Assembly (NCBI RefSeq): GCF_003731635.1
Contig: NZ_RCUA01000012.1
Location: forward strand, 62,001 to 126,000
Direction of reading: 5' to 3'
DNA from: Marisediminitalea oceani
Lineage (GTDB): Bacteria > Pseudomonadota > Gammaproteobacteria > Enterobacterales > Alteromonadaceae
DNA: 64,000 bases
The position numbers and the translations under genes were made by a program. Below, piece by piece: positions 1-64,000 of the stretch (positions within the stretch are counted from its first letter, which is position 1; each line of letters begins with the position of its first letter). The notes under the pieces were generated by a model. It searched no databases. It worked only from the letters and a program-made list of their open reading frames with translations, and was not told the DNA's origin.

Positions 1-326
1 TCCCGCACCAGTGGCTGATAATCTGACCTGTTGTGAAATACAACGTAATGATAAGGGTTCATGTAAGCCAAATCATAATTTGCCGCGGTTAACTCATCCT
101 CGAAACTGGGGATGTCTTTGGCAGTGATAAAGCTTAATGACAGACCGGTCTCCTGCGCAAGGTGCTGGAGCAGGGGAGTCCACATCTGAGCAAGTCGATA
201 AGCAGATTGCTGGGGCACTACACCGAAGGTGTATTGTGCTGGCTTCTCGGCAGGTGCCTGATTGCCTGAGTCGGCAAATACGTCGGTCGCCCCCAGAATA
301 GCCAGGATAACAAGCACAAATTTCAT
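1..326 (-). CDS. PhnD-like periplasmic substrate-binding protein, partial (3' end outside window)
   Basis: Only the first 108 codons are inside the window; the gene runs off the left edge. It starts at the ATG at 326. The product opens with a hydrophobic signal peptide (residues 1-18, ending ...VFA) followed by a mature start typical of the phosphate/phosphonate-binding family: a FGVVPQQ strand, then a helix with MWTPLLQHLAQETG, then the YDLAYMNPYHYV strand that is characteristic of PhnD-type proteins. In this family, members without a transporter next to them often act as the sensing subunit of a histidine kinase. It lies 25 bp downstream of a response-regulator gene on the same strand, so a signalling role is inferred; a kinase gene might follow beyond the edge. 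Confidence 0.8.
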   Translation of the reverse strand, partial: MKFVLVILAILGATDVFADSGNQAPAEKPAQYTFGVVPQQSAYRLAQMWTPLLQHLAQETGLSLSFITAKDIPSFEDELTAANYDLAYMNPYHYVVFHNRSDYQPLVR

Positions 327-351
327 ATTGCTCTCCGCTTTGATTTACCGT

Positions 352-912
352 TTATACCTGCATGAATTCTTCAAACAGTTGAGTCAGATCGTGATTTGAA
401 AACGGTTTGGTAAGGGTGGCGTCGGCGCCAAGTTCCTTAGCTTTTTCCAGGCTCGCATCGTCGAGCGCTGAAATCACAATAATTCTCAGACCACGCTGTG
501 ACTCCTGTTCACGGGTGTATTGCAATACACTGTAGCCGTCCATACCGGGCATGCTTAAATCAAGGGTCATTACCCGCGGTGAGTGCTGGCTCAGCATCAT
601 GCCTGCCTGAAAACCACCGGTAGCAATCAGCGTGTCGTAACCAGCGCGACGCGCCACCCGCTGGATGGATTTAGCCACTGGTAGTTCATCATCAACAATC
701 AGGATGAGCGGAGAAGCCTCGGGCTTGAGGCTATCCGGTATCGGCATATTATGGCGTTCCAGAAAATCGATAAAATCGTTGATCAGAACCCGGTTGTTGC
801 CACGGCCAGGTAATTTAAAGCCCTTTAACTTGCCGCTTTCCAGCCATCGGATAACCGTTCGGAGATTAACGTCACAATATTCGGCAATTTCGCCGGATGT
901 CAGTGTTTTCAC
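352..912 (-). CDS. Response regulator with N-terminal excisionase/MerR-like DNA-binding domain
   Basis: The 186-residue product has an inverted architecture: a winged helix-turn-helix of the excisionase/MerR type at residues 3-52 (LTSGEIAEYCDV, then a GKLKGFKLPGRG wing), and a receiver domain at 68-186. The receiver has the acidic pair D74-D75, phospho-acceptor D118, S148 and K169, all the residues expected of a phosphorylatable domain. The start is GTG at 912, chosen because GAGGA lies 6 nt upstream. It heads a two-gene unit with the PhnD-like gene and is divergent from the REC-EAL gene at 1101. It is probably a DNA-binding regulator of this locus. The cognate kinase is not visible. Confidence 0.9.
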   Translation of the reverse strand: MKTLTSGEIAEYCDVNLRTVIRWLESGKLKGFKLPGRGNNRVLINDFIDFLERHNMPIPDSLKPEASPLILIVDDELPVAKSIQRVARRAGYDTLIATGGFQAGMMLSQHSPRVMTLDLSMPGMDGYSVLQYTREQESQRGLRIIVISALDDASLEKAKELGADATLTKPFSNHDLTQLFEEFMQV

Positions 913-1100
913 AGTTGATCCTCGTTGCTTAAGTTTTCATCGAGACCCATTTATAGCATTGTTAATCAAATATGGCAATTAAGCAATATGTATAATTTGC
1001 GACATTAGTGACATTGTGCTAATTTGTGATAACAACATGAATTATCTGTCTGCAAGGAATCGCACATCGGATTATTGTTATCATAAAAGAGGTAGATAGC

Positions 1101-2792
1101 ATGGCTTGTGATACCCAGAGTGCTAGTCCAGAAAAAGCACTTAATTTACTGCTGGTAGATGACGAAAAAGGCGTGGTCAACGCCCTCAAACGTGAACTTA
1201 AAGATCTTAACTGCTGCATCACTACAACCACTTCTGGTCGCAAAGCTATGTCTGTATTGCGCGAGCAGGATGTCGCTCTGTTAATCACCGATCATAAGAT
1301 GCCTGACGTGAATGGCGTCGATCTGGTGCGATTTGCTAAACAATACTCTCCCGATACGCACATCTTTATGCTCAGCGGTGAAGGCGATTTACAGGCGGCA
1401 GTAGAATTACTCAATCAGCGTATGCTGACAAAGTATCTCACCAAGCCCTGGAATCGCCAGGATTTGCGTAATGAAGTGGTAAAAGTGCTTAATCAGTGCA
1501 GCGAGGGAGGACAAAAAACATCGGCGCAACAACTGGCCGACTTTGATCACGAAAATGATAAGCCAAATCTGCGTGATTATGAGTCGGTGGTGCTGATTAA
1601 GCTTATGAACGTTTCAGACATCAGCCTGGCCCATGGGGAAGCTGCATCGCTGGATACCGAAGCCTATATTGGCCAGCGTCTGGAATATATGGTCACGCAG
1701 CCACACTTGCTACAACGCACTCAGGCTGGAGTGTTTGCGCTGTATCTTAAAGAATCCACCATCGAAATAACGCGCTCTCTGTGTTGCCAGATTCGCCAGC
1801 AGTTGCAGCGTACCTTTTTAATTAAAGGGACATCGATATTCTGTCACATAGGCGTGGGGTTTAGAAACCTCAGGGATTCGCAGCTTGACCACGATATTCT
1901 GATCAGCAGCCTGGTTGATACCATCGTTCGCGACAGTCATCGCATCAGTATTTCGCAGTTGGATAACTCCACTATTACGCAGTACCGTCGACAGCAGCAG
2001 CTCAGCGCAGAGGTGCAAAGTGGATTGCGGAATCAGGAGTTTAAGCTGGCCTATCAGCCCAAAGTGCAGCTGAGCTCGGGGATGATTAATAGTGCTGAAG
2101 TGCTGCTGCGCTGGCAACATCACAGCCTGGGATGGGTTCCTCCTTCAGAATTTGTCCGTCTGGCGGAGCTGGACGGTCAGATAGAAGCCATTGGCGAATG
2201 GGTACTGGATCAGGGGTTTAAAGTTGCCAGCGAACTAAGACGCTTTAGTGCTGAGCTCGACAGTATTGCCATTAATATTTCGGCCAAACAATTGCAATCT
2301 TCGCGCATTGTGGAATTTATCGGTGAACGCCTGCAGCACTATTATCTGCCTCCTTCATTTATTGAACTGGAACTAACCGAAACCGCGCTGGCTGAAAACT
2401 CTCACTACCTTGAAGAGCTTCTTTGGCAACTTAAGTTACTCGGAGTGAGACTTGCCGTTGATGATTTTGGCGCTGGCTTTACGTCGTTTTCGTACCTGTC
2501 TAAATTGCCCATCGATACCCTGAAGCTCGACAAGGTAATGATTGATAACCTGCATACCGATAGTCACCGCCAGGAGTTTATTCACAATCTGATTCTGAGT
2601 TGTAAGAAACTGGGTATTGAGGTGGTTGCTGAAGGCGTTGAGGAAGAGGCGGATTTGCGCTGTCTTCAGGCCATGCGTTGCGACAAGATCCAGGGCTACA
2701 TATTTAGCCCGGCAGTCTCCCGCCAGGAATTTGAAAAGCTCATGATAAGACAACCTTTTTATGCCAAATTTAAGGCACAACAGGGACGTTAA
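1101..2792 (+). CDS. REC-EAL response regulator, predicted c-di-GMP phosphodiesterase
   Basis: The 563-residue protein has a receiver domain (about 13-130; D20-D21, phospho-acceptor D64, K115), a middle region (155-290) with the spacing of a GGDEF fold but no GGDEF motif, and an EAL domain (310-555). The EAL residues for metal binding and catalysis are present: E333 (EVLLRW in place of EALLRW), N392 in NISAKQL, E425 and E428 in ELTETAL, D454-D455, K475, E511 in AEGVE and Q531. Activity as a phosphodiesterase breaking down c-di-GMP is therefore predicted; the degenerate GGDEF may be regulatory. AGAGG lies 8 nt before the ATG. It is divergent from the excisionase-type regulator and likely belongs to the same signalling circuit. 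Confidence 0.9.
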   Translation: MACDTQSASPEKALNLLLVDDEKGVVNALKRELKDLNCCITTTTSGRKAMSVLREQDVALLITDHKMPDVNGVDLVRFAKQYSPDTHIFMLSGEGDLQAAVELLNQRMLTKYLTKPWNRQDLRNEVVKVLNQCSEGGQKTSAQQLADFDHENDKPNLRDYESVVLIKLMNVSDISLAHGEAASLDTEAYIGQRLEYMVTQPHLLQRTQAGVFALYLKESTIEITRSLCCQIRQQLQRTFLIKGTSIFCHIGVGFRNLRDSQLDHDILISSLVDTIVRDSHRISISQLDNSTITQYRRQQQLSAEVQSGLRNQEFKLAYQPKVQLSSGMINSAEVLLRWQHHSLGWVPPSEFVRLAELDGQIEAIGEWVLDQGFKVASELRRFSAELDSIAINISAKQLQSSRIVEFIGERLQHYYLPPSFIELELTETALAENSHYLEELLWQLKLLGVRLAVDDFGAGFTSFSYLSKLPIDTLKLDKVMIDNLHTDSHRQEFIHNLILSCKKLGIEVVAEGVEEEADLRCLQAMRCDKIQGYIFSPAVSRQEFEKLMIRQPFYAKFKAQQGR

Positions 2793-2842
2793 CCCGGCGG
2801 CTTAAAAAGCTTGATATAGCGCAATAGTTGACCATGCGGCAG

Positions 2843-2871
2843 CTTGAAAACCCTACACCGACCAACCATAT
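2843..2871 (+). promoter_or_regulatory. Sigma-32-like heat-shock promoter
   Basis: CTTGAAA at 2843-2849 followed, after 14 nt, by AACCATAT at 2864-2871. The -35 element is a perfect match to the sigma-32 consensus, and the -10 matches CCCCATNT in six of eight positions. It lies about 100 nt upstream of the small heat-shock gene, which fits its expected control. Confidence 0.65.
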
Positions 2872-2971
2872 TTATGATGCAGGGAGCAATAAATTCACTC
2901 ATCGTAAAACGATGAAGGAAAAGTACCTGAGGACAGGTTAGCGAACTATCGGTATCGATTAAGGAGGGGTT

Positions 2972-3433
2972 ATGAGTTTATTTCCAAGTGTGTTTGGTCG
3001 TAATCACCCTGGTGCATTAAAAGGCGAAATTGATCGTGTTTTTGATGATTTCTTTGCTGGTTTTCCGGCCATGACAGGTTTCGCCGCTGGTGATAACGTT
3101 TATATGCCGGCGTTGGATTTAAAAGAAACCAAAGAAGGCCTTGAGTTAACCGCAGACTTGCCGGACATGAAGAAAGAAGATATTCATCTGGAAGTTCAGC
3201 AAGACCGTTTAGTGCTTTCAGGTATGCGTAAGCAGGAACAGGAATCCACAACAGACGAAGGCTTTCATGTCAGAGAACGTCGCAGTGGCAGCTTCAGGCG
3301 GGTTGTCGCCTTACCCTTTGCCGTTAACGACAATGCTGATGTGGTAGCACGGTATAACAACGGTGTGTTACGGGTTCTTATCCCACGTCCGGCTAATCCG
3401 GTTGATAATACGCAGCGTGTCAGTATCAGTTAG
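2972..3433 (+). CDS. Hsp20/alpha-crystallin small heat-shock protein
   Basis: A 153-residue ATP-independent holdase chaperone. The alpha-crystallin domain spans about residues 45-150, from MPALDLKETKEGLELTADLPDMKKEDI through the conserved GVL motif (NNGVLRVLIP) near the C-terminus, with the short R-x-x-S-I-S tail after it. The N-terminal arm (FPSVFGRNHPGALKGEIDRVFDDFF) is typical of class A bacterial Hsp20. A strong AAGGAGG ribosome-binding site precedes the ATG by 6-7 nt. The gene is monocistronic, with a sigma-32-like promoter upstream and a clear terminator downstream at 3532-3560. Confidence 0.93.
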   Translation: MSLFPSVFGRNHPGALKGEIDRVFDDFFAGFPAMTGFAAGDNVYMPALDLKETKEGLELTADLPDMKKEDIHLEVQQDRLVLSGMRKQEQESTTDEGFHVRERRSGSFRRVVALPFAVNDNADVVARYNNGVLRVLIPRPANPVDNTQRVSIS

Positions 3434-3531
3434 GCCCGGTTGCAGTGCATTTATTTTCGCGCGGATTGCAGCGCTAATGCCTGAAATGCCACTGACTGAA
3501 CCAAATTGAATCCATCACGTAAAAAGTCCAG

Positions 3532-3560
3532 GCCCCGCTCGCTGCGGGGCTTGTTTTTTT
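3532..3560 (+). terminator. Rho-independent terminator after hsp20
   Basis: Stem GCCCCGC (3532-3538) / GCGGGGC (3544-3550) with a 5-nt loop, followed by TTGTTTTTTT. It separates the heat-shock gene from prlC. Confidence 0.92.
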
Positions 3561-3619
3561 AGCCTGTGAACCCCATCACTAAAGCAATATTAATTTGGCA
3601 ACGGATCCTAATAACGACT

Positions 3620-5665
3620 ATGACTACACTTGCACTCGAACAGGTAGATGGCCTGCCACGTTTTTCTCAAATTACCCCGGATCAGGTGAAGCCTGCGGTT
3701 ACCAAAGCAATTGAAGACTGTAAGCAAACCATCGAGGCGGTGGTTGCCAGTGGTGATTATTCTTATGCTAATGTGGTAAGCAAAATCGATGAAGCAGACG
3801 ATGTGCTGGGCAAAGTCTGGTCGCCGGTGTCGCATATGAATTCGGTAGTCAGCAGCGATGAGCTGCGTGAAGCTCACGATGCCTGTTTGCCACTGTTGTC
3901 AGAATACGGCACCTGGGTGGGCCAGCATGAAGGGTTGTTCCAGGCATACAAGGCCCTGCGCGACAGTGATGAATATCTGCAACTGGATGAATCGCAGCGT
4001 AAGGTTATTGATAACACATTACGCGACTTTACCTTGTCTGGTGTGGCGCTGCCGCCCGAGAAAAAACAGCGCTTTGCGCAGATTCAGGCTCGCTTATCTG
4101 AGTTATCGTCAACCTTCAGCAATAATGTGATGGATGCCACCATGGGCTGGACCAAACACATTACCGACGAGTCAGAACTGGCTGGTTTGCCAGAGTCGGC
4201 ACTTGCTGCTGCGCAACAGGCTGCACACCAGAAAGATCTGCAGGGCTGGTTATTCACGCTGGATATTCCCAGCTACCTGCCGGTGATGTTGTATGCCGAT
4301 AACCGTGCGCTGCGCGAGGAAATGTACCGTGCTTATGCAACCCGCGCATCCGATCAGGGGCCAAATGCTGGTGAATGGGATAACACTGCGATTATTAATG
4401 AAACCCTCGCCCTGCGTTCAGAAATCGCATCGCTATTAGGCTTTGCCAGTTATGCAGAGCGTTCTCTGGCTACCAAAATGGCCAATTCAACCTCGCAGGT
4501 AGTGGGCTTTCTACGCGACTTAGCGGCGAAATCCAAACCTCAGGCCGAAAAAGAGCTGGCCGAAGTGCGGGCTTATGCTGCTGAAAAGCACCAGATGGAC
4601 GAGCTTGAAGCCTGGGACGTACCCTATTACAGCGAGAAGCTGAAGCAGGAGCGTTACAGTATTTCAGATGAAATACTGCGGCCATATTTCCCGGAGAACA
4701 AAGCGCTGGCCGGTTTATTTACGGTGGTAGAGAAACTTTATGGCCTGACTATTACGGAAGTCGAAAATGCCGATACCTGGCATAAAGATGTGCGCCTGTT
4801 CTCTATTACCGACAAAGACGACACCCTGCGAGGTCAGTTCTACCTCGACCTCTACGCTCGCCCGAAAAAGCGTGGCGGTGCCTGGATGGATGAATGCCGT
4901 GTGCGCCGCTTTCAGGCCTCCGGCGAGCTGCAAACACCGGTGGCGTACCTCACCTGTAACTTCAACGGGCCGGTCGGCGATAAGCCAGCCCTGTTTACCC
5001 ATGATGAAGTGGTAACCTTATTCCACGAATTTGGTCATGGTATTCATCACATGCTTACGCAAATGTCAGTGCCCGGGGTATCAGGCATTAATGGCGTACC
5101 CTGGGATGCGGTTGAATTACCCAGTCAGTTCCTGGAAAACTGGTGCTGGCAGGAAGAGGCTCTGGGCTTTATCTCCGGTCACTACGAAACTGGCGAGCCG
5201 CTACCTAAAGAATTATTGGATAAAATGCTGGCCGCCCGGGATTATCAGGCCGCCATGCAAATGATCCGTCAACTGGAGTTCAGCCTGTTCGACTTCCTGC
5301 TCCATATGGAAGACGGCGAGCATGTGGATGTTCAGCAGGTTCTCTCGCAGGTTCGCAACGAAGTAGCTGTGCTCCAGCCGCCCTCGTTCAATCGTTTCCA
5401 GCATAGCTTTGGGCATATCTTTGCCGGTGGTTATGCAGCTGGTTACTACAGCTACAAATGGGCAGAAGTGTTGTCTGCCGATGCGTTCAGCCGGTTCGAG
5501 GAAGAAGGTATCTTCAATCCGCAAACGGGCGCCGACTTTCTGCACAATATTCTTGAAATGGGCGGCAGCCGTGAGCCAATGGATTTATTTGTGGCCTTCA
5601 GAGGGCGCGAGCCTAAAGTAGACGCACTGCTACGCCATAACGGCATTGTGGCGACAGGTGCCTGA
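3620..5665 (+). CDS. prlC: Oligopeptidase A, zinc metallopeptidase M3
   Basis: The cytosolic M3 thimet-type peptidase degrades short peptides, including cleaved signal peptides. From the ATG at 3620 the product is 681 residues, one longer than the E. coli enzyme. The zinc motif HEFGH falls at 469-473, with a further His at 476. That is the same numbering as the E. coli protein, so this start is preferred over the in-frame ATG at 3566, which would add 18 residues (MNPITKAILIWQRILITT) with no counterpart. The C-terminal region (FAGGYAAGYYSYKWAEVLSADAF) is the family signature. It ends TGATG, overlapping the next gene by one base, so the two are translationally coupled. Confidence 0.96.
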   Translation: MTTLALEQVDGLPRFSQITPDQVKPAVTKAIEDCKQTIEAVVASGDYSYANVVSKIDEADDVLGKVWSPVSHMNSVVSSDELREAHDACLPLLSEYGTWVGQHEGLFQAYKALRDSDEYLQLDESQRKVIDNTLRDFTLSGVALPPEKKQRFAQIQARLSELSSTFSNNVMDATMGWTKHITDESELAGLPESALAAAQQAAHQKDLQGWLFTLDIPSYLPVMLYADNRALREEMYRAYATRASDQGPNAGEWDNTAIINETLALRSEIASLLGFASYAERSLATKMANSTSQVVGFLRDLAAKSKPQAEKELAEVRAYAAEKHQMDELEAWDVPYYSEKLKQERYSISDEILRPYFPENKALAGLFTVVEKLYGLTITEVENADTWHKDVRLFSITDKDDTLRGQFYLDLYARPKKRGGAWMDECRVRRFQASGELQTPVAYLTCNFNGPVGDKPALFTHDEVVTLFHEFGHGIHHMLTQMSVPGVSGINGVPWDAVELPSQFLENWCWQEEALGFISGHYETGEPLPKELLDKMLAARDYQAAMQMIRQLEFSLFDFLLHMEDGEHVDVQQVLSQVRNEVAVLQPPSFNRFQHSFGHIFAGGYAAGYYSYKWAEVLSADAFSRFEEEGIFNPQTGADFLHNILEMGGSREPMDLFVAFRGREPKVDALLRHNGIVATGA

Positions 5666-6351
5666 TGGCGGCGGAATCATTTGCCGCTATCTATGCCCGG
5701 GCGGCTGAACGAAAGGGCGGCGAGCGGGGGCTGGAAGCGCTGGTTAGTCAGCCTTTGACGCCGGCTGGCGTTAAGGCTTTGAGCGATGATCGGGTGCTGT
5801 CGGCCTTTACTAAAAAAGTCTTTCAGTCAGGCTTTGTGTGGCGCGTGATTGAGCAAAAGTGGCCGGAATTTGAAGCGCTGTTTTTTAACTTTGAGGTTGA
5901 AAAAGTGCTGTTGATGTCTGATGAAATGCTCGAACAGCGGGCCACGGATAAACGGATCGTTCGTAACCTTAAAAAAGTTATGACGATCCGCGACAACGCG
6001 CTCATGCTCAATGACATTCGTTTGTCGCACGGAAGCTTTGGTAAATTTGCCAGCCAGTTTACCGGTGCAGCTGTTATCGACCTGTGGACTCACCTAAAAA
6101 AGCACGGAGCGCGATTGGGCGGCAACACTGGTCCTTATGCACTTCGTGCGTTGGGAATTGACACATTTCTGCTAAGCCGCGATGTGGAAGGTTATTTTCG
6201 GGCTTATGATCTGATCAGCGGCGGCCTGACATCAAAGCAAAGCCTTACCACCATCGCCAATATCTTTGCTGACTGGCAGGCCCAAAGTGGCCGTAGTCTG
6301 CAGGAGCTGAGTCAGATTTTGGCCTACAGCTGCGGCGATAACCGCGTTTAA
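5665..6351 (+). CDS. DNA-3-methyladenine glycosylase I-like protein (Tag superfamily)
   Basis: The 228-residue product resembles the adenine-glycosylase branch of the helix-hairpin-helix DNA glycosylases, which remove alkylated bases. Visible features are the helical core (VFQSGFVWRVIEQKWPEFE, then RIVRNLKKVMTIRDNA) and a segment LGGNTGPYALRALGIDTFLLSRDV that resembles the hairpin and following helix. It lacks the Cys/His zinc ligands of classical Tag (no CGW start and no C-terminal Cys cluster), so it is a divergent subfamily. Start ATG overlaps the stop of prlC; gph follows after 19 nt, suggesting a prlC-glycosylase-gph unit. Substrate is unknown. Confidence 0.75.
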   Translation: MAAESFAAIYARAAERKGGERGLEALVSQPLTPAGVKALSDDRVLSAFTKKVFQSGFVWRVIEQKWPEFEALFFNFEVEKVLLMSDEMLEQRATDKRIVRNLKKVMTIRDNALMLNDIRLSHGSFGKFASQFTGAAVIDLWTHLKKHGARLGGNTGPYALRALGIDTFLLSRDVEGYFRAYDLISGGLTSKQSLTTIANIFADWQAQSGRSLQELSQILAYSCGDNRV

Positions 6352-6370
6352 ATTAACAAGGTCGTCTGTC

Positions 6371-7051
6371 ATGGAAGAAAAGCAATACCCCTTTATATTG
6401 TTTGATCTCGACGGCACGCTGGTAGACAGCGTGCCGGACCTCGCCTATTGCGTGGATATAGCCATGCAGGCGGTAGGTTTGCCGCCCCGCGGCGTAGACG
6501 CAGTGCGCTGCTGGGTGGGCAATGGTATCGAGAAGCTTATGCAGCGCGCGGTATCAGGCACTATGGACGAGCAACCCGACGAGCGCTTGTTTACCCCTGC
6601 CTACCAAGCATTTCTGGCTGCTTATAAAGCGCATAACGCCAAGCGCAGTACGGTTTATGAGGGCGTGATACCGGCCCTGGATTGGTTAACGGCAAACGGT
6701 TATAAACTTGCCTGCGTGACGAACAAAGCCGAAGCATTTACCTTGCCTTTACTGGCAGAGAAAGGGCTGAACCATTATTTTTCGGTAGTGGTAAGCGGTG
6801 ATACCTGCGCGCATAAAAAGCCTCACCCGGATCCTTTGCTGTTTGCGTTAGATAAACTGGGTGGTAAGCCGTCGCAAGCGCTGATGATTGGTGATTCAAA
6901 ATCCGATATTCATGCGGCGAGAGCCGCTGGTTGTGCGGTCTTCGCGTTACCCTACGGATATAATCATGGCGAGGACATTCAGCTTTATTACCCGGACAAG
7001 GTGCTAGACTCGCTGGCCGAGTTACCTGCCATTGTTGCGCCCGGTCAATAA
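6371..7051 (+). CDS. gph: Phosphoglycolate phosphatase, HAD superfamily
   Basis: The 226-residue HAD hydrolase dephosphorylates 2-phosphoglycolate, which arises during repair of oxidised DNA ends. Motif I is FDLDGTLVDS with nucleophile D12 and acid D14. Motif II is T117 in CVTNK, motif III K150 in HKKPHPDP, and motif IV GDSKSD with D175 and D179. The cap domain (residues 16-90) has the helical PGP type. Length matches Gph of other gammaproteobacteria. It lies 19 nt after the glycosylase gene and upstream of ubiE. A related HAD phosphatase activity cannot be excluded from sequence alone. Confidence 0.88.
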   Translation: MEEKQYPFILFDLDGTLVDSVPDLAYCVDIAMQAVGLPPRGVDAVRCWVGNGIEKLMQRAVSGTMDEQPDERLFTPAYQAFLAAYKAHNAKRSTVYEGVIPALDWLTANGYKLACVTNKAEAFTLPLLAEKGLNHYFSVVVSGDTCAHKKPHPDPLLFALDKLGGKPSQALMIGDSKSDIHAARAAGCAVFALPYGYNHGEDIQLYYPDKVLDSLAELPAIVAPGQ

Positions 7052-7191
7052 CATCGGGCAAGTCATCATGAACAGGATGGTAAGCGCCCACGGTTTTGGT
7101 TACACTTGCCGCATTGCATCAGCCGGCTCAACATTCTTTCTCGCGCTTTCAGGGTGTTGAGATCCCGGACTCTAAAAAGAAGAACTTACCC

Positions 7192-7977
7192 ATGTCAGAA
7201 CAACAAACACCAAACAGTGAAGAAACCAGTTCATCTGAACAATCGACGCACTTCGGCTTTAAAACAGTCGACCGGACTAAAAAGGCGTCTATGGTAGCCG
7301 GTGTCTTTGATTCCGTTGCAGCTAAATACGATGTCATGAACGACTTTATGTCGATGGGCATTCATCGTTTATGGAAACGCTACACTATAGACTGTAGTGG
7401 TATTAAGAGTGGCCATAAGGTGCTCGATCTGGCTGGTGGTACCGGAGATCTGGCTGCTAAGTTTTCCCGATTGGTTGGTCCGACTGGTCAGGTGGTTTTG
7501 GCTGATATTAACCATTCCATGCTATCGGTTGGTCGTGACAAATTGCGTGATAAAGGCGTAGTTGGCAATGTCGACTATGTGCAGGCAAATGCTGAAGCCC
7601 TGCCATTTCCGGACAATCATTTTGATTTGGTAACCATGGCTTTTGGCCTGCGTAATGTTACCGATAAAGATAAAGCGCTGGCCTCCATCTTCCGGATTCT
7701 GAAACCCGGTGGCCGCCTGTTGGTGCTGGAGTTTTCCAAACCCACCAACGAAATGCTGTCGAAAACCTACGACTGGTATTCATTTAATATTCTGCCCACC
7801 ATGGGACAACTGGTTGCTAACGACCGCGAGAGTTACCAGTATCTGGCTGAGTCTATTCGCATGCACCCGGATCAGGATACGCTTAAATCCATGTTTGAGA
7901 ATGCGGGCTTTGAACACTGCGATTACCAGAATCTGACCGGTGGAATTGTAGCCTTGCACCGGGGTTATAAATTTTAA
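7192..7977 (+). CDS. ubiE: Ubiquinone/menaquinone C-methyltransferase
   Basis: SAM-dependent enzyme that methylates 2-polyprenyl-6-methoxy-1,4-benzoquinol (and demethylmenaquinol) in quinone synthesis. From the ATG at 7192 the product is 261 residues. The earlier in-frame start at 7096 adds 32 residues with no family counterpart, so 7192 is preferred. A Ser/Glu-rich N-terminal tail precedes the UbiE signature [18 protein letters not shown]. The SAM loop [10 protein letters not shown] is at 79-88, and the later family motif ends in [12 protein letters not shown]. The stop TAA overlaps the ATG of ubiJ by one base. Confidence 0.96.
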
Positions 7978-8600
7978 TGCCCGCGCTACCTCTGCTTACT
8001 GCCACTATTGAAACAGCACTGAATAAAGTGCTGTCGCTTGATCCTGACGCTGCGGCAAAGCTAAGCCAACTGCAAGGCAAGCGACTGGTAGTTGAGCTTG
8101 ACGACCTTAAGCAGCGCTTTGCATTGGTGTTTTCCTGCAAGGTTGATGTGCTGGCTCTGGCCGATGCGCCGGGCCCGGCTGGCGATGATGAATGCGTTAT
8201 CAAAACCCGTTTGAGTGTTCTACCCAGCCTTCGAGACACCAGTCAGTTAACCCGGTTGATTAAAAGCGGTGAGCTGGAAGTGAATGGCGAGCTGGCAATT
8301 GCTCAGGCGTTTTCTGGTTTACTACAGTCACTGAATATTGATTTGGAAGAGCAACTGGCCATTCGAACCAACGATGTGATCGCTCACGAGTTATTTGGTT
8401 TAGCAGCCAAAGCCCAGGCGCAGCTGCAGAAAGCTGGCCGCAAAGCCGAGGCCATTCTGGGTAGCGCGCTTACCGATGAAAAACAACTGGCGGCCCATAA
8501 ACTGGCGGTGATGCATTTTTCCGATCAGGTGAGCAGTCTGCGTGATGATGCCGAACGTTTCGAAGCGCGTCTTGAGCGACTGGAACGGAGCAAACAGTAG
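7977..8600 (+). CDS. ubiJ: Ubiquinone biosynthesis accessory factor UbiJ (SCP2 domain)
   Basis: A 207-residue SCP2-type lipid-binding protein. In E. coli, UbiJ binds the hydrophobic quinone intermediates and works with UbiK to hold the soluble Ubi complex together. The SCP2 fold covers residues 15-110, including the [23 protein letters not shown] sheet and [18 protein letters not shown]. The rest is helical and likely coiled-coil ([37 protein letters not shown]), as in the family. It sits between ubiE and ubiB with a 1-nt overlap upstream and 5 nt downstream, the standard gene order. Confidence 0.93.
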
Positions 8601-8605
8601 GAACT

Positions 8606-10237
8606 ATGCAGTTACTGAGGATTTACCATATTAACCGGGTCATGCTCGAGCATGGTCTGGACGAACTGATCCCTGCCAAGTGGTTGCCCTGGTATGTGCG
8701 CTTGATGCGCATGAGTATCTTTTGGATCCGTAACCAGCACAAAGAGAAAAATGCCGGTGCCCGATTAACCCTGGCATTACAGGCTTTGGGACCGGTGTTT
8801 ATTAAATTTGGTCAGATGTTGTCGACCCGGCGTGATTTATTGCCGCCGGAAATTGCCAACGAGCTGGCCATGCTGCAGGATCGGGTAAAACCGTTTGACA
8901 GTGAGCGCGCCACGGCCATTATTCTTAAAGCGCTGAACATTTCTTCTCTCGATCAGGTGTTCAGCGAGTTTAGCGAAGCACCTCTTGCCTCGGCCAGTAT
9001 TGCCCAGGTGCACGCAGCGAAACTGAAAGACTGCAACACCGACGTGGTAGTGAAAGTACTGCGCCCCGATATTCGCAAAACCATTAAAGCCGATACCGAA
9101 CTGATGCTGACCTTTGCCAAGGTGCTGCAGAAGTGGTTACCTGATGGTAAGCGTTTGCGCCCGGTTGAAGTGGTTAAAGAGTACGAAAAAACTATCGTGG
9201 ACGAACTCGACCTTAACCGCGAAGCGGCGAACGGTATGCAGTTAGGACGTAATTTTGAAGGTTCCGAAGCCTTATACGTGCCCAGTATTTACAGTGATTA
9301 CTGTACTAAAAACGTGTTGGTGATGGAGCGCATCTACGGCATTCCTATTTCTAATATCGAAGCGCTGATAGAGCAGGATACCAATCTGCGAATTCTCGCC
9401 GAGCGCGGCGTTGAGGTGTTCTTTACCCAGGTATTCCGCGACAGCTTTTTCCACGCAGACATGCATCCGGGCAATATCTTTGTATCGCGGGAAAACCCGC
9501 AAAATCCGCAGTACATTGCCATCGACTTTGGCATTGTCGGCACCCTCAACCAGGAAGACAAGCGTTACCTGGCCGAAAACTTTATTGCGTTTTTCAATCG
9601 GGACTACCGGAAAGTTGCGCAGTTACATGCCGATTCTGGCTGGGTACCCTCGGATACCAATATCGATGAATTCGAGGTGGCTATCCGCACAGTTTGCGAA
9701 CCTATTTTTCAAAAGCCGCTGGCCGAAATCTCGTTTGGTAATGTGCTGGTTCAGCTATTTAATACCGCACGGCGTTTTAATATGGTGGTGCAGCCGCAAC
9801 TGGTGTTGCTGCAAAAAACACTGCTTTATATAGAAGGCCTCGGCCGCCAGCTGTATCCGCAGCTTGATTTATGGCAGACTGCCAAACCTTTCCTGGAAAA
9901 CTGGATGCGCGAGCAAATTGGTGTAAGAGCAATGTTTTCCAAGGTGAAGTCTAACTTGCCGTACTGGAGCGAAAAGCTGCCGGATATGCCGGATTTGCTG
10001 TATGACACGCTTAAACAGGTGAAACACTTCCCGGAAAAACAGCAACAGGCCAATGCCGCATTATTGCAGCAACAAAAGCGGGCACAGAAGGCTCTGCACT
10101 TTAGCATTGTGGGCGCTACGCTCATTATTGTGGCGGCGATTCTGCCCTTGTATCCGGCTCACTGGAGCCTGTCGGCCGGGCTGGCTTTACTGGGTGGTGG
10201 GTGCTGGTTTGTGGCCTGGTGGAAGGGCCGTCGCTGA
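8606..10237 (+). CDS. ubiB: Ubiquinone biosynthesis atypical kinase/ATPase UbiB
   Basis: Membrane-anchored ADCK-family ATPase needed for coenzyme Q synthesis, 543 residues. The family-specific KxGQ motif (KFGQ, 67-70) is followed by [18 protein letters not shown]. The Ala-rich loop replacing the kinase Gly loop is [13 protein letters not shown] (128-140), the ATP lysine is K150 and the metal-binding DFG starts at D307. Two hydrophobic helices close to the C-terminus (about 500-540) anchor it to the inner membrane. E. coli carries tatABC next. Here the operon stops and a cold-shock gene follows. Confidence 0.96.
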
Positions 10238-10550
10238 GTTCTTAAGCTCACTGAAGGGCCAAATTTTGCAGGCGAATCAGTTATTTCTATATGACCTTAA
10301 AATTAATTTTTAATGAATTTATAAGAGTTTGGGTGATTTTAGTATCAATTTACTCAGGGTGTGGTTATAGTGGTATTGTTCTTTAAATAGTTGTGCTTTC
10401 GTTCGTTACTAACGTCGCGCAGTTATAAACGCTAATGGAAGTTAGCGCTGTATGACCTGTTTGATAGTTTTGCCGTGAGTCACCCCTAGTTAAAGAAGCA
10501 AGTTCGTGTCACATGGCACAAAGGTTTTACAGAGTTTTTTTGAGGTTTTC
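10238..10550 (+). promoter_or_regulatory. Long leader region of the cold-shock gene, with hairpin
   Basis: A 313-bp AT-rich gap without a credible gene. It contains a small stem CGCTAA (10430-10435) / TTAGCG (10442-10447) and a possible -10 box TATAGT at 10366-10371, though no good -35 is seen. Csp genes often carry 150-200 nt structured leaders that control translation at low temperature. A leader of about 175 nt is inferred here from the position of the possible -10. Confidence 0.4.
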
Positions 10551-10760
10551 ATGTCTAAAGTAACTGGTACCGTTAAGTGGTTTAATGCTGAAAAAGGTTA
10601 TGGCTTTTTAACGCAGGACGACGGCGGTAAAGACGTATTTGTTCATTTTCGTGCAATCATCTCCGATGGGTATAAAACCCTGGTAGAAGGTCAGAAAGTT
10701 CAATTTGAAGTTGAACAAGGACAAAAAGGTCTGCAGGCGGCTAACGTACAAGCCATCTAA
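10551..10760 (+). CDS. CspA-family cold-shock protein
   Basis: A 69-residue single-domain RNA chaperone with the OB fold. RNP1 is KGYGFL (15-20) and RNP2 is VFVHF (29-33); the N-terminus [16 protein letters not shown] is standard for the family. The ATG at 10551 is chosen over the in-frame ATG at 10506 because TGAGG lies 5 nt upstream and because the family is 65-72 residues long. It is monocistronic, with a long leader upstream and a terminator at 10771. Whether it is induced by cold or constitutive cannot be told from the protein. Confidence 0.93.
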
Positions 10761-10770
10761 ATAATTTGTG

Positions 10771-10800
10771 AGGCCCCTACCGAAAGGTAGGGGCCTTCTC
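10771..10800 (+). terminator. Rho-independent terminator after the cold-shock gene
   Basis: A perfect 11-bp stem AGGCCCCTACC / GGTAGGGGCCT (10771-10781 / 10786-10796) with a GAAA tetraloop, followed by a modest U-rich tail (TCTCTATTCT). Confidence 0.88.
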
Positions 10801-10906
10801 TATTCTGAACCATCACTCTGGTGGTTTACCGGTAAACCAATCACACTAGCTGTGAGCGGTACGCTTACGTCCTGCATGGCGAATGTGTGTAAAGAGCATA
10901 GTGGCC

Positions 10907-11512
10907 ATGAAGCGCGTTTTTCAGTTTTTCTTATTATTCATTTGTTGTTTTCAGTTATCTCCTTCTTTGGCAGATGATAAGCCCGTGGTGTCTGTTGGTT
11001 CCCATACCCTGACAGAAAGCGACTTTAAGCCTACTGAAGAAGAACTGGCCAGTCTGCAAGAGGATCCCATGGGCGCAGAGCGCCGGGAGTTGCAGAACTT
11101 CACTAAGATTGTTGAGTTTGTTGAGCACCACTTTGTGCGCGACTATGCTGCCAACAACAACCTGACGGCCGCACCGGAATTTGTTGCTTCGTTTAAAGAG
11201 GCTTTTGGCAGTGAGTCGTTAAACGGTGAGAAACTCGACGAACTGGCCGAGTTTGCCGCCCTGCAATTTGCTGTAGATGCTCATTTATATAAAACACACG
11301 GCGGTCGCGTGGTGTTTGACCATAGTCACCCTATGTTACCAATCGAAGCGTATTTTAATGCGTATAAGGCATACAGCGAAAAACAGCAACTGGTGTTTTT
11401 CGATAAAGAAATCGCTAATACCTGGTGGCTTGGGTTTGTCAGGCCCAACGCCGTTGAAATCCCCGCTGGGGATGTTGATTTTAGCCTGCCATGGTGGCAC
11501 AAGCTGGGCTAG
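10907..11512 (+). CDS. Exported protein of unknown function
   Basis: Not recognised. From the ATG at 10907 the product is about 201 residues with a signal peptide (KRVFQFFLLFICCFQLSPSLA) and a soluble acidic domain. The mature start (VVSVGSHTLTESDF) resembles the parvulin/SurA-type N-terminal segments that carry a 'VNGxxIT' strand, but no PPIase domain follows, so this is only a resemblance. The alternative start at 10883 would add MCVKSIVA and bury the signal peptide's charged end. It converges with the cysteine synthase gene, the two stops being 5 bp apart. The location is probably periplasmic. Confidence 0.7.
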   Translation: MKRVFQFFLLFICCFQLSPSLADDKPVVSVGSHTLTESDFKPTEEELASLQEDPMGAERRELQNFTKIVEFVEHHFVRDYAANNNLTAAPEFVASFKEAFGSESLNGEKLDELAEFAALQFAVDAHLYKTHGGRVVFDHSHPMLPIEAYFNAYKAYSEKQQLVFFDKEIANTWWLGFVRPNAVEIPAGDVDFSLPWWHKLG

Positions 11513-11517
11513 TAATC

Positions 11518-12474
11518 TTACGCAAACAGGTTGGTAGAAAAATACCGCTCAGCGCTATCCGCCAGTATGGCGACAATGGTTTTGCCCTGAAATTGTTTCC
11601 TGCTAGCCAGTGCCAGAGCTGCGGCAATAGTGGCGCCGGATGATATGCCTGCCGCCATACCTTCTTTTCGGGCCAGTAGCCGGGCGGTTTCAATCGCCTG
11701 CTGACAATCTACAGTCAGCACCTCATCAATCAGGCTGCGATCCAGGCCCTTTGGAATATGCCCTGGATTAACGCCCTGAATAGCATGTTCGCCCCCTTCG
11801 CCTTTGCTTAACAACGGGCAGGCGCTGGGCTCCGCTGCAATGATTTTAATTGCCGGGTTGTGGACTTTCAGAAAGCGCGCCATGCCAGTGATCGTGCCGC
11901 CGGTACCCATACAGGCAACGAGCGCCTCAACGTGTCCGTTAGCTTGTTGCCATACTTCACGCGCCGTGGTGCTCTGGTGCGCGGCGGCATTGGCAGGATT
12001 GGCAAACTGGTCCATGGATACCGCACCTTTTATGTCACCTAACAGAGCATCCGCGTAAGCAATGGCACCGGGCATGCCATCGCCCCGGGGCGTGGTAACT
12101 AAACTGGCGCCATAATGCCGGATCATTAATTGTCGTTCGCTGGACATATGTTCTGGCATAACAATGGTAACCGGGATGTCGTATACAGCGCCTAACCAGG
12201 CACAGGCCACCCCGCTGTTGCCAGAGGTGGCTTCAATAATATGCCTGACATTGCCGTTATGCTGGCGTAACAAATCTTCCAGCATAGAGAGCGCGGCCCG
12301 GTCTTTTATCGAACCCGCTGGATTGAAATATTCCAGCTTGGCCAGCACAGTAGCCCGGGTACCCCGCATTTCAGGTAAGCGGTTGAGCCGCACCAGTGGT
12401 GTATTGCCAATAGTTTCAGTAATACACTGGCGAAAAGCGTTAGGCTGAGAGTACGCCGCTGGTGAATCAAACAT
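11518..12474 (-). CDS. Cysteine synthase family, PLP-dependent (CysM-like)
   Basis: Fold type II PLP enzyme making cysteine from O-acetylserine and sulfide or thiosulfate. From the ATG at 12474 the product is 318 residues; a TTG at 12495 would add 7. The PLP lysine is K57 in NPAGSIKDRA. The substrate loop TSGNSG (83-88) and phosphate loop GTGGTITG are intact. The C-terminal SSGAT motif and its context (AAGISSGATIAA) are also conserved. The short substrate region and lack of a CysK-type insertion favour CysM. It is divergent from a DecR/Lrp-type regulator at 12615, suggesting control by cysteine or sulfur supply. A cystathionine beta-synthase role cannot be excluded. Confidence 0.85.
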   Translation of the reverse strand: MFDSPAAYSQPNAFRQCITETIGNTPLVRLNRLPEMRGTRATVLAKLEYFNPAGSIKDRAALSMLEDLLRQHNGNVRHIIEATSGNSGVACAWLGAVYDIPVTIVMPEHMSSERQLMIRHYGASLVTTPRGDGMPGAIAYADALLGDIKGAVSMDQFANPANAAAHQSTTAREVWQQANGHVEALVACMGTGGTITGMARFLKVHNPAIKIIAAEPSACPLLSKGEGGEHAIQGVNPGHIPKGLDRSLIDEVLTVDCQQAIETARLLARKEGMAAGISSGATIAAALALASRKQFQGKTIVAILADSAERYFSTNLFA

Positions 12475-12600
12475 ATCAGATATCCGGTAGAGCAATGAAA
12501 AGAGACTAAAAGTATGCTCTGTTAGCTAAGCAAAGCGTTGCTAAAAGTTTCGATAAATGTCATGGTTGGTGAATATTAAAACTCAATAATTAAATTTTAT

Positions 12601-12615
12601 TAGAAAATAATTCTA
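12601..12615. promoter_or_regulatory. Candidate Lrp-family operator overlapping the DecR-like start codon
   Basis: TAGAAAATAATTCTA is a 15-bp inverted repeat (TAGAA-AATAA-TTCTA). It matches the Lrp consensus YAGHAWATTWTDCTR in 14 of 15 positions, and its last base is the A of the ATG at 12615. This suggests autorepression by the adjacent regulator and possibly control of the divergent cysteine synthase gene. Confidence 0.55.
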
Positions 12616-13073
12616 TGGATGCCACCGATAAAAAAATACTCGCCCTGTTGCAACGGGACAGTGAAATAGCTGTACAGGAAATTGCTGAGCAGGTCGGGCT
12701 TACCACCACACCCTGCTGGCGCCGCATTCAGCGCCTGCAGCAGCAAGGGCCAATCAGCCGCAAAGTTGCCCTGCTTGATGCCGAAGCGCTGGGTTTAAAG
12801 CTTACCGTCTTTGTGCAGGTAAAAGCTGCCCGGCATGATGAGCAATGGTTAAACGAATTCGCCCGGCACTGTAGCGCTTTTGAGGAAGTGGTAGAGTTTT
12901 ACCGGATGTCCGGCGAGTATGATTACATGCTCAAGGTGATGGTGGCGGATATGCAAAGCTTTGATCACTTCTATAAGCGTCTGATCAAAAATATGCCCAT
13001 GGGAGATGTCACCTCGAGTTTTGCGATGGAACAAATAAAGTACACAACGGCGCTGCCTTTAAGCGGGATTTAG
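12615..13073 (+). CDS. decR: Lrp/AsnC-family regulator, DecR-like
   Basis: A 152-residue feast/famine regulator. The N-terminal winged helix (residues 2-60; LTTTPCWRRIQRLQQQG) precedes an RAM ligand/oligomerisation domain (70-145). The conserved runs MSGEYDYMLKV, FYKRLIKNMP and DVTSSFAMEQIKYTT are very close to what I recall of E. coli DecR (YbaO), the cysteine-responsive activator of cysteine desulfidase genes. The adjoining divergent cysteine synthase gene supports a cysteine-linked role. In the RAM domain, acidic residues after the SGEYDY motif would bind the effector. The gene start overlaps an Lrp-type palindrome, so autoregulation is likely. Confidence 0.88.
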   Translation: MDATDKKILALLQRDSEIAVQEIAEQVGLTTTPCWRRIQRLQQQGPISRKVALLDAEALGLKLTVFVQVKAARHDEQWLNEFARHCSAFEEVVEFYRMSGEYDYMLKVMVADMQSFDHFYKRLIKNMPMGDVTSSFAMEQIKYTTALPLSGI

Positions 13074-13095
13074 CCAGGCTACAGGCCGTAAAGTG

Positions 13096-13135
13096 TATAA
13101 TGCTGCCCATAAAAGCTAACTATAAAAGCTTAACT
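13096..13135 (+). promoter_or_regulatory. Putative -10 box and tandem direct repeat before gcdH
   Basis: TATAAT at 13096-13101 is followed by a tandem repeat: ATAAAAGCTAACT (13109-13121) and ATAAAAGCTTAACT (13122-13135). The repeat would fall in the leader just downstream of the promoter, where a regulator could act. No good -35 is visible. Confidence 0.4.
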
Positions 13136-13172
13136 ACAGCGACCCTACAAATACGATAAACAGGAGATGAGG

Positions 13173-14351
13173 ATGTCGGTTAACCCTTATTGGCAGGATA
13201 TGTTAATGCTGGATGCTCAACTGAGTGATGAGGAGCGTATGCTGCGTGACTCGGCCCATCAGTTTTGCCAGGAAACCCTGCAGCCAGGTATTTTAAGCGC
13301 TAACAGGGAGGGCCGGTTTGACCCTGATATTATGCGCCGGTTTGGCGACATGGGATTACTGGGCGCCACCATCAATGGTTATGATTGTGCCGGTGTGAGC
13401 TATGTGGCCTATGGGCTGATTGCCCGTGAAGTCGAGCGGGTAGACAGCGGTTATCGCAGCGCAATGAGCGTGCAGTCTTCACTGGTTATGCATCCTATTT
13501 ATCAGTTTGGCAGCGAAGAACAAAAACAAAAATACCTGCCTGAGCTCGCCAGTGGCGAGATGATTGGTTGCTTTGGTTTAACCGAACCCAATGCCGGCTC
13601 GGATCCGGCCAGTATGGAAACCCGGGCTGAACCGGTTGCTGGTGGCTACCGTATCAGTGGGAGCAAAATGTGGATCACCAATTCACCTATTGCTGATATT
13701 TGTGTGGTGTGGGCTAAAAATACGGCGCAGGATAATGCGATCTGTGGCTTTATTCTTGAGCGCGGTATGCAAGGGCTGTCTACACCAGAAATTAGCGGTA
13801 AGTTGTCGCTTAAAGCCTCTATCACCGGCGAAATAGTCATGGACGAGGTGTTTGTACCTGAGCAAAATAGGCTGCCCGGGGTAAGCGGTCTGAAAGGGCC
13901 TTTCAGCTGTTTGAATATGGCCCGTTATGGTATCGCCTGGGGCTCCATGGGCGCGGCTGAGTTTTGCTGGCATGCGGCCCGGCAGTATGGTCTGGATCGT
14001 AAACAATTTGGCAAGCCACTGGCGCAAACTCAGTTGTTTCAAACTAAACTGGCAGATATGCAAACCGAAATTACGCTTGGTTTACAGGCGGCACTCAGAG
14101 TCGGTCAATTGATCGATACAGGGCAGTTTGATCCGGCTATGATATCCCTGATAAAGCGCAATAACTGTGGTAAAGCGCTGGAAATTGCCAGAAAAGCGCG
14201 GGATATGCACGGTGGTAATGGGATCTCTGACGAATACCACATTATGCGGCACATGCTGAATCTGGAAACAGTGAATACTTACGAAGGAACTTACGATATT
14301 CATGGCCTGATACTCGGCCGTGCGCAAACCGGCTTACAGTCATTTTTTTAA
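13173..14351 (+). CDS. gcdH: Glutaryl-CoA dehydrogenase-like acyl-CoA dehydrogenase
   Basis: FAD enzyme of the acyl-CoA dehydrogenase family; the closest fit is glutaryl-CoA dehydrogenase, which oxidises and decarboxylates glutaryl-CoA in lysine/tryptophan breakdown. The product is 392 residues. The catalytic base E371 sits in [20 protein letters not shown], matching the GCDH signature and E370 of the human enzyme. The FAD/substrate motifs ([25 protein letters not shown]) are present. AGGAG lies 6 nt before the ATG at 13173 and directly abuts the ATG at 13167, so 13173 is preferred. No partner glutarate genes are adjacent; substrate assignment rests on sequence. Confidence 0.86.
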
Positions 14352-14414
14352 CGTTGAAAGAAATTGGCAGTAGGCACGGTCTGTTAAAATGAACCAATCA
14401 TAAAGGCAAGCACC

Positions 14415-14630
14415 ATGTCACAAACGTACTCACAAGGTACAGTGCAACAAAGCGTATCAACCCGACTAAAACTCATTGCCGGTCCCGACGCCAAAGGGAC
14501 CTACGTGTTTGAAGACAGTCGCGGCGAGTTCCGGCTGTTTATGGCTACTACTACAGACCCCTTCAGCAGTGTTGAAGAAATCCTGCAAAACGGCGAGTGG
14601 GTTGGTCAGTGGCGTGGCTCGCAGTGGTAA
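14415..14630 (+). CDS. Small conserved-looking protein of unknown function (71 aa)
   Basis: Not recognised. The 71-residue product has no signal peptide or membrane segment. It is predicted to be beta-rich and contains a run of aromatic/acidic strands (GTYVFEDSRGEFRLFMATT) followed by SVEEILQNGEWVGQWRGS. An AAAGG-like site lies 8-9 nt upstream of the ATG. It stands between gcdH and an exported protein, all on the plus strand. Codon use is similar to its neighbours, which supports a real gene. Confidence 0.6.
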   Translation: MSQTYSQGTVQQSVSTRLKLIAGPDAKGTYVFEDSRGEFRLFMATTTDPFSSVEEILQNGEWVGQWRGSQW

Positions 14631-14739
14631 ACCTTCTTTCTGACTTTTTTGAGGTACTGCTTTCAAATTGCTAATCGATTGACAAATAGCCCCTTTTGCC
14701 GATACTGGCGTTTAAACTTCATAATAAAAAGGAATTCTT

Positions 14740-15522
14740 GTGAAGAAATTAGGGGCATTTATCCTATCAGCGTATCTGGCCACAGGCAGTGTAGCTAAAG
14801 CTACCTCGCTTACCAGCGAGCACGCAAAGAGCGAAGAGAGCGCATGCCGACATCATCCTACCGAGTTACTCAATTCACTGGAAAGGCGGCAAACCGTTTT
14901 CCAGCAAATTACTCAGGACATTCTGGTCAGAATGGATGGCAGGAGTTGGAGCCGGTTTGTTAATACAGCCTTTTCCAACAAACCGTCATTTGAGCTTTCG
15001 CTGGCTGATGGCTCGTTTTTTATTAGTCCTGATCCAACAAAACAGTCGCTAAGAGCCACCAGAATCTATGGAGAAGGAAATGCTATTACCTTTGAAGTTT
15101 CTGCTGCGGGCGGGTTTAACGCTTCGAGCCATAATCCTGAGTTAGATTTTAAGATACATCCCTTGCTTTCCAGCATTGATGGTGTTCAGTTTTCTGACCT
15201 GCTGGTAGCAAACAGCGTCATGTCTCTTGACGACACATTGATGTCGAACTGCTGGCGGTCGTTCATCGAGACAAAAGGTGCCTTAGTGGAGCCCCATCCA
15301 TCCGATCCATCAGAAGGTGATGGGTCATATACAGATCCGTTCAAAGGCCCGCATAGAAAAGCGAAAACCGCAGGGTGGTGTGTGAATACTTATAAACTTT
15401 GTCTGACCGAAATTACGGGTAACTCTCGCCCGGCTTCTTGCCAGGCGCCGGCTTACGTTACATCAAAAGGTTTGTGCGTAGGCTCGCTGCAGCGAGAAGA
15501 AGGACTTGCCGGATATCAATAA
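14740..15522 (+). CDS. Exported protein of unknown function (260 aa)
   Basis: Not recognised. The GTG start at 14740 is favoured by AAGGA 6 nt upstream. A signal peptide (KKLGAFILSAYLATGSVAKA) is followed by a 240-residue mature region with six cysteines, including a C-terminal group (GWCVNTYKLCLTEI, PASCQAP, GLCVGS) that could form disulfides in the periplasm or outside the cell. The central part is beta-rich (FELSLADGSFFISPDPTKQS). It converges with the periplasmic binding-type gene at 15540, 17 bp between stops. It is slightly more AT-rich than the flanking genes, and no function is assigned. Confidence 0.65.
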   Translation: MKKLGAFILSAYLATGSVAKATSLTSEHAKSEESACRHHPTELLNSLERRQTVFQQITQDILVRMDGRSWSRFVNTAFSNKPSFELSLADGSFFISPDPTKQSLRATRIYGEGNAITFEVSAAGGFNASSHNPELDFKIHPLLSSIDGVQFSDLLVANSVMSLDDTLMSNCWRSFIETKGALVEPHPSDPSEGDGSYTDPFKGPHRKAKTAGWCVNTYKLCLTEITGNSRPASCQAPAYVTSKGLCVGSLQREEGLAGYQ

Positions 15523-15539
15523 ACTGGCTGATTTAACGT

Positions 15540-16541
15540 TTACCAACGCTGTAGCATGCGCTTGTAGACTTCGCGATCCAGTAGAGTGGTGCGGGGCAGT
15601 ACCGGTTGGTCGTTAAGCTTTGCCTGGGCATCAGGCCAGCTAGTGAATTGCTCACCATTTATTACAAACAAAGAGGCTTCGCCTGGTTTGGTTTTATCCA
15701 GTGGCAGCACGCCCTTCTGCGACATCGGCGGTACATCGTCATGGTGCATTTGCGCGCTGGTTATCCAGTCTGCTGTGCCGTCACCATTGATATCCATGCT
15801 GGTCCAGCCTACTGCCATAGCAAGGTTAAAACGGCCATCGCGCTGGATATCGTGAATGTAACTATCAAATTTATCCAGCAGCTGTCGGGCATTGGGATAA
15901 TCCTTGCGCAGGCTGATTGCTACCGCTGATTTGACCAACGGATAAGGTGAGACATATAAAGGCTTTTCACCATTGTTAGTAAGCATCCGGTTAAATTCGG
16001 CGATTACCAGCCAGTCTTCAAAAACATAATCTGCACGTTTTTCTGACAGTTGACTGAACATGTCGAAAAGGGCCGGATTACGCACCCAGGATACTGCCTT
16101 GATATTGCGCATTGCCGGCGTGTTGGCGATTCGGTTGGTGGTTGCCACCCGACTATTGCGAATGTGAGAAAACTGGGTGACTTCGTCGAGTGGATATTTA
16201 CGGCTGGCGACATACAGCAGGGCGGGTAGATAGGCTTTGCTGTAGAGCAGGTTGTCCCGCTGTTCCTGCAGGGTAAGGTGAGCAAATTCGCCATCATATT
16301 TGCCAGTGAGCAAACCGCTGCCAGAAAAAGCAGGGCGGTCTACTGCCAGTGTGACTTCTACGCCGAGCTCGCTGAATGCCTGCTCAACCAGTTGATTGAG
16401 CCTGGCATTGTCGGTCTCTTCGCTAACCAGTGTGGGTAAGGGGTTAGCAACCAGGGTGATGGACGATTGCGCCGCAGCAGAGAAGGTTAATACCATTAAC
16501 CACGCTGACAAAAGGCCAATCACCACACCGTTTAATTGCAT
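15540..16541 (-). CDS. Periplasmic substrate-binding-type protein (SBP_bac_3-like) with a Ca-loop-like motif
   Basis: From the ATG at 16541 the product is 333 residues. The signal peptide ends near FSAAAQS, and the mature part has the order of a family 3 extracellular solute-binding protein (TDNARLNQLVEQAFSELGVEVTL, then RVATTNRIANTP, then KSAVAISLRKDYPNARQLLDKFDSYI). Near residue 250 is DINGDGTAD, a DxNxDGxxD loop like those binding calcium; it is not usual in this family. The start is chosen because AGAGG lies about 10 nt upstream, while the GTG at 16550 is too close. It follows the M28 peptidase gene by 22 nt on the same strand. No permease genes are nearby, so transport is uncertain; it may be a sensor or an inactive homologue. 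Confidence 0.75.
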   Translation of the reverse strand: MQLNGVVIGLLSAWLMVLTFSAAAQSSITLVANPLPTLVSEETDNARLNQLVEQAFSELGVEVTLAVDRPAFSGSGLLTGKYDGEFAHLTLQEQRDNLLYSKAYLPALLYVASRKYPLDEVTQFSHIRNSRVATTNRIANTPAMRNIKAVSWVRNPALFDMFSQLSEKRADYVFEDWLVIAEFNRMLTNNGEKPLYVSPYPLVKSAVAISLRKDYPNARQLLDKFDSYIHDIQRDGRFNLAMAVGWTSMDINGDGTADWITSAQMHHDDVPPMSQKGVLPLDKTKPGEASLFVINGEQFTSWPDAQAKLNDQPVLPRTTLLDREVYKRMLQRW

Positions 16542-16563
16542 ATTAACCACACCTCTTTAATCA

Positions 16564-17934
16564 TTACTCGCCAAACGCTCCGGCCGCACCCGGAAACACA
16601 ACCGGGCTCTCAAAGCCATCTTTACTGACACTGGCTACGCCGAAGAAATAGTTATCTATCACTACGTTCTCCAGGGTAAATTCGGTCACATCGCCGACAA
16701 ATCGACTAAACTGCCACTGCGGGGCGTCGGTGTAGCGCCAGTAAATCTTATAGCCGGCCAGATGCGGATTTTGGGCTTTGTCCAAAGCCTGCCAACTCAG
16801 GGTAGTAGAAGGTTCTACCGCTCCTTTAATGCTCACCTCGGCAGGCGGATTGGGAGCCCACGCCATACTGGCCAGGCTTACCGCATTCAGTGCAGTAAGT
16901 TTAGCAGCGTAATCAAAGTTAACCCCGTCAATGGTATCGCCGTATTTGATACCGTTCTCTTCGCGCAAGTCCTGGTGCTGGCGCACGTAGTTTTCGTTGG
17001 TTTCCATTATTCGAACGCCAGGAAAGCCGAGGTCGTTAAACGGACGGTGGTGCCCACCGCGGCCGAATCTGTCGAGGCGGTAAACCACCATGGTATCCAG
17101 ATTAGGAATATAGCGGTCAGCGACTAAATCAATATAACGGGCCAGGTTGCGACTCGGTGAGTCTACCTCACCGCCGGTAAAGCGACGAATGGTGGCTTCG
17201 CGGTCAGTTTCAGTCTGACGCGTGCCTTCGGCAAAAATCCGGGCAGTGGTGTTGTTTATAACGCCATTGATCCCTTCAATGTTGCCAATCATGTCGTTAT
17301 TCAGCACGGCTTTTAACCGCCAGCCATCTTTAGCGGCTTGTTCAGCCAGAATTTTACCGCCAAATAAGCCCTGCTCTTCACCAGACAGTGCGGCATAAAC
17401 AATGCTGCCGTTAAAACGATACTGGCTGAGTACGCGGGCAGCTTCCAGCGTGCCGGCTACTCCTGAGGCATTGTCGTTCGCGCCGGGAGAGTCTGAAGTG
17501 GCATCCATCACATCAGATACCCGCGAATCAATGTCTCCCGACATCAATACATAGCGGTCCGGATCGCTGACACCGCGTTGTACAGCAATCACACTGACGA
17601 CCTCAACCGGATCAGGAATGCGTTTTTCACCACTGATGGTAGCAGAGCTGTAATACACTTCCAGGCAATTGCCACAGGCGGCAGAAATGCGCTCAAACTC
17701 GGCTTTGATCCAGCGGCGTGCGGCACCAATGCCGCGTGTCTCAGACTCAGTTTCAGAGAGTGTGTGGCGGGTGCCAAAGCTTACCAGCTTCTCAATATCC
17801 TGTTCTATCCGCTGGGCAGAAACATTGGCTGCAATATCATGTAATTGCGGCTGATCAACATACTCAGGCTGGGCAGCCTGCAATGACAGAGTGGCGCTAA
17901 ATGCCAGTAAAGTAAGTGGACGTATTATTTTCAT
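16564..17934 (-). CDS. M28-family metallopeptidase, exported, with C-terminal Fn3-like domain
   Basis: From the ATG at 17934 (GGTGG just upstream) the product is 456 residues with a signal peptide (KIIRPLTLLAFSATLSLQAAQ). The M28 aminopeptidase core runs to about residue 360. The bridging Asp D154 is in GANDNASG, E186-E187 in SGEEQG, D214 in NNDMIG, and a distal His lies in GGHHRPFND. The usual first ligand His of the HxD motif is replaced: the sequence reads SGDIDSR, with D134 at that place and the conserved D136 following. A Fn3-like domain occupies about 370-456 (WAPNPPAEVSI...). A CGNC pair (87-90) may form a disulfide. It follows fre by 24 bp and precedes the binding-type gene. Confidence 0.85.
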   Translation of the reverse strand: MKIIRPLTLLAFSATLSLQAAQPEYVDQPQLHDIAANVSAQRIEQDIEKLVSFGTRHTLSETESETRGIGAARRWIKAEFERISAACGNCLEVYYSSATISGEKRIPDPVEVVSVIAVQRGVSDPDRYVLMSGDIDSRVSDVMDATSDSPGANDNASGVAGTLEAARVLSQYRFNGSIVYAALSGEEQGLFGGKILAEQAAKDGWRLKAVLNNDMIGNIEGINGVINNTTARIFAEGTRQTETDREATIRRFTGGEVDSPSRNLARYIDLVADRYIPNLDTMVVYRLDRFGRGGHHRPFNDLGFPGVRIMETNENYVRQHQDLREENGIKYGDTIDGVNFDYAAKLTALNAVSLASMAWAPNPPAEVSIKGAVEPSTTLSWQALDKAQNPHLAGYKIYWRYTDAPQWQFSRFVGDVTEFTLENVVIDNYFFGVASVSKDGFESPVVFPGAAGAFGE

Positions 17935-17958
17935 TATAACCACCGTCGGTGCATGAAA

Positions 17959-18654
17959 TTAAATAAACGCGTAGGCGTCGCCAAACAGGTTTTCTTTAGT
18001 CAGGCCACGCTCAAAGAAATCGTCGCGGGCTACCTTGGCCATGTCGAAGCGCCCGGCAATATAGACCTGTACGCCGGACAGGTCGGCGTAATCTGCCAGC
18101 ACGGCATGGTGTACCCAACCCTTACGACCGTCCCAGTCATCGGCAGCGTTTTCGACTACCGGAATGTAGGTCAGGTGCGGATGGTGTGCAGCCAGTGAAA
18201 TCAGTTCCTTGTGATAATACAGATCCTCAAGGTGCTTGCCGCCCCAGTACAGGGTGATTTCACGGTTTGGATTGACCTTCAGTGATTGCATTAAAATTGA
18301 ATAGGTGTAAGAAAAGCCGGTTCCGCCAGCCACCAGAATCATTGGCGTATCGCCGTCTTGCAGGGTGGCCTGGCCATGCCCGCCGGAGATGAAAATGGCT
18401 TTTTCCTGACGCATGCGTTCGAGCACTTCGCCAGCATAGCTGTTACCCGGTTCGGCACCAATGTGCAGTTCCAGGCGGTTGTTGTCGTGCGCCGCATTGG
18501 CAATAGAGAAAGGACGTTTATCGTCTTCAGCCATGTGTACCAAAACGTACTGTCCCGATTGGAAGTCGAGAGAAACATCAGGGGTCAGATCAACCCGATA
18601 AACCGTCTTGGTCAGTGGTGCTATACCTTCAACCTGGCATCTAATTTGTGACAT
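17959..18654 (-). CDS. fre: NAD(P)H-flavin reductase
   Basis: A 231-residue flavin reductase of the Fre/LuxG group, supplying reduced flavin from NAD(P)H. The flavin-binding RPFSIAN motif begins at R47. The NAD-binding GGTGFSYTYS lies at 108-117, and the C-terminus has the FE-RGL-TKENLFGDAYAFI pattern of E. coli Fre. The length is two residues below the E. coli protein. In this order next to ubiD it may supply reduced FMN for the prenylated-FMN cofactor of UbiD. That is an inference from the well-known ubiD-fre pairing. Start ATG at 18654. Confidence 0.96.
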   Translation of the reverse strand: MSQIRCQVEGIAPLTKTVYRVDLTPDVSLDFQSGQYVLVHMAEDDKRPFSIANAAHDNNRLELHIGAEPGNSYAGEVLERMRQEKAIFISGGHGQATLQDGDTPMILVAGGTGFSYTYSILMQSLKVNPNREITLYWGGKHLEDLYYHKELISLAAHHPHLTYIPVVENAADDWDGRKGWVHHAVLADYADLSGVQVYIAGRFDMAKVARDDFFERGLTKENLFGDAYAFI

Positions 18655-18688
18655 GTATTCAGAATCTCTTAATGTTTGTAGGTTTACT

Positions 18689-20176
18689 TTATTGTCCGGA
18701 ATTTGCGCTGTTCATGATACCGAGTTCATCCCAGATTGCATCCACCCGGTCTTTTACCGCTTGCTCCATAACGATGGGTTCGCCCCATTCCCGGTCAGTC
18801 TCGCCAGGCATTTTATTGGTGGCATCCAGGCCCATTTTGGAACCCAGCCCTGATACCGGCGAGGCGAAATCAAGATAATCGATGGGCGTGTTTTCTATCA
18901 TTACTGTATCACGGGCGGGATCCATTCGGGTAGTAATCGCCCAAATCACATCCTGCCAGTCGCGCGCATTAACATCGTCATCGCACACCACAACAAACTT
19001 GGTGTACATAAACTGACGTAAGAACGACCAAACGCCCATCATCACCCGTTTAGCGTGTCCGGGATACTGTTTTTTCATCGTTACTACCGCCATACGATAG
19101 GAACAGCCTTCCGGCGGTAGATAAAAATCAACAATCTCAGGGAACTGTTTTTGCAGGATGGGCACAAAAACTTCATTCAATGCCACACCAAGCACAGCAG
19201 GTTCATCCGGCGGACGGCCGGTGTAGGTTGAGTGATAAATCGGATCCTTACGGTGAGTGATATGAGTCACCGTAAATACCGGGAATTCGTCTACCTCGTT
19301 ATAGTAGCCGGTGTGATCGCCATAGGGTCCTTCCGGCGCTGTTTCGTCCTGCGCGATGTAACCTTCCAGTACAAATTCGGCACTGGCAGGTACCTGCAAA
19401 TCATTGCTCACCGACTTAACCACTTCGGTTTTATCGCCGCGTAACAGTCCGGCAAAGGCATATTCAGAAAGGGTATCCGGTACCGGCGTAACCGCACCAA
19501 GTATAGTGGCCGGATCGGCGCCTAAAGCTACAGAAACAGGATAAGGTTCGCCGGGATGGGTCTGACACCACTCGCGAAAATCCAGCGCGCCGCCGCGGTG
19601 CGACAACCAGCGCATAATGAGTTTGTTTTTACCCAGCACCTGCTGACGGTAGATACCCAGGTTCTGGCGTTTCTTGTGCGGGCCACGGGTGACAGTGAGT
19701 CCCCAGGTGATCAGCGGCGCAGCATCGCCCGGCCAGCAGTGCTGTACAGGCAGGCGGGTGAGATCAACCTCATCGCCACTTAACACTACTTCCTGACAAG
19801 GCGCCTTGCGCACTTCCTTGGCAGGCATATTCAGGACCTGCTTAAAAACCGGGAGTTTTTCCCACAGATCCTTGAGTCCTTTAGGCGGCTCTGGCTCCTT
19901 TAAATAGGCCAGCAGCTTTCCGACTTCACGCAGGGCTGTTACCGAGCTTTGCCCCATTCCCAGAGCCACTCGCTCTGGTGTACCAAACAGGTTCATTAAT
20001 ACCGGAATGTCAAAATCCACCGGGTTTTCAAACAACAGAGCAGGGCCGCCGGCACGCAGGGTACGGTCGGCTATTTCGGTCATTTCCAGTTTGGTACTGA
20101 TTGGCTTGGTAATGCGCACTAAATCGCCGTTTTTTTCTAACTGACTGATAAAGTCGCGTAAATCTTTATACTTCAT
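18689..20176 (-). CDS. ubiD: 3-polyprenyl-4-hydroxybenzoate decarboxylase (prenyl-FMN dependent)
   Basis: UbiD decarboxylates 3-octaprenyl-4-hydroxybenzoate in ubiquinone synthesis, using prenylated FMN and a metal. The 495-residue product matches the E. coli length of 497. The family runs are intact: [21 protein letters not shown], then the E-rich active-site stretch [13 protein letters not shown], then [26 protein letters not shown]. It starts with ATG at 20176 and is followed 34 bp later by fre. The prenyltransferase UbiX, which makes the cofactor, is not in the window. Confidence 0.96.
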
Positions 20177-20324
20177 AGTTTGTGGCTATCCCAGCAGCGT
20201 GCTTTGGGTTTTTATGATACCCATCAAAACAGGATTATTTTCAGGAGTATACCATTAAAGACCCTGAGCCGATCACTCCCGGGCGTCGATTCTGCGTATT
20301 CTTGCCATAGGCGGTATACGCTGG

Positions 20325-20353
20325 TTGCGTTTTTGTTAATAAGGGTATTATAT
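20325..20353 (+). promoter_or_regulatory. Possible promoter for the TIGR02647-type gene
   Basis: TTGCGT (20325-20330) with TATTAT (20346-20351) 15 nt later, or TTATAT (20348-20353) at 17 nt. It lies about 120 nt upstream of the ATG at 20474 in the divergent ubiD gap. The consensus match is only fair. Confidence 0.3.
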
Positions 20354-20473
20354 AAACATTGAGTGAAAGGTTTTAAAAACCGGTTGGTGAGCGCTAAATA
20401 TCGTCATGACTTGTTGGCTAAACAAGCGCATACTGGCTATACAAATAAAAGAGAATAGTTGCCTGGAGTCCTT

Positions 20474-20716
20474 ATGGCTTTTTCACACGATGTCATCGAA
20501 GAGCTAAACCTGTTACTGAAGTTTCCTGCTGAAAGTCTGATGCAGGGTTTAAAAATTCACCACGATGCCACCCAATCCATTGTTGAGGCGGCAGCCCGTC
20601 TGTATTCCAAAGGCCTGATAACCCAGGTGGACGGGGGCTATCTCACCGATCTTGGTATTGATGTGGTAGAGCACACGCGGCGCATTAACAGCGCCATGAA
20701 TATCAAATTTAATTAG
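20474..20716 (+). CDS. TIGR02647-type small conserved protein (about 80 aa)
   Basis: An 80-residue soluble protein matching my memory of the TIGR02647 conserved family of gammaproteobacteria: FSHDVIEELNLLLKFP, GLKIHHDA, AAARLYSKGLITQVDGGYLTDLG and EH in order. The family is thought to be DNA-binding by its helix-rich, winged-like layout (GGYLTDLG), but no function is established that I know of. The ATG at 20474 is chosen because GGAG lies 5 nt upstream; a TTG at 20459 would add MPGVL. It is divergent from ubiD and appears monocistronic. Confidence 0.85.
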   Translation: MAFSHDVIEELNLLLKFPAESLMQGLKIHHDATQSIVEAAARLYSKGLITQVDGGYLTDLGIDVVEHTRRINSAMNIKFN

Positions 20717-20907
20717 GTTTCACTCGGGCGTTTTGCGGCGGGATATGAGTTCCTACTGAGTTAATTTCACTACAGTACTTTTACCTATGAATTAGATGCT
20801 TTCAATTGGTTAACTAAAGGCAGCAAAAGCCGCTCTAGGGTGTCAGCATGCTTTACACTTTGAATTGAGTGGGATTTCAAGTGGTTGTAAATATTGAATT
20901 TATTTTT
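20717..20907. other. AT-rich intergenic stretch before the PEP-CTERM gene
   Basis: No gene is visible from 20717 to 21036. The stretch before 20908 has no feature I can support; the sigma-54-like site follows at 20908. Confidence 0.6.
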
Positions 20908-20923
20908 TGGCATGTTCTGTGCT
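20908..20923 (+). promoter_or_regulatory. Sigma-54-like -24/-12 promoter of the PEP-CTERM gene
   Basis: TGGCAT (20908-20913), 5 nt, then GTGCT (20919-20923). The GG and GC dinucleotides are 10 nt apart, as the sigma-54 consensus TGGCAC-N5-TTGC requires; two bases differ. It lies about 115 nt before the ATG at 21037. RpoN control of PEP-CTERM genes has been described in other bacteria. Confidence 0.5.
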
Positions 20924-21036
20924 ATAAATTCTGGGCAGATGATTATGGATGGTAAATCAGCAGGCTATCTATTTTGTTCGTGTTCAAGAAGTGAGACTAA
21001 ATAAAGCTGTGTCTCCGTAGTTAAGGAACTGTAGTA

Positions 21037-21747
21037 ATGAACTTCAAAAAATTATGCAAAAGTGCGTTGTTGGTCACTGGTATTCTGGCCAGTTCTGCGG
21101 CAAGCGCAACGGTTATTCTCTCAACCGATTTCGACGGCCGTACAGTCAGCGGTAACACAGCCAGTGATCTAACATGGACTACAAATGGTGTTATAGCACC
21201 TGGAGTATTAGCCGCAAATTCAGGGTCAGATTCGTTTTCACTTTTCGATACTGCAGCAGCACAAGACCGTTTCGCTGTAGACCGTAACTTGCACAATGAA
21301 GGCAACTGGTTCACTGACATTACTTTCATGATGGCTAATGACTTTGCTTCTGTAAGTCTTTCAAGTGTCTCATTTGATTCCATTATTTTTAATAATAGCG
21401 GTAACGTACAAGGCGTACAGCGTGATTTGGATTTTACAGTTGAGCTGTTTGACGATTTAGCATTGGGCCCGATTTTTTCTTATGCGCAAAATAATATTTT
21501 TGCTGCAAATGGTTCAAATTCTCAGCCTGTGAAAAACATCAGCTTTGACAATTTAGCTGTGTTGTTGCAGCAAGACACCGAATATACTTTACGAATTACA
21601 GCTTCTGGGACTGGTCCTGGTAATAATGCTGGAATTGATAATTTTGTACTCTCCGGTGATGTAAGTCCTGTTCCCGCGCCTCAGGCCTTTGCATTACTAG
21701 CGCTGGCTATTGCTGGAATTGCTGTTCGTAAAGCAAAGCGTTCATAA
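21037..21747 (+). CDS. PEP-CTERM-type exported protein, variant sorting signal
   Basis: A 236-residue secreted protein. The signal peptide is residues 1-24 (NFKKLCKSALLVTGILASSAASA). The C-terminus (211-236) has the tripartite sorting form: a PVPAP stretch, a hydrophobic helix (FALLALAIAGIAV) and a basic tail RKAKRS. It has PAP in place of PEP. Exosortase would recognise such a signal and anchor or release the protein, often linked to exopolysaccharide. The body is beta-rich and Asn/Ser-rich. The locus is clearly more AT-rich than its neighbours. No exosortase gene is in the window, and the ATG at 21037 has AAGGA about 10 nt upstream. Confidence 0.82.
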   Translation: MNFKKLCKSALLVTGILASSAASATVILSTDFDGRTVSGNTASDLTWTTNGVIAPGVLAANSGSDSFSLFDTAAAQDRFAVDRNLHNEGNWFTDITFMMANDFASVSLSSVSFDSIIFNNSGNVQGVQRDLDFTVELFDDLALGPIFSYAQNNIFAANGSNSQPVKNISFDNLAVLLQQDTEYTLRITASGTGPGNNAGIDNFVLSGDVSPVPAPQAFALLALAIAGIAVRKAKRS

Positions 21748-22084
21748 AATAATCATGCAGCCTTAGTGTTGCATCATGCGCCAGGCTAACCGCGTTTCGC
21801 TTCAGCATATCAAGCATTTTTTGTGTGAATCGAATTGCGACGAACCTGGCGCAGATACTAATTTCCTTTTTCACACATTAGCTGATTTCTCTCTTCCGAG
21901 CCTTAACTTCGTGCATGGCCCAATCTCTGTTCTATTATCTCGTAGTTGCTATACTGAACTTAAGGTTCGGAATAATTCCTTTAAAGCTTGCTTGGCTTTA
22001 AAATCTATCTGAGTAGCTCTGTGTGTTTTGCTAGAAGCTAATCTGATTGGTACAGGACCTATGTGTTATGGTTTGTATAATTAA
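21748..22084. other. AT-rich intergenic stretch between the PEP-CTERM gene and motX
   Basis: The 402-bp gap 21748-22149 holds no credible gene. The open frame at 21776-22012 lacks a ribosome-binding site and family features. It contains a perfect 8-bp inverted repeat (see 21980) and, further down, the motX promoter. Confidence 0.6.
21980..22002. repeat. Perfect 8-bp inverted repeat
   Basis: TTTAAAGC (21980-21987), 7-nt loop TTGCTTG, GCTTTAAA (21995-22002). It is not followed by a U-tract, so it is not a classic terminator. It could be an operator or RNA hairpin in the AT-rich gap. Confidence 0.55.
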
Positions 22085-22111
22085 TTAGGTTTTTCGAACC
22101 GCGGCCGATAA
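22085..22111 (+). promoter_or_regulatory. Sigma-28 (FliA)-like promoter of motX
   Basis: TTAGGTTT (22085-22092), 11 nt, then GCCGATAA (22104-22111). The -10 is identical to the FliA consensus GCCGATAA and the -35 matches TAAAGTTT in six of eight positions with exact spacing. It lies 38 nt before the motX ATG. Late (class IV) flagellar genes in Vibrio, including motor genes, use sigma-28. Confidence 0.7.
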
Positions 22112-22149
22112 AACGCCAAGAGGCGACGAGTTAGCTGGAAGAATGTGAT

Positions 22150-22782
22150 ATGCAGAACAAAGGTGGTTTATTACTGATGCTCTCAGTCCTGTGGCTGGGA
22201 GTCGGTAGCGCAGTGCAGGCGCAGGAGATTAAAGCGGTACAGCTTTATACTCAGGACGAGCTGATCAACATGATCAACCGTAACGAGCATCTCAACCGGG
22301 TGGTGATGGATCGCTGCCAGTTAAACCAGGATATTGAAGCCCGGGCTGAAGTGCTCAAAGTACCTGCTTATCAGTTTTTATGGGGCGATATGCTGGCCTG
22401 GGGGGTTTGTGTTGAAGCCGATCCGGAAAGGGGCGTTGACTTTATGCGTCAGGCCGCCGACCAGGGACTGCCGGCCGCACTTGAGCAACTTGGTCGCTAT
22501 TACAGCAAAGGCACGCTGGTGCAGCAAGACCGCAAAAGGGCGGTGATATTTCTGCGCGAAGCCTCAGCACTGGGAAACCTCAAAGCTCAGATGCAACTGG
22601 CCGAACTGTTTATCGACGGTTACGGCTCTCCCTATGATTATCAGGATGCTTATCAGTGGTTGTACAACGCCGTTACGGCAGATAAGCAAACTCATCAAAC
22701 TATTGCTACCTATCTGAAAGAGCTTGAAAAGCTTATGCATCCCCGGGCAGTGAGGGCCGCACGAACTCCCCTCGATTCGTAA
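22150..22782 (+). CDS. motX: Sodium-type flagellar motor protein MotX
   Basis: MotX forms, with MotY, the T-ring around the basal body that recruits and stabilises the PomA/PomB stator of sodium-driven polar flagella. The 210-residue protein has a signal peptide (about 1-24, ending VQAQ) and Sel1/TPR-like repeats, visible at FLWGDMLAWGVCVEADPERGVDFMRQAADQGLPAALEQLGRYYSKGTLVQQDRKRA and the following repeat. The order matches my memory of Vibrio MotX (211 residues), including YGSP-DY-DAY-WLYNAVTAD. The conserved Cys pair (C56 and C84 region) is present. A sigma-28-like promoter lies 38 nt upstream. MotY, PomA and PomB are not in the window. Confidence 0.9.
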   Translation: MQNKGGLLLMLSVLWLGVGSAVQAQEIKAVQLYTQDELINMINRNEHLNRVVMDRCQLNQDIEARAEVLKVPAYQFLWGDMLAWGVCVEADPERGVDFMRQAADQGLPAALEQLGRYYSKGTLVQQDRKRAVIFLREASALGNLKAQMQLAELFIDGYGSPYDYQDAYQWLYNAVTADKQTHQTIATYLKELEKLMHPRAVRAARTPLDS

Positions 22783-22885
22783 TCCCGATGCCGGTTTGAG
22801 CCAGTAAAAGAAACTGCCGCAGTGTAGTTGGTTTCCTGTATACTTCAACAAAATCATAGGATTAAATGATATTTGGAATAGGGCA

Positions 22886-23956
22886 GTGCAGGTAAACCAA
22901 CAGGAAATCGATGCCGTTGAAGCAAAGCTTAATGGGCAACATGGATTAAAAGCGGCGCTGGCCGTGGCATTCTGGTCGGTACCCATTCTGGTACTATGGT
23001 ACGGGCTTTATTTGTATGACGACCGCTTCGCACCGATTATGCTGGCACTCAGTGGCGCGGCAATTGGAATTGTGGTGCGGTTCTACGGCCGTGGTTATCA
23101 ACTTTCCTTCGCTGTAATGGCATTTATGGCCCATCTTGCTGTGGTAGTGGCGGCTTTTATGTTTGGCCTCAGCCTCGGTGAGGGCCAATCGGTCCGGGCT
23201 TTTATTTTAGCGGGCCTGTACGGCGTTGGCGCCTGGTCGGCAGCCTACATCGGCAGATTAACTATTCCCTTCGAGCAGCACCGGGCATTTTACGTCCTCA
23301 CCGAAGAAGCCCCACACGACAGTAGCAGGCGGCTGAGAAATCGTTGGTTTATAACTACGCCGCTGGCGCTTTCAGGGTGTTGCCTGACCCTCACCGTTTC
23401 TTTATTCGCTTTAACCGGTTTTGAGATTTTCCGCGCCACGCAATCCCATCACGAAAACCGGATGGCTGAGCGTGAAGCCTTTGAGGCACGGGCAATTGAG
23501 GTGACATCTGCCCACCTTGATACGCTGCCGACCGACGAAGCAATGCGTCACGCTTTTGCTTTTTTTGCCGGCCAGCTGCCAAACAAAAGTGGCAACCGCT
23601 ACACCCGTTATCCAAAGTCTGACTACAAAGCAAAGCGCGTCTTGTCTTACCTCAGCGAAGAGCGCGGTAATGTGAGGGCGAAGTTTATTCTGGGTCGGCT
23701 TACCTATAACGAGAACGGCTTAAGCCTGATCCAGCAAGCCGCCGACGAAGGCGATATTTATGCGAAGATCCATGTGGCATCGGAGTTTGGTTGTTATGGA
23801 GAGCCTGATAAAGCCAAACAGCTGCTTAATATGCTGGCGAAAACCACCAATGATAAAAGTGCGCTGGATGAAATTTATTCGGTGTTAAGTGTAGGCTTTG
23901 AACAGATTTGTGCAGAATACCGGATCCCGGATTTTGCGCAGATGTATATTCGTTGA
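22886..23956 (+). CDS. Multi-pass membrane protein with Sel1-like C-terminal domain, unknown
   Basis: Not recognised. The 356-residue product starts with GTG. It has about five membrane helices (24-45, 48-68, 74-98, 105-125 and 155-180), then a soluble domain (185-356). The C-terminal part shows Sel1/TPR-like helices (VRAKFILGRLTYNENGLSLIQQAADEGDIYAKIHVASEFG) similar in style to MotX, which precedes it by about 100 bp on the same strand. The shared repeat type and position suggest a link to motX, but nothing shows it is a motor component. A terminator-like hairpin follows at 23975. Confidence 0.65.
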   Translation: MQVNQQEIDAVEAKLNGQHGLKAALAVAFWSVPILVLWYGLYLYDDRFAPIMLALSGAAIGIVVRFYGRGYQLSFAVMAFMAHLAVVVAAFMFGLSLGEGQSVRAFILAGLYGVGAWSAAYIGRLTIPFEQHRAFYVLTEEAPHDSSRRLRNRWFITTPLALSGCCLTLTVSLFALTGFEIFRATQSHHENRMAEREAFEARAIEVTSAHLDTLPTDEAMRHAFAFFAGQLPNKSGNRYTRYPKSDYKAKRVLSYLSEERGNVRAKFILGRLTYNENGLSLIQQAADEGDIYAKIHVASEFGCYGEPDKAKQLLNMLAKTTNDKSALDEIYSVLSVGFEQICAEYRIPDFAQMYIR

Positions 23957-23974
23957 GTCTGTCATGATATCAAC

Positions 23975-23996
23975 AAAGGGCCGGTTGAGGCCCTTT
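23975..23996. terminator. Hairpin terminator between convergent genes
   Basis: AAAGGGCC (23975-23982) / GGCCCTTT (23989-23996) with a 6-nt loop. It lies between the convergent membrane protein and the PhoD-type gene and probably serves both. U-tracts are short. Confidence 0.65.
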
Positions 23997-24007
23997 GCGT
24001 AAAGTGC

Positions 24008-25687
24008 TTAATTGACAAACCGCTCGGTGTGGCGGGTGAAAACGGTGTAGTTTTCGTTGCTGATGTTACTTACATAGTGCCACTGGGTGGTGACCATGGA
24101 GAGGGTAAATGTCATGGTCATGTAGCCCCGCTCATGAAGATTGCAGTAACTGAGATCGTCAATTAACAGGGGCAAAGCATCGGCCAGTCGTTTAGCCTGT
24201 GCTGTGTTTAGCCCCAGATAATCTTCCATGCCGGGTGACGAAACGCTTGGCGTCGCATACTCCATAGCCACGGTCTCGCCGCGGTTGTTAGTAAGCTTAT
24301 TCACCCAGCCATTATGGGTATCCCCGGCAATTACCAGTAACGATTTTTGCGCATCCGAGAACATGCTGAGTACTTTGTCACGCTCTGCGGCATAACCATC
24401 CCAGGCATCAAGATTGTAAGGGAGTTTGGTGGCTAAACGGGCCTGTTCTACTTTGCTCAGGGTAGCGCCCGCCTGTTGCTTTTTGAGCAGACCAAGCAGA
24501 CCTTCAATAGCACCTGCCACGGCTTCACGCTCGCTGGTTAGTACCTCAGCAGGATAATGCATCTTACCCATCAGGATCTGCTGCCCCAGCACCTGCCAGC
24601 GGGCACTGCTTTGCTTAACTTCATCGGCCAGCCAGTTAAACTGGGCCCTGCCCAACAATGTGCGATCCGGATTATGTAGCGCCTGCATAAATGCTTTGCC
24701 ATCAAACTGACCATCGGCCTGCTTATAATCGGCCATGTTAAGCTGCTTTTCACGACCAATTACCCGCGTATCAAGCATGTACAGGTTTACCAGATTGCCA
24801 AATTCAAAGCTGCGATAAATCTGCGGGTTATCATAGCCCATGGGCGGACGAATCGGTAACCATTCGTAATAGGCCTGAATAGCTGCGGTGCGCCGGGCAA
24901 AAAAATCGCCTTCGTCGGCCGAGTGGTTCTGTGCACCCGACATATAGGTATCGTTGGCAATTTCGTGATCATCCCAAATAGCGATAAAGGGCTTACGCTG
25001 ATGCAGTAATTGCAACCCGTTGTCCTGTCGGTAGGTTGCATAGCGCAACCGGTAATCCTTGAGCGTTAGCAGCTCCCCTTCGTTACCCGGCATAAAGTCG
25101 CGGCCTATGGATTCTGCGTTGGCCGTGGCATAGCCGCCTTTCGGGTATTCATAAATGTAATCGCCAAGGTGCAGCACTACATCAACTTCATTATCTTCTG
25201 CGGCTGCTTTATAGGCATTAAAGTAACCGGCCGGATAATTAGCGCAGGAAAAAACAGCAAACTTCAGCTTATCCATTACACCCGTCGCCAGAGTGCTGGT
25301 GGTACCGGTTACGGAGCGGTTTTCACTGGTAAAAAAGCGGTAATAGAACGACCTTCCCGAGGGCAAGTCCTGAACATCAATTTTAACCGTAAAATCGTTG
25401 TTGCGCGTGGTTTTTGCCACGCCGTCTCGCAGCGGTGAAGTAAAGTCCGGCGAGGTGGCAATTTGCCAGCGTACATAACCGCTGTCGTCATTGTCTGCCG
25501 GTACCGCTCTGGTCCACAGGATCACGGCACTGGGAGTTGGATCACCACTGGCTACGCCGTGAGTAAATTCAACGGCCGGGAAATATTCTTTGGTTTCGGG
25601 GGCTGATGCACAACCGGTTAACTGGGTCGACAGAGTAAGAGTACCGCCGAGTAAAGAAGAAAGTTTAATAAAATGTCGTCTGTCCAT
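24008..25687 (-). CDS. PhoD-like phosphodiesterase/alkaline phosphatase, Tat-exported lipoprotein
   Basis: A 559-residue enzyme of the PhoD family. The N-terminus has a twin-arginine motif (RRHFIK, residues 3-8) and a lipobox LTGC (C26), so it is probably a Tat-exported lipoprotein. The family metal-binding elements are visible: FSCANYPAGYFNAY, LHLGDYIYEY, WDDHEIANDTYM, and late AGDTHNGWV plus the C-terminal STATPSVSSPG region (YATPSVSSPGME). It could hydrolyse phosphodiesters such as teichoic acids, or nucleotides. No clear Pho box was seen upstream, so phosphate control is not shown. Confidence 0.9.
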   Translation of the reverse strand: MDRRHFIKLSSLLGGTLTLSTQLTGCASAPETKEYFPAVEFTHGVASGDPTPSAVILWTRAVPADNDDSGYVRWQIATSPDFTSPLRDGVAKTTRNNDFTVKIDVQDLPSGRSFYYRFFTSENRSVTGTTSTLATGVMDKLKFAVFSCANYPAGYFNAYKAAAEDNEVDVVLHLGDYIYEYPKGGYATANAESIGRDFMPGNEGELLTLKDYRLRYATYRQDNGLQLLHQRKPFIAIWDDHEIANDTYMSGAQNHSADEGDFFARRTAAIQAYYEWLPIRPPMGYDNPQIYRSFEFGNLVNLYMLDTRVIGREKQLNMADYKQADGQFDGKAFMQALHNPDRTLLGRAQFNWLADEVKQSSARWQVLGQQILMGKMHYPAEVLTSEREAVAGAIEGLLGLLKKQQAGATLSKVEQARLATKLPYNLDAWDGYAAERDKVLSMFSDAQKSLLVIAGDTHNGWVNKLTNNRGETVAMEYATPSVSSPGMEDYLGLNTAQAKRLADALPLLIDDLSYCNLHERGYMTMTFTLSMVTTQWHYVSNISNENYTVFTRHTERFVN

Positions 25688-25837
25688 GGCGCTTTAATAA
25701 CTAAAGAAAAAGAATGCTCACTGTAGCTTAACTGGCCCCGCTTGCCTACCTTCTGTCGCCAATCGTAATGCATTGCAATTTAGCTCGGGCTGGACGATAG
25801 TTAACATTACACTTTGGCTAATCAGTGAGGGCAGCAT

Positions 25838-26209
25838 ATGGAACTCGGCGCATTTTCGGTAAGCTTATCGGTGAAAGATATCCATACTTCTAAGGCATTT
25901 TACGAGAAGCTGGGCTTTAGCGAGTCTGGCGGTGACATTAATCAGAACTGGCTGATAATGCGCAATGGAAAAAATGTTATCGGACTGTTTCAGGGCATGT
26001 TTGAAGGCAATATACTGACCTTCAACCCCGGTTGGGATCAGGACTGCCATCCACTGGAGTCATTTACGTCGGTGCAGGATATAGAATCTGCCCTGACTGA
26101 TGCCGGGGTAATCCTGACCAAGAAAACTAAATCAGACTCATCCGGGCCTGACAGCATCGCCATGAAAGATCCCGACGGCAACGCCATCCTGATTGATCAG
26201 CATGTCTGA
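25838..26209 (+). CDS. VOC-superfamily (glyoxalase/bleomycin resistance-like) protein
   Basis: A 123-residue single-domain VOC protein. The first betaalphabetabetabeta half is VSLSVKDIHTSKAFYEKLGF and the second ends DPDGNAILIDQH. These are typical of small standalone VOC proteins that bind metal or small ligands. The metal site normally comprises His/Glu residues; here the C-terminal Asp and His are present but the first-strand His is replaced by Ser, so catalysis is uncertain. It is divergent from the PhoD gene with 150 bp between. No partner gene suggests a substrate. Confidence 0.8.
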   Translation: MELGAFSVSLSVKDIHTSKAFYEKLGFSESGGDINQNWLIMRNGKNVIGLFQGMFEGNILTFNPGWDQDCHPLESFTSVQDIESALTDAGVILTKKTKSDSSGPDSIAMKDPDGNAILIDQHV

Positions 26210-26415
26210 ATTGCGGTAAACAAAACTGCATATCAGTTCAGTAGCATCGCTGACATATTTGTTTACAATCCTGTGTAACCGGTGACTGGTGCCTTGCGGC
26301 GCTTTTCTTTATGGTGTGCTGCGTGAAAATTCGTTCCGACAGTTGCATTATCAGGAATCGGGTCGGTGTGAAAGTTTCAATTCACTTTATTAACGCTGCA
26401 TAAGGTAACATTTTA

Positions 26416-29286
26416 ATGAAAAAGCTTTTGCTTGCAGGTGTAGTTTCCGCTGCACTGCTTGGCGGATGTGCCACAGAAAAAGCTCAGGCGCCGGCCAGTC
26501 CGGTTGCTACGCCAGAGAGCGTAATGGTATCGCCTAACGACGACAGACAGTACGATACTTTTACTTTACCCAATCAATTAGAAGTGATGCTGGTGTCTGA
26601 CCCGACAGCCGAAAAATCGGCCGCATCACTGAGCGTGAGTGTAGGCTTGCTACACGACCCGATGTCACAGCAGGGTATGGCGCACTATCTTGAACATATG
26701 CTGTTCTTAGGGACTGAACGTTACCCGGATACCAAAGGGTACACCGAGTTTATGACCGCTAACGGTGGCCAGCACAATGCCTATACGTGGCTGGATATCA
26801 CCAACTACATGTTTAAAATCAATAACGATGCCTACGGTGAAGCGCTGGATCGTTTTTCTGATTTCTTCAAAGCGCCCAAGCTTTACCCGGAGTATACCGA
26901 CAAAGAGAAAAATGCGGTCAATGCGGAATGGTCCATGCGCCGCGAGATGGATTACTTTGGTCAGTTTAAACTGGCGCGCAGCCTGATGGGCGACCATCCG
27001 GCCAATCGCTTCCTGATTGGTAACCTGGAAACCCTCGGCGATAAGGAAGGCAGCAAACTACACACCGAAACGGTGAACTTCTACGAGCGTTACTACTCGG
27101 CCAATATTATGAAGCTGGCGATGATCAGCAACCGTCCACTGGACGAAATGAAAGCGCTGGCAGAAGAGTACTTCGGCAATATTGAAAACAAAAACATCGA
27201 TAACCCGACAGTTGACGATAAGCTCGACTTTGCCAAAGTAGGCGGCAAGCGAATTCATTACGTACCCAATGAAGACGTTAAAAAACTCAACATCGACTTC
27301 ACCATCAGTGATAACAGCGATGAGTTTGCCACTAAGCCTAACCAGTTCTTAACTTACCTGATTGGCTCAGAGATGCCTGGTACGCCGGCTTATCAGTTAA
27401 AAGCCATGGGGCTGATTTCTAATCTGTCTGCCTCTGCGTCGCCGAACATGTATGGTAACTACGGTTCGTTCAGCATCAACATCGACCTCACCGATGCCGG
27501 TATGCAAAACCGCGAAGCCATAGTGGCTGTGGTGATGCAGTACATCGACCTGATCCGTGAAAAAGGCGTTGATGCTAAATACTTCAGCGAAATTCAGACC
27601 AGCCTGAACAACCGCTTCCGCTTCCTGCAGAAATCCGATGAATTTGGCTATGTGTCGAATCTGGCGGCAGCGATGCAGGAAGTACCGGCTAAGTTTGCGG
27701 TATCCTCGCCGTATTACTATGAATCCTTCGATGCTGAGGCTATCGAAGAGGTACTGGCACAGTTAACGCCTGAGCGCGTTCGCATCTGGTACATCAGCAA
27801 GAATGAGCCATCAGACAGCCAACTGCACTTCTACGACGGAAAGTATCAGGTTGATACCATCAGCGACGAAGAAATTGCCAGCTGGCAGCAGCCTGCGCAA
27901 ATCGCGCTGAATTTACCGGCAGTCAATACGCTACTACCGGAAGAGTTTACCCTGAAGCCGCAAACACCACAGGAAAAACCTGAGCTGGTGATTGATGAAA
28001 ATGGCGTTAAGGTGTGGTCGTTCCCGAGTCAGGCATTTACTGAGCAACCGCGCGGTGAAATGACCGTTTATATCAATTCAGGTGTGCCTGAGTCAGATGT
28101 TAAAGCTACGGTAATGACGGCCCTGTGGAAAGACTTGTACAGCCTGCAGCAAAGCGCACTGATGACCGAGGCCAGCATTGCCGGCATGTCGCTGCGCTTT
28201 AACGATGGTAACGGTATCAGTCTGGCCATTGGTGGTTTTACCGATAAACAGCCAGAGCTACTGACTAAAGCCCTTGATGCACTGGTAGTTGACGTTAACC
28301 AGCAGAACTTTGCCCAGGCAGTCGACCGCTACGTACGTGGTTTGCAGAATGCGGGCAAAAAATTCCCCTTCTATCAGGCATTTGATGCGTATAACAACCT
28401 GATCCGTGAAGGTAACTTCAATACTGACGCCCTTATCAGCGCGGCTGAGTCGTTAACGGTTGCCGATATGCAGGCGTTTATGCAGGCGCTGCTGAGTGAA
28501 AACCAGTTACGTATTTTTGCCTTTGGTAACTACGACAAGGCTGATCTGGACGACGCGGTAGCGTTAGTGAAAGGCGCTCTGCCGGATGATCGTACCAGCG
28601 TAGATTACGATATGCGTGAATTCTGGCAGCCACAGGCTGAACAGACTCTGGTCTGGCAGCAGGATTTGACCGTTGCCGATGTGGCGCTGATTGATGTGAT
28701 GGTGCATCCAACACCAGGTTTTGATACCCGGGCTGCCGGCACGGTATTGCGTGGCCACTTCAGAACCGTTGCTTTTGACAAGCTGCGTACCGAAGAGCAA
28801 CTGGCTTACGCGGTAGGCGGTATGGCAACCAGCATTGGTGACTATACCGGTTTTGCCATGTTTATTCAGACCCCGGTTAAAGATGTAGCTGCTATGCAGG
28901 CCCGCTTCGATACCTTCAAAACAGAGTATCAGGAAGCGCTTAACGCATTAACTGAAGACGAATTTGCCAAGTTAAAAACCAGTGCACTGGTGGCGCTGAA
29001 AGAAGCGCCAAAAAATATGCGCGACGAAGTGGTACCGTTTATTTCAGACTGGTATCGTGAGAAGTATGACTTCGACAGCAAGCAGAAACTCATTGCCGCG
29101 GTTGAGAAAGTGACCCTGGAAGATGTTAAGGCGTTTTACCAGCAAACTATGCTTAACGACAACGCTGCGCGGATCTCTGTACAGCTGCGAGGTACCAGCT
29201 TTGTGGAACAACCTTTTGCAGATATCAAAGGGGCCACACAGGTTGAAGATCTGGCTGGCTTTCACGAGTCGATGAAAAAACAATAA
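26416..29286 (+). CDS. M16 metallopeptidase, pitrilysin-like lipoprotein
   Basis: A 956-residue protease of the insulinase/pitrilysin family. It has a lipoprotein signal with lipobox LGGC (C18), so it is membrane-anchored rather than freely periplasmic like E. coli PtrA. The inverted zinc motif HYLEH has H90, E93 and H94, with the third ligand E171 in NAVNAEW. The C-terminal half retains the second M16 domain (FDKLRTEEQLAYAVGG). This gives the two-lobed 'clamshell' that digests peptides. A lone gene with a strong terminator at 29316. Confidence 0.92.
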   Translation: MKKLLLAGVVSAALLGGCATEKAQAPASPVATPESVMVSPNDDRQYDTFTLPNQLEVMLVSDPTAEKSAASLSVSVGLLHDPMSQQGMAHYLEHMLFLGTERYPDTKGYTEFMTANGGQHNAYTWLDITNYMFKINNDAYGEALDRFSDFFKAPKLYPEYTDKEKNAVNAEWSMRREMDYFGQFKLARSLMGDHPANRFLIGNLETLGDKEGSKLHTETVNFYERYYSANIMKLAMISNRPLDEMKALAEEYFGNIENKNIDNPTVDDKLDFAKVGGKRIHYVPNEDVKKLNIDFTISDNSDEFATKPNQFLTYLIGSEMPGTPAYQLKAMGLISNLSASASPNMYGNYGSFSINIDLTDAGMQNREAIVAVVMQYIDLIREKGVDAKYFSEIQTSLNNRFRFLQKSDEFGYVSNLAAAMQEVPAKFAVSSPYYYESFDAEAIEEVLAQLTPERVRIWYISKNEPSDSQLHFYDGKYQVDTISDEEIASWQQPAQIALNLPAVNTLLPEEFTLKPQTPQEKPELVIDENGVKVWSFPSQAFTEQPRGEMTVYINSGVPESDVKATVMTALWKDLYSLQQSALMTEASIAGMSLRFNDGNGISLAIGGFTDKQPELLTKALDALVVDVNQQNFAQAVDRYVRGLQNAGKKFPFYQAFDAYNNLIREGNFNTDALISAAESLTVADMQAFMQALLSENQLRIFAFGNYDKADLDDAVALVKGALPDDRTSVDYDMREFWQPQAEQTLVWQQDLTVADVALIDVMVHPTPGFDTRAAGTVLRGHFRTVAFDKLRTEEQLAYAVGGMATSIGDYTGFAMFIQTPVKDVAAMQARFDTFKTEYQEALNALTEDEFAKLKTSALVALKEAPKNMRDEVVPFISDWYREKYDFDSKQKLIAAVEKVTLEDVKAFYQQTMLNDNAARISVQLRGTSFVEQPFADIKGATQVEDLAGFHESMKKQ

Positions 29287-29315
29287 GCCACAAGCGCTTT
29301 ACTGCAACACAATCA

Positions 29316-29344
29316 AAAACGGTGGCCTTTGCCACCGTTTTTTT
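29316..29344 (+). terminator. Rho-independent terminator after the M16 peptidase gene
   Basis: AAAACGGTGGC (29316-29326) / GCCACCGTTTT (29331-29341) with a CTTT loop and a run of T. It separates this gene from rnr. Confidence 0.92.
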
Positions 29345-29456
29345 ATAGCGTCGTCCGTTATATACTGATGCCACTACAATTCTTATACGCAATTGAGTAT
29401 TTAATGAGCCAGATTAGTATTATACTGGCAGCAATACATCAAACCACAGAGTTTAT

Positions 29457-31844
29457 ATGACAGATGATCCGCACTACGAGCGGGAAAAAGCCAAGTACGA
29501 AAATCCGGTAGCAAGCCGCGAATATTTGCTGGAAACCCTTAAAGAGTATGGCAAACCCATGACCTTTATGGACATTTGCCAAAGCGTAAATGCCCAGGAC
29601 GAAGACAGCCGGATTGGCATTCAACGACGCCTGCGTGCTATGGAGCGCGAGGGGCAAATTCAATTTACCAAACAAAAGCGGTATGCCGTTCTGCAACAGG
29701 AACAGCTCATCCGCGGGCGAATAATAGGTCACCGTGACGGTTACGGTTTCCTGCGCCCCGATGACAATTCCGGCGATTTGTTTATCAGTGCCGGGCAGAT
29801 GCAAATGTTTATGCACGACGACAGGGTGGAAGCCCGTGAGAGCGGTACAGACCGCCGTGGTCGTCGCGAAGCCTACATAAATCAGGTGATAGAGCCCCGT
29901 AAGGAGCCCATTGTTGGCCGGTATTTTACCGAACATGGCATGGGGGTGGTTATTCCTGATGACAGCCGCATCAACTTTGAGATCATTATTCCACCAGAAC
30001 ACGCCCACGGTGCCAGACAAGGCAACGTGGTGGTGGTGGAAATTACTCAGCGCCCCCGTCGGCGCGTTAGCCCGGTTGGCCGGATTATTGAAGTGCTCGG
30101 CGAGCATATGGCGCCGGGGATGGAAATTGAAATGGCCCTGCGCACCTTCGATATTCCCCATCAGTGGCCCAAAGGGGTTACCCGTCAGATTGAAGGGTTA
30201 ACCGACAGTGTTAAGGAAGAAGACAAAACCGGCCGCGTTGACCTGCGTCAGTTACCACTGGTAACCATCGACGGTGAAGACGCAAGAGACTTCGACGACG
30301 CCGTATTCTGTGAGCCGCTGGATAACGGGGGCTGGCAGTTATGGGTCGCCATTGCTGATGTCAGTCAGTATGTGACGCCCGGCAGTGCGCTGGACGCCGA
30401 AGCGCTGGAGCGCGGTAACTCGGTGTACTTTCCTGAGCAGGTTATCCCCATGTTGCCGGAAGTGTTATCGAACGGTTTATGCTCACTGAATCCTGAGGTT
30501 GACCGGCTGTGCATGGTATGTGAAATGACCATCAGCCCGGCAGGTAAACTGGAGAATTACCAGTTTTACGAAGCGGTGATGAATTCTCACGCTCGCTTTA
30601 CCTACAGCAAAGTGTGGCAGATTTTAAGCGGTAACAAAGAGCTGCATCAGCGTTATGAAGAATTTGTGCCTCACCTGCGTCATTTACACGATCTGTATCG
30701 CGCACTTAAAAAAGCCCGTGCTCAGCGCGGTGCCATTGAGTTTGAAACTCAGGAAAGTAAATTTGTTTTCAATGCCCAGCGCAAGATTGAAAACATCGTG
30801 CCCATTGAGCGTAATGATGCCCATAAGCTGATTGAAGAATGTATGATCATGGCCAACGTGAGTGCGGCCTTGTACATTGAAAACAATAATGCGCATTCAC
30901 TGTTTCGGGTGCATGACAAACCTGATGCAGACAGACTGACTGCGTTTACCTCTTATCTGGGCGAAGTAGGGATCCCGCACAGCATTGTAGAGGGCGCCTC
31001 GCCGGCCGATTTTACTGCGGTGGTCAGCAAAACCCGTGGTCGCCCTGATCAGGAACTGATCCAGACCATGCTGCTGCGTTCCATGAAGCAGGCTATCTAC
31101 GATGGCGACAACATTGGTCACTTTGGCCTGGCGCTGGATGCCTACGCTCACTTTACCTCGCCGATTCGCCGGTATCCGGATCTGGTGGTGCACAGAACGC
31201 TTAAATCGATCCTTAAAAAACAAGGGCAGACGGTTCATGGTGCCAAGTCTTACAGTGAAGAGGAAGTCGAGCAGTTAGGCGAACAATGCTCCATGACTGA
31301 ACGCCGCGCCGATGATGCTACCCGGGATGTCAGCGACTGGCTCAAATGTGAGTTTATGCAGGATCACGTGGGTGAAACCTTTGAAGGCGTGGTGAGTTCG
31401 GTGACCGGCTTTGGTATTTTCGTGCGCATCACCGAATACCATATCGATGGTCTGGTACATATTACCTCCCTCGACGATGACTACTACCGTTACGACGAAG
31501 TGAAGCAAACCCTGAGCGGCGAGAGCGGAGCGCGCCAGTACCGCTTAGGCGATCAGCTGGAAGTAATAGTAGCGGCAGTGAACCTGGATGAGCGTAAAAT
31601 CGATCTGGTGCTCGATAATAAGTGGTTGCGTTCCACTGGCGGTAAAAAGGTCAAAGTAGTCAATAAGCGCAGTGGTGATGAAAAATCGGCTGGCCGCCAG
31701 CGTCGTAGTGCTAAAGACGGCGATAAAAGCGGTGCGAAAAAATCAGGTAAATCACGACGTAAGCCAGCGGGAAAATCTGGCAGTACAGCTAATAAGCGCG
31801 GTAGCTCCAAGAAGGGGCGACCGGCAAAAGGTAACAAAGGTTAA
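29457..31844 (+). CDS. rnr: Ribonuclease R
   Basis: 3'-5' exoribonuclease of the RNB family that degrades structured RNA. The 795-residue product has an N-terminal helix-turn-helix-like segment, cold-shock domains (about 80-230), the RNB domain, an S1 domain near 640-725 and a lysine-rich tail ([19 protein letters not shown], then a Lys/Ser/Gly repeat). The active-site stretch [10 protein letters not shown] begins at D272, so D272, D278 and D280 match E. coli numbering. It is the first gene of a set: rlmB overlaps by one base. Confidence 0.96.
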
Positions 31845-32584
31845 TGGCACAGCAAGAATGGTTATACGGCCTGCACGCCATGCAGGCGGTAATTGAAAAC
31901 GAACCCGAACGATTAATTGAAATCTGGGTATTGAAAGGGCGTGATGATGAGCGGTTGATTAATATTGTTAATCAGGCTCGTCGATTTGGCGTTGCGGTGC
32001 AGTTTTGTAACCGTAAAGTGCTCGACGATAAGGTTAAAGGTGAGCAGCACCAGGGCATCGTGGCCCGGGCGAAGCCAGCCAAAACGCTCGATGAAAGCGA
32101 TTTGGACCGGCTGCTGGATTCAACCCCCGTGCCCTTATTGCTGGTGCTTGATGGTGTGACCGATCCGCACAATATAGGCGCTTGCCTGCGTACCGCCGAC
32201 GCGGCCGGTGCCCACGCGCTGATCGTGCCTAAAGATAAGTCTGGCGGGCTTACCGGCACGGCCCGCAAAGTCGCTTGTGGTGCCGCTGAAGTGGTGCCTT
32301 TTATACAGGTCACTAATCTGTCGCGAACCTTAAAACAGCTGCAGGATAAAGGGGTTTGGGTAATTGGTACCGCCGGCGAAGCCGAACAACTGATTTATGA
32401 TTGCAAGCTCAGCGGCCCTATGGCGTTGGTGATGGGTGCCGAAGGCAAGGGCATGCGCCGGTTAACTCGCGAAACCTGTGACGAACTGGTAAAACTGCCC
32501 ATGGCTGGCAGTGTATCCAGCTTAAATGTGTCGGTGGCTACCGGGGTGTGTTTATACGAGATTGTCCGCCAGCGCGGCCTTTAA
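31844..32584 (+). CDS. rlmB: 23S rRNA (guanosine-2'-O)-methyltransferase RlmB
   Basis: SpoU-class SAM methyltransferase that methylates G2251 of 23S rRNA. The 246-residue protein has an N-terminal L30e-like RNA-binding domain ([32 protein letters not shown]) and the SPOUT core. Motif 1 is [18 protein letters not shown], motif 2 [12 protein letters not shown], motif 3 [21 protein letters not shown]. Overlap with the rnr stop indicates translational coupling, the usual rnr-rlmB order. Confidence 0.96.
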
Positions 32585-32595
32585 GGTACTAAGCG

Positions 32596-33228
32596 ATGGA
32601 AAGCATAGCCCAGCTCGAACGTTGGATGACGGCCATTTCTGAGCCCCATATTGTGCTGGGCTATGGCAGTCTGATGAACGGCGATTCCCGGAGTCGTCAT
32701 TCAGGGATTCCCCACGATGGCGTTGAGGTTGAGGTATTTGGTTTCGAGCGGGGCTGGATCACGCGCTCTGAACCCGAACTGCAAACCTACGTTGGCGCCT
32801 ATCAGAAAAAAGATGGCTGGCTGAATGCGCAGCTTGTGCCTACCCATCTTGATCCGGCGCTGCAAAAGCGGGAGCAGGACTACCGCTTTACGCCGGTGAC
32901 TATCGACCAGTTAAACTTTGAACTGGCTGACGACCTCACCGAGCGATTGATTGATTGGTTAAAACTGCGCGATATCTGGATTTGTGAGTCGTTAAAGGTT
33001 GAGCCCTCAAGCGCCGACTATCCGGTCCATCAAAGCTATATCGACACCTGTCTGGCCGGTTGCCTGGAGTTAGGCGGCGAAGCGGCCGCCCGGCGTTTTA
33101 TAGCCTCAACCACAGGTTGGCAGCATCACCGGGTTAACGATCGCGAAGCGCCCCGCTACCCGCGGGCGGCAGTGGTCAACCCGGCTTACTTTGCAGTGAT
33201 TGATCAGTTACTGGATAACCCGTCATGA
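32596..33228 (+). CDS. Gamma-glutamylcyclotransferase-like (GGCT fold) protein
   Basis: A 210-residue protein with the GGCT/AIG2 signature VLGYGSLMN near residues 22-28, followed by the strand VEVEVFGFERGWITRSE. These enzymes release 5-oxoproline from gamma-glutamyl compounds. The catalytic Glu is not pinned down by eye, and the C-terminal half is longer than the smallest members. It starts 11 nt after rlmB and overlaps the GNAT gene by 4 nt (ATGA), so it is in the rnr-rlmB unit. Substrate unknown. Confidence 0.75.
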   Translation: MESIAQLERWMTAISEPHIVLGYGSLMNGDSRSRHSGIPHDGVEVEVFGFERGWITRSEPELQTYVGAYQKKDGWLNAQLVPTHLDPALQKREQDYRFTPVTIDQLNFELADDLTERLIDWLKLRDIWICESLKVEPSSADYPVHQSYIDTCLAGCLELGGEAAARRFIASTTGWQHHRVNDREAPRYPRAAVVNPAYFAVIDQLLDNPS

Positions 33229-33731
33229 TTATTGAGTCTGAGCGGCTGAAGCTGCGACGGCTGAGCCGGGATGATGTGGATTTTATTCTGGCGGTAACTA
33301 ACGACAAACAATGGCTGACGTTTATCGGCGATCGCGGTATTAACGACGACGGTCAGGCCAGCCAGTATATAACCGTAGCCAGTGACAGCTTTGCTGCCAA
33401 AGGTTATGGCTTATGGCTGGTTGAAGCCATTGAAGCAAAGGGCGATCAGCGGATTGGATTGTGTGGCTTTATTCGTCGCCCCTTTCTGACTTGCCCTGAT
33501 CTGGGCTATGCTTTTTTACCCCGGGGGCGCGGCAAAGGCTATGCATCCGAAGCGGTAAACCTGGTGTTAAGCTGGGCTACCTCTCATACTAATGAGCGCC
33601 AGGTCAGCGCTATTTGCCGGCCGGATAACCTTGCTTCGCTGGCAGTGCTGCAGCGTGCGGGGTTTAAACGCATGGGAAAGCTTTTTCAGCCGCAGCAACT
33701 GCCTCACGATTTCTTTTTGCACCCTTTGTAG
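33225..33731 (+). CDS. GNAT-family N-acetyltransferase, RimJ/RimL-like
   Basis: A 168-residue acetyl-CoA-dependent acetyltransferase. It starts with the RimJ/RimL pattern ESERLKLRRLSRDDVDFILAV. The acetyl-CoA loop is PRGRGKGYASEAVNLVL, and the strand ICRPDNLASLAVLQRAGFKRMGKL is the N-(x)-AS-x-x-VL signature of this branch. It shares 4 bases with the GGCT gene, ending the rnr-rlmB-GGCT-GNAT set. The acceptor substrate is not predictable. Confidence 0.88.
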   Translation: MIIESERLKLRRLSRDDVDFILAVTNDKQWLTFIGDRGINDDGQASQYITVASDSFAAKGYGLWLVEAIEAKGDQRIGLCGFIRRPFLTCPDLGYAFLPRGRGKGYASEAVNLVLSWATSHTNERQVSAICRPDNLASLAVLQRAGFKRMGKLFQPQQLPHDFFLHPL

Positions 33732-33786
33732 TCTGCTTGCTGGCTTCGACTGAACAGGCCAATTCAGCTTTAATTTGCGAGGTATA

Positions 33787-33795
33787 TGTTATACT
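33787..33795 (+). promoter_or_regulatory. Extended -10 promoter candidate for the diguanylate cyclase
   Basis: TG-T-TATACT (33787-33795): an extended -10 with a five-of-six hexamer. It lies about 58 nt before the TTG start. No clear -35 is seen. Confidence 0.4.
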
Positions 33796-33852
33796 TTAGT
33801 CAGTATTATTCTATGTCTTTTCATATTCATTTAAGCAGGGAGCAGGGACGTC

Positions 33853-35391
33853 TTGGGCTTATTTGCATCTATCAAAAGCAAACTAACCTTTATTAGCCAG
33901 CGTTATGGCAGAACGCTAACGCTATTGGCGGTGGTGTTGTTTTTAACGTTCGACTTTATTGCCCTCTCGCTCAATGTCTGGCTGTCTTATCGCATTGAAG
34001 CGGCCGCCATCAATATCAACCTTTCCGGCAGGCAGCGGATGCTGAGTCAGCGGCTGGTGAAAAACCTGCTGATGATGGAAAACGCCTACACTAACGAAGA
34101 AGTGTACAGTGCTGCGCTGGCAGAACTCAGGGAAACCTATAAGCGTTTCGACCTTACTCTCGATAGCTTCCATCGTGGTGGGCGAACACTTTCGGCCGAG
34201 AACAATGTTATTGAAGTAGCTCCCCTAACTAGCGCTGCTACCACCCAAATAGTGCAGCAGGCGTTACTGGAGTGGTCACCGCTAAGACAAAAAGTCAGGC
34301 AACTGATTGGCCGCGAGTATGACCAGTTACTTCTGCAGCAAGCCATCGATGTGGCACAGCGGAAGAACCTCAGCTTACTCGATTTAATGAATAAGCTGAC
34401 TGTTGAGCTTGAGCACGAAACCCAGGCAGAAGCCATGTCGATTCGCTTTTATCAGGGACTGGCTTTTTTCCTGGCCATTATTAACTTTTCCCTGGCAATT
34501 TTGATGTACCGACTGCGAGTGCGTAAGGCAAACCACTCACTGGATTTTGTGGGCAACATAATGAATCAGGTTGCAGCCGGTATTTTGGTGGCCGATGAAA
34601 GCGGTAAGATTATCAGGGCCAACAAGCTCGTGGAAAATATGACCGGTTACCTTATGACTGAGCTGCAAGGCCGCAGAGTAAATTCGATACTGTATGAGCA
34701 TGAAGGCGAAATGTATGGTGTACGAAAGGTAGGCGAACAGTATCATTGTCAGGTAGAAGTCAGCCAGGTTTTGATCGGCAACCGTCCGGCAACTGTGTAC
34801 ACCATTATTGATGACAGCCAGCAACAAGCCCAGCAGCAGGAACTTACGTTGCTGGCTTATCACGATCAGTTAACGGATTTACCCAATCGCCACCTGTTTA
34901 ATGACCGCTTGTCGGTAGAAATAAAACACGCCCTGCGCCGCAATGAAAAAATCGCCCTGTTGTTTATCGACCTCAACGGATTTAAAGGCGTTAACGACCG
35001 CTATGGTCATAAGTTTGGGGATTTATTGCTGGGGCGTGTTGCCGTCAGAATGAAGCAAACTGTGAGGGATTCCGACACGGTGGCAAGGCTTGGCGGTGAT
35101 GAGTTTACGCTGCTGATCACTGATATACACTCTTATGATATGTGTAAGACGCTGGTGGACAAAGTTATGGATGCGATTTGTAAACCGTACCTTATTCAGG
35201 AGGTGCTGGTTGAGGTAGGTGCCAGCATCGGTGTGGCCTGTTTTCCTGACGATGCGACCAATGAGCAGGAACTGTTGAGTCTGGCGGATAAAGCCATGTA
35301 TAGTTCTAAAGCCACTGGCGAAAGTTGTATTACCTTCGCCAGTGACTGGCTGTCTTATAAACCCGAAAAACTTCAGGTGGATCAAAACTGA
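33853..35391 (+). CDS. Membrane diguanylate cyclase with PilJ-type sensor and PAS domain
   Basis: A 512-residue c-di-GMP synthase. It has TM helices at about 22-42 and 202-220 flanking a periplasmic PilJ-like domain (LSGRQRMLSQRLVKNLLM, residues 57-74 type). A PAS domain (230-325) and GGDEF domain (335-505) follow. The active site GGDEF is intact at 414-418, and the inhibitory I-site RxxD is R405-D408, 5 residues before it. It starts with TTG at 33853. Convergent with the cyclophilin gene, with 10 bp of tail overlap. Probably raises c-di-GMP in response to an envelope signal. Confidence 0.9.
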   Translation: MGLFASIKSKLTFISQRYGRTLTLLAVVLFLTFDFIALSLNVWLSYRIEAAAININLSGRQRMLSQRLVKNLLMMENAYTNEEVYSAALAELRETYKRFDLTLDSFHRGGRTLSAENNVIEVAPLTSAATTQIVQQALLEWSPLRQKVRQLIGREYDQLLLQQAIDVAQRKNLSLLDLMNKLTVELEHETQAEAMSIRFYQGLAFFLAIINFSLAILMYRLRVRKANHSLDFVGNIMNQVAAGILVADESGKIIRANKLVENMTGYLMTELQGRRVNSILYEHEGEMYGVRKVGEQYHCQVEVSQVLIGNRPATVYTIIDDSQQQAQQQELTLLAYHDQLTDLPNRHLFNDRLSVEIKHALRRNEKIALLFIDLNGFKGVNDRYGHKFGDLLLGRVAVRMKQTVRDSDTVARLGGDEFTLLITDIHSYDMCKTLVDKVMDAICKPYLIQEVLVEVGASIGVACFPDDATNEQELLSLADKAMYSSKATGESCITFASDWLSYKPEKLQVDQN

Positions 35392-35987
35392 GGTGGCAGC
35401 AGCTCTACTTTATTGATGATAATTGGCTCTACCGGTGCATCGGCAAAACCAATGGTCGCTTTATATTCGGTTTCTACTTCGCCCATGGCATCAACCACTT
35501 CATAGCCTTCCACTACGGCTCCAAAGACCGCATAGCCCCATGAACTGCCCGGGTCGAGATTATCGTTTTCATCCAGATTAAAGAAAAACTGACGGGTTGC
35601 GGTATGCGGGTCGTTCTGGCGGGCCATGGCTACCGAGTACATGGTATTTTTCAGGCCGTTGCCTGACTCGTTAAAGATGGCCGGATAAGACGATTTCTCT
35701 TCGTAATCCACTGTGTAACCACCGCCCTGAACGATATAACCTGGGATAATGCGCTGGAAAATGGTGCCTTCGAAACTTCGCTTATCTACATAACGCAGAA
35801 AGTTGTTTACTGTGATGGGCGCACGGCGACGATCCAGCTCGATGACAATATCACCCATGGTGGTTTCCAGCTTAACCCGTGGGTAGTAATTATCAGGTTG
35901 GATTTGAGAGCCGTCATCCGCCTCTTTTTTGGCGGCCTGAGCAGACACAGTAAAAATCAGCAGTGAAAATAGCAGAGCTCTTAGCAT
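35382..35987 (-). CDS. Cyclophilin-type peptidyl-prolyl isomerase, exported
   Basis: A 201-residue secreted PPIase. The signal peptide is MLRALLFSLLIFTVSAQA; the cyclophilin core begins VKLETTMGDIVIELD and includes the catalytic run FQRIIPGYIVQGGGY and MARQNDPHTATRQFFFNL. The C-terminal GAVVEGYEVVDAMG fits the family. It probably folds proline-containing envelope proteins in the periplasm. The ATG is 9 bp after the rlmG stop on the same strand, so rlmG-ppi may be co-transcribed; the 3' end overlaps the DGC gene by 10 bp. Confidence 0.93.
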   Translation of the reverse strand: MLRALLFSLLIFTVSAQAAKKEADDGSQIQPDNYYPRVKLETTMGDIVIELDRRRAPITVNNFLRYVDKRSFEGTIFQRIIPGYIVQGGGYTVDYEEKSSYPAIFNESGNGLKNTMYSVAMARQNDPHTATRQFFFNLDENDNLDPGSSWGYAVFGAVVEGYEVVDAMGEVETEYKATIGFADAPVEPIIINKVELLPPQF

Positions 35988-35996
35988 GGGTTATCC

Positions 35997-37163
35997 TTAT
36001 CGTTTTGCAGCACTAAAAATAACAAACTTGTTCTGACTGGCAAGGGTAGTAACGCCGCCAAACAAGCGTTTAAGGGTATGGTAATAATCCAGATGCCGGT
36101 TGGCTACCACAATCAGATGACCGCCTTTGTCCAGCAGTTCATAAGCGTCATGAAACATCTGCCAGGCAATATGGTCAGTAATGGTATTTTGCTGGTGAAA
36201 CGGCGGGTTACACAGCACTTTGGTAAAGCTGGGGCGGGCTGGCTGGTCGAGTAAGGATTCCAGACAGTTACTGGCTATAAAACGGCACTGGCCAATCTGT
36301 TCCGGGAAATTGCTTTCAACATTCAGGCGGGCCGAAGCAATCGCCATGTATGACTCATCCACAAAGGTGACCTTAGCGTTTGGTGCCATACTCAGTGCGT
36401 TAAGCCCTAATACACCGTTACCGCAGCCGAGGTCGAGCAGGTTGTCATGGTCGCTGACCTGCATATGCTCGAGTAGAAAACGCGCACCGATATCCAGCGA
36501 CTGGCGGGAAAACACGTTGGCATGATTGGCGATCTGCACCGTTTGGCCATTGGGGAGTCGGCAAGGCCACACTGTGGGGTACGGATTTTTAATTTCGCGG
36601 CTGAGCACTTCGGGATCCGGCTGACAAAAAATCAGGCGGGATTTCTTTTTCGCCAGTGACGTTTTAGTGGGGCCAATAAGCTTTTCAAACAACGCCAGCA
36701 CAGAGCGAGTCACGGTTTTTACTTTTGCCCCGGCGACGATAACGGTTTGCGGGCCGGCCACTTTGCGCAGCGCCAGTAACTGACTTTCCAGTAGTGCCAG
36801 GGTACGGGGGATTTTGAGGATAACCAGTGCCGGTGAGTTAGGTAAAGGCGCGAGGCAGTCCTGCATAGTTACTGCGGGCAGTTGGTTGGTTGCCAGGTTT
36901 TCAGTAAAGGAAAGTTCGGCAATCTTTGAGTCAGACACCCACACCGGCTGTTCTTCAGCAAACCGACATCCCAGCGCACCGAAATCATCGTTAAATACTA
37001 TCCACGGCTGCTGGCTGCCTGATAACGCCGGTAACTCCTGCGCGATATGCTCTATGAGCAGTTCGTCAGCGCTGTCCCAGGCCTGCAGACTCTTGTGCTG
37101 ATGTTTAGCCGGATAGCGGATCAGCGTCAATGTGCGGTCAGATAGTGTAAACTCTGTGTTCAT
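35997..37163 (-). CDS. rlmG: 23S rRNA m2G1835 methyltransferase RlmG
   Basis: A 388-residue RsmC/RlmG-type guanine N2-methyltransferase. The C-terminal SAM domain has LLDLGCGNGVLGL (motif I) and the catalytic NPPF (N319-F322). The N-terminal domain is the inactive duplicate. The ATG at 37163 gives MNTEFTLSDRTLTLIRYPAKHQHKSLQAWD..., which matches the RlmG start pattern; an earlier frame start at 37298 would add a 45-residue tail with no counterpart. It is divergent from the alkB-like gene with 29 bp between the starts. Confidence 0.9.
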   Translation of the reverse strand: MNTEFTLSDRTLTLIRYPAKHQHKSLQAWDSADELLIEHIAQELPALSGSQQPWIVFNDDFGALGCRFAEEQPVWVSDSKIAELSFTENLATNQLPAVTMQDCLAPLPNSPALVILKIPRTLALLESQLLALRKVAGPQTVIVAGAKVKTVTRSVLALFEKLIGPTKTSLAKKKSRLIFCQPDPEVLSREIKNPYPTVWPCRLPNGQTVQIANHANVFSRQSLDIGARFLLEHMQVSDHDNLLDLGCGNGVLGLNALSMAPNAKVTFVDESYMAIASARLNVESNFPEQIGQCRFIASNCLESLLDQPARPSFTKVLCNPPFHQQNTITDHIAWQMFHDAYELLDKGGHLIVVANRHLDYYHTLKRLFGGVTTLASQNKFVIFSAAKR

Positions 37164-37192
37164 GATGTGTGGTTTGCCCGGTGTTATCGATA

Positions 37193-37834
37193 ATGCAATA
37201 TAATTTATTTGCCAGTCAGGCGGCGGCATTAGCGCCTGTGTCACTGCCCGATGCCGATATTCGTTATCAGTCTGACTGGCTATCGCCAATGCAGGCACAA
37301 GACCTGTACCTTCAACTCCAGCAGGAATTACCCTGGCGGCAGGATACTATCAAATTGTACGGCCGAGAGGTAAAAATTCCACGTTTACAATCGTGGCACG
37401 GCGCCCCGCATTGTGAATATACCTATTCCAATTTACGCATGCCACCGCATCCCATGACAGCCAGTTTAACGCAATTGCAGCAACGACTGAGCGCAGAACT
37501 GAATACGCCGTTTAATTGTGTTTTGGCCAACTGGTACCGCGATGGCAATGATGGAATGGGAATGCACGCCGATGATGAACCCGAAGTCGGCCCGCGCCCG
37601 GTGATAGCGTCAATCTCACTGGGCAGCATCCGGCGCTTTAGTTTTAAGCATTTGCGCAGCGGCGAGCGCAGCGAACTCATGCTGGAGCCCGGCAGCCTGT
37701 TGGTGATGGCTGGCGATACGCAGCATCACTATCATCACGGACTCAGCAAGACGCGCAAACCTATCGGTGGTAGAATTAATCTAACCTTTCGATATATTCC
37801 CGGGGCTGAAAACTCCGATGCAGGTGAGCCATAA
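37193..37834 (+). CDS. AlkB-like 2-oxoglutarate/Fe(II) dioxygenase
   Basis: A 213-residue nucleic-acid dealkylation-type dioxygenase. Iron ligands are H125 and D127 in MHADDE, and H182 in the HHG of QHHYHHGLSK. Downstream Arg in GGRINLTFRY binds 2-oxoglutarate. The ANWYRDGNDGMGMHAD stretch is typical of the ALKBH2/3-like bacterial group, which repairs 1-methyladenine or 3-methylcytosine. The ATG at 37193 is preferred over a GTG at 37169. It is divergent from rlmG and immediately followed by bolA. Confidence 0.9.
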   Translation: MQYNLFASQAAALAPVSLPDADIRYQSDWLSPMQAQDLYLQLQQELPWRQDTIKLYGREVKIPRLQSWHGAPHCEYTYSNLRMPPHPMTASLTQLQQRLSAELNTPFNCVLANWYRDGNDGMGMHADDEPEVGPRPVIASISLGSIRRFSFKHLRSGERSELMLEPGSLLVMAGDTQHHYHHGLSKTRKPIGGRINLTFRYIPGAENSDAGEP

Positions 37835-38155
37835 ATGATGCAGGTAAAACCCTTTATAGAGCAGCAATTAACTAATGAACTCGCACCACAGTACCTTGAA
37901 GTGCTGGATGAAAGTTACATGCATAATGTGCCGGATGGCGCGCAAAGTCACTTTAAGGTTACCGTTGTCAGTGAGGCCTTCGAGGGACTTCGCCTCATTG
38001 CCCGTCACCGTCAGGTGAATGCGCTGGTGGCTGAAGCACTGGCAGGGCCGGTACACGCCCTGGCTCTGCACACTTATACCCCGGCCGAATGGCAAAAGCG
38101 TAATCAGACCTCGGCAGATTCGCCTGCTTGTCTGGGCGGCAGCAAACTCGGCTGA
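37835..38155 (+). CDS. bolA: BolA-family protein
   Basis: A 106-residue BolA protein with the fold's key elements: MHNVPDGAQSHFKVTVVSEAF (S-H-F-K strand), then the helix LIARHRQVNALVAEALAGPVHALALHTYTPAEW. The family binds iron-sulfur clusters with monothiol glutaredoxins and affects morphology. Start ATG at 37835 directly follows the alkB-like stop; an ATG at 37838 is equally possible. It converges with the AEC transporter gene. Its link to the alkB-like gene is by neighbourhood only. Confidence 0.92.
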   Translation: MMQVKPFIEQQLTNELAPQYLEVLDESYMHNVPDGAQSHFKVTVVSEAFEGLRLIARHRQVNALVAEALAGPVHALALHTYTPAEWQKRNQTSADSPACLGGSKLG

Positions 38156-38177
38156 CTACCGTTAAGCGTATTAACGA

Positions 38178-39122
38178 TTAAAGCAGCCCCTGACCAGACA
38201 GAAAATCGAACGCCGCAATCGTCAGGGGCAATGATAATACCGTGGTGATGGCGATGATGCTGGCCGCCAGTCGGTAATCCCCGCCAAGCGTGCGTACCAT
38301 AACGTAACTGGCAGCGGCAGTGGGTGCGATAGTCATTAGTAAAACAATGCCCAAAGGCATACCGCGCAGCCCGGCAGCATAGGCTACTCCCACCATCACA
38401 GCCGGATAAAACACGCATTTACTCAACGAACTAAGACTAATATTAAACCAGTCTGCACTGAATGAGCGGAACTGCAACGAGGCCCCGGTACACAGCAGGG
38501 CCAGCGGTAAGGTAAGTTGCGCGAAGTATTCACCGGTGGTGGTTAGCAATACAGGCAGACGCCAGTCGAAATATGAGAACGGTAATGCAATAACAATGGC
38601 TATTATTAGCGGGTTTTTCACAATGCCTTTAACCTGTGAGGTAAGTGAGCGCTTGCCTTCCTGGTAGAAATTGAGAATGAATACCGATAATACATTAAAC
38701 AAAATAGTGACCATGCCCAGATAAACTGAGGCTGCCGCCAGGCCATCATTGCCGTAGGTCTGTGCACAGTAGGCCAGACCAATAATCCCCATATTGGCCC
38801 TGAAGCCGCCCTGGGTGACTACCCCGGTTGCCTGGCGATTCGGTACCATCAGATGACTGGCTAACATCAGCACCAGAAAATAGCCCAGCGTACCGGTTAA
38901 GCCGGTAATGATAAGCACCGGATTCGCCGCTTTACTGAAATCAGCCTGACTGATGGAGATAAACAGTAAGGCTGGCAGGGCCACGGTGAAAACCAGTTTT
39001 GAGCCGCTAGCCACAAACTCATCATTAATGAGTTTGGCGCGCAGTAATACATTTCCCATGATAAGTAAAACGAGGACCGGGCCAATAACAGTAATGGCAA
39101 AATCAAAGGTGGATGCTTGCAT
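38178..39122 (-). CDS. AEC-family transporter (auxin efflux carrier type)
   Basis: A 314-residue integral membrane protein with about ten hydrophobic helices in two halves, typical of the AEC family that exports organic acids or auxin-like compounds. The first helix (FDFAITVIGPVLVLLIMGNVLLRA) and the GG(F)RANMGIIGLA motif are conserved. The ATG at 39122 is used because a frame start at 39182 (MVVCCCFK...) adds an unlikely N-terminal tail. The substrate is not predictable. It ends near bolA. Confidence 0.85.
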   Translation of the reverse strand: MQASTFDFAITVIGPVLVLLIMGNVLLRAKLINDEFVASGSKLVFTVALPALLFISISQADFSKAANPVLIITGLTGTLGYFLVLMLASHLMVPNRQATGVVTQGGFRANMGIIGLAYCAQTYGNDGLAAASVYLGMVTILFNVLSVFILNFYQEGKRSLTSQVKGIVKNPLIIAIVIALPFSYFDWRLPVLLTTTGEYFAQLTLPLALLCTGASLQFRSFSADWFNISLSSLSKCVFYPAVMVGVAYAAGLRGMPLGIVLLMTIAPTAAASYVMVRTLGGDYRLAASIIAITTVLSLPLTIAAFDFLSGQGLL

Positions 39123-39244
39123 AGCGGTTGAGAACCCCGAGAAGGCAGTGAAAGCGATTTTGAAACAACAGCATACCACCAATTAGCGGGCACCGGGCAA
39201 GGTTAATGCATTAATCCTTGCATCAGGTTGTGAAAAAGTGAAAG

Positions 39245-39275
39245 AGCTACAGCTCCGCAGCTGAGCTTTGTAGCT
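39245..39275 (-). terminator. Rho-independent terminator-like hairpin
   Basis: AGCTACAGCTC (39245-39255) pairs with GAGC-TT-TGTAGCT (39263-39275), with a 2-nt bulge. On the minus strand it is followed by a U-rich stretch (CTTTCACTTTTTC) and lies 3' of the 2-TM protein gene. Confidence 0.6.
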
Positions 39276-39329
39276 GAACGCTTTTTACGCGAATGTATGA
39301 ATCTGGTATCGAAGCAGTAACAGCCAAAA

Positions 39330-39668
39330 TTACTCAGATGTCGCAGAGGGTGACTCTGTTGCGAGTACTTCCTGTAGTCCTTTCTGCATAAGTGCGGTGC
39401 GGCGTTGATTAATCATTTGCCGGGAGATAATTAGGCCAAGCAATAATGCAGCTATGGGCAGCCAGCTGCCGTAACCAAAAAACGAATACAAAATACCACC
39501 CAGGCCAAAAATCATAAATACCGGTAACAGCCAGCAATACATTTGGAACAGGCGTTTTGCCGGGGGATTGAAACTGGTGTCGCGGGCTTTCTCCAGCAAG
39601 GTAAACTGCTCATGACGTTCGCGATCGGCGATTTCCGGGAATTGGTCGATGTATTCTTTAATATCCAT
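39330..39668 (-). CDS. Small two-helix membrane protein, unknown
   Basis: Not recognised. The 112-residue product has two hydrophobic segments (LFQMYCWLLPVFMIFGLGGILYSFF and LPIAALLLGLIISRQ) and charged termini. The ATG at 39668 (MDIKEYID...) is preferred, as the longer frame start at 39728 adds a hydrophilic tail overlapping the TetR gene's end. It lies 62 bp downstream of the TetR-type gene on the same strand and has the hairpin at 39245 behind it. Confidence 0.6.
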   Translation of the reverse strand: MDIKEYIDQFPEIADRERHEQFTLLEKARDTSFNPPAKRLFQMYCWLLPVFMIFGLGGILYSFFGYGSWLPIAALLLGLIISRQMINQRRTALMQKGLQEVLATESPSATSE

Positions 39669-39730
39669 AACTGACGTTTCGACGTTATTTTTGCTGCAAA
39701 GTGTAGGCGCAGCGAATTCACAATGCAATC

Positions 39731-40345
39731 CTACGGCAGGCGAACCGGATTCATTAAGATATCCACGGCTTCAGAAACCCACCCAGCAATAGTGTTCTGG
39801 TCGGGGATAAAATCCGGATGCAGCAAACAATACATCTGCGATTTACCCCGCAAAACAGTAATAAAATTGGTCGCCAGACGCAGCGGCTCGCAACCGTTAT
39901 CAGCCAGCTCATGTTTTTGCAGGGCACGGTTAACTGCTTCAGCTATCACCGGCAGGATACTGGCGGGCCCGGCATCGTAAAAAGTTTTCGCAAGCCCCGG
40001 GAAGCGTGGCGCTTCGGCAACCATGGCGCGAAATAAGGCCTGATTCTCTGGTGCCAGTAATAAGGTTAAGTACGCTTCACCAATACGAAACAGCGATTCT
40101 GAAAAATGTGTATCGGGCAAACTAATGGCTCTGACCTGTTCAATAAAGAGTTTGCACCGGGTATTCACCACCGAGGCAAATAAACTCTCTTTGGTGGGAA
40201 AGTGATTGTATAAGGTGGCTTTGGAAACGCCGGCTTTTTTCTGGATCAGATCGGTAGTGGCGCCATTGTAACCGTACTGCAGAAAATAATGACAAGCCGC
40301 TTTGATTATGGCCTGAGTCTTTTGCTGTTTGTTATTGAGAGACAT
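39731..40345 (-). CDS. TetR-family transcriptional regulator
   Basis: A 204-residue TetR regulator with the N-terminal HTH (residues 8-55: TQAIIKAACHYFLQYGYNGATTDLIQKKAGVSKATLYNHFPTKESLF). The rest is a helical ligand domain. The C-terminal region resembles AefR-like regulators (MALRA-type: ALFRAMVAEAPRFPGLA). It is divergent from the SulP transporter with about 190 bp between, a likely target. No good palindrome could be fixed in that gap. Confidence 0.9.
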   Translation of the reverse strand: MSLNNKQQKTQAIIKAACHYFLQYGYNGATTDLIQKKAGVSKATLYNHFPTKESLFASVVNTRCKLFIEQVRAISLPDTHFSESLFRIGEAYLTLLLAPENQALFRAMVAEAPRFPGLAKTFYDAGPASILPVIAEAVNRALQKHELADNGCEPLRLATNFITVLRGKSQMYCLLHPDFIPDQNTIAGWVSEAVDILMNPVRLP

Positions 40346-40536
40346 GAAGTTTTTACTATCTGAGGTGTTAACGACTATGGTAACTGCTTACCCGGCCCAG
40401 ACAATGTTGTACGGGGCAGCTTTGACAGCGTTTATCGCATCGGGCGGCAGATTTTTACAAACTGTTAAAGGACAAACGAGCCTGGTAATGGTAGGATCGC
40501 CGACCGATTTTTAACCACCTCAGTGCTGAGATAGTA

Positions 40537-42102
40537 ATGTTTGATATCATCACGAGTAAAGAAAGTAACGTAAAGAATGACGTGCTCTCAGGAATAACCG
40601 TTGCCCTGGCATTGGTTCCCGAAGCCGTTGCTTTTGCATTTGTTGCCGGCGTTGAGCCGATGATAGGCCTTTATGCGGCCTTTATGATGGGGCTGATTAC
40701 CTCTGCCATTGGTGGCCGTCCTGGCATGATTTCCGGTGCAACCGGCGCGATGGCAGTTGTTATGGTTGCCCTGGTCGCTGAACACGGCGTCCAATATCTG
40801 TTTGCCGCAGTGTTATTGGCCGGTTTGTTGCAAATATTGTGCGGTGTATTTCGCTTAGGGAAGTTTATTCGGCTGGTGCCTTACCCGGTAATGCTGGGCT
40901 TTGTGAACGGGCTGGCTATTGTGATTTTCCTGGCCCAGTTGGGGCAGTTTAAAGTCACTGGCGCGCTGGGTACCCAGGAGTGGATGAGCGGTACTATGCT
41001 CTATATCATGCTGGGGTTGGTAGCATTAACCATGGCAATCATCTACTTATTGCCAAAACTGACCAAAGCAGTCCCCGCATCGCTGGCGGCGATTATCACT
41101 ATTACATTGTTAGTGCACGGGCTGGATCTGGAAGCCCGCACGGTTATCGACTTCGTGCGCGACATGCTGCCGGTTGATCAACGCGACAGCGCCACCCTTG
41201 CCGGCGAGTTGCCAACGTTTGCTATTCCTATGGTGCCATTTAACTGGAATACGCTGATGATTATCTTACCAACCTCGGTCATTTTGTGTCTGGTGGGTCT
41301 GATTGAGTCACTGTTAACCCTCACTCTGATTGATGAAATGACCGACACTCGTGGCCGTGGCAATAAAGAGTGTATTGGTCAGGGTGTTGCTAACACCGTG
41401 AACGGTTTCTTTGGTGGTATGGGTGGTTGTGCCATGATTGGCCAGAGCATGATTAACATTAACTCTGGTGGTCGCGGACGCTTATCAGGCATCACCGCAG
41501 CTGTAGTATTACTGGGCTTTATTTTATTCGCTGCACCGCTGATTGAGATGATCCCGCTGGCAGCACTGGTTGGTGTAATGTTTGTGGTAGTAATAGGCAC
41601 CTTCGAGTGGGCATCGTTCCGCATAATCCGTGGCGTTAACAAGGAAGATGCTTTTGTCTTGTTCCTGGTAACCGCCGTTACCGTTATTGCCGACCTGGCC
41701 ATTGCCGTGGTAGTTGGGGTAATCGTTTCTGCGCTGGTGTTTGCCTGGAAAGCTGCTCGCTACGTTGATTCGAAAACACATATCGATGACGATGGCTGGA
41801 AAGTCTACGAGCTGCGTGGCCCGGTATTCTTTGGTTCCGTAAGTCACTTCAAAGAGCTGTTTGACGTGGCTAATGACCCGGAAGATGTGGTTATCGACTT
41901 TAAGAACAGCCGGATCTGGGATTCATCAGGCATTGATGCGCTGGATGGTCTGGCCGATAAATACGAGCAGGCGGGAAAGAAACTGCATATCCGTCACGTT
42001 AGTCAGGAATGCCAGAGCTTGCTTAACAAGGCCGGTAAATTCGTTGAGATAAACGTTAACGAAGATCCTCGCTACCGTGTAGCAACCGACAAGCTGGCCT
42101 AA
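40537..42102 (+). CDS. SulP/SLC26-family anion transporter with STAS domain
   Basis: A 521-residue transporter with about 12-14 helices and a C-terminal STAS domain (about 415-515: [33 protein letters not shown]). The family signature [37 protein letters not shown] is near the N-terminus. The related SulP proteins take up sulfate, bicarbonate or dicarboxylates, and substrate cannot be read from sequence. It is divergent from the TetR gene and followed by a large palindrome at 42106. Confidence 0.92.
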
Positions 42103-42105
42103 AAA

Positions 42106-42147
42106 AATCAAGGGGTCAGAGTAAATTATTACTCTGACCCCTTGATT
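42106..42147. repeat. REP-like perfect palindrome after the SulP gene
   Basis: A 19-bp perfect inverted repeat, left arm AATCAAGGGGTCAGAGTAA (42106-42124), loop ATTA, right arm 42129-42147. It starts 3 bp after the stop. GACCCCTTGATTA recurs directly at 42158-42170, with a shorter CCTTGATTA at 42149-42157. It may act as a terminator; GGGGTCAGAGTAA is a motif I associate with REP-type elements of gammaproteobacteria. Confidence 0.75.
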
Positions 42148-42148
42148 A

Positions 42149-42170
42149 CCTTGATTAGACCCCTTGATTA
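42149..42170. repeat. Direct repeats of the palindrome's right arm
   Basis: CCTTGATTA (42149-42157) and GACCCCTTGATTA (42158-42170) repeat the sequence of the palindrome's right end (42136-42148). This suggests an imperfect duplication of one arm. Confidence 0.6.
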
Positions 42171-42184
42171 GGAGCAAAGTGCTT

Positions 42185-42811
42185 TTAGTCGCGTTTGGCT
42201 GCCAGGTAGTTAAATAGTTCCAGGCGTTCAGTTGGCGTCAGGTCACGGCCAATCTGTACTTTGTATTTACCGTTAACAATGAAGGTAGGCACCGAGCGCA
42301 CTTCGCGGCGGTAGTCTTCTACGACTTTATTGTTTTTGCCCAGCATTGATTTAACGCCAAAGCTTTTAGCCAGCTTATCGAATTTTGCTGAATCCACACC
42401 GTTGATAATAAAGATGTTACGGATGTCTTTCATGTCAGTAATGGTGGCACGTTGTTTATGAATATAGTTAAAGATTGCGGCGCTCAGCTTGTCTTCCTGC
42501 TTCAGTGCTTTTGCGATTAACATACCTGTGGTCACTTCATCCTGCACTTCCTGGCTGGCGTAAGGCATGAAGTTAACGTGTACTTTTTCGAACTTAACAC
42601 CTTCATCCAGCGACTTTTTCAGATCGGCCACGAATGGCTCTGTGCGGTAGCAGTGCGGACACCAGTAGGAGAAAAACTCGACGACTTGTGGCGAGTCACT
42701 TAAAGGCTTATCGATTTCTTCGTAATGTTTACCTTCTTCCCACTTAACAGCGGCAGAGGCCTGTAATGGAATCAGCAATGCTAGTACAACCCACAAAGCA
42801 AACTTCTTCAT
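42185..42811 (-). CDS. dsbA: Thiol:disulfide interchange protein DsbA
   Basis: A 208-residue periplasmic oxidase introducing disulfides into exported proteins. The signal peptide (MKKFALWVVLALLIPLQASAA) precedes the thioredoxin fold with the active-site CPHC (C51-C54, in FSYWCPHCYRTEPF). The cis-Pro loop is RSVPTFIVNG. The helical insertion is of E. coli DsbA size. It reads from 42811 with ATG. The btuB gene lies just upstream of it on the same strand, with a weak hairpin between. Confidence 0.95.
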   Translation of the reverse strand: MKKFALWVVLALLIPLQASAAVKWEEGKHYEEIDKPLSDSPQVVEFFSYWCPHCYRTEPFVADLKKSLDEGVKFEKVHVNFMPYASQEVQDEVTTGMLIAKALKQEDKLSAAIFNYIHKQRATITDMKDIRNIFIINGVDSAKFDKLAKSFGVKSMLGKNNKVVEDYRREVRSVPTFIVNGKYKVQIGRDLTPTERLELFNYLAAKRD

Positions 42812-42869
42812 TCGAGTGTTTTCCTTTCTAATTCAAATAAACATTGAGATTATCATACCGCTACATAAT

Positions 42870-42893
42870 CGCCTAGTCAGTGACGACCAGGCG
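42870..42893 (-). terminator. Weak hairpin after btuB
   Basis: A 9-bp stem CGCCTAGTC / GACCAGGCG with one mismatch, at 42870-42893, between btuB and dsbA. It lacks a good U-tract, so read-through from btuB to dsbA is possible. Confidence 0.35.
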
Positions 42894-42913
42894 AATTAAA
42901 CGGCGATTAACGG

Positions 42914-44812
42914 TTAAAAGCGATAGCTGGTATGCACCAGGAAACGCCGCTGGGCACCGCGGTAGCCAATGATATCTTCATAGTCTTCAGACAATGCATT
43001 ATCCACTCGGACCCCAAACTGCCACTGTTGGTTCCAGTCATAGTTCACGTTTATGCTGGTTAGCCAGTACGGATCAAGACTGACAACTTCGCCGCTGAAT
43101 GACGTGGGCGGGTAAAAGATATCCTGACGCACGCCGGTGTAATCTGCTTTGATATAAACAGATAAACCCTGAACCGCTAATGAATGGCGGTAGGTCACCG
43201 AGCCGGTATGGTTAGGGCGACGCAGTTCAACCGCCTGATCGGCACCATCACCGCTGGTGGCATCCAGATAGCTGTAGTGGGCAGTGAACTGCCAGGTATC
43301 AGCAACCCATTGCAGCGATGCTTCAAAGCCGTCGCGGCGGGAATCCTGACTGGCATTGGCCACCGAGCTTAAGCCACTGGCGCTGTCCCATACACTGGTG
43401 ATTTCGTTTTCCAGGCGCGTAGTAAATACGCTGAAATCGGCTGAAAGCTGACGGCTGAACTGGCTTTGCAGTCCCACTTCAAACTCCCTGCTTTGTTCTG
43501 GCTTGAGATCAGGGTTACCAATAAACTGGGCCGGATAATAGCCGTACAGCTCAGTGAAGTTTGGTGTTTTAACAGCCTGGCTGATGCTGGCAAAAACATT
43601 AACCTGACGGCTCAGGGCATAGTGTGCACCGGCGCGATAACTCCAGGCCTTTTCGAAGCGATCGTTATCGTCGTAGCGTACACTGAACTGCGTAGTCAGC
43701 TCATCTGTGCCCAGCCCGGTTAACTCTGCAAAAATACTGCTGGTGCTGTCATCGCCACGATAGTTCGGATCGCCCCAGTCAGATGGTCCTCGTTGTTCGA
43801 ACTCGCGACGAAGTAACTCAGTGCCAATAGCAAACTGGGCCACGTCGGTAGTGATAAACTGAGTCCAGTTCAGCTGCTTACGCTCTCCGGTGGTACCACC
43901 AGCGTCAAAACCGCTGGTCAGGTTGTCGTTATCATCCTTGTGGTACTGGGCTTTAAGTTCGCTGGTATAGCCTAACTCAGCGATAGCCAGGTTCCACTGT
44001 AAGTAGGAGGTTAACTGGTCGCCATCGGTAACGTTGTCGGCATCGGCTGGCAGGCCGGTAGTGAAGTCGCTTGCATCATAGTCGTTGCGATAATCAACCA
44101 TGCGTGCACCGGCCATAAAGGTGTTACTGGCGGTTGCCTGCCAGTTCAGTCCAAAACCGGCGGTGGTATTGCGGTAACCATCATCTTCGCCGCCGCTACG
44201 CGACACATTGTCGCCATCGGTATTAAAGTGATTGGCGTACAGAGACACGCTCAGGTTGTCCAGCGACTGCTGTGTTGAGACGGAAGCACGATAGGTGCTG
44301 GCGTTACCAATACCAGCACTCAGTGACGTGTTGTCATTACTCTCACTGCCCGCTTTAGTTGTGATGCTAAGTACACCAGACACCGCACCACTGCCCCACA
44401 GTGCACTTTGTGCACCACGGAGCAATTCAACTCTGGCAATGTTATCTGCGGTGAGGTGGGCAAAATCTACCAGACCGCCCTGGCTGAGGTCATTCACAAT
44501 CACGCCGTCGATCAATACCAACAGGTGATTGGTTTCGCTACCACGCAAACGCAGTTCGGTTAGTGAACCAGGGCTACCCGACTGACTCAGACTCACGCCG
44601 GGCATACCGCGTAATAAATCAGTTAACTGGGTAGCACCTGCAGCCTGAATATCTTCTTCGGTGAGGACTGAGACTGAGGCCGCCAGTTTGTCCAGGCTAA
44701 CCGGTAAACGAGAACCGGTAACAGTAATGGTTTCTACCGAGGATTGCTGGGCACAGGCAATGTTCGCGGCGCACGCAAGGGCTACCGCACAGGAAAGGGA
44801 TCGAATTTTCAT
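42914..44812 (-). CDS. btuB: Vitamin B12 outer-membrane TonB-dependent receptor BtuB
   Basis: A 632-residue outer-membrane receptor. Signal peptide residues 1-22 (ending NIACAQ) are followed by a TonB box-like ETITVTG, the plug domain (LPVSLDKLAASVSVLTEEDI to GSGAVSGVLSITTKAG) and a 22-strand barrel with a C-terminal HTSYRF aromatic end. Assignment to cobalamin rests on the clear cobalamin riboswitch upstream at 44885 and on general similarity in size and plug to BtuB. From the ATG at 44812; a TTG/ATG at 44833 would add 7 residues. B12 uptake genes are otherwise absent from the window. Confidence 0.9.
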   Translation of the reverse strand: MKIRSLSCAVALACAANIACAQQSSVETITVTGSRLPVSLDKLAASVSVLTEEDIQAAGATQLTDLLRGMPGVSLSQSGSPGSLTELRLRGSETNHLLVLIDGVIVNDLSQGGLVDFAHLTADNIARVELLRGAQSALWGSGAVSGVLSITTKAGSESNDNTSLSAGIGNASTYRASVSTQQSLDNLSVSLYANHFNTDGDNVSRSGGEDDGYRNTTAGFGLNWQATASNTFMAGARMVDYRNDYDASDFTTGLPADADNVTDGDQLTSYLQWNLAIAELGYTSELKAQYHKDDNDNLTSGFDAGGTTGERKQLNWTQFITTDVAQFAIGTELLRREFEQRGPSDWGDPNYRGDDSTSSIFAELTGLGTDELTTQFSVRYDDNDRFEKAWSYRAGAHYALSRQVNVFASISQAVKTPNFTELYGYYPAQFIGNPDLKPEQSREFEVGLQSQFSRQLSADFSVFTTRLENEITSVWDSASGLSSVANASQDSRRDGFEASLQWVADTWQFTAHYSYLDATSGDGADQAVELRRPNHTGSVTYRHSLAVQGLSVYIKADYTGVRQDIFYPPTSFSGEVVSLDPYWLTSINVNYDWNQQWQFGVRVDNALSEDYEDIIGYRGAQRRFLVHTSYRF

Positions 44813-44884
44813 AAAAGGCTCTTTTAACAGCACTCCCGCCGAGTGCTAAGACGGATAAGAAGTGGCAACCGGCCCGTTATGAGC

Positions 44885-45081
44885 AGTTGCCGACGCAGCG
44901 CAGGCCGGTCTCCGGGCTTTCAGTCATGCCGTGGCATGAATTCCCGCCTTCCCGATAGTCGGTGGCGTAGGGGAATCGTATTAACATGTGCATGCAATAC
45001 GTGATTACCGTTGCGGGGGCAGCGTAAGCTTTTCACTTACTTCCCGATTATCCCGATGAACGTGCATCAGGCACCTGAGCG
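44885..45081 (-). promoter_or_regulatory. Cobalamin (B12) riboswitch of btuB
   Basis: On the minus strand the leader contains the family core: GCTGCCCCCGCAACGGTAA (around 45022-45004) and the B12 box AGCCCGGAGACCGGCC (44918-44903), close to the btuB start. A perfect TATAAT on the minus strand lies at 45093-45088, so the RNA should start near 45081. It represses btuB when cobalamin is abundant. The 362-bp gap 44813-45174 holds this RNA and the promoter. Confidence 0.92.
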
Positions 45082-45174
45082 GTCGGGATTATAACGGGAG
45101 CGCCATCGGATAAATAGCCCCGTGCGTAAAAATGCAAGCTGATCCGCGCTGTGATCCTATGACTTTATGCGCCT

Positions 45175-47502
45175 TCATTGATTGGGCCAGGGCTTTAAAG
45201 GCAGCATGATTTGCGTGTCATTGTGCCATTTTATAGTTAGCGGCTCACCGGCATCGGCGCTGCTTTCGTGATTAACCGGCTTACCGGAGCCATGATTCAC
45301 CTGGGCATCCTGATTTTTGTTAACGTCTAGCACGATCGCCAGTCGGCTTCCTGGCTCAAGCAGCTTAGCCGTCATCCGCGCATTCACTATAGGCAGGGAC
45401 GTTTTCTCTCCCGGTGTAAGTAATTGTCGTTGTTGCATAGAGTGGGCATAGCTGGCCCTGCTGCGATAGGTATTTAAGTGAAACACCTCACCTTCTGCCG
45501 ATATGGCATTAAAGTTATAGCCTATATCAACATCCTGTTTGTTGGTGCTTATCACAATATTGCCGGTTATAGCGCCGGCCAGTTCCATTGGTGATGTAAA
45601 AGCTTCGGTGACATACACTAAGCCGGTTTCATCGTTGATCTTGTCCTGAATCAATGGCCAGGGGCTGACATTCCTTTGGGTGGTGCGATCGCCCATATCA
45701 ACCGTCATTTCGATACTGGCTGGCAGATGCTCCTGGCGGGTGAGTAACCGGTACTGACCATTTGCTTGTTGAGTGGTACCGAGATAATACTGCACGCCCC
45801 GGGAATTTAACCCGGCGAGTGATTCTGCATGCCGCCACTGATTGCTGCCCATCAACTGATAGTTAACCGGATGACTGAGTAGTGTTGGGATCTTCTTGTT
45901 GAATAACAAATGATCAAACCAACCAAACACAAGCTCTTCAGTGTCTTTGTCGAGCGCCACCGGATCGAGTGTGTAATTACTGAAGCTTTCCCACACCTTA
46001 CCCTGTGCAGTGCCGTGGGAGTACGGGCCAATCAGTAATCTGTGATCGGCATCGGGGTTAAACTGCTGATGACGCTTCATGTAATCCAGCGCTGATATCT
46101 GCCCACCATCGAAGTAGCCGGTCACGGTCAGTACCGGGATCGTGATATGACGATACTCTTCTCCTACCGGCACCATCGACTGGTAGTACTCATCGAAGTC
46201 AGGGTGAGCCATCCAGCGTTGCCACCAAGGGTTCGGTGTGCCGTCGAGTTCTGGCAATTTGGTTATCGGTAGCCCGCTTTGGTAAAACTGGCTCAGCAGC
46301 TCATTTCGTTTGGCCCAGTCGGCATACACGGTGTCATCCATAGTCTTGTTATTGGTAACATGAAAAGCCCACTCATAATTGGCAGTTAATACAATGTTGT
46401 TTTCGTAAGGCAGGCCGGTGATCAGGCTGGCTGCTGCATACGGGGCGATGGCTTTTAGTGCTTTCGGCATGTGTTTAGCGGCGGCCCACTGAGTAAAACC
46501 GTTGTAACTGCCTCCGTACATCACCACGTCACCATTGCTCCAGGGCTGGTGGCTAATCCACTCAATGACAGCTGCTGCGTCTTCACCTTCATGTTCCCAG
46601 GGGGTAATGGGGTTGCTACTAAGGCGTTTCCCTCTGGAATTCGCTATAACGCCAACATAACCGTGGGAAGCAGCATGAATCGCCATAGTAAGGTGTGAGC
46701 GCTCGTCGGCGTATATCGTGAATTGCATTGCGGTGGGTAATGTAGTGGCTGATTGTTTTGGCTGCACGATGGTGAGCGTTAACTCAACGCCCCCGGCTAA
46801 CTTCACCAGCCTGGCCGGTTCGATGCGATAGCGGTGTTGGTTTTCAGCGGCAATTATCTCACTGCTTACCGGGATCACTGATTTCAGCACATGGTAGAGA
46901 TGAACGTTGGTAACCAGTGATATCACTTGCTCTTCATCCAGAGAAGGGAGCGCCTGATACTGTTTTAACAGGTTAATGACATAATCAAGCGCCCTTTGCA
47001 CTGACCAGCCAAGCGAATCTTGTAACTGATATAAACTCTCGTTGCTGAGTATACTTACTTGTTGCTGGATATGTTCCCTGAGTTTGTCGGCAAAAACAGG
47101 CTTTGGCGCGTTAGGATGTTGCCTCAGAGCTTCGTGAAATAAACGATAATGACTATAAGATACGCCATTTTTTTCACTATCCAGCAAAGTGAGTAAAACC
47201 TGATGCTGATTTAATATGGAAAGCAAAGCAACCCGGTTAAATAGTGTCTGGCTATTGATTGTGTCAGCTGGCAAATTCGTGGCAAGCGCCACAAGTTGCT
47301 GGTTAAAAGCCGTATTGTTTAACAGGCTGATTGCTGCACTCTCGCTGGAGAGTTCACTTTCTGTTAAAGCCGCTGGGGTAGGTGCGTTATTGCCGGCTGC
47401 CAGGCTACTCTGCGTCATACTGGCAAACACAAATAAGTAGAAAAGCGCCAGAATAAGCCAGGTTTTGATGTGGTTTAAGGTACAACACGCTAACGTTAAC
47501 AC
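45175..47502 (-). CDS. CocE/NonD-type serine hydrolase (X-Pro peptidase family), exported, with long N-terminal domain
   Basis: A 775-residue alpha/beta hydrolase of the CocE/X-Pro dipeptidyl-peptidase group. The nucleophile S332 is in GGSYNGF, the acid D465 in GYFDGG and the base H496 in YSHGTAQG. The C-terminal jelly-roll (560-775) is typical. A signal-like hydrophobic segment (TWLILALFYLFVFASMTQSSLA) precedes about 190 extra helical residues (35-225) ahead of the catalytic core, which is longer than in usual CocE proteins. It is divergent from the membrane regulator at 47642. It is likely an exported peptidase or esterase; the substrate is unknown. Confidence 0.82.
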   Translation of the reverse strand: MLTLACCTLNHIKTWLILALFYLFVFASMTQSSLAAGNNAPTPAALTESELSSESAAISLLNNTAFNQQLVALATNLPADTINSQTLFNRVALLSILNQHQVLLTLLDSEKNGVSYSHYRLFHEALRQHPNAPKPVFADKLREHIQQQVSILSNESLYQLQDSLGWSVQRALDYVINLLKQYQALPSLDEEQVISLVTNVHLYHVLKSVIPVSSEIIAAENQHRYRIEPARLVKLAGGVELTLTIVQPKQSATTLPTAMQFTIYADERSHLTMAIHAASHGYVGVIANSRGKRLSSNPITPWEHEGEDAAAVIEWISHQPWSNGDVVMYGGSYNGFTQWAAAKHMPKALKAIAPYAAASLITGLPYENNIVLTANYEWAFHVTNNKTMDDTVYADWAKRNELLSQFYQSGLPITKLPELDGTPNPWWQRWMAHPDFDEYYQSMVPVGEEYRHITIPVLTVTGYFDGGQISALDYMKRHQQFNPDADHRLLIGPYSHGTAQGKVWESFSNYTLDPVALDKDTEELVFGWFDHLLFNKKIPTLLSHPVNYQLMGSNQWRHAESLAGLNSRGVQYYLGTTQQANGQYRLLTRQEHLPASIEMTVDMGDRTTQRNVSPWPLIQDKINDETGLVYVTEAFTSPMELAGAITGNIVISTNKQDVDIGYNFNAISAEGEVFHLNTYRSRASYAHSMQQRQLLTPGEKTSLPIVNARMTAKLLEPGSRLAIVLDVNKNQDAQVNHGSGKPVNHESSADAGEPLTIKWHNDTQIMLPLKPWPNQ

Positions 47503-47580
47503 GTCGATCTCCTTTAGTTCAGGTACCGTTATTTGATGGGTAACAGCCTAAATAAAAAGGGAAAAAACGCATGACCAAAC

Positions 47581-47603
47581 GATGATTTTTGATGATTTAT
47601 AAT
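47581..47603 (+). promoter_or_regulatory. Direct repeat and perfect -10 in the regulator/hydrolase gap
   Basis: GATGATTT at 47581-47588 and 47591-47598, spaced 10 bp start to start, ends in a perfect TATAAT at 47598-47603. No -35 box is seen 17 bp upstream. A 10-bp-spaced direct repeat over the -35 area fits an OmpR/PhoB-type winged-helix activator, such as the adjacent gene product. Confidence 0.5.
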
Positions 47604-47641
47604 GATCCGATGCAAACCAACGTGGTATTTTTAGCCAAACA

Positions 47642-49723
47642 GTGAAGCAGGGCACTCTCATGCGCTGGCAAATAGCCAATTATCAGTTTTGTGAACAGCA
47701 GCAGACGCTCTCTTCGTCTTCTGAGATGTTGCAGCTTGAACCTTTGATGGTAGAGCTGTTGGCTTATTTTTGTCGGCACCCCAATGAAATCATTAGTGTT
47801 GATCAACTGATTGACCAGGTCTGGCAGGGCCGGGTTGTCACCGACAATGCGGTTAGCCGACTGATCACCAAATTGCGCCGCGCCTTTGCAGACGATGTCA
47901 GACAACCTAAGTTTATTGCGACATTTCCTAAGAAGGGCTACAAGTTTGTGGCCCCGGTAGCGAGGATTGATGAATATGATGCTCAATCTTTAATGCCTGA
48001 TGGCGCGCAGGTGACGCGACCTGAGACCGACGAAAAGACTGCTGAGGCCGGTTGGTCCTTTCTGAAACTTCCCTTTATTGCCGTGCTTCTCGTTGTAATC
48101 TTGGTAATGGTCTTCTGGCAAGTGTGGCAAGCGCCGCAACCGTCAGCAAGGTTTGCCCGCGCGCTCACTTCTATGGATGGTAATGAAGTCTTTCCGTCGT
48201 TTAGCGCTGATGGGCGTCGAATGGCGTTTATGTCGGTTAAGGCACAGCGTTTACGGCTGATGATCAAAGACTTACACAACGGTAATAGCACTGAAATAAA
48301 CCACCCCGATGGGTTGAATACCGGGCCAGGTGATTGGAGCAAACAGGGTGACAAGCTGGTTTACCTCGCCGCATCAGCACAGCGGTGTGAATACTATATC
48401 GTTGAGATAAAAGGTTTAATCATAGGTGAGCCGCGACTTATCCACCGTTGTCCGGCCGGCAGTTACGGTAAAGTCTTGTTTACCCATAATGATCAGCGAG
48501 TGGTGTTCAGTGAGAATGCTGGTCCGGGAACGCCTTACTCTATCTATGAGCTGGATTTAACAACCCAAAGTAAACGTCGCCTAAATCAGCCGGACCTTTA
48601 TTTATCTGGCAACAGCCAGTTTGATTTGCACCCCCATAATGATAAGTTGCTTATTTCCTCGCCAGATAAGCAACAATGGGAGGGCTTTTATGCGCTGGAT
48701 TTAACAACCAACAAACTCGATCTGTTATTTAAACAGGATGCTTATATCTGTTGTGGCATTTGGGATCATGCGGGAGAGAATGTCATCCTCATGGGGGAAC
48801 ATCCTGCTTATCAATTACTTAGTTATGATTTAGCGGGAAACAATAAGCAGGTTATCTTTTCAGGCAGTCGCCGCATAAGTTTACCCCGCCGGTTTAACAA
48901 TGGAGCTGACTACGTATTTTTGTCTGGCGATAAGCACACGGACATTCAAATTCTTGATTTAGAGAGTGGTGAAGTGGGCAGTATTGCTAACGATACGGTC
49001 GATGAGCTGCTGGCGACATTCTCTACTAATCATCAGGTCATCGGCTACATTAGTATGGCTTCTGGTAAAGAGCAGGTCTGGAAATACGATCTGGCCTCGG
49101 GAGAACGCAGAAAAATCACCGCGTTTACCGACAGTCGCCATTACCTGGATTTACACTGGTCTCCGGACGACCGCTATATAGCCGGGCTTACCTTTAACGA
49201 GTTGCACTTGATTGACTCTACTACCGGCGAGATATCCATTGTTGATTTTCCGCAAACTGAAATTCGCGGTGTGTCGTTTAAATCTGCATCTGAGCTGAGC
49301 TTCAGTGCTAAAGAAGGCGAGCGCTGGCGCGTTTATACCTATCATCTTATCACCCACGCAATTACGGCAGAAGCGCCGACATGGTCGTACATTCAATACA
49401 GCGCCAACGAGCAAAATACATTATGGTATTCGGTCGATAACCGGCTTTTTTATTCCAATGCGCGTATTGAATTAAGCCGTTCGGAAATACCTGGATCTGC
49501 GCTGCTTAACGGCAGGCAGTGGAACCTACGAAAGCGAGGTGAGCAGTGGTTTTGGTATAGCCGCAAAGACGAAGGCCAGATCTACAGGTACGATGGACTT
49601 ACCAACGAGCTGGAAGTACTGGTTGGATCTCAAACAGGTCATTTTGATATTCAGCATGGTGCTTTGCTGTATACAACAAGTAGTGAAGCACAAACTAACC
49701 TGTTCAGAACGGTTGGCGAGTAA
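47642..49723 (+). CDS. ToxR/CadC-like membrane regulator with a beta-propeller sensor domain
   Basis: A 693-residue one-component regulator. The N-terminus (residues 8-105) is an OmpR/PhoB-type winged helix (ISVDQLIDQVWQGRVVTDNAVSRLITKLRRAF and KGYKFVAPV). One membrane helix (142-160) follows, then a periplasmic domain of about 520 residues made of TolB/WD40-like repeats (FPSFSADGRRMAF, FDLHPHNDKLLIS, DLHWSPDDRYIAG). It starts with GTG at 47642, or ATG at 47660. It is divergent from the CocE-like hydrolase, a likely target. Such propeller-type regulators next to peptidases occur in Alteromonadales. Ligand unknown. Confidence 0.85.
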   Translation: MKQGTLMRWQIANYQFCEQQQTLSSSSEMLQLEPLMVELLAYFCRHPNEIISVDQLIDQVWQGRVVTDNAVSRLITKLRRAFADDVRQPKFIATFPKKGYKFVAPVARIDEYDAQSLMPDGAQVTRPETDEKTAEAGWSFLKLPFIAVLLVVILVMVFWQVWQAPQPSARFARALTSMDGNEVFPSFSADGRRMAFMSVKAQRLRLMIKDLHNGNSTEINHPDGLNTGPGDWSKQGDKLVYLAASAQRCEYYIVEIKGLIIGEPRLIHRCPAGSYGKVLFTHNDQRVVFSENAGPGTPYSIYELDLTTQSKRRLNQPDLYLSGNSQFDLHPHNDKLLISSPDKQQWEGFYALDLTTNKLDLLFKQDAYICCGIWDHAGENVILMGEHPAYQLLSYDLAGNNKQVIFSGSRRISLPRRFNNGADYVFLSGDKHTDIQILDLESGEVGSIANDTVDELLATFSTNHQVIGYISMASGKEQVWKYDLASGERRKITAFTDSRHYLDLHWSPDDRYIAGLTFNELHLIDSTTGEISIVDFPQTEIRGVSFKSASELSFSAKEGERWRVYTYHLITHAITAEAPTWSYIQYSANEQNTLWYSVDNRLFYSNARIELSRSEIPGSALLNGRQWNLRKRGEQWFWYSRKDEGQIYRYDGLTNELEVLVGSQTGHFDIQHGALLYTTSSEAQTNLFRTVGE

Positions 49724-49786
49724 GCTGTTGGTTCATGTCAGTCTGATGTAATCGGCATTTTAACCTTCAGCGCTCAACAAAAACAA

Positions 49787-49814
49787 AGCCGGAGGAACAA
49801 TTCTCCGGCTTGTT
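49787..49814. terminator. Bidirectional terminator between convergent genes
   Basis: AGCCGGAG (49787-49794) / CTCCGGCT (49803-49810) with an 8-nt loop, flanked by AACAA and TTGTT. It lies between the propeller regulator gene and srkA. Confidence 0.7.
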
Positions 49815-49824
49815 GGTGGTGTGC

Positions 49825-50799
49825 TTAGTATGGCACCAAAGATAATGGCGGCTCCTGCAATGTAGCAAACTGCTCTTTCAGTGCCAGGATTTGCTGCTCC
49901 CAGTAGCGCTGTTCGGCAAACCAGGGAAAGGCTCGTGGGAACGCTGGGTCTTCCCACCGGTCAGACAGCCACGCCATGTAATGCACCATTCGCATGGCCC
50001 GCAATGGCTCCAACAATGCCAGTTCCTTACTGTCGAACTCACAGAACTCCTCGTAAGATTCTATTAGTGTTTCAAGCTGCATCTGCTGCTGCGCGCGGTC
50101 GCCGTTGAGCATCATCCATAAGTCCTGAACCGCCGGACCCATGCGACTGTCATCCAGGTCGACAAACATCGGACCGTCACGCCACAGAATATTTCCGGCG
50201 TGGCAATCGCCGTGCAGACGAATCAGTTTACCCGGTTGATATAACTCTTTGGTGAGCTCAATAACCTGATCGAGAATGGTGAAAAAAGCGGTATGCAGTG
50301 ATTCCGGTAACAGTTTACTGTTGGCCAGTTTTTGCCGTGGAATAGTTAGATAGCTTTCAATATCCATGGTCGGACGGTGCGTGAAAGGCGCACTGCTTGC
50401 TACCTTATGCATGCGGCCAATAAACCGGCCCATCCACTCCAGATGATCGAGATTATCCAGTTCAAACTGACGGCCGCCTACAGAGTTGAATAGTGCAAAG
50501 CGATATTGCTCAGCAAAATGCAGTGTTTCGCCCTGATGGACAAGGGGGGCAACCACCGGGATTTCAGCATCGGCAAGCGCCTGGCTGAAGGCATGCTCTT
50601 CCAGAATCTGTTCGTTACTCCATCGCTGGGGGCGATAGAACTTCACTACATAGCGCTTTTGTTCATCACTTAAAAACTGGTAGACGCGGTTTTCGTAACT
50701 GTTAAGCGCTAAGAGTCCTGATTGAGGAAAAATGCCGCACTGTTCCAGTGCGGCAAGGATCATATCGGGTGACAGTTCGGCAAAGGTAAAGTCACTCAC
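49825..50799 (-). CDS. srkA: Stress response kinase A (YihE family)
   Basis: A 324-residue cytosolic Ser/Thr protein kinase of the APH/choline-kinase fold. SrkA in E. coli counteracts stress-related cell death. Kinase features are HGDCHAGNILW (catalytic loop) and VDLDDSRMGPAVQDLW (metal loop with DLDD). The ATP lysine is in KRYVVKFYRP. Start GTG at 50799, 12 bp after the ccoG stop, so the two are probably one unit. It converges with the propeller regulator gene. Confidence 0.93.
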   Translation of the reverse strand: MSDFTFAELSPDMILAALEQCGIFPQSGLLALNSYENRVYQFLSDEQKRYVVKFYRPQRWSNEQILEEHAFSQALADAEIPVVAPLVHQGETLHFAEQYRFALFNSVGGRQFELDNLDHLEWMGRFIGRMHKVASSAPFTHRPTMDIESYLTIPRQKLANSKLLPESLHTAFFTILDQVIELTKELYQPGKLIRLHGDCHAGNILWRDGPMFVDLDDSRMGPAVQDLWMMLNGDRAQQQMQLETLIESYEEFCEFDSKELALLEPLRAMRMVHYMAWLSDRWEDPAFPRAFPWFAEQRYWEQQILALKEQFATLQEPPLSLVPY

Positions 50800-50811
50800 A
50801 TTAAGGCCTGT

Positions 50812-52245
50812 TTATCGATAAAGGAATTTCGATGGCTCGCTAACCTCTACAACAGTACCGTCTGCTTCGGTGGTGGAAACATTAAAGTATATTTCGGTAA
50901 CCCGGCCAGACAGATTATAGGGGTCAGTTGCGACTGATACAGGCAGGCTGTATACCTCGCCGCCACCCACGGTAACAACTTGTTCGCCAATGTACTCGTA
51001 TTCCGCCAAACCTTCTACCTTAATTGTATAAGTGTGCTCAGTTTGTGATTTATTGAGGACTTTAAGGGTGTACACATTCTCAATGTCGCCGTTCATATTC
51101 TCGCGATACAGTGAGTTACGGTCGCGAATAATATCCACTTCCAGAGGTACTCTCGTTACAATATCTGCAACCAGCAGACCGCACATTACCAGCAGTACCA
51201 CCAGGTAGCCCACCAGTTTAGGGCGAACGATATGGGTGGTCCCGCCAGCCAGTTCGTGCTCTGAGGTAAAACTGATAAGCCCTTTGGGATAATTCATTTT
51301 TTCCATTACGCCGTTACAAGCATCCACACAGGCACCACAGTTGATGCACTCATATTGCAAGCCGTTACGGATATCGATACCGGTAGGGCAAACCTGCACA
51401 CACAGGTTACAGTCGATACATTCACCGAGGCCCTTGTCGGCTAAATCTTCATGGGCCAGTTTACGCGAACGCGGGCCACGCTGCTCACCGCGGCTGGCAT
51501 CATAAGAAACGGTAAAGGTATCTTTATCAAACATCGCTGACTGGAAGCGGGCGTATGGACACATGTGGGTACACATGATTTCGCGCATCCAGCCCGCGTT
51601 AGCATAGGTACACACGGTAAAGAAGATAATTGAGAAGCCGGCCCAGAAACTGGTATTAAAAGTGAAAAAGTCAACGTACAACTGAGCTACCGGTGTGAAG
51701 TAGCCAACAAAGGTCATCGCTGTGAGCAATGCAACCAGAACCCAGGCGGTATGCTTGGCTGCTTTGCGCCAGAACTTATCGAAGTCCATTGGGCGTTCGT
51801 CCAGCTTAATGCGCTTGTTGCGGTTACCTTCGAAGAATTCTTCAAACCACACGTAGATGTAAGTCCAGGTAGTTTGCGGGCACATAAAGCCACACCAAAC
51901 CCGGCCTGCAAAGGTCGTTACAAAAAACAGAGCGAAGGCAGACACAATAAAGATATAGGCCAGCAGCGTCAGATCCTGTGGCCACAGGGTCAGTGAAAAA
52001 ATCGTAAAACGCTGATCCACAATATTCAGCAGCACAGCCTGATGGCCGTCATACTGGATCCAGGGGATGGCAACGAATAAGGCAATAAAAAAGAAGCCGA
52101 AGAATCGACGGAAGTTTTCCAGCGGGCCTTTAACCGACCGCACATAGATTCGGTCGCGCGCCGTATAGCGTTTTGACTCGTCGAGTTTTTCGGGTTTGTG
52201 AACTTTTACCGGAGTAACATTTTTCACCGGGATCTGGTCGTTCAT
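50812..52245 (-). CDS. ccoG: Cytochrome c oxidase accessory protein CcoG (FixG/RdxA)
   Basis: A 477-residue membrane iron-sulfur protein, the CcoG/FixG/RdxA copper reductase needed for cbb3 oxidase assembly. Two 4Fe-4S motifs are CIDCNLCVQVCP and CINCGACVDAC. The early cysteine-bearing helix GRVWCGFMCPQTTWT and later GWMREIMCTHMCPYARFQ are conserved, with about five membrane helices and a C-terminal Ig-like domain. The ATG at 52245 (AAGG upstream) is preferred over 52272. srkA follows by 12 bp. An FNR-like box lies upstream. Confidence 0.95.
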   Translation of the reverse strand: MNDQIPVKNVTPVKVHKPEKLDESKRYTARDRIYVRSVKGPLENFRRFFGFFFIALFVAIPWIQYDGHQAVLLNIVDQRFTIFSLTLWPQDLTLLAYIFIVSAFALFFVTTFAGRVWCGFMCPQTTWTYIYVWFEEFFEGNRNKRIKLDERPMDFDKFWRKAAKHTAWVLVALLTAMTFVGYFTPVAQLYVDFFTFNTSFWAGFSIIFFTVCTYANAGWMREIMCTHMCPYARFQSAMFDKDTFTVSYDASRGEQRGPRSRKLAHEDLADKGLGECIDCNLCVQVCPTGIDIRNGLQYECINCGACVDACNGVMEKMNYPKGLISFTSEHELAGGTTHIVRPKLVGYLVVLLVMCGLLVADIVTRVPLEVDIIRDRNSLYRENMNGDIENVYTLKVLNKSQTEHTYTIKVEGLAEYEYIGEQVVTVGGGEVYSLPVSVATDPYNLSGRVTEIYFNVSTTEADGTVVEVSEPSKFLYR

Positions 52246-52311
52246 GGGACTACCTTCACTGAAGCTAAACATGATTACGGCAGCAGTATACCTGTCATAT
52301 ATTAATTTTAC

Positions 52312-52325
52312 TTAATATAGATCAA
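52312..52325. promoter_or_regulatory. FNR-like box upstream of ccoG
   Basis: TTAAT-ATAG-ATCAA (52312-52325) matches the FNR/Anr consensus TTGAT-N4-ATCAA in nine of ten positions. It lies about 67-80 bp upstream of the ccoG start. It may instead serve the small gene at 52531, but ccoG is the plausible oxygen-controlled target. Confidence 0.6.
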
Positions 52326-52530
52326 TCGCAGTCTGATTCGCCGCAGCTACAGTGTAACGTATTTTTTAGGTGTACACACTTGGTGCCTGGGCAGCGACAA
52401 ACGGGTCAGGCGAAAAAATGAACTATCCAGTACAGCTATAACACTTAATAACTACGTATAAAACACGTACCTTATTAAATGGTTAGACGTGGGATAAACT
52501 TGGCTCACTAGTTTGGGAGAAGTATAAAGC

Positions 52531-52905
52531 ATGTTTCGTTCAATCGCTGTCATCATTGAAATCGCTATTTTGGTAGTGGTATTACAGCTACCGTTTGTTC
52601 AGTATTTATTTTCTGACGTTCAGGCTACGCTGAGTGACTGGATGGAAGAGATCGCTACGCGTGAAGAGCGCCAGCAGCTGGCTGAAATTAAAGACAGTCT
52701 GGCAGTGCAGTATTCGGCAATGCGTCCTTATCAGAAAGATTATCTCGATACGGTACTGTCCTCACGAGTCAGAACGCTGCAATTCTATGATGCTTATTGT
52801 GAAAATACAGACAGAAATCCTTACATCCACGGCGTGACGCTTCACACGTTTTGCTCTGAGATTCGCCGTTCACCGGTGTTGAATACCGACACGCAAAATA
52901 GCTGA
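52531..52905 (+). CDS. Small membrane protein of unknown function (124 aa)
   Basis: Not recognised. The 124-residue product starts with a hydrophobic helix (SIAVIIEIAILVVVLQLPFVQYLF, about 4-27) that is a signal anchor or uncleaved signal peptide, then a mostly helical, charged segment (SDWMEEIATREERQQLAEIKDSLAVQYSAM). Two cysteines lie near the C-terminus (YDAYCEN and HTFCSEI). ATG at 52531. It is divergent from ccoG; a role in the respiratory chain is not shown. Confidence 0.6.
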   Translation: MFRSIAVIIEIAILVVVLQLPFVQYLFSDVQATLSDWMEEIATREERQQLAEIKDSLAVQYSAMRPYQKDYLDTVLSSRVRTLQFYDAYCENTDRNPYIHGVTLHTFCSEIRRSPVLNTDTQNS

Positions 52906-53053
52906 TTGCTCCTGTTCATCCCCGGTTCAGGTGAAGACTGATAGGCTCAAAGATACGATAAACCGTTAAACTTTTTGGCGGTTTATTGTTCTAATAGTTA
53001 ACTGAGTACGTATATACTCTGACTTCGAATCACACCTTCGGGGGGACCCTACA

Positions 53054-53590
53054 ATGCGAAATATAAAAGCGTCGTGGCTATTGGTACCTGCGCTCATGGT
53101 ATTTTCTGGCGCCACTCTGGCCCAAAAAAGCACTGCTGAAGCGGCAGAGACGAAAGTCGAAATTACCTGGCAAGACCCCAAGTCATATACCGATGTCAGA
53201 CCAAGTAACGAATCGCGCAAAAGTTTTCGTAACCGCGTATTTAAGTCGCTGGATGAATACTTTAATAAACTGGCTGAAGCCTTACCGGAAGGTCAGACAC
53301 TTGAGGTAACTGTTACCGATCTGGATTTAGCCGGGGAAGTCTGGCCAACCATGCGCGCGGGAGCTTTCGATATCCGTATTATCGATACAGTGTATATCCC
53401 GCGGATGGAGTTTAGTTACCAACTGAAAGAAGGCGACAAAGTGGTGAAGTCTGCTGATGTAAAGATAAAAGAAATGGCTTTTATGAACCGTATAAGCCGC
53501 GCTCGCAGCAGTGATCAGTTCCGCTATGAAAAAGACATGATCAAACGTTGGTTTGATGATGAATTTGAAGATACTATCGCGAAAAACTAA
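53054..53590 (+). CDS. DUF3016-type exported protein
   Basis: A 178-residue secreted protein matching the DUF3016 family as I know it. Signal peptide MRNIKASWLLVPALMVFSGATLA; mature part has VEITWQDPKSYTDVRPSNESRKSFRNRVFKSLDEYFNKLAEALPEGQTLEVTVTDLDLAGEVWP, the family core with the DLDLAGEV segment. Ends with RYEKDMIKRWFDDEF. A strong GGGGGGA ribosome-binding site lies 7 nt before the ATG. Function is unknown; presumably a periplasmic or outer-membrane-associated protein. Confidence 0.85.
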   Translation: MRNIKASWLLVPALMVFSGATLAQKSTAEAAETKVEITWQDPKSYTDVRPSNESRKSFRNRVFKSLDEYFNKLAEALPEGQTLEVTVTDLDLAGEVWPTMRAGAFDIRIIDTVYIPRMEFSYQLKEGDKVVKSADVKIKEMAFMNRISRARSSDQFRYEKDMIKRWFDDEFEDTIAKN

Positions 53591-53595
53591 TTGTT

Positions 53596-53624
53596 AAAAA
53601 AGGCCGCTTGTAGCGGCCTTTTTT
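53596..53624. terminator. Bidirectional rho-independent terminator
   Basis: A 13-bp stem AAAAAAGGCCGCT / AGCGGCCTTTTTT (53596-53608 / 53612-53624) with a TGT loop. Both strands end in a U-run, serving the DUF3016 gene and the convergent acyl-CoA dehydrogenase gene. Confidence 0.93.
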
Positions 53625-53641
53625 ACGGGTCTCAATCCGGC

Positions 53642-55402
53642 TTACAGATAATCAAACTCACTGCCCACAACGGCCAGTAAGGTGTCTGCAGATTCTAACA
53701 GCGCAGCTTTATGGGCGGCGGTACGCGGCAGCAGCCGTTGCATGTAGAAATCACAGGTTTTTTGTTTGCCAGCGGCCAGCACCGGGTTATCGCCCTGTGC
53801 CGCACAATCTGCCATGGAATACCATAAAACGCCAAGCAGGCTGTAACCCGTGTATGCCAGATAATCACAAGCGCCACCGGCAGCATCCACCGCCGAAAAG
53901 GCTTTTACCTGTAACGAAGTCTGATACCACTCGTCCAGTAAGGCCGCAGCGTATTGCCGGGCTTCGCCGCTGGCCATGCTGGCTACTAATTCTGCAAAAG
54001 CGTTACGAGTCGCACCCAGCATGTCGCCCCGGTCGCGGGTCAGTTTGCGACCAATCAGGTCGAGTGACTGAATACCATTGGTGCCCTCGTAGAGCATGGC
54101 AATGCGCACATCACGCATGAGCTGCTCCATGCCCCATTCGCGAATATAACCATGACCGCCGAATATCTGAATGCCCAGGCTGGTGGACTCTAAACCGGTG
54201 TCGGTCATAAAGGCTTTACAGACAGGTGTTAGAAACTGCAGGATGGCCTCGGCATTGTCATGGGCTTCACCGCTTGAGTTATGCGCTATATCCATATATT
54301 TGGCATACAACATAGCCAGTGCCCGGTTACCTTCGGTCAATGCTTTTTGGGTGAGCAGCATCCGCGCAATGTCGGGTTGGTAGACAATTGCATCTGCTTT
54401 GTCACCCGGTTGTTGAACGCCTTGTGGTGCGCGGGATTGAAGACGTTCCCGTGCATAAGTTAATGCGCCCTGAAAAGAGGCCTCTGAAGCGCCGAGCCCC
54501 TCAAGCCCCACCTGAAAGCGGGCATCGTTCATCATGGTAAACATGCAGGCCAGACCGCAGTGCGGTTCGCCAACCAGCCAGCCTTTAGCGCCGTCGAAGT
54601 TCATGACGCAGGTGGGACTGGCTTTAATGCCCATTTTCTTTTCCAGCGCACTGGGCGCCAGGGCATTACGCTCGCCCGGATTGCCGTTGGTGTCGAGCAG
54701 GAATTTGGGTACCAGAAACAGGCTGATGCCTTTCACACCGGCTGGCGCATCCGGTAAGCGCGCCAGTACCATATGGATGATATTTTCGGTCCAGTCGTGA
54801 TCGCCGGCGGTAATAAAGATCTTACTGCCGGTAATCTTGTAACTGCCGTCATCATTCGGCTCAGCTTTGGTCGATAGCAGACTCAGATCGCTGCCGGCCT
54901 GCGGTTCGGTGAGGTTCATGGTGCCGGTCCACTGGCCGCTGACCAGCTTTTCCAGATACTGTGCTTTGAGTTCATCAGAAGCATGCTTGGTGACTGCAAG
55001 CACCGCACTTTCGGTAAGCATGGTAGTTAAGCGCCAGCTAAGATTGGCCGAATTAAGCATTTCGTGTACCGGTACAGCCATTGAGTAAGGCAGCCCTTGT
55101 CCGCCATATTCAATGTCGCCAAGCATGGCATTCCAGCCGTTGTCCACATAACTTTGATAAGCTGCAGCAAAGCCATCAGGGGTTACCACCTGGTCGTTGC
55201 TTAGCTTACAACCCTGTTCGTCGCCCTCACGATTGAGCGGTGCGACTACGTCGGTGGCAAATTTACCACCTTGCTCTATCACCTCCAGTGCCAGTTCTGC
55301 ATCGAATTCTTCCAGCCCTAACGATTGATAAAGCGCATCAATTTTCAGCCAATCTTTTACCAGAAAAGTAAAATCAGCGAGTGGTGGGGTGTATGCCGGC
55401 AT
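53642..55402 (-). CDS. Acyl-CoA dehydrogenase, large (586 aa) with C-terminal domain
   Basis: FAD-dependent acyl-CoA dehydrogenase of the approximately 590-residue class. The core runs to about 450 and a C-terminal acyl-CoA dehydrogenase-related domain follows (AIRLLDEWYQTSLQVKAFS... region). FAD-binding motifs: MNLTEPQAGSDLS and KIFITAGDHDWTENI. The catalytic base is likely the Glu in MLYEGTNGIQSLDLIGRK. It starts with ATG at 55402, AAGGAG 6 nt before it. A 16-bp palindrome lies just upstream. The chain length it acts on is not predictable; its neighbours on either side do not suggest a pathway. Confidence 0.92.
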   Translation of the reverse strand: MPAYTPPLADFTFLVKDWLKIDALYQSLGLEEFDAELALEVIEQGGKFATDVVAPLNREGDEQGCKLSNDQVVTPDGFAAAYQSYVDNGWNAMLGDIEYGGQGLPYSMAVPVHEMLNSANLSWRLTTMLTESAVLAVTKHASDELKAQYLEKLVSGQWTGTMNLTEPQAGSDLSLLSTKAEPNDDGSYKITGSKIFITAGDHDWTENIIHMVLARLPDAPAGVKGISLFLVPKFLLDTNGNPGERNALAPSALEKKMGIKASPTCVMNFDGAKGWLVGEPHCGLACMFTMMNDARFQVGLEGLGASEASFQGALTYARERLQSRAPQGVQQPGDKADAIVYQPDIARMLLTQKALTEGNRALAMLYAKYMDIAHNSSGEAHDNAEAILQFLTPVCKAFMTDTGLESTSLGIQIFGGHGYIREWGMEQLMRDVRIAMLYEGTNGIQSLDLIGRKLTRDRGDMLGATRNAFAELVASMASGEARQYAAALLDEWYQTSLQVKAFSAVDAAGGACDYLAYTGYSLLGVLWYSMADCAAQGDNPVLAAGKQKTCDFYMQRLLPRTAAHKAALLESADTLLAVVGSEFDYL

Positions 55403-55418
55403 ACCATTCTCCTTTGTT

Positions 55419-55434
55419 CAATCAGGTCTGATTG
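55419..55434. promoter_or_regulatory. Palindromic operator candidate upstream of the acyl-CoA dehydrogenase
   Basis: CAATCAGGTCTGATTG (55419-55434): perfect 7-bp arms around a GT centre, 16 bp before the ATG. The core GGTCTGA has some likeness to FadR-type sites. This is a possible repressor operator; the regulator is unknown. Confidence 0.45.
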
Positions 55435-55527
55435 TGTGGTGGTGTTACCATACAACGCCTGTATGAAAAGCAAAATCACAGTGTGTTATTAACTTGAGCC
55501 AGCGCAATAAAGCAACAACCTGCTGGC

Positions 55528-56084
55528 TACTCTTCCTCTCCAGCCTTTACAAACGCATCACGGAGCGGGATCAGATCATCATTAAACCTTAATGCTTCGT
55601 CGGATATCTCAAATGAGTTTATCCGAATCAGTTCGGTTACCTCTACTTTAGCCTACTCTGGCGCCGCTACCTGCTCGGCCAGTGCCGCCATGGAGGCCTG
55701 GCCTTTACACCGGAACACCGGCATTCCTGAAGAGGAATAGGTAAGCAGCTTGCCTACCTCGTGATTAAACCCGGTTTCCTCCCAGGTTTCCCGGTGTGCA
55801 GTACAGCGAAGACTTTAATTGCCCTGTACGCCGCCTGCCGGCAAATCCAGTTTGCCGGACAATCGGTGCCTGACCATCAACACGCTGTTGTTTATGCGAA
55901 TAAGACATGCTGTGGCATTGAGTTTGGTTGAGTCGGGTAACGGGCTGATATTTTCAGAAATTCTGCAGCTTGGCGCAGGCGGAGGGAGGGGGTGGCAACC
56001 GAAAAACGTTAAAACACAGATTATTGCTGTTAAACGCGCTCTCTTACTGAGGTTATCGGGTAAAATTAAGCCGTTGGTTAACAT
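55528..56084 (-). pseudogene. Broken Nudix hydrolase gene with two in-frame stops
   Basis: Reading the minus strand from 56084 gives an apparent lipoprotein-like signal (AIICVLTFFGC), then NATACLIRINNSVLMVRHRLSGKLDLPAGGVQGN. A TAA follows, and the same frame continues SLRCTAHRETWEETGFN. The Nudix box G-x5-E-x7-REUxEExGU is therefore intact except that the first Glu is replaced by a stop (55815-55817). The frame goes on to a second stop, TAG, after EQVAAPE and then ends at 55528. So it is one open frame broken twice by nonsense codons. A sequencing error or stop readthrough is unlikely to explain both. Confidence 0.85.
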
Positions 56085-56149
56085 TTATTATTAAGTTCCG
56101 GTGCCCGCTGATGACAATAATCCTGGGTACCAGTATAGCAGGATTGATT

Positions 56150-57217
56150 ATGGCATTGGGTAAAAAGCTGTCGCCGCTGTTGTTGGGTTTGGTGTTACTG
56201 GTTGGGTTGCTGGCTTTTTTAAACTGGCCTCAGGAGCAAGCCGGTCAAACGATGACAAAAAAACTGACGCCGGTTAAGGTTTACGAGGTCAGCAATAAAT
56301 TGTTTCCGGTTACCATCGATGCGCTGGGAACCGCCACTGCGAATGAATCCGTAACCCTTACGGCCCAGGTCGCCGACACGGTAACCCGTGTGTTATTTGA
56401 TGACGGTGATAAGGTCGAAGCCGGTCAACTGCTGGTACAACTGAACAATAAAGAAGAAGTCGCCCGGGTGGCGCAGTTACAGGTAAGTCTGGAAGAGGCT
56501 AAACGCCAACTGAGCCGAATTAAAAACCTGGCCAGCACCAGCGCAGCTTCGGAGCAGTTACTCGATGAGCAGCAGGCCCTGGTAAAATCCCTTGAAGCGC
56601 AAATAGCGGTAGCCAATGCGCAACTTGATGACCTGCAAATCAAAGCGCCATTTAATGGTCGTCTTGGTATTCGCCGGGTCAGCGTTGGTTCGCTGGTTCG
56701 TCCCGCCGATGAAATTACCACGCTGGATGATATCAGCGTTATCAAGGTGGATTTCAACGTGGCGGAAAATCATTTAGCCAGTATGGCGCTAGGCCAAAAA
56801 GTAACGGCTACATCAGTAGCTTATCCGGGCCGGGAATTCAGTGGCGAGATTACGGCCATAGACTCGCGTATCGACCCGGTTACCCGCTCTATTTTATCCC
56901 GGGCGATAATTAATAACCCCGAGGCAGAGCTGCGCCCGGGCATGCTAATGCAGGTCACCATCGAAAAGCAGGTACTTGATACGCTGGTGATCCCGGAAGA
57001 AGCCCTGGTGCCCAATGCCGATAAGCAGTTTGTATACGTGGTGGCCGAGAATAACGTCGTCTCCGAGCGCGAGGTCATGGTTGGCGAGCGTCGCCCTGGC
57101 TGGGTGCAAATCGTTAATGGCCTGAATGCGGGCGAACAAATTATCGTTGAAGGCACGCTGCGGGTACGCGACGGCTCTGAGGTAAGAGTACTTAATCGCG
57201 ATACGCTGGAGAGCTAA
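56150..57217 (+). CDS. RND efflux periplasmic adaptor (HlyD/AcrA family)
   Basis: A 355-residue membrane-fusion protein from the ATG at 56150 (AGGA 6 nt upstream; the ATG at 56111 has no good site). The signal anchor LGKKLSPLLLGLVLLVGLLAFL is followed by the barrel-sandwich hybrid start VTLTAQVADTVTRVLFDDGDKVEAGQLLVQLN, a coiled-coil hairpin (VAQLQVSLEEAKRQLSRIKNLA, QALVKSLEAQIAVANAQLDDLQ) and beta-barrel. It joins the inner-membrane pump encoded 4 bp downstream to an outer channel, which is not in the window. The substrate is not known. Confidence 0.92.
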   Translation: MALGKKLSPLLLGLVLLVGLLAFLNWPQEQAGQTMTKKLTPVKVYEVSNKLFPVTIDALGTATANESVTLTAQVADTVTRVLFDDGDKVEAGQLLVQLNNKEEVARVAQLQVSLEEAKRQLSRIKNLASTSAASEQLLDEQQALVKSLEAQIAVANAQLDDLQIKAPFNGRLGIRRVSVGSLVRPADEITTLDDISVIKVDFNVAENHLASMALGQKVTATSVAYPGREFSGEITAIDSRIDPVTRSILSRAIINNPEAELRPGMLMQVTIEKQVLDTLVIPEEALVPNADKQFVYVVAENNVVSEREVMVGERRPGWVQIVNGLNAGEQIIVEGTLRVRDGSEVRVLNRDTLES

Positions 57218-57220
57218 ATC

Positions 57221-60200
57221 ATGTGGTTATCAGACGTATCGGTAAAGCGACCGGTTTTTGCCTCGGTAGTCAATCTGCTGCTGATTATTTTTGGTATCGT
57301 GTCTTTTTCTATGTTGTCACTGCGCGAATATCCGGATATCGATCCGCCTATCGTCAGCATTAATACTAACTATCCTGGCGCATCTGCAAACATTGTTGAA
57401 ACCCGCATTACCCAGTTACTCGAAGACCGTATCAGCGGGATTGAGGGAATTAAAAATATTACCTCTACCAGCCGTAATGGGCGCTCCGATATTACCATTG
57501 AGTTTGAACTGTCGCGGGATATCGACGCGGCGTCTAATGATGTGCGGGAAAGAGTTAGCCGGGCTTTGAATAACCTGCCGGATCAGGCCGATCCGCCGGA
57601 GGTGTCGAAGTCCAACTCCGATGAACAGCCGGTAATGTGGTTTAACCTGCGAAGTACCAACCTCAACACCATGGAGCTAACTGATTACGCCGAGCGGTAT
57701 CTGGTCGATCGCTTGTCGATTGTTAACGGCGTGGCCCGGGTGCGCATTGGTGGCGGCAGAACCTACGCTATGAAAGTGTGGCTCGACAGAACCGCCATGG
57801 CCGCCAGAGATGTTACCGTGGCCGATGTTGAGTCGGTGATCCGCTCAGAAAACGTCGAGTTACCGGCTGGGCAGGTTGAGTCGTTAAACCGCGATTTTGA
57901 GGTACGGGTGGCGCGTAGCTTCCTGACCCCGGAAGATTTTGCGGCGCTCACTGTAGCCATTGGTGCCGACGGCTACCTGGTACGTTTAGGCGATATCGCT
58001 AAAGTTGAGCTTACTGCGGTAGAGGATGAAACCGAGTTTCGCGGTGACGGCGTGAACATGATTGGCCTGGGCATAATCAAACAGTCCAAGGCCAATACGC
58101 TGGAAGTGGCGCGCGCGGCCCGCGAACAAATTGCCCGCATCGAACAAAGCCTGCCGGACAATATTTTTATTGTGCCAAGCTACGATTCCTCGGTATTTAT
58201 TGAGCAGTCTATCTCAGAGGTATACAACACTCTGGGCATTGCCATGTTGCTGGTGGTCGTGGTGATTTATTTATTCCTGGGAAATGTAAGCGCCACTCTG
58301 ATCCCCGCTGTCACAGTACCGGTTTCTCTGATTGCGGCGTTTATCGTGATGCTGGCGCTGGGCTTTTCCATTAACCTGCTGACGTTGCTGGCCATGGTGC
58401 TGGCGATTGGTCTGGTGGTGGATGACGCTATCGTAGTGCTGGAAAACATTCACCGCCGTATCGAAATGGGTGAGCCCGCCATACTGGCGGCATATCGTGG
58501 TACCCGGGAAGTTGGCTTTGCGGTTGTCGCTACTACGCTGGTATTGATTTCGGTGTTTGTGCCATTGGTGTTCCTGGAAGGTAACGTGGGCCGCCTGTTT
58601 ACCGAGTTTGCCCTGGCCATCGCCGCGGCAGTGGCTTTCTCAAGTGTTACGGCTCTTACCCTGTCACCCATGCTGGGCTCTATCCTGCTGAAGAAAAGCG
58701 AACGCTCCGGGTTTGGCAACTGGCTGGATAACAGCTTCAAAAAACTGGAAGGTGGCTACTTTAACAGTCTGGGTAAAACCATTCATCAGCCAATCATGAT
58801 GATGCTGCTACTGGCTGTGGCAGTAGGCTTAATTTATCAGTTGCAGCAACGTATTCCGGCCGAATTCACACCTAAAGAAGACCGCAGTAACTTCTTTATT
58901 ATAATGCAGTCGCAGGAAGGCGCGAGCTTTGAAAGTAATTCACGTAACCTCAAACAAGTCGAAGACATTGTGATGGAGTACCGTGATGCCGGTGAACTCG
59001 ACCGCGTCTTAGTGCGCGCACCAGGCTGGGGCGGCCGGGCTGGCATTGTGGTTGTAGGCGTTGTGCCCTGGGACGAGCGGGACCGTAGCACTTTTGACAT
59101 TATGGATGAAATCAGTGAACGGCTGAATGTTATTCCTGATGTGCGAGCTTTTGCGATTATGCGCTCAGGTATAGGCGGTGGCGGCTTTAACCGGCCGGTA
59201 CAATTTGTGTTGCAGGGCGATACTTATGAAAACCTCGCGGAGTGGCGCGATATCCTCATCGAAAAAGCCTCAGAGAATCCTAAACTGGTGCGTATTGATT
59301 CCGATTATAAATCCACCTCACCGCAATTACTGATTGAGATAGACCGCGACCGCGCCGCAGATCTGGGCGTATCAATAAGTGATGTGGGCCGCACGCTAGA
59401 AACCATGCTGGGCCAGCGTCGGGTTTCCACTTTCCTCGATCGTGGCGAAGAATACGATGTAATTATGGAAGGGGTAGAGTCTGAATTCAGAAGCCCCAAC
59501 AGCATTGAAAACCTCTATGTTCGTTCTGGTTATACCGGCAAGCTGATCCCGCTGGATAACTTGCTGACCTTCAAGGAGCAGGCGACTTCGGCACAGCTTA
59601 ACCGCTATAACCGTATGCGCTCGGTGACTATTTCGGCCAACCTGGCAGGCGACTATTCGCTGGGAGAAGCGCTGGCGTATCTGGAAAATATCGTAGAAAC
59701 CGAATTACCTGATTCGGTGTCGATTGATTATAAAGGCGAGTCTCAGTTGTATCAGGAGTCTGGTAACTCGTTTGTGTTTGTCTTCCTACTGGCGTTATCG
59801 ATCACCTACCTTATTCTGGCCGCCCAGTTTGAAAGCTGGGTACATCCACTGGTGATCATGATGACCGTACCGCTGGCCCTCTTGGGGGCATTTATCGGAC
59901 TGTATTTTGCTGGTATGACGCTCAATATCTACAGTCAGATAGGCCTGGTGATGCTTATTGGATTGGCGGCCAAGAACGGTATTCTTATTGTTGAGTTCGC
60001 CAACCAGTTGCGCGATGCTGGTGAGGAATTTGAACAGGCTTTACGTAAAGCCTCAGCAATGCGCTTACGGCCTATTGTGATGACCGGTTTTACTACTGTT
60101 TTCAGTAGTATTCCGCTGGTAATGGCCAGCGGTGCCGGGGCAGAGAGTCGTATGGCAATTGGTATGGTGATCTTCGCCGGGGTGCTGGTTTCGGCCTTTT

Positions 60201-60322
60201 TAACGCTGTATATAGTGCCCACCGCCTATTACTGGATGGCACGTCACACCGGCTCACCGCTTAAGCGTACGCATAAACTGGAAGAGCTGGACGAAGACAT
60301 TCCTTATGTGAAAGGAGAGTGA
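57221..60322 (+). CDS. RND efflux pump inner-membrane transporter (AcrB/MexF-like)
   Basis: A 1033-residue proton-driven pump with the two repeated halves of HAE1 RND proteins. TM4 carries the essential acidic pair D401-D402 in GLVVDDAIVVLENIHRR, and the TM10 Lys is in GLAAKNGILIVEF. The porter domains are of normal size. It starts 4 bp after the adaptor gene. Typical substrates are drugs, bile salts or metabolites; it may be closer to MexF/VexF than AcrB but cannot be fixed. The 259-bp repeat array starts right behind the stop. Confidence 0.95.
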   Translation: MWLSDVSVKRPVFASVVNLLLIIFGIVSFSMLSLREYPDIDPPIVSINTNYPGASANIVETRITQLLEDRISGIEGIKNITSTSRNGRSDITIEFELSRDIDAASNDVRERVSRALNNLPDQADPPEVSKSNSDEQPVMWFNLRSTNLNTMELTDYAERYLVDRLSIVNGVARVRIGGGRTYAMKVWLDRTAMAARDVTVADVESVIRSENVELPAGQVESLNRDFEVRVARSFLTPEDFAALTVAIGADGYLVRLGDIAKVELTAVEDETEFRGDGVNMIGLGIIKQSKANTLEVARAAREQIARIEQSLPDNIFIVPSYDSSVFIEQSISEVYNTLGIAMLLVVVVIYLFLGNVSATLIPAVTVPVSLIAAFIVMLALGFSINLLTLLAMVLAIGLVVDDAIVVLENIHRRIEMGEPAILAAYRGTREVGFAVVATTLVLISVFVPLVFLEGNVGRLFTEFALAIAAAVAFSSVTALTLSPMLGSILLKKSERSGFGNWLDNSFKKLEGGYFNSLGKTIHQPIMMMLLLAVAVGLIYQLQQRIPAEFTPKEDRSNFFIIMQSQEGASFESNSRNLKQVEDIVMEYRDAGELDRVLVRAPGWGGRAGIVVVGVVPWDERDRSTFDIMDEISERLNVIPDVRAFAIMRSGIGGGGFNRPVQFVLQGDTYENLAEWRDILIEKASENPKLVRIDSDYKSTSPQLLIEIDRDRAADLGVSISDVGRTLETMLGQRRVSTFLDRGEEYDVIMEGVESEFRSPNSIENLYVRSGYTGKLIPLDNLLTFKEQATSAQLNRYNRMRSVTISANLAGDYSLGEALAYLENIVETELPDSVSIDYKGESQLYQESGNSFVFVFLLALSITYLILAAQFESWVHPLVIMMTVPLALLGAFIGLYFAGMTLNIYSQIGLVMLIGLAAKNGILIVEFANQLRDAGEEFEQALRKASAMRLRPIVMTGFTTVFSSIPLVMASGAGAESRMAIGMVIFAGVLVSAFLTLYIVPTAYYWMARHTGSPLKRTHKLEELDEDIPYVKGE

Positions 60323-60329
60323 TATTTTC

Positions 60330-60905
60330 ATCCTGGCCCTCGAGCCTGTATGAAGAATACGTTTTAGGGCTAAAAAATTCCCTGACATCCCGGAAGGTCT
60401 AACAGACCTTTCCGGGATCTCCTTAAAAGTCTGGCTTGTGTGATATAGCTTTTTAGCACAGGTTATTTAAACTCTACGATATCATGGTAGGGGGTCCCCG
60501 ATATTTGCTGCGCAAATTCGGGGATGACGTGAAGGATGAATTGGCTCCTTCGCATCAGTTGTTTATCAGCCGATAGCCTTTTGGGGAGATACCGGCTCGT
60601 GGGCCGGTATGACGAGTACTTTTTACAGCTTTTAGAAATCCTGTCGTCCCGGAAGGTCCAGCGGACCTATCCGGGATCTCCTTAAAAGTCTGACTTATGT
60701 GACATAGCTTTTCAGCACAGGTTATTTAAACTCTACGATATCATGGTAGGGGGTCCCCGATATTTGCTGCGCAAATTCGGGGATGACGTGAGGGATGTAT
60801 TGGCTCCTTCGCATCAGTTGTTTATCTGCCGATAGCCTCTATAGGAGATGCCGGCTCATAGGCCGGTATGATGAGTACGTTGTAGGGCTACTAAATTCCC
60901 TGTCA
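60330..60905. repeat. 259-bp tandem repeat filling the intergenic gap
   Basis: Two near-identical units with an exact 259-bp period plus a partial third. The marker CTG-A/T-C-A/G-TC recurs at 60382, 60641 and 60900. Each unit holds three hairpins: CCCGGAAGGTC / GACCTTTCCGGG-type (60389-60416), CCCCGA-x-ATTTGC / GCAAAT-TCGGGG (60497-60524), and ACCGGC / GCCGGT (about 60591-60609). The units cover the whole space from the RND gene to the symporter stop at 60906. The third partial copy runs into that stop. Such hairpin-rich repeats may be mobile or regulatory. Confidence 0.85.
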
Positions 60906-62468
60906 TCAGGCCAGCCAGCTGGATAAATTAAAACAAATGAAGAGTAAAACAGCGCTCCAGGCCGACAACACTACAATCATACGGGTATTCAATCCGGCAT
61001 AACTGGCTTGCGGTGTGGCCTTATTGCTGGTGGGGATTAAGCGGTTCGCGAGGTGGCCGCTGAGAACCGTGACCGCAAAACCAATAGCATTCCACCAGAA
61101 CCAGAAAATAGGGTTGTCGCTGAGCCATAAAAAGGTATTGCTGAATACGCCCAGTAATAAGCCAATATTAGCGGCCTTTGCGGTAATGGTTTTACTGTGG
61201 ATCCCGAGTAAAAAGGTAGCCAGTACCGGGCCGTAAAACACTGAGCCGATTTTATTAATGGCTTCGATAATGGTGGGTGCGATGTCACCGGCAAATAAAC
61301 TTAATACCAGTGTTACCAGCCCCCAGCCGATGCCGGCGGTGCGAGCGAAACGCATGTATTCGTCATCACTGGGCTCGTGACCTTTGTAGCGACAGAAGTC
61401 TTCGGTGGTCACCGCTGCCAGACTATTAATGGCTGAGCTTAACGACGACATGGCAGCCGCCATAATCGCCACTACCAGTAAGCCAATAACGCCTTCGGGC
61501 AAATAGTTAATAATGAAAACCGGCATCATCCAGTCGGGTTGTTCTGCCGGGATCTGCGCTGCCAGCGATGGTGTATTCAGTACCAGTGCGCCTATCACTA
61601 AACCCGTGGTGCAATAAATCACCGTGATAGGAAAGCGGCTGAGCGCGACGGTATACATCACCTTGCGCAGATCCATTACGCTATGAGCCGAAAGCGAACG
61701 CTGGGCTTCCGACTGGTCACAGCCGTAATAGGAAGCGTAAAGTACAATACCGCCAAACAGCATGGGCAGGAGCCCGAAATCGTTCCCGCTCAGGCCCAGT
61801 GAGTTCACGTTAACCGCTTCCATTCTATCACTGTCGATAAGCGCCAGTGCAGCGTCCACTCCACCAATCATGTCCAATGCCACAAACAGGCAGGTGAGCG
61901 CACCGGCGAGGATGATAATCATCTGTATCGCATCACCGAACACCACTGCCTTCATGCCGCCCATGGCGGAGTAAATTAGCGTAATTACCCCAATCACCAC
62001 AATACTGTGCCATTGCTCCAGCCCCATGGTGCCCTGCAAAATGAGTGAAATGGCGTAAATCATAATGGCGGTGGCAAAGGAGCGGCTGAGCTGGAACACA
62101 AAACTAATCAGCAAACGGGTGGAGCGTTCAAAGCGGCGTTCGAGGAAGTCGTACACACTCACCACACCGCTTTGGTGTAATGTGGGCAACAAACGCCATA
62201 GCATTAGCAGCACGGCAATGGGCAACGCCAGTTCATAAGACAACCAGATAAGGCCGCCGCCTTCCCGCAACCCCACAAATGCCGGGGCGGAGATAAAGCT
62301 GATAGCAGAGAGCTGGGTGGCCATCACCGACAGCGATAATGCCGGCCACGGAATCGTCCGGCCGCCAAGAAAATATTCCCGGCTGTTATGCTGATGACGA
62401 AAAGCCAGTCCCATGGCGAGTAAGCCAACAAGGTAAATCGCGATGATTGTGTAATCAATCCAGCCCAA
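60906..62468 (-). CDS. Sodium:solute symporter (SSS family, SLC5-like)
   Basis: A 520-residue transporter with about 13 hydrophobic helices. The family signature is SREYFLGGRTIPWPALSLSVMATQLSAISFISAPAF near the N-terminus, and the central GGMKAVVFGDAIQMIIIL stretch. It starts with TTG at 62468, supported by GGGAG 7 nt upstream. A GTG a few bases upstream is in another frame. Na+-coupled uptake fits a marine setting and the sodium-type motor protein; the solute is not clear. The stop lies within the repeat array's edge. Confidence 0.93.
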   Translation of the reverse strand: MGWIDYTIIAIYLVGLLAMGLAFRHQHNSREYFLGGRTIPWPALSLSVMATQLSAISFISAPAFVGLREGGGLIWLSYELALPIAVLLMLWRLLPTLHQSGVVSVYDFLERRFERSTRLLISFVFQLSRSFATAIMIYAISLILQGTMGLEQWHSIVVIGVITLIYSAMGGMKAVVFGDAIQMIIILAGALTCLFVALDMIGGVDAALALIDSDRMEAVNVNSLGLSGNDFGLLPMLFGGIVLYASYYGCDQSEAQRSLSAHSVMDLRKVMYTVALSRFPITVIYCTTGLVIGALVLNTPSLAAQIPAEQPDWMMPVFIINYLPEGVIGLLVVAIMAAAMSSLSSAINSLAAVTTEDFCRYKGHEPSDDEYMRFARTAGIGWGLVTLVLSLFAGDIAPTIIEAINKIGSVFYGPVLATFLLGIHSKTITAKAANIGLLLGVFSNTFLWLSDNPIFWFWWNAIGFAVTVLSGHLANRLIPTSNKATPQASYAGLNTRMIVVLSAWSAVLLFICFNLSSWLA

Positions 62469-62647
62469 AACACGCTCCCTGATTTGCTGTTTGTTAAACC
62501 AGTATGCTGATTTAGCAGTACAAATTCCAGTTGTGCTGATTAAAGTTTATCCTGACCACTGGTAGTTTGGTCGGCACTGGCTTGCATAACCCCACGGCTG
62601 CTGATTAGATAGTTATCGGATTATTTATACGACAAAAGGTTTAATGA

Positions 62648-63181
62648 ATGGGCAGGCAACTGGCCGCTGTTTTATTAATATTGTTTGCCACCACGTCCTG
62701 TAGCAACAGTGACTGGCGTACTGCCAGTCGTGAGCCGGCGGGGATCGCGCCTTCGCCAGAACTGGTTCAGGATGCGGTGATCGAGGTTTATGCTGCCGAT
62801 GCCTTTAGCTGGCGTGGCTGGTTTGCTGTGCATACCTGGCTGGCATTTAAAGAGCAGGGTGCCAAAGAGTATCAGGTGTATGAAGTAGTAGGCTGGCGCG
62901 TCAGAAGCGGCCTTCCGGCGCTGCGTAACTTCAAAACTGCCAGTCCGGACCGCTACTGGTATGGCGCCAGACCAGAAAAGGTGCTGTCGATTCAGGGCGA
63001 TAAGGCGCATCGCTTGATCCCGGATATCGTGGCGGCTATCGACAGATATCCCTGGGCTAACGAATATACTGTTTTCCCTGGGCCCAATAGTAATACCTTT
63101 CCTGCCTGGGTAGGATTACAGGTACCTGAGCTGGAGCTTGATATGCCGTTTAACGCTATCGGAGCGGGCTATGCCGATTAG
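62648..63181 (+). CDS. DUF3750-type lipoprotein
   Basis: A 177-residue lipoprotein. The signal has a lipobox-like TTSC (C18), then a domain fitting DUF3750 as I know it: FAVHTWLAFKEQGAKEYQVYEVVGW, DRYWYGARPEKVLSIQG, FPGPNSNTFPAWVGLQVPELELDMPFNAIGAGYAD. The GPNSNTF core is the family mark and hints at an amidase-like or peptidoglycan-related active site, but no function is established. ATG at 62648. It is divergent from the symporter. Confidence 0.85.
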   Translation: MGRQLAAVLLILFATTSCSNSDWRTASREPAGIAPSPELVQDAVIEVYAADAFSWRGWFAVHTWLAFKEQGAKEYQVYEVVGWRVRSGLPALRNFKTASPDRYWYGARPEKVLSIQGDKAHRLIPDIVAAIDRYPWANEYTVFPGPNSNTFPAWVGLQVPELELDMPFNAIGAGYAD

Positions 63182-63225
63182 CTTTCCCTTTTAATTTTCT
63201 CGTTTAGCAACAGGATAACACTTAG

Positions 63226-64000
63226 TTGAGCAGCCAGATTCGGTTAACCCTCATTGCGTTTTTAAGCTATATGATCATGTCTGGTTTGTTAACTCAGGCT
63301 GGCGTGATCCTTAATGCCATAGCTGCCCAGCTTGACATGAGCGCCGCCAGGACCGTGAGTATTTTCTCCTGGCTTACCGGCGGCGCGCTTATCGGTACGC
63401 TTTTGTCTATGTATCTATATACCCGGTTTAGTGTGCGCCGCTTGCTGATAACCACATATTCGGTATTGTTGCTGCTGGGTCTGGCGTTACCGTTTTTAAC
63501 CGGGGCCGGATATTCCACATTAGCGGTCGTATTTCTTGGCTTAGGCGTGTGCTGTGGCTGTGGATTATCCGGTGGAGCCGTTATTATCTCCCGCATCTAT
63601 CGGGCACAGCGCAGAGCCTCGGCTTTTATCGCCACAGACTGTGCGTTTAGTGCAGCCGGTTTTATTTTTCCTACGCTGGCAGGCTGGCTGTTGGTCAGGG
63701 AGCTGGACTGGACGCTGAGTTATCTGGCAGTAGCTTCCCTTGCGATTATTATTTTGATCCTGGCTGCCACCTCTGCGTTCCCCGACACGCATCATGCTAC
63801 ATCAACCGACAGGAGCGATGAGCCTGCCCATGAGCGCGAGACGGCGCTGATGCAGTTTAAGCGTATTCTTACACCGCGGGTAGTGTGTTTTGCTATTGGC
63901 GTGTGCCTGTATCTTATTGCCCAGACAACCTTTTTAACCTGGGCGCCGAACTACCTGATGGCCTATTTTGACGCCAAGCCAGAAATGGCCGGGCAGGTGG
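63226..64000 (+). CDS. MFS transporter, TsgA-like, partial (3' end outside window)
   Basis: The gene runs off the right edge; 258 codons are present. A TTG start at 63226 is chosen because AGGA lies 10 nt upstream and the frame has no earlier ATG that keeps the first helix whole. It has about seven membrane helices: SYMIMSGLLTQAGVILNAIA, then GALIGTLLSMYLYTRFSVRRLL, and later ASAFIATDCAFSAAGFIFPTLAGWLL. This order and the D-S/C-F-S-x-AGxIFP motif fit TsgA-type MFS proteins of gammaproteobacteria. Substrate unknown. Confidence 0.82.
   Translation, partial: MSSQIRLTLIAFLSYMIMSGLLTQAGVILNAIAAQLDMSAARTVSIFSWLTGGALIGTLLSMYLYTRFSVRRLLITTYSVLLLLGLALPFLTGAGYSTLAVVFLGLGVCCGCGLSGGAVIISRIYRAQRRASAFIATDCAFSAAGFIFPTLAGWLLVRELDWTLSYLAVASLAIIILILAATSAFPDTHHATSTDRSDEPAHERETALMQFKRILTPRVVCFAIGVCLYLIAQTTFLTWAPNYLMAYFDAKPEMAGQV

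Follow-up and report, generated by a model that had tools for sequence, protein, structure and literature searches.

In the 64,000-nucleotide stretch analysed here (the window; G000:C4:62001-126000, within a 5.0-Mb genome), the gene for a ToxR/CadC-like one-component regulator diverges from the gene for a CocE/NonD-type (S15) alpha/beta-hydrolase. The gap between the two genes carries an array of four direct repeats. This array accompanies one clade of the regulator through the family, and it is kept when the facing enzyme is exchanged for one of another class. We consider it probable that the regulator activates this swappable, exported enzyme and restrains its own expression. The features of the pair are collected in Table 1.

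Table 1. Features of the divergent gene pair. Nucleotide positions are those of the window, residue numbers those of the regulator; promoter elements are predictions, and protein segments are taken from the structure model.
Feature	Position	Strand	Details
CocE/NonD-type (S15) alpha/beta-hydrolase gene	45175..47502	(-)	ORF, 775 aa
Predicted hydrolase -10, TAGGCT	47550-47545	(-)	TANNNT slot
Array TGAC-N7-TGAT-N6-TGAT-N6-TGAT	47572..47606	(+)	boxes start at 47572, 47583, 47593, 47603
TATAAT	47598..47603	(+)	from the last bases of the box-3 unit to the first of box 4; oriented towards regulator
Predicted regulator extended -10, TGGTATTTT	47623..47631	(+)	TGNTA slot
ToxR/CadC-like one-component regulator gene	47660..49723	(+)	687 aa; full ORF 47642-49723
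Winged helix	residues ~1-103		model
Linker, then TM-like helix	residues 137-156		model; within hydrophobic stretch
First propeller, TolB-like	residues ~163-415		model
Second propeller	residues ~420-687		model

The regulator was matched at E <= 1e-30 in 39 of the 147 genomes of the family. A closer set of 22 genomes was delimited at E <= 1e-70, a cut-off chosen after the list had been viewed; the regulators just past it (G095, 1.9e-68; G061, 1.2e-66) both belong to an HlyD-linked subfamily. The sequence-only reading had proposed a search for the divergent pair in other genomes, and the pair does recur: a CocE/S15 hydrolase gene is divergent to the close regulator in 18 of the 22. The hydrolase is therefore the usual partner but not the only one, as the remaining four genomes have a PF00144 serine hydrolase (two), a DJ-1/PfpI protein (one) or a metallo-beta-lactamase-fold protein (one) in its place. 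Viewed from the enzyme, S15 matches at E <= 1e-100 were found in 19 of the 147 genomes; 18 of these adjoin a close regulator, divergently, and the 19th sits on a contig of 3,956 bases. In a scan of the whole order the regulator was matched at E <= 1e-100 in 16 of 394 genomes, and it is uncommon and patchy across the order.

According to the ORF lists, the genes that flank the pair vary by genus in number, size and strand, so that the unit appears to be the pair. The hydrolase gene is followed on its own strand by a TonB-dependent receptor gene (window 42914-44833). An ORF of equal length (639 aa), matched by length alone, stands at its place in L080 and L082, and hence the receptor is probably outside a wider cassette. 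The pair is also patchy within the genus of the window, dividing G000, G129 and G346 from G024, G068, G100 and G356, which have the same genus code, and the regulator of the genus-mate G129 (L072) is placed in another part of the tree; together these observations suggest horizontal transfer of the cassette. At L063:5492-7829 (G101) the S15 gene consists of two overlapping ORFs with the regulator and the array intact, which would reflect a frameshift or an assembly error.

The hydrolase had Pfam/NCBIfam matches to CocE_NonD, Peptidase_S15 and PepX_C. Its scores exceed the cut-offs for TIGR00976 (176.1 versus 66.3), PF02129 (131 versus 23) and PF08530 (50.6 versus 22.5), which place it in the CocE/NonD (TIGR00976) / S15 family with predicted ester or amide hydrolysis. 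The protein is laid out as a signal-like N-terminal segment, a helical region of about 180 residues, a catalytic domain and a PepX_C-like domain. Signal-like N-termini, here and in the other partner enzymes, were judged by eye, and they point to export; the family scores and this segment agree with the exported CocE-like hydrolase of the sequence-only reading. In the structure model (pLDDT 86, pTM 0.85), residues 224-772 aligned with CocE (1l7q; Z 30.7, rmsd 3.0, 523 aligned) and with the alpha-amino acid ester hydrolase (AEH) 1ryy (Z 29.1, rmsd 3.2, 520 aligned; AEH matches had Z 28-29). Residues ~44-224 form an extra helical region in the model that was barely covered by the fold search. The hydrolase thus has the catalytic and C-terminal fold and the Ser-Asp-His motifs in common with CocE and the AEHs; it is about 22% identical to CocE, and it differs from both in its helical N-terminal region and signal-like N-terminus. 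The putative triad S332, D465 and H496 falls in motifs that align with those of CocE. S332 and H496 are invariant in 22 hydrolase homologues, and position 465 is Asp in 19 of the 22, while L070 and L072 have Glu and L065 lacks the residue. The proteins with a variant Asp in the GYFDGG motif (L065:7278-9617 from G119, which has GYF-GAS; L070:5066-7432 from G019; and L072:7137-9470 from G129) possibly have altered activity.

For the regulator, the point from where homologues begin suggests the ATG at 47660 (MRWQIA) as the start. It had Pfam/NCBIfam matches to Trans_reg_C and to PD40/TolB-like propellers. The Trans_reg_C score (59.1 bits versus a cut-off of 26.2) indicates an N-terminal winged helix of the OmpR/PhoB type, whose best PDB profile matches were CadC (5ju7) and ToxR (7nmb, 8b4b, 8b4c), with PhoB also matched; the earlier assignment as a ToxR/CadC-like membrane regulator is supported. 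With 85.6 bits against a curated cut-off of 400, the protein falls outside the CadC equivalog NF007540. Its large beta-propeller, also part of the earlier description, is present in the sequence, but the model (pLDDT 86, pTM 0.70) resolves it into two propellers. Residues 159-415 aligned with TolB (2ivz; Z 24.3, rmsd 2.6, 242 aligned). For the whole sensor the structure matches were double propellers such as LRP6 (Z ~19, rmsd 20), which speak for the general arrangement only. From the model we infer that the winged helix lies inside the cell and the two propellers in the periplasm. C243, C264 and the adjacent pair C364-C365 are retained in 29 of 29 aligned regulators, and a disulfide-based switch or lid is conceivable.

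Alignment of the gaps on their repeats gave four boxes, TGAY-N7-TGAY-N6-TGAY-N6-TGAY, on the regulator strand with a spacing of 11-10-10. The 10-bp-spaced repeat described earlier for the window, GATGATTT at 47581-47588 and 47591-47598, is there, and it is only half of the array, being boxes 2 and 3. Of 40 gaps scored, 26 had 16/16, 12 had 15, one had 14 (L060, S15) and one had 13 (L133, DJ-1). The 30 non-redundant gaps included 19 with 16/16 and 28 with 15-16, and dinucleotide shuffles of these 30 (n=9000) gave none at 16/16 and two at 15. The pattern had been defined on part of the same gap set; among seven gaps seen later (L124, L126, L127, L128, L131, L132 and L133), six scored 15-16, and L133 is the gap with 13. 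Searched over the 147 genomes, the strict pattern matched 24 times, in 21 genomes; 16 matches lie in gaps of the regulator family and eight elsewhere, the latter despite the complete lack of matches to the reversed pattern used as a control. One strict match, in G023:C9 before a CBM9/glucuronyl-esterase-like gene, has no -10 at the slot and a profile E of 0.034, and is probably due to chance.

A profile, R1, was made from 28 arrays with the array of the window held out. It ranked the held-out array at the top of its genome (29.1 bits), ahead of a partial match with 14.7. Over the 147 genomes, with stricter filters that lose weak matches, R1 found 24 sites with E <= 0.001, spread over 22 genomes, and 23 of the 24 lie in regulator gaps. 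These 22 genomes are the same 22 that have a close regulator, each with one or two sites, and none of the 125 others has a site. Because 19 of the 22 supplied training arrays, presence in those is by construction; given this overlap and the filters, the weight falls on the genomes with no site, on the low number of sites in each of the others (one or two) and on the window array that was held out. The array behaves like a regulator-specific operator, and binding of the regulator to it is predicted. A profile site in G119:C29 (E 7e-4) was set aside, as it falls within an ORF.

PhoB recognizes Pho-boxes, head-to-tail sites with an 11-bp period that serve a global regulon, and is itself a soluble response regulator. 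Like the Pho-box, the array consists of head-to-tail sites for an OmpR/PhoB-type winged helix; its unit, GTCAYNAAAA when read towards the hydrolase, resembles the Pho-box half-site, and PhoB was among the winged helices matched. The array could thus belong to PhoB or to another global regulator, with the membrane regulator a bystander. However, its main period is 10, not 11, and a global regulator should have many sites that do not track this regulator gene. Even with the caveats on training set and filters, the distribution of R1 sites makes such an assignment highly improbable.

A search for a wider regulon in the genome of the window gave eight matches with up to two mismatches versus three for the reversed control, and no second strong profile site. 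One intergenic four-box match with a single mismatch, L116 (G000:C68:133102-133136), is a possible weak second site; R1 had no match there. The array was absent, by eye and by scoring, from the gaps of distant regulators that adjoin HlyD (L028, L029, L033) or DUF5916/CBM9 genes (L030, L032, L136); array scoring of L134-L136 gave 12.9. No R1 sites were found in the family genomes of the HlyD- or DUF5916/CBM9-linked distant regulators. The gaps of L028, L029, L031 and L034, all with distant propeller regulators and the first two adjoining HlyD-type genes, have TGACYAAACTGTGAC upstream, perhaps the operator type of a sister subfamily.

Beyond the boxes, the information content of the gaps has two peaks, which coincide with two promoter slots; promoters were read against the sigma-70 hexamers. 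On the hydrolase side, 20 of 29 gaps contain TANNNT at -23 to -28 (±1) relative to box 1, compared with 7.8% of shuffled flanks, and the other nine lack it; the -35 is degenerate and touches box 1. On the regulator side, TGNTA occurs at +50 (±1) in 20 of 29 gaps versus 2.0% of shuffled flanks, and the TANNNT of the slot is missing in six; here box 4 (ATGACC-like) occupies the -35 slot of the predicted promoter. Both slots were defined on the same gaps, and the two in-trans sites of G468 described below provide an independent check of the one on the hydrolase side. The perfect TATAAT without a -35, which had been taken for the hydrolase promoter, does exist, and the hexamer 17 bp above it reads CCAAAC; it reads towards the regulator, however, and so could not serve the hydrolase. 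It is also not conserved among the near relatives of the window: L080 and L082 have TATAAT, L081 has TATGAT and L083 has TATGGT, while the adjoining TGAT of box 4 is kept in all four. The TATAAT is probably fortuitous.

The divergent partners in the 40 gaps are S15 hydrolases in 31, PF00144 proteins (class C/AmpH-like, S12) in five, DJ-1/PfpI proteins in two and metallo-beta-lactamase-fold (MBL-fold) proteins in two. The array has 15-16 of 16 in all gaps except L060 and L133, and it is thus kept with S12 (L071, L074, L088, L089), DJ-1 (L068) and MBL-fold partners (L137, L138). Signal-like N-termini were also seen on the non-S15 partners, where read. The S12-linked regulators and that of L068 are 39-44% identical to the regulator of the window, and the MBL-linked ones 27-28%. 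In a regulator tree of 46 rows, made with a quick method and with the root not inferred, the four S12-linked rows cluster as a single starred group that lies among the S15-linked regulators, as does L068, and a group with MBL and DJ-1 partners stands apart. Six partner changes are needed over the six partner labels when rows with unknown partners are left out.

Two genomes look like intermediates of partner exchange. In G460 (L196), an S15 and an S12 ORF overlap by 11 bp (mechanical starts) behind one array, and the S12 ORF shares 54% identity with the Rheinheimera partner. In G468 an S15 gene lies opposite the regulator, and two further arrays, each with four perfect boxes, lie elsewhere in the genome. 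The second array (11-10-10) precedes an orphan S12 (PF00144) gene (L175:3647-5197) whose product is 41% identical to the Rheinheimera partner and has an N-terminus with a lipobox-like LLTSC. The third (11-11-10) precedes a gene whose 199-aa product has a signal-like N-terminus (L176:2340-2939). Both sites are oriented alike to their targets, and the -10 slot on the target side (±1) reads TAACCT; the regulator-side extended -10 is present in neither, and no regulator of this family is adjacent to either target. The two genes are predicted regulon members, and these sites are our strongest evidence for regarding the enzymes as targets and not simply as adjacent genes. They also qualify the self-contained circuit suggested earlier: given the single strong site in the genome of the window, a nearly self-contained circuit is supported, with extra sites in G468. 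In the 30 regulator genomes, S12 homologues occupy 17 places. The four best (43-80% identity) have the array in front (three) or lie behind an S15 gene and its array (one), and none of the other 13 has an 11-10-10 array of at least 14/16 in the stretch examined.

The gap might be conserved merely for its two promoters, with partners that are neighbours by descent and not regulated, since each of the two predicted core promoters adjoins the conserved block or runs into it. That explanation seems very unlikely: the boxes are the best conserved columns of the gaps, they outlast partner exchange, and in G468 they recur before the PF00144 and 199-aa genes in the absence of an adjacent family regulator.

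The arrangement we favour is one in which the regulator would sit in the inner membrane, the winged helix facing the cytoplasm and the two beta-propellers lying in the periplasm. The winged helices would bind head to tail on the four TGAY boxes, which at 11-10-10 bp would lie on one face of the helix. On the enzyme side, the array reaches the edge of the -35 slot, and the promoter there has a poor -35 and TANNNT as its -10, a layout as expected of activator dependence, which suggests activation. On the regulator side, box 4 lies on the -35 of the extended -10 promoter, so that binding should limit transcription of the regulator. The direction of control is read from promoter geometry only, and repression would give the same footprint. 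With the same regulator and operator, the bound regulator could repress both divergent genes and release them once the propellers bind their signal; in favour of this, the -35 slot of the regulator promoter lies under box 4, and that of the hydrolase promoter abuts box 1. We regard it as unlikely, though deserving some weight, because the -35 by box 1 is poor and the two in-trans targets keep only the hydrolase-type side, as for activator-dependent promoters. In the portions of the literature drawn on, moreover, CadC is described as activating, and ToxR as an activator, repressor or coactivator.

If the regulator is an activator, a periplasmic signal read by the propellers would turn the enzyme on, and this signal would probably be a small molecule or fragment related to the substrate of the enzyme. 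Sensors with the same core are found with unrelated enzyme folds; a compound class or an envelope cue is therefore a more likely signal than either the enzyme or a single precise product. Likewise, the shift of enzyme class to PF00144 or DJ-1 while the regulator stays 39-44% identical speaks against a sensor fitted solely to a CocE product. The propellers could also sense the partner enzyme itself, through a protein-protein interaction that feeds back the level or substrate state of the enzyme, and TolB-type propellers do bind proteins and peptides (according to PDB titles). This appears quite unlikely, as the same invariant propeller residues are found across S15-, S12- and DJ-1-linked sensors (29 rows, with MBL-linked ones left out).

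Beta-lactam-acting members are known among the class C and the metallo-beta-lactamases. For the AEHs there is a structure with ampicillin (PDB 1nx9), and such members in all three hydrolase folds would fit a signal class that unrelated folds can cleave. We can sketch, as a rather doubtful extension, double-propeller ToxR-type sensors as an exchangeable control platform, in which the sensor and the four-box operator persist while S15, PF00144 and MBL-fold hydrolases and the DJ-1 protein are swapped. The common signal class might then be acyl-amide, lactam or D-amino-acyl compounds, and the whole an inducible circuit for periplasmic breakdown or detoxification.

Membrane one-component regulators that diverge from their target are a known kind. 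As in E. coli CadC and the ToxR-like family, the regulator has an N-terminal OmpR/PhoB-type winged helix, and it is predicted to share with them one TM helix and a large periplasmic sensor; the sensor modelled as two propellers is unlike theirs. In the published accounts, as far as covered, membrane-bound ToxR-like proteins contact DNA with a PhoB-like winged helix (PMC5430869, PMC8517210). The CadC site Cad1 is described as two head-to-head TTAxxxxT sites (PMC5430869, in the part used), in contrast to the four direct repeats here. The ToxR tox-box, given as TNAAA-N5-TNAAA in the portion of PMC8517210 consulted, shares its 10-bp period with the array; the conserved part here differs, being RTCAY in four copies with one 11-bp step. 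A strict tox-box as the operator was rejected, as it occurs in six of the 30 non-redundant arrays and is absent from that of the window. The first propeller is TolB-like, although only 15% identical to TolB and joined in one polypeptide with a DNA-binding domain and another propeller. Also close by description are the POP homologues with a transcription regulatory domain, for example from Shewanella, that were listed in 2014 (PMC4522959); these are propeller-protease-related sequences that may resemble the regulator, and the text covered from that source gives no operator, partner or function for them. In the open-licence literature searched, we found no paper on the operator, target or signal of a regulator of this wider type, and did not meet the four-box operator, its link to a regulator clade or the exchange of enzyme classes.

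Regulators of the wider type are common in the family, as the 39 genomes attest. Because the operator has a defined layout and usually occurs once per genome, the enzymes are exchangeable and one relative has two in-trans sites, the regulon becomes predictable, and the question of the propeller ligand becomes directly testable. The same four-part site beside unrelated enzymes has the appearance of a dedicated circuit that can be reused to control exported enzymes.
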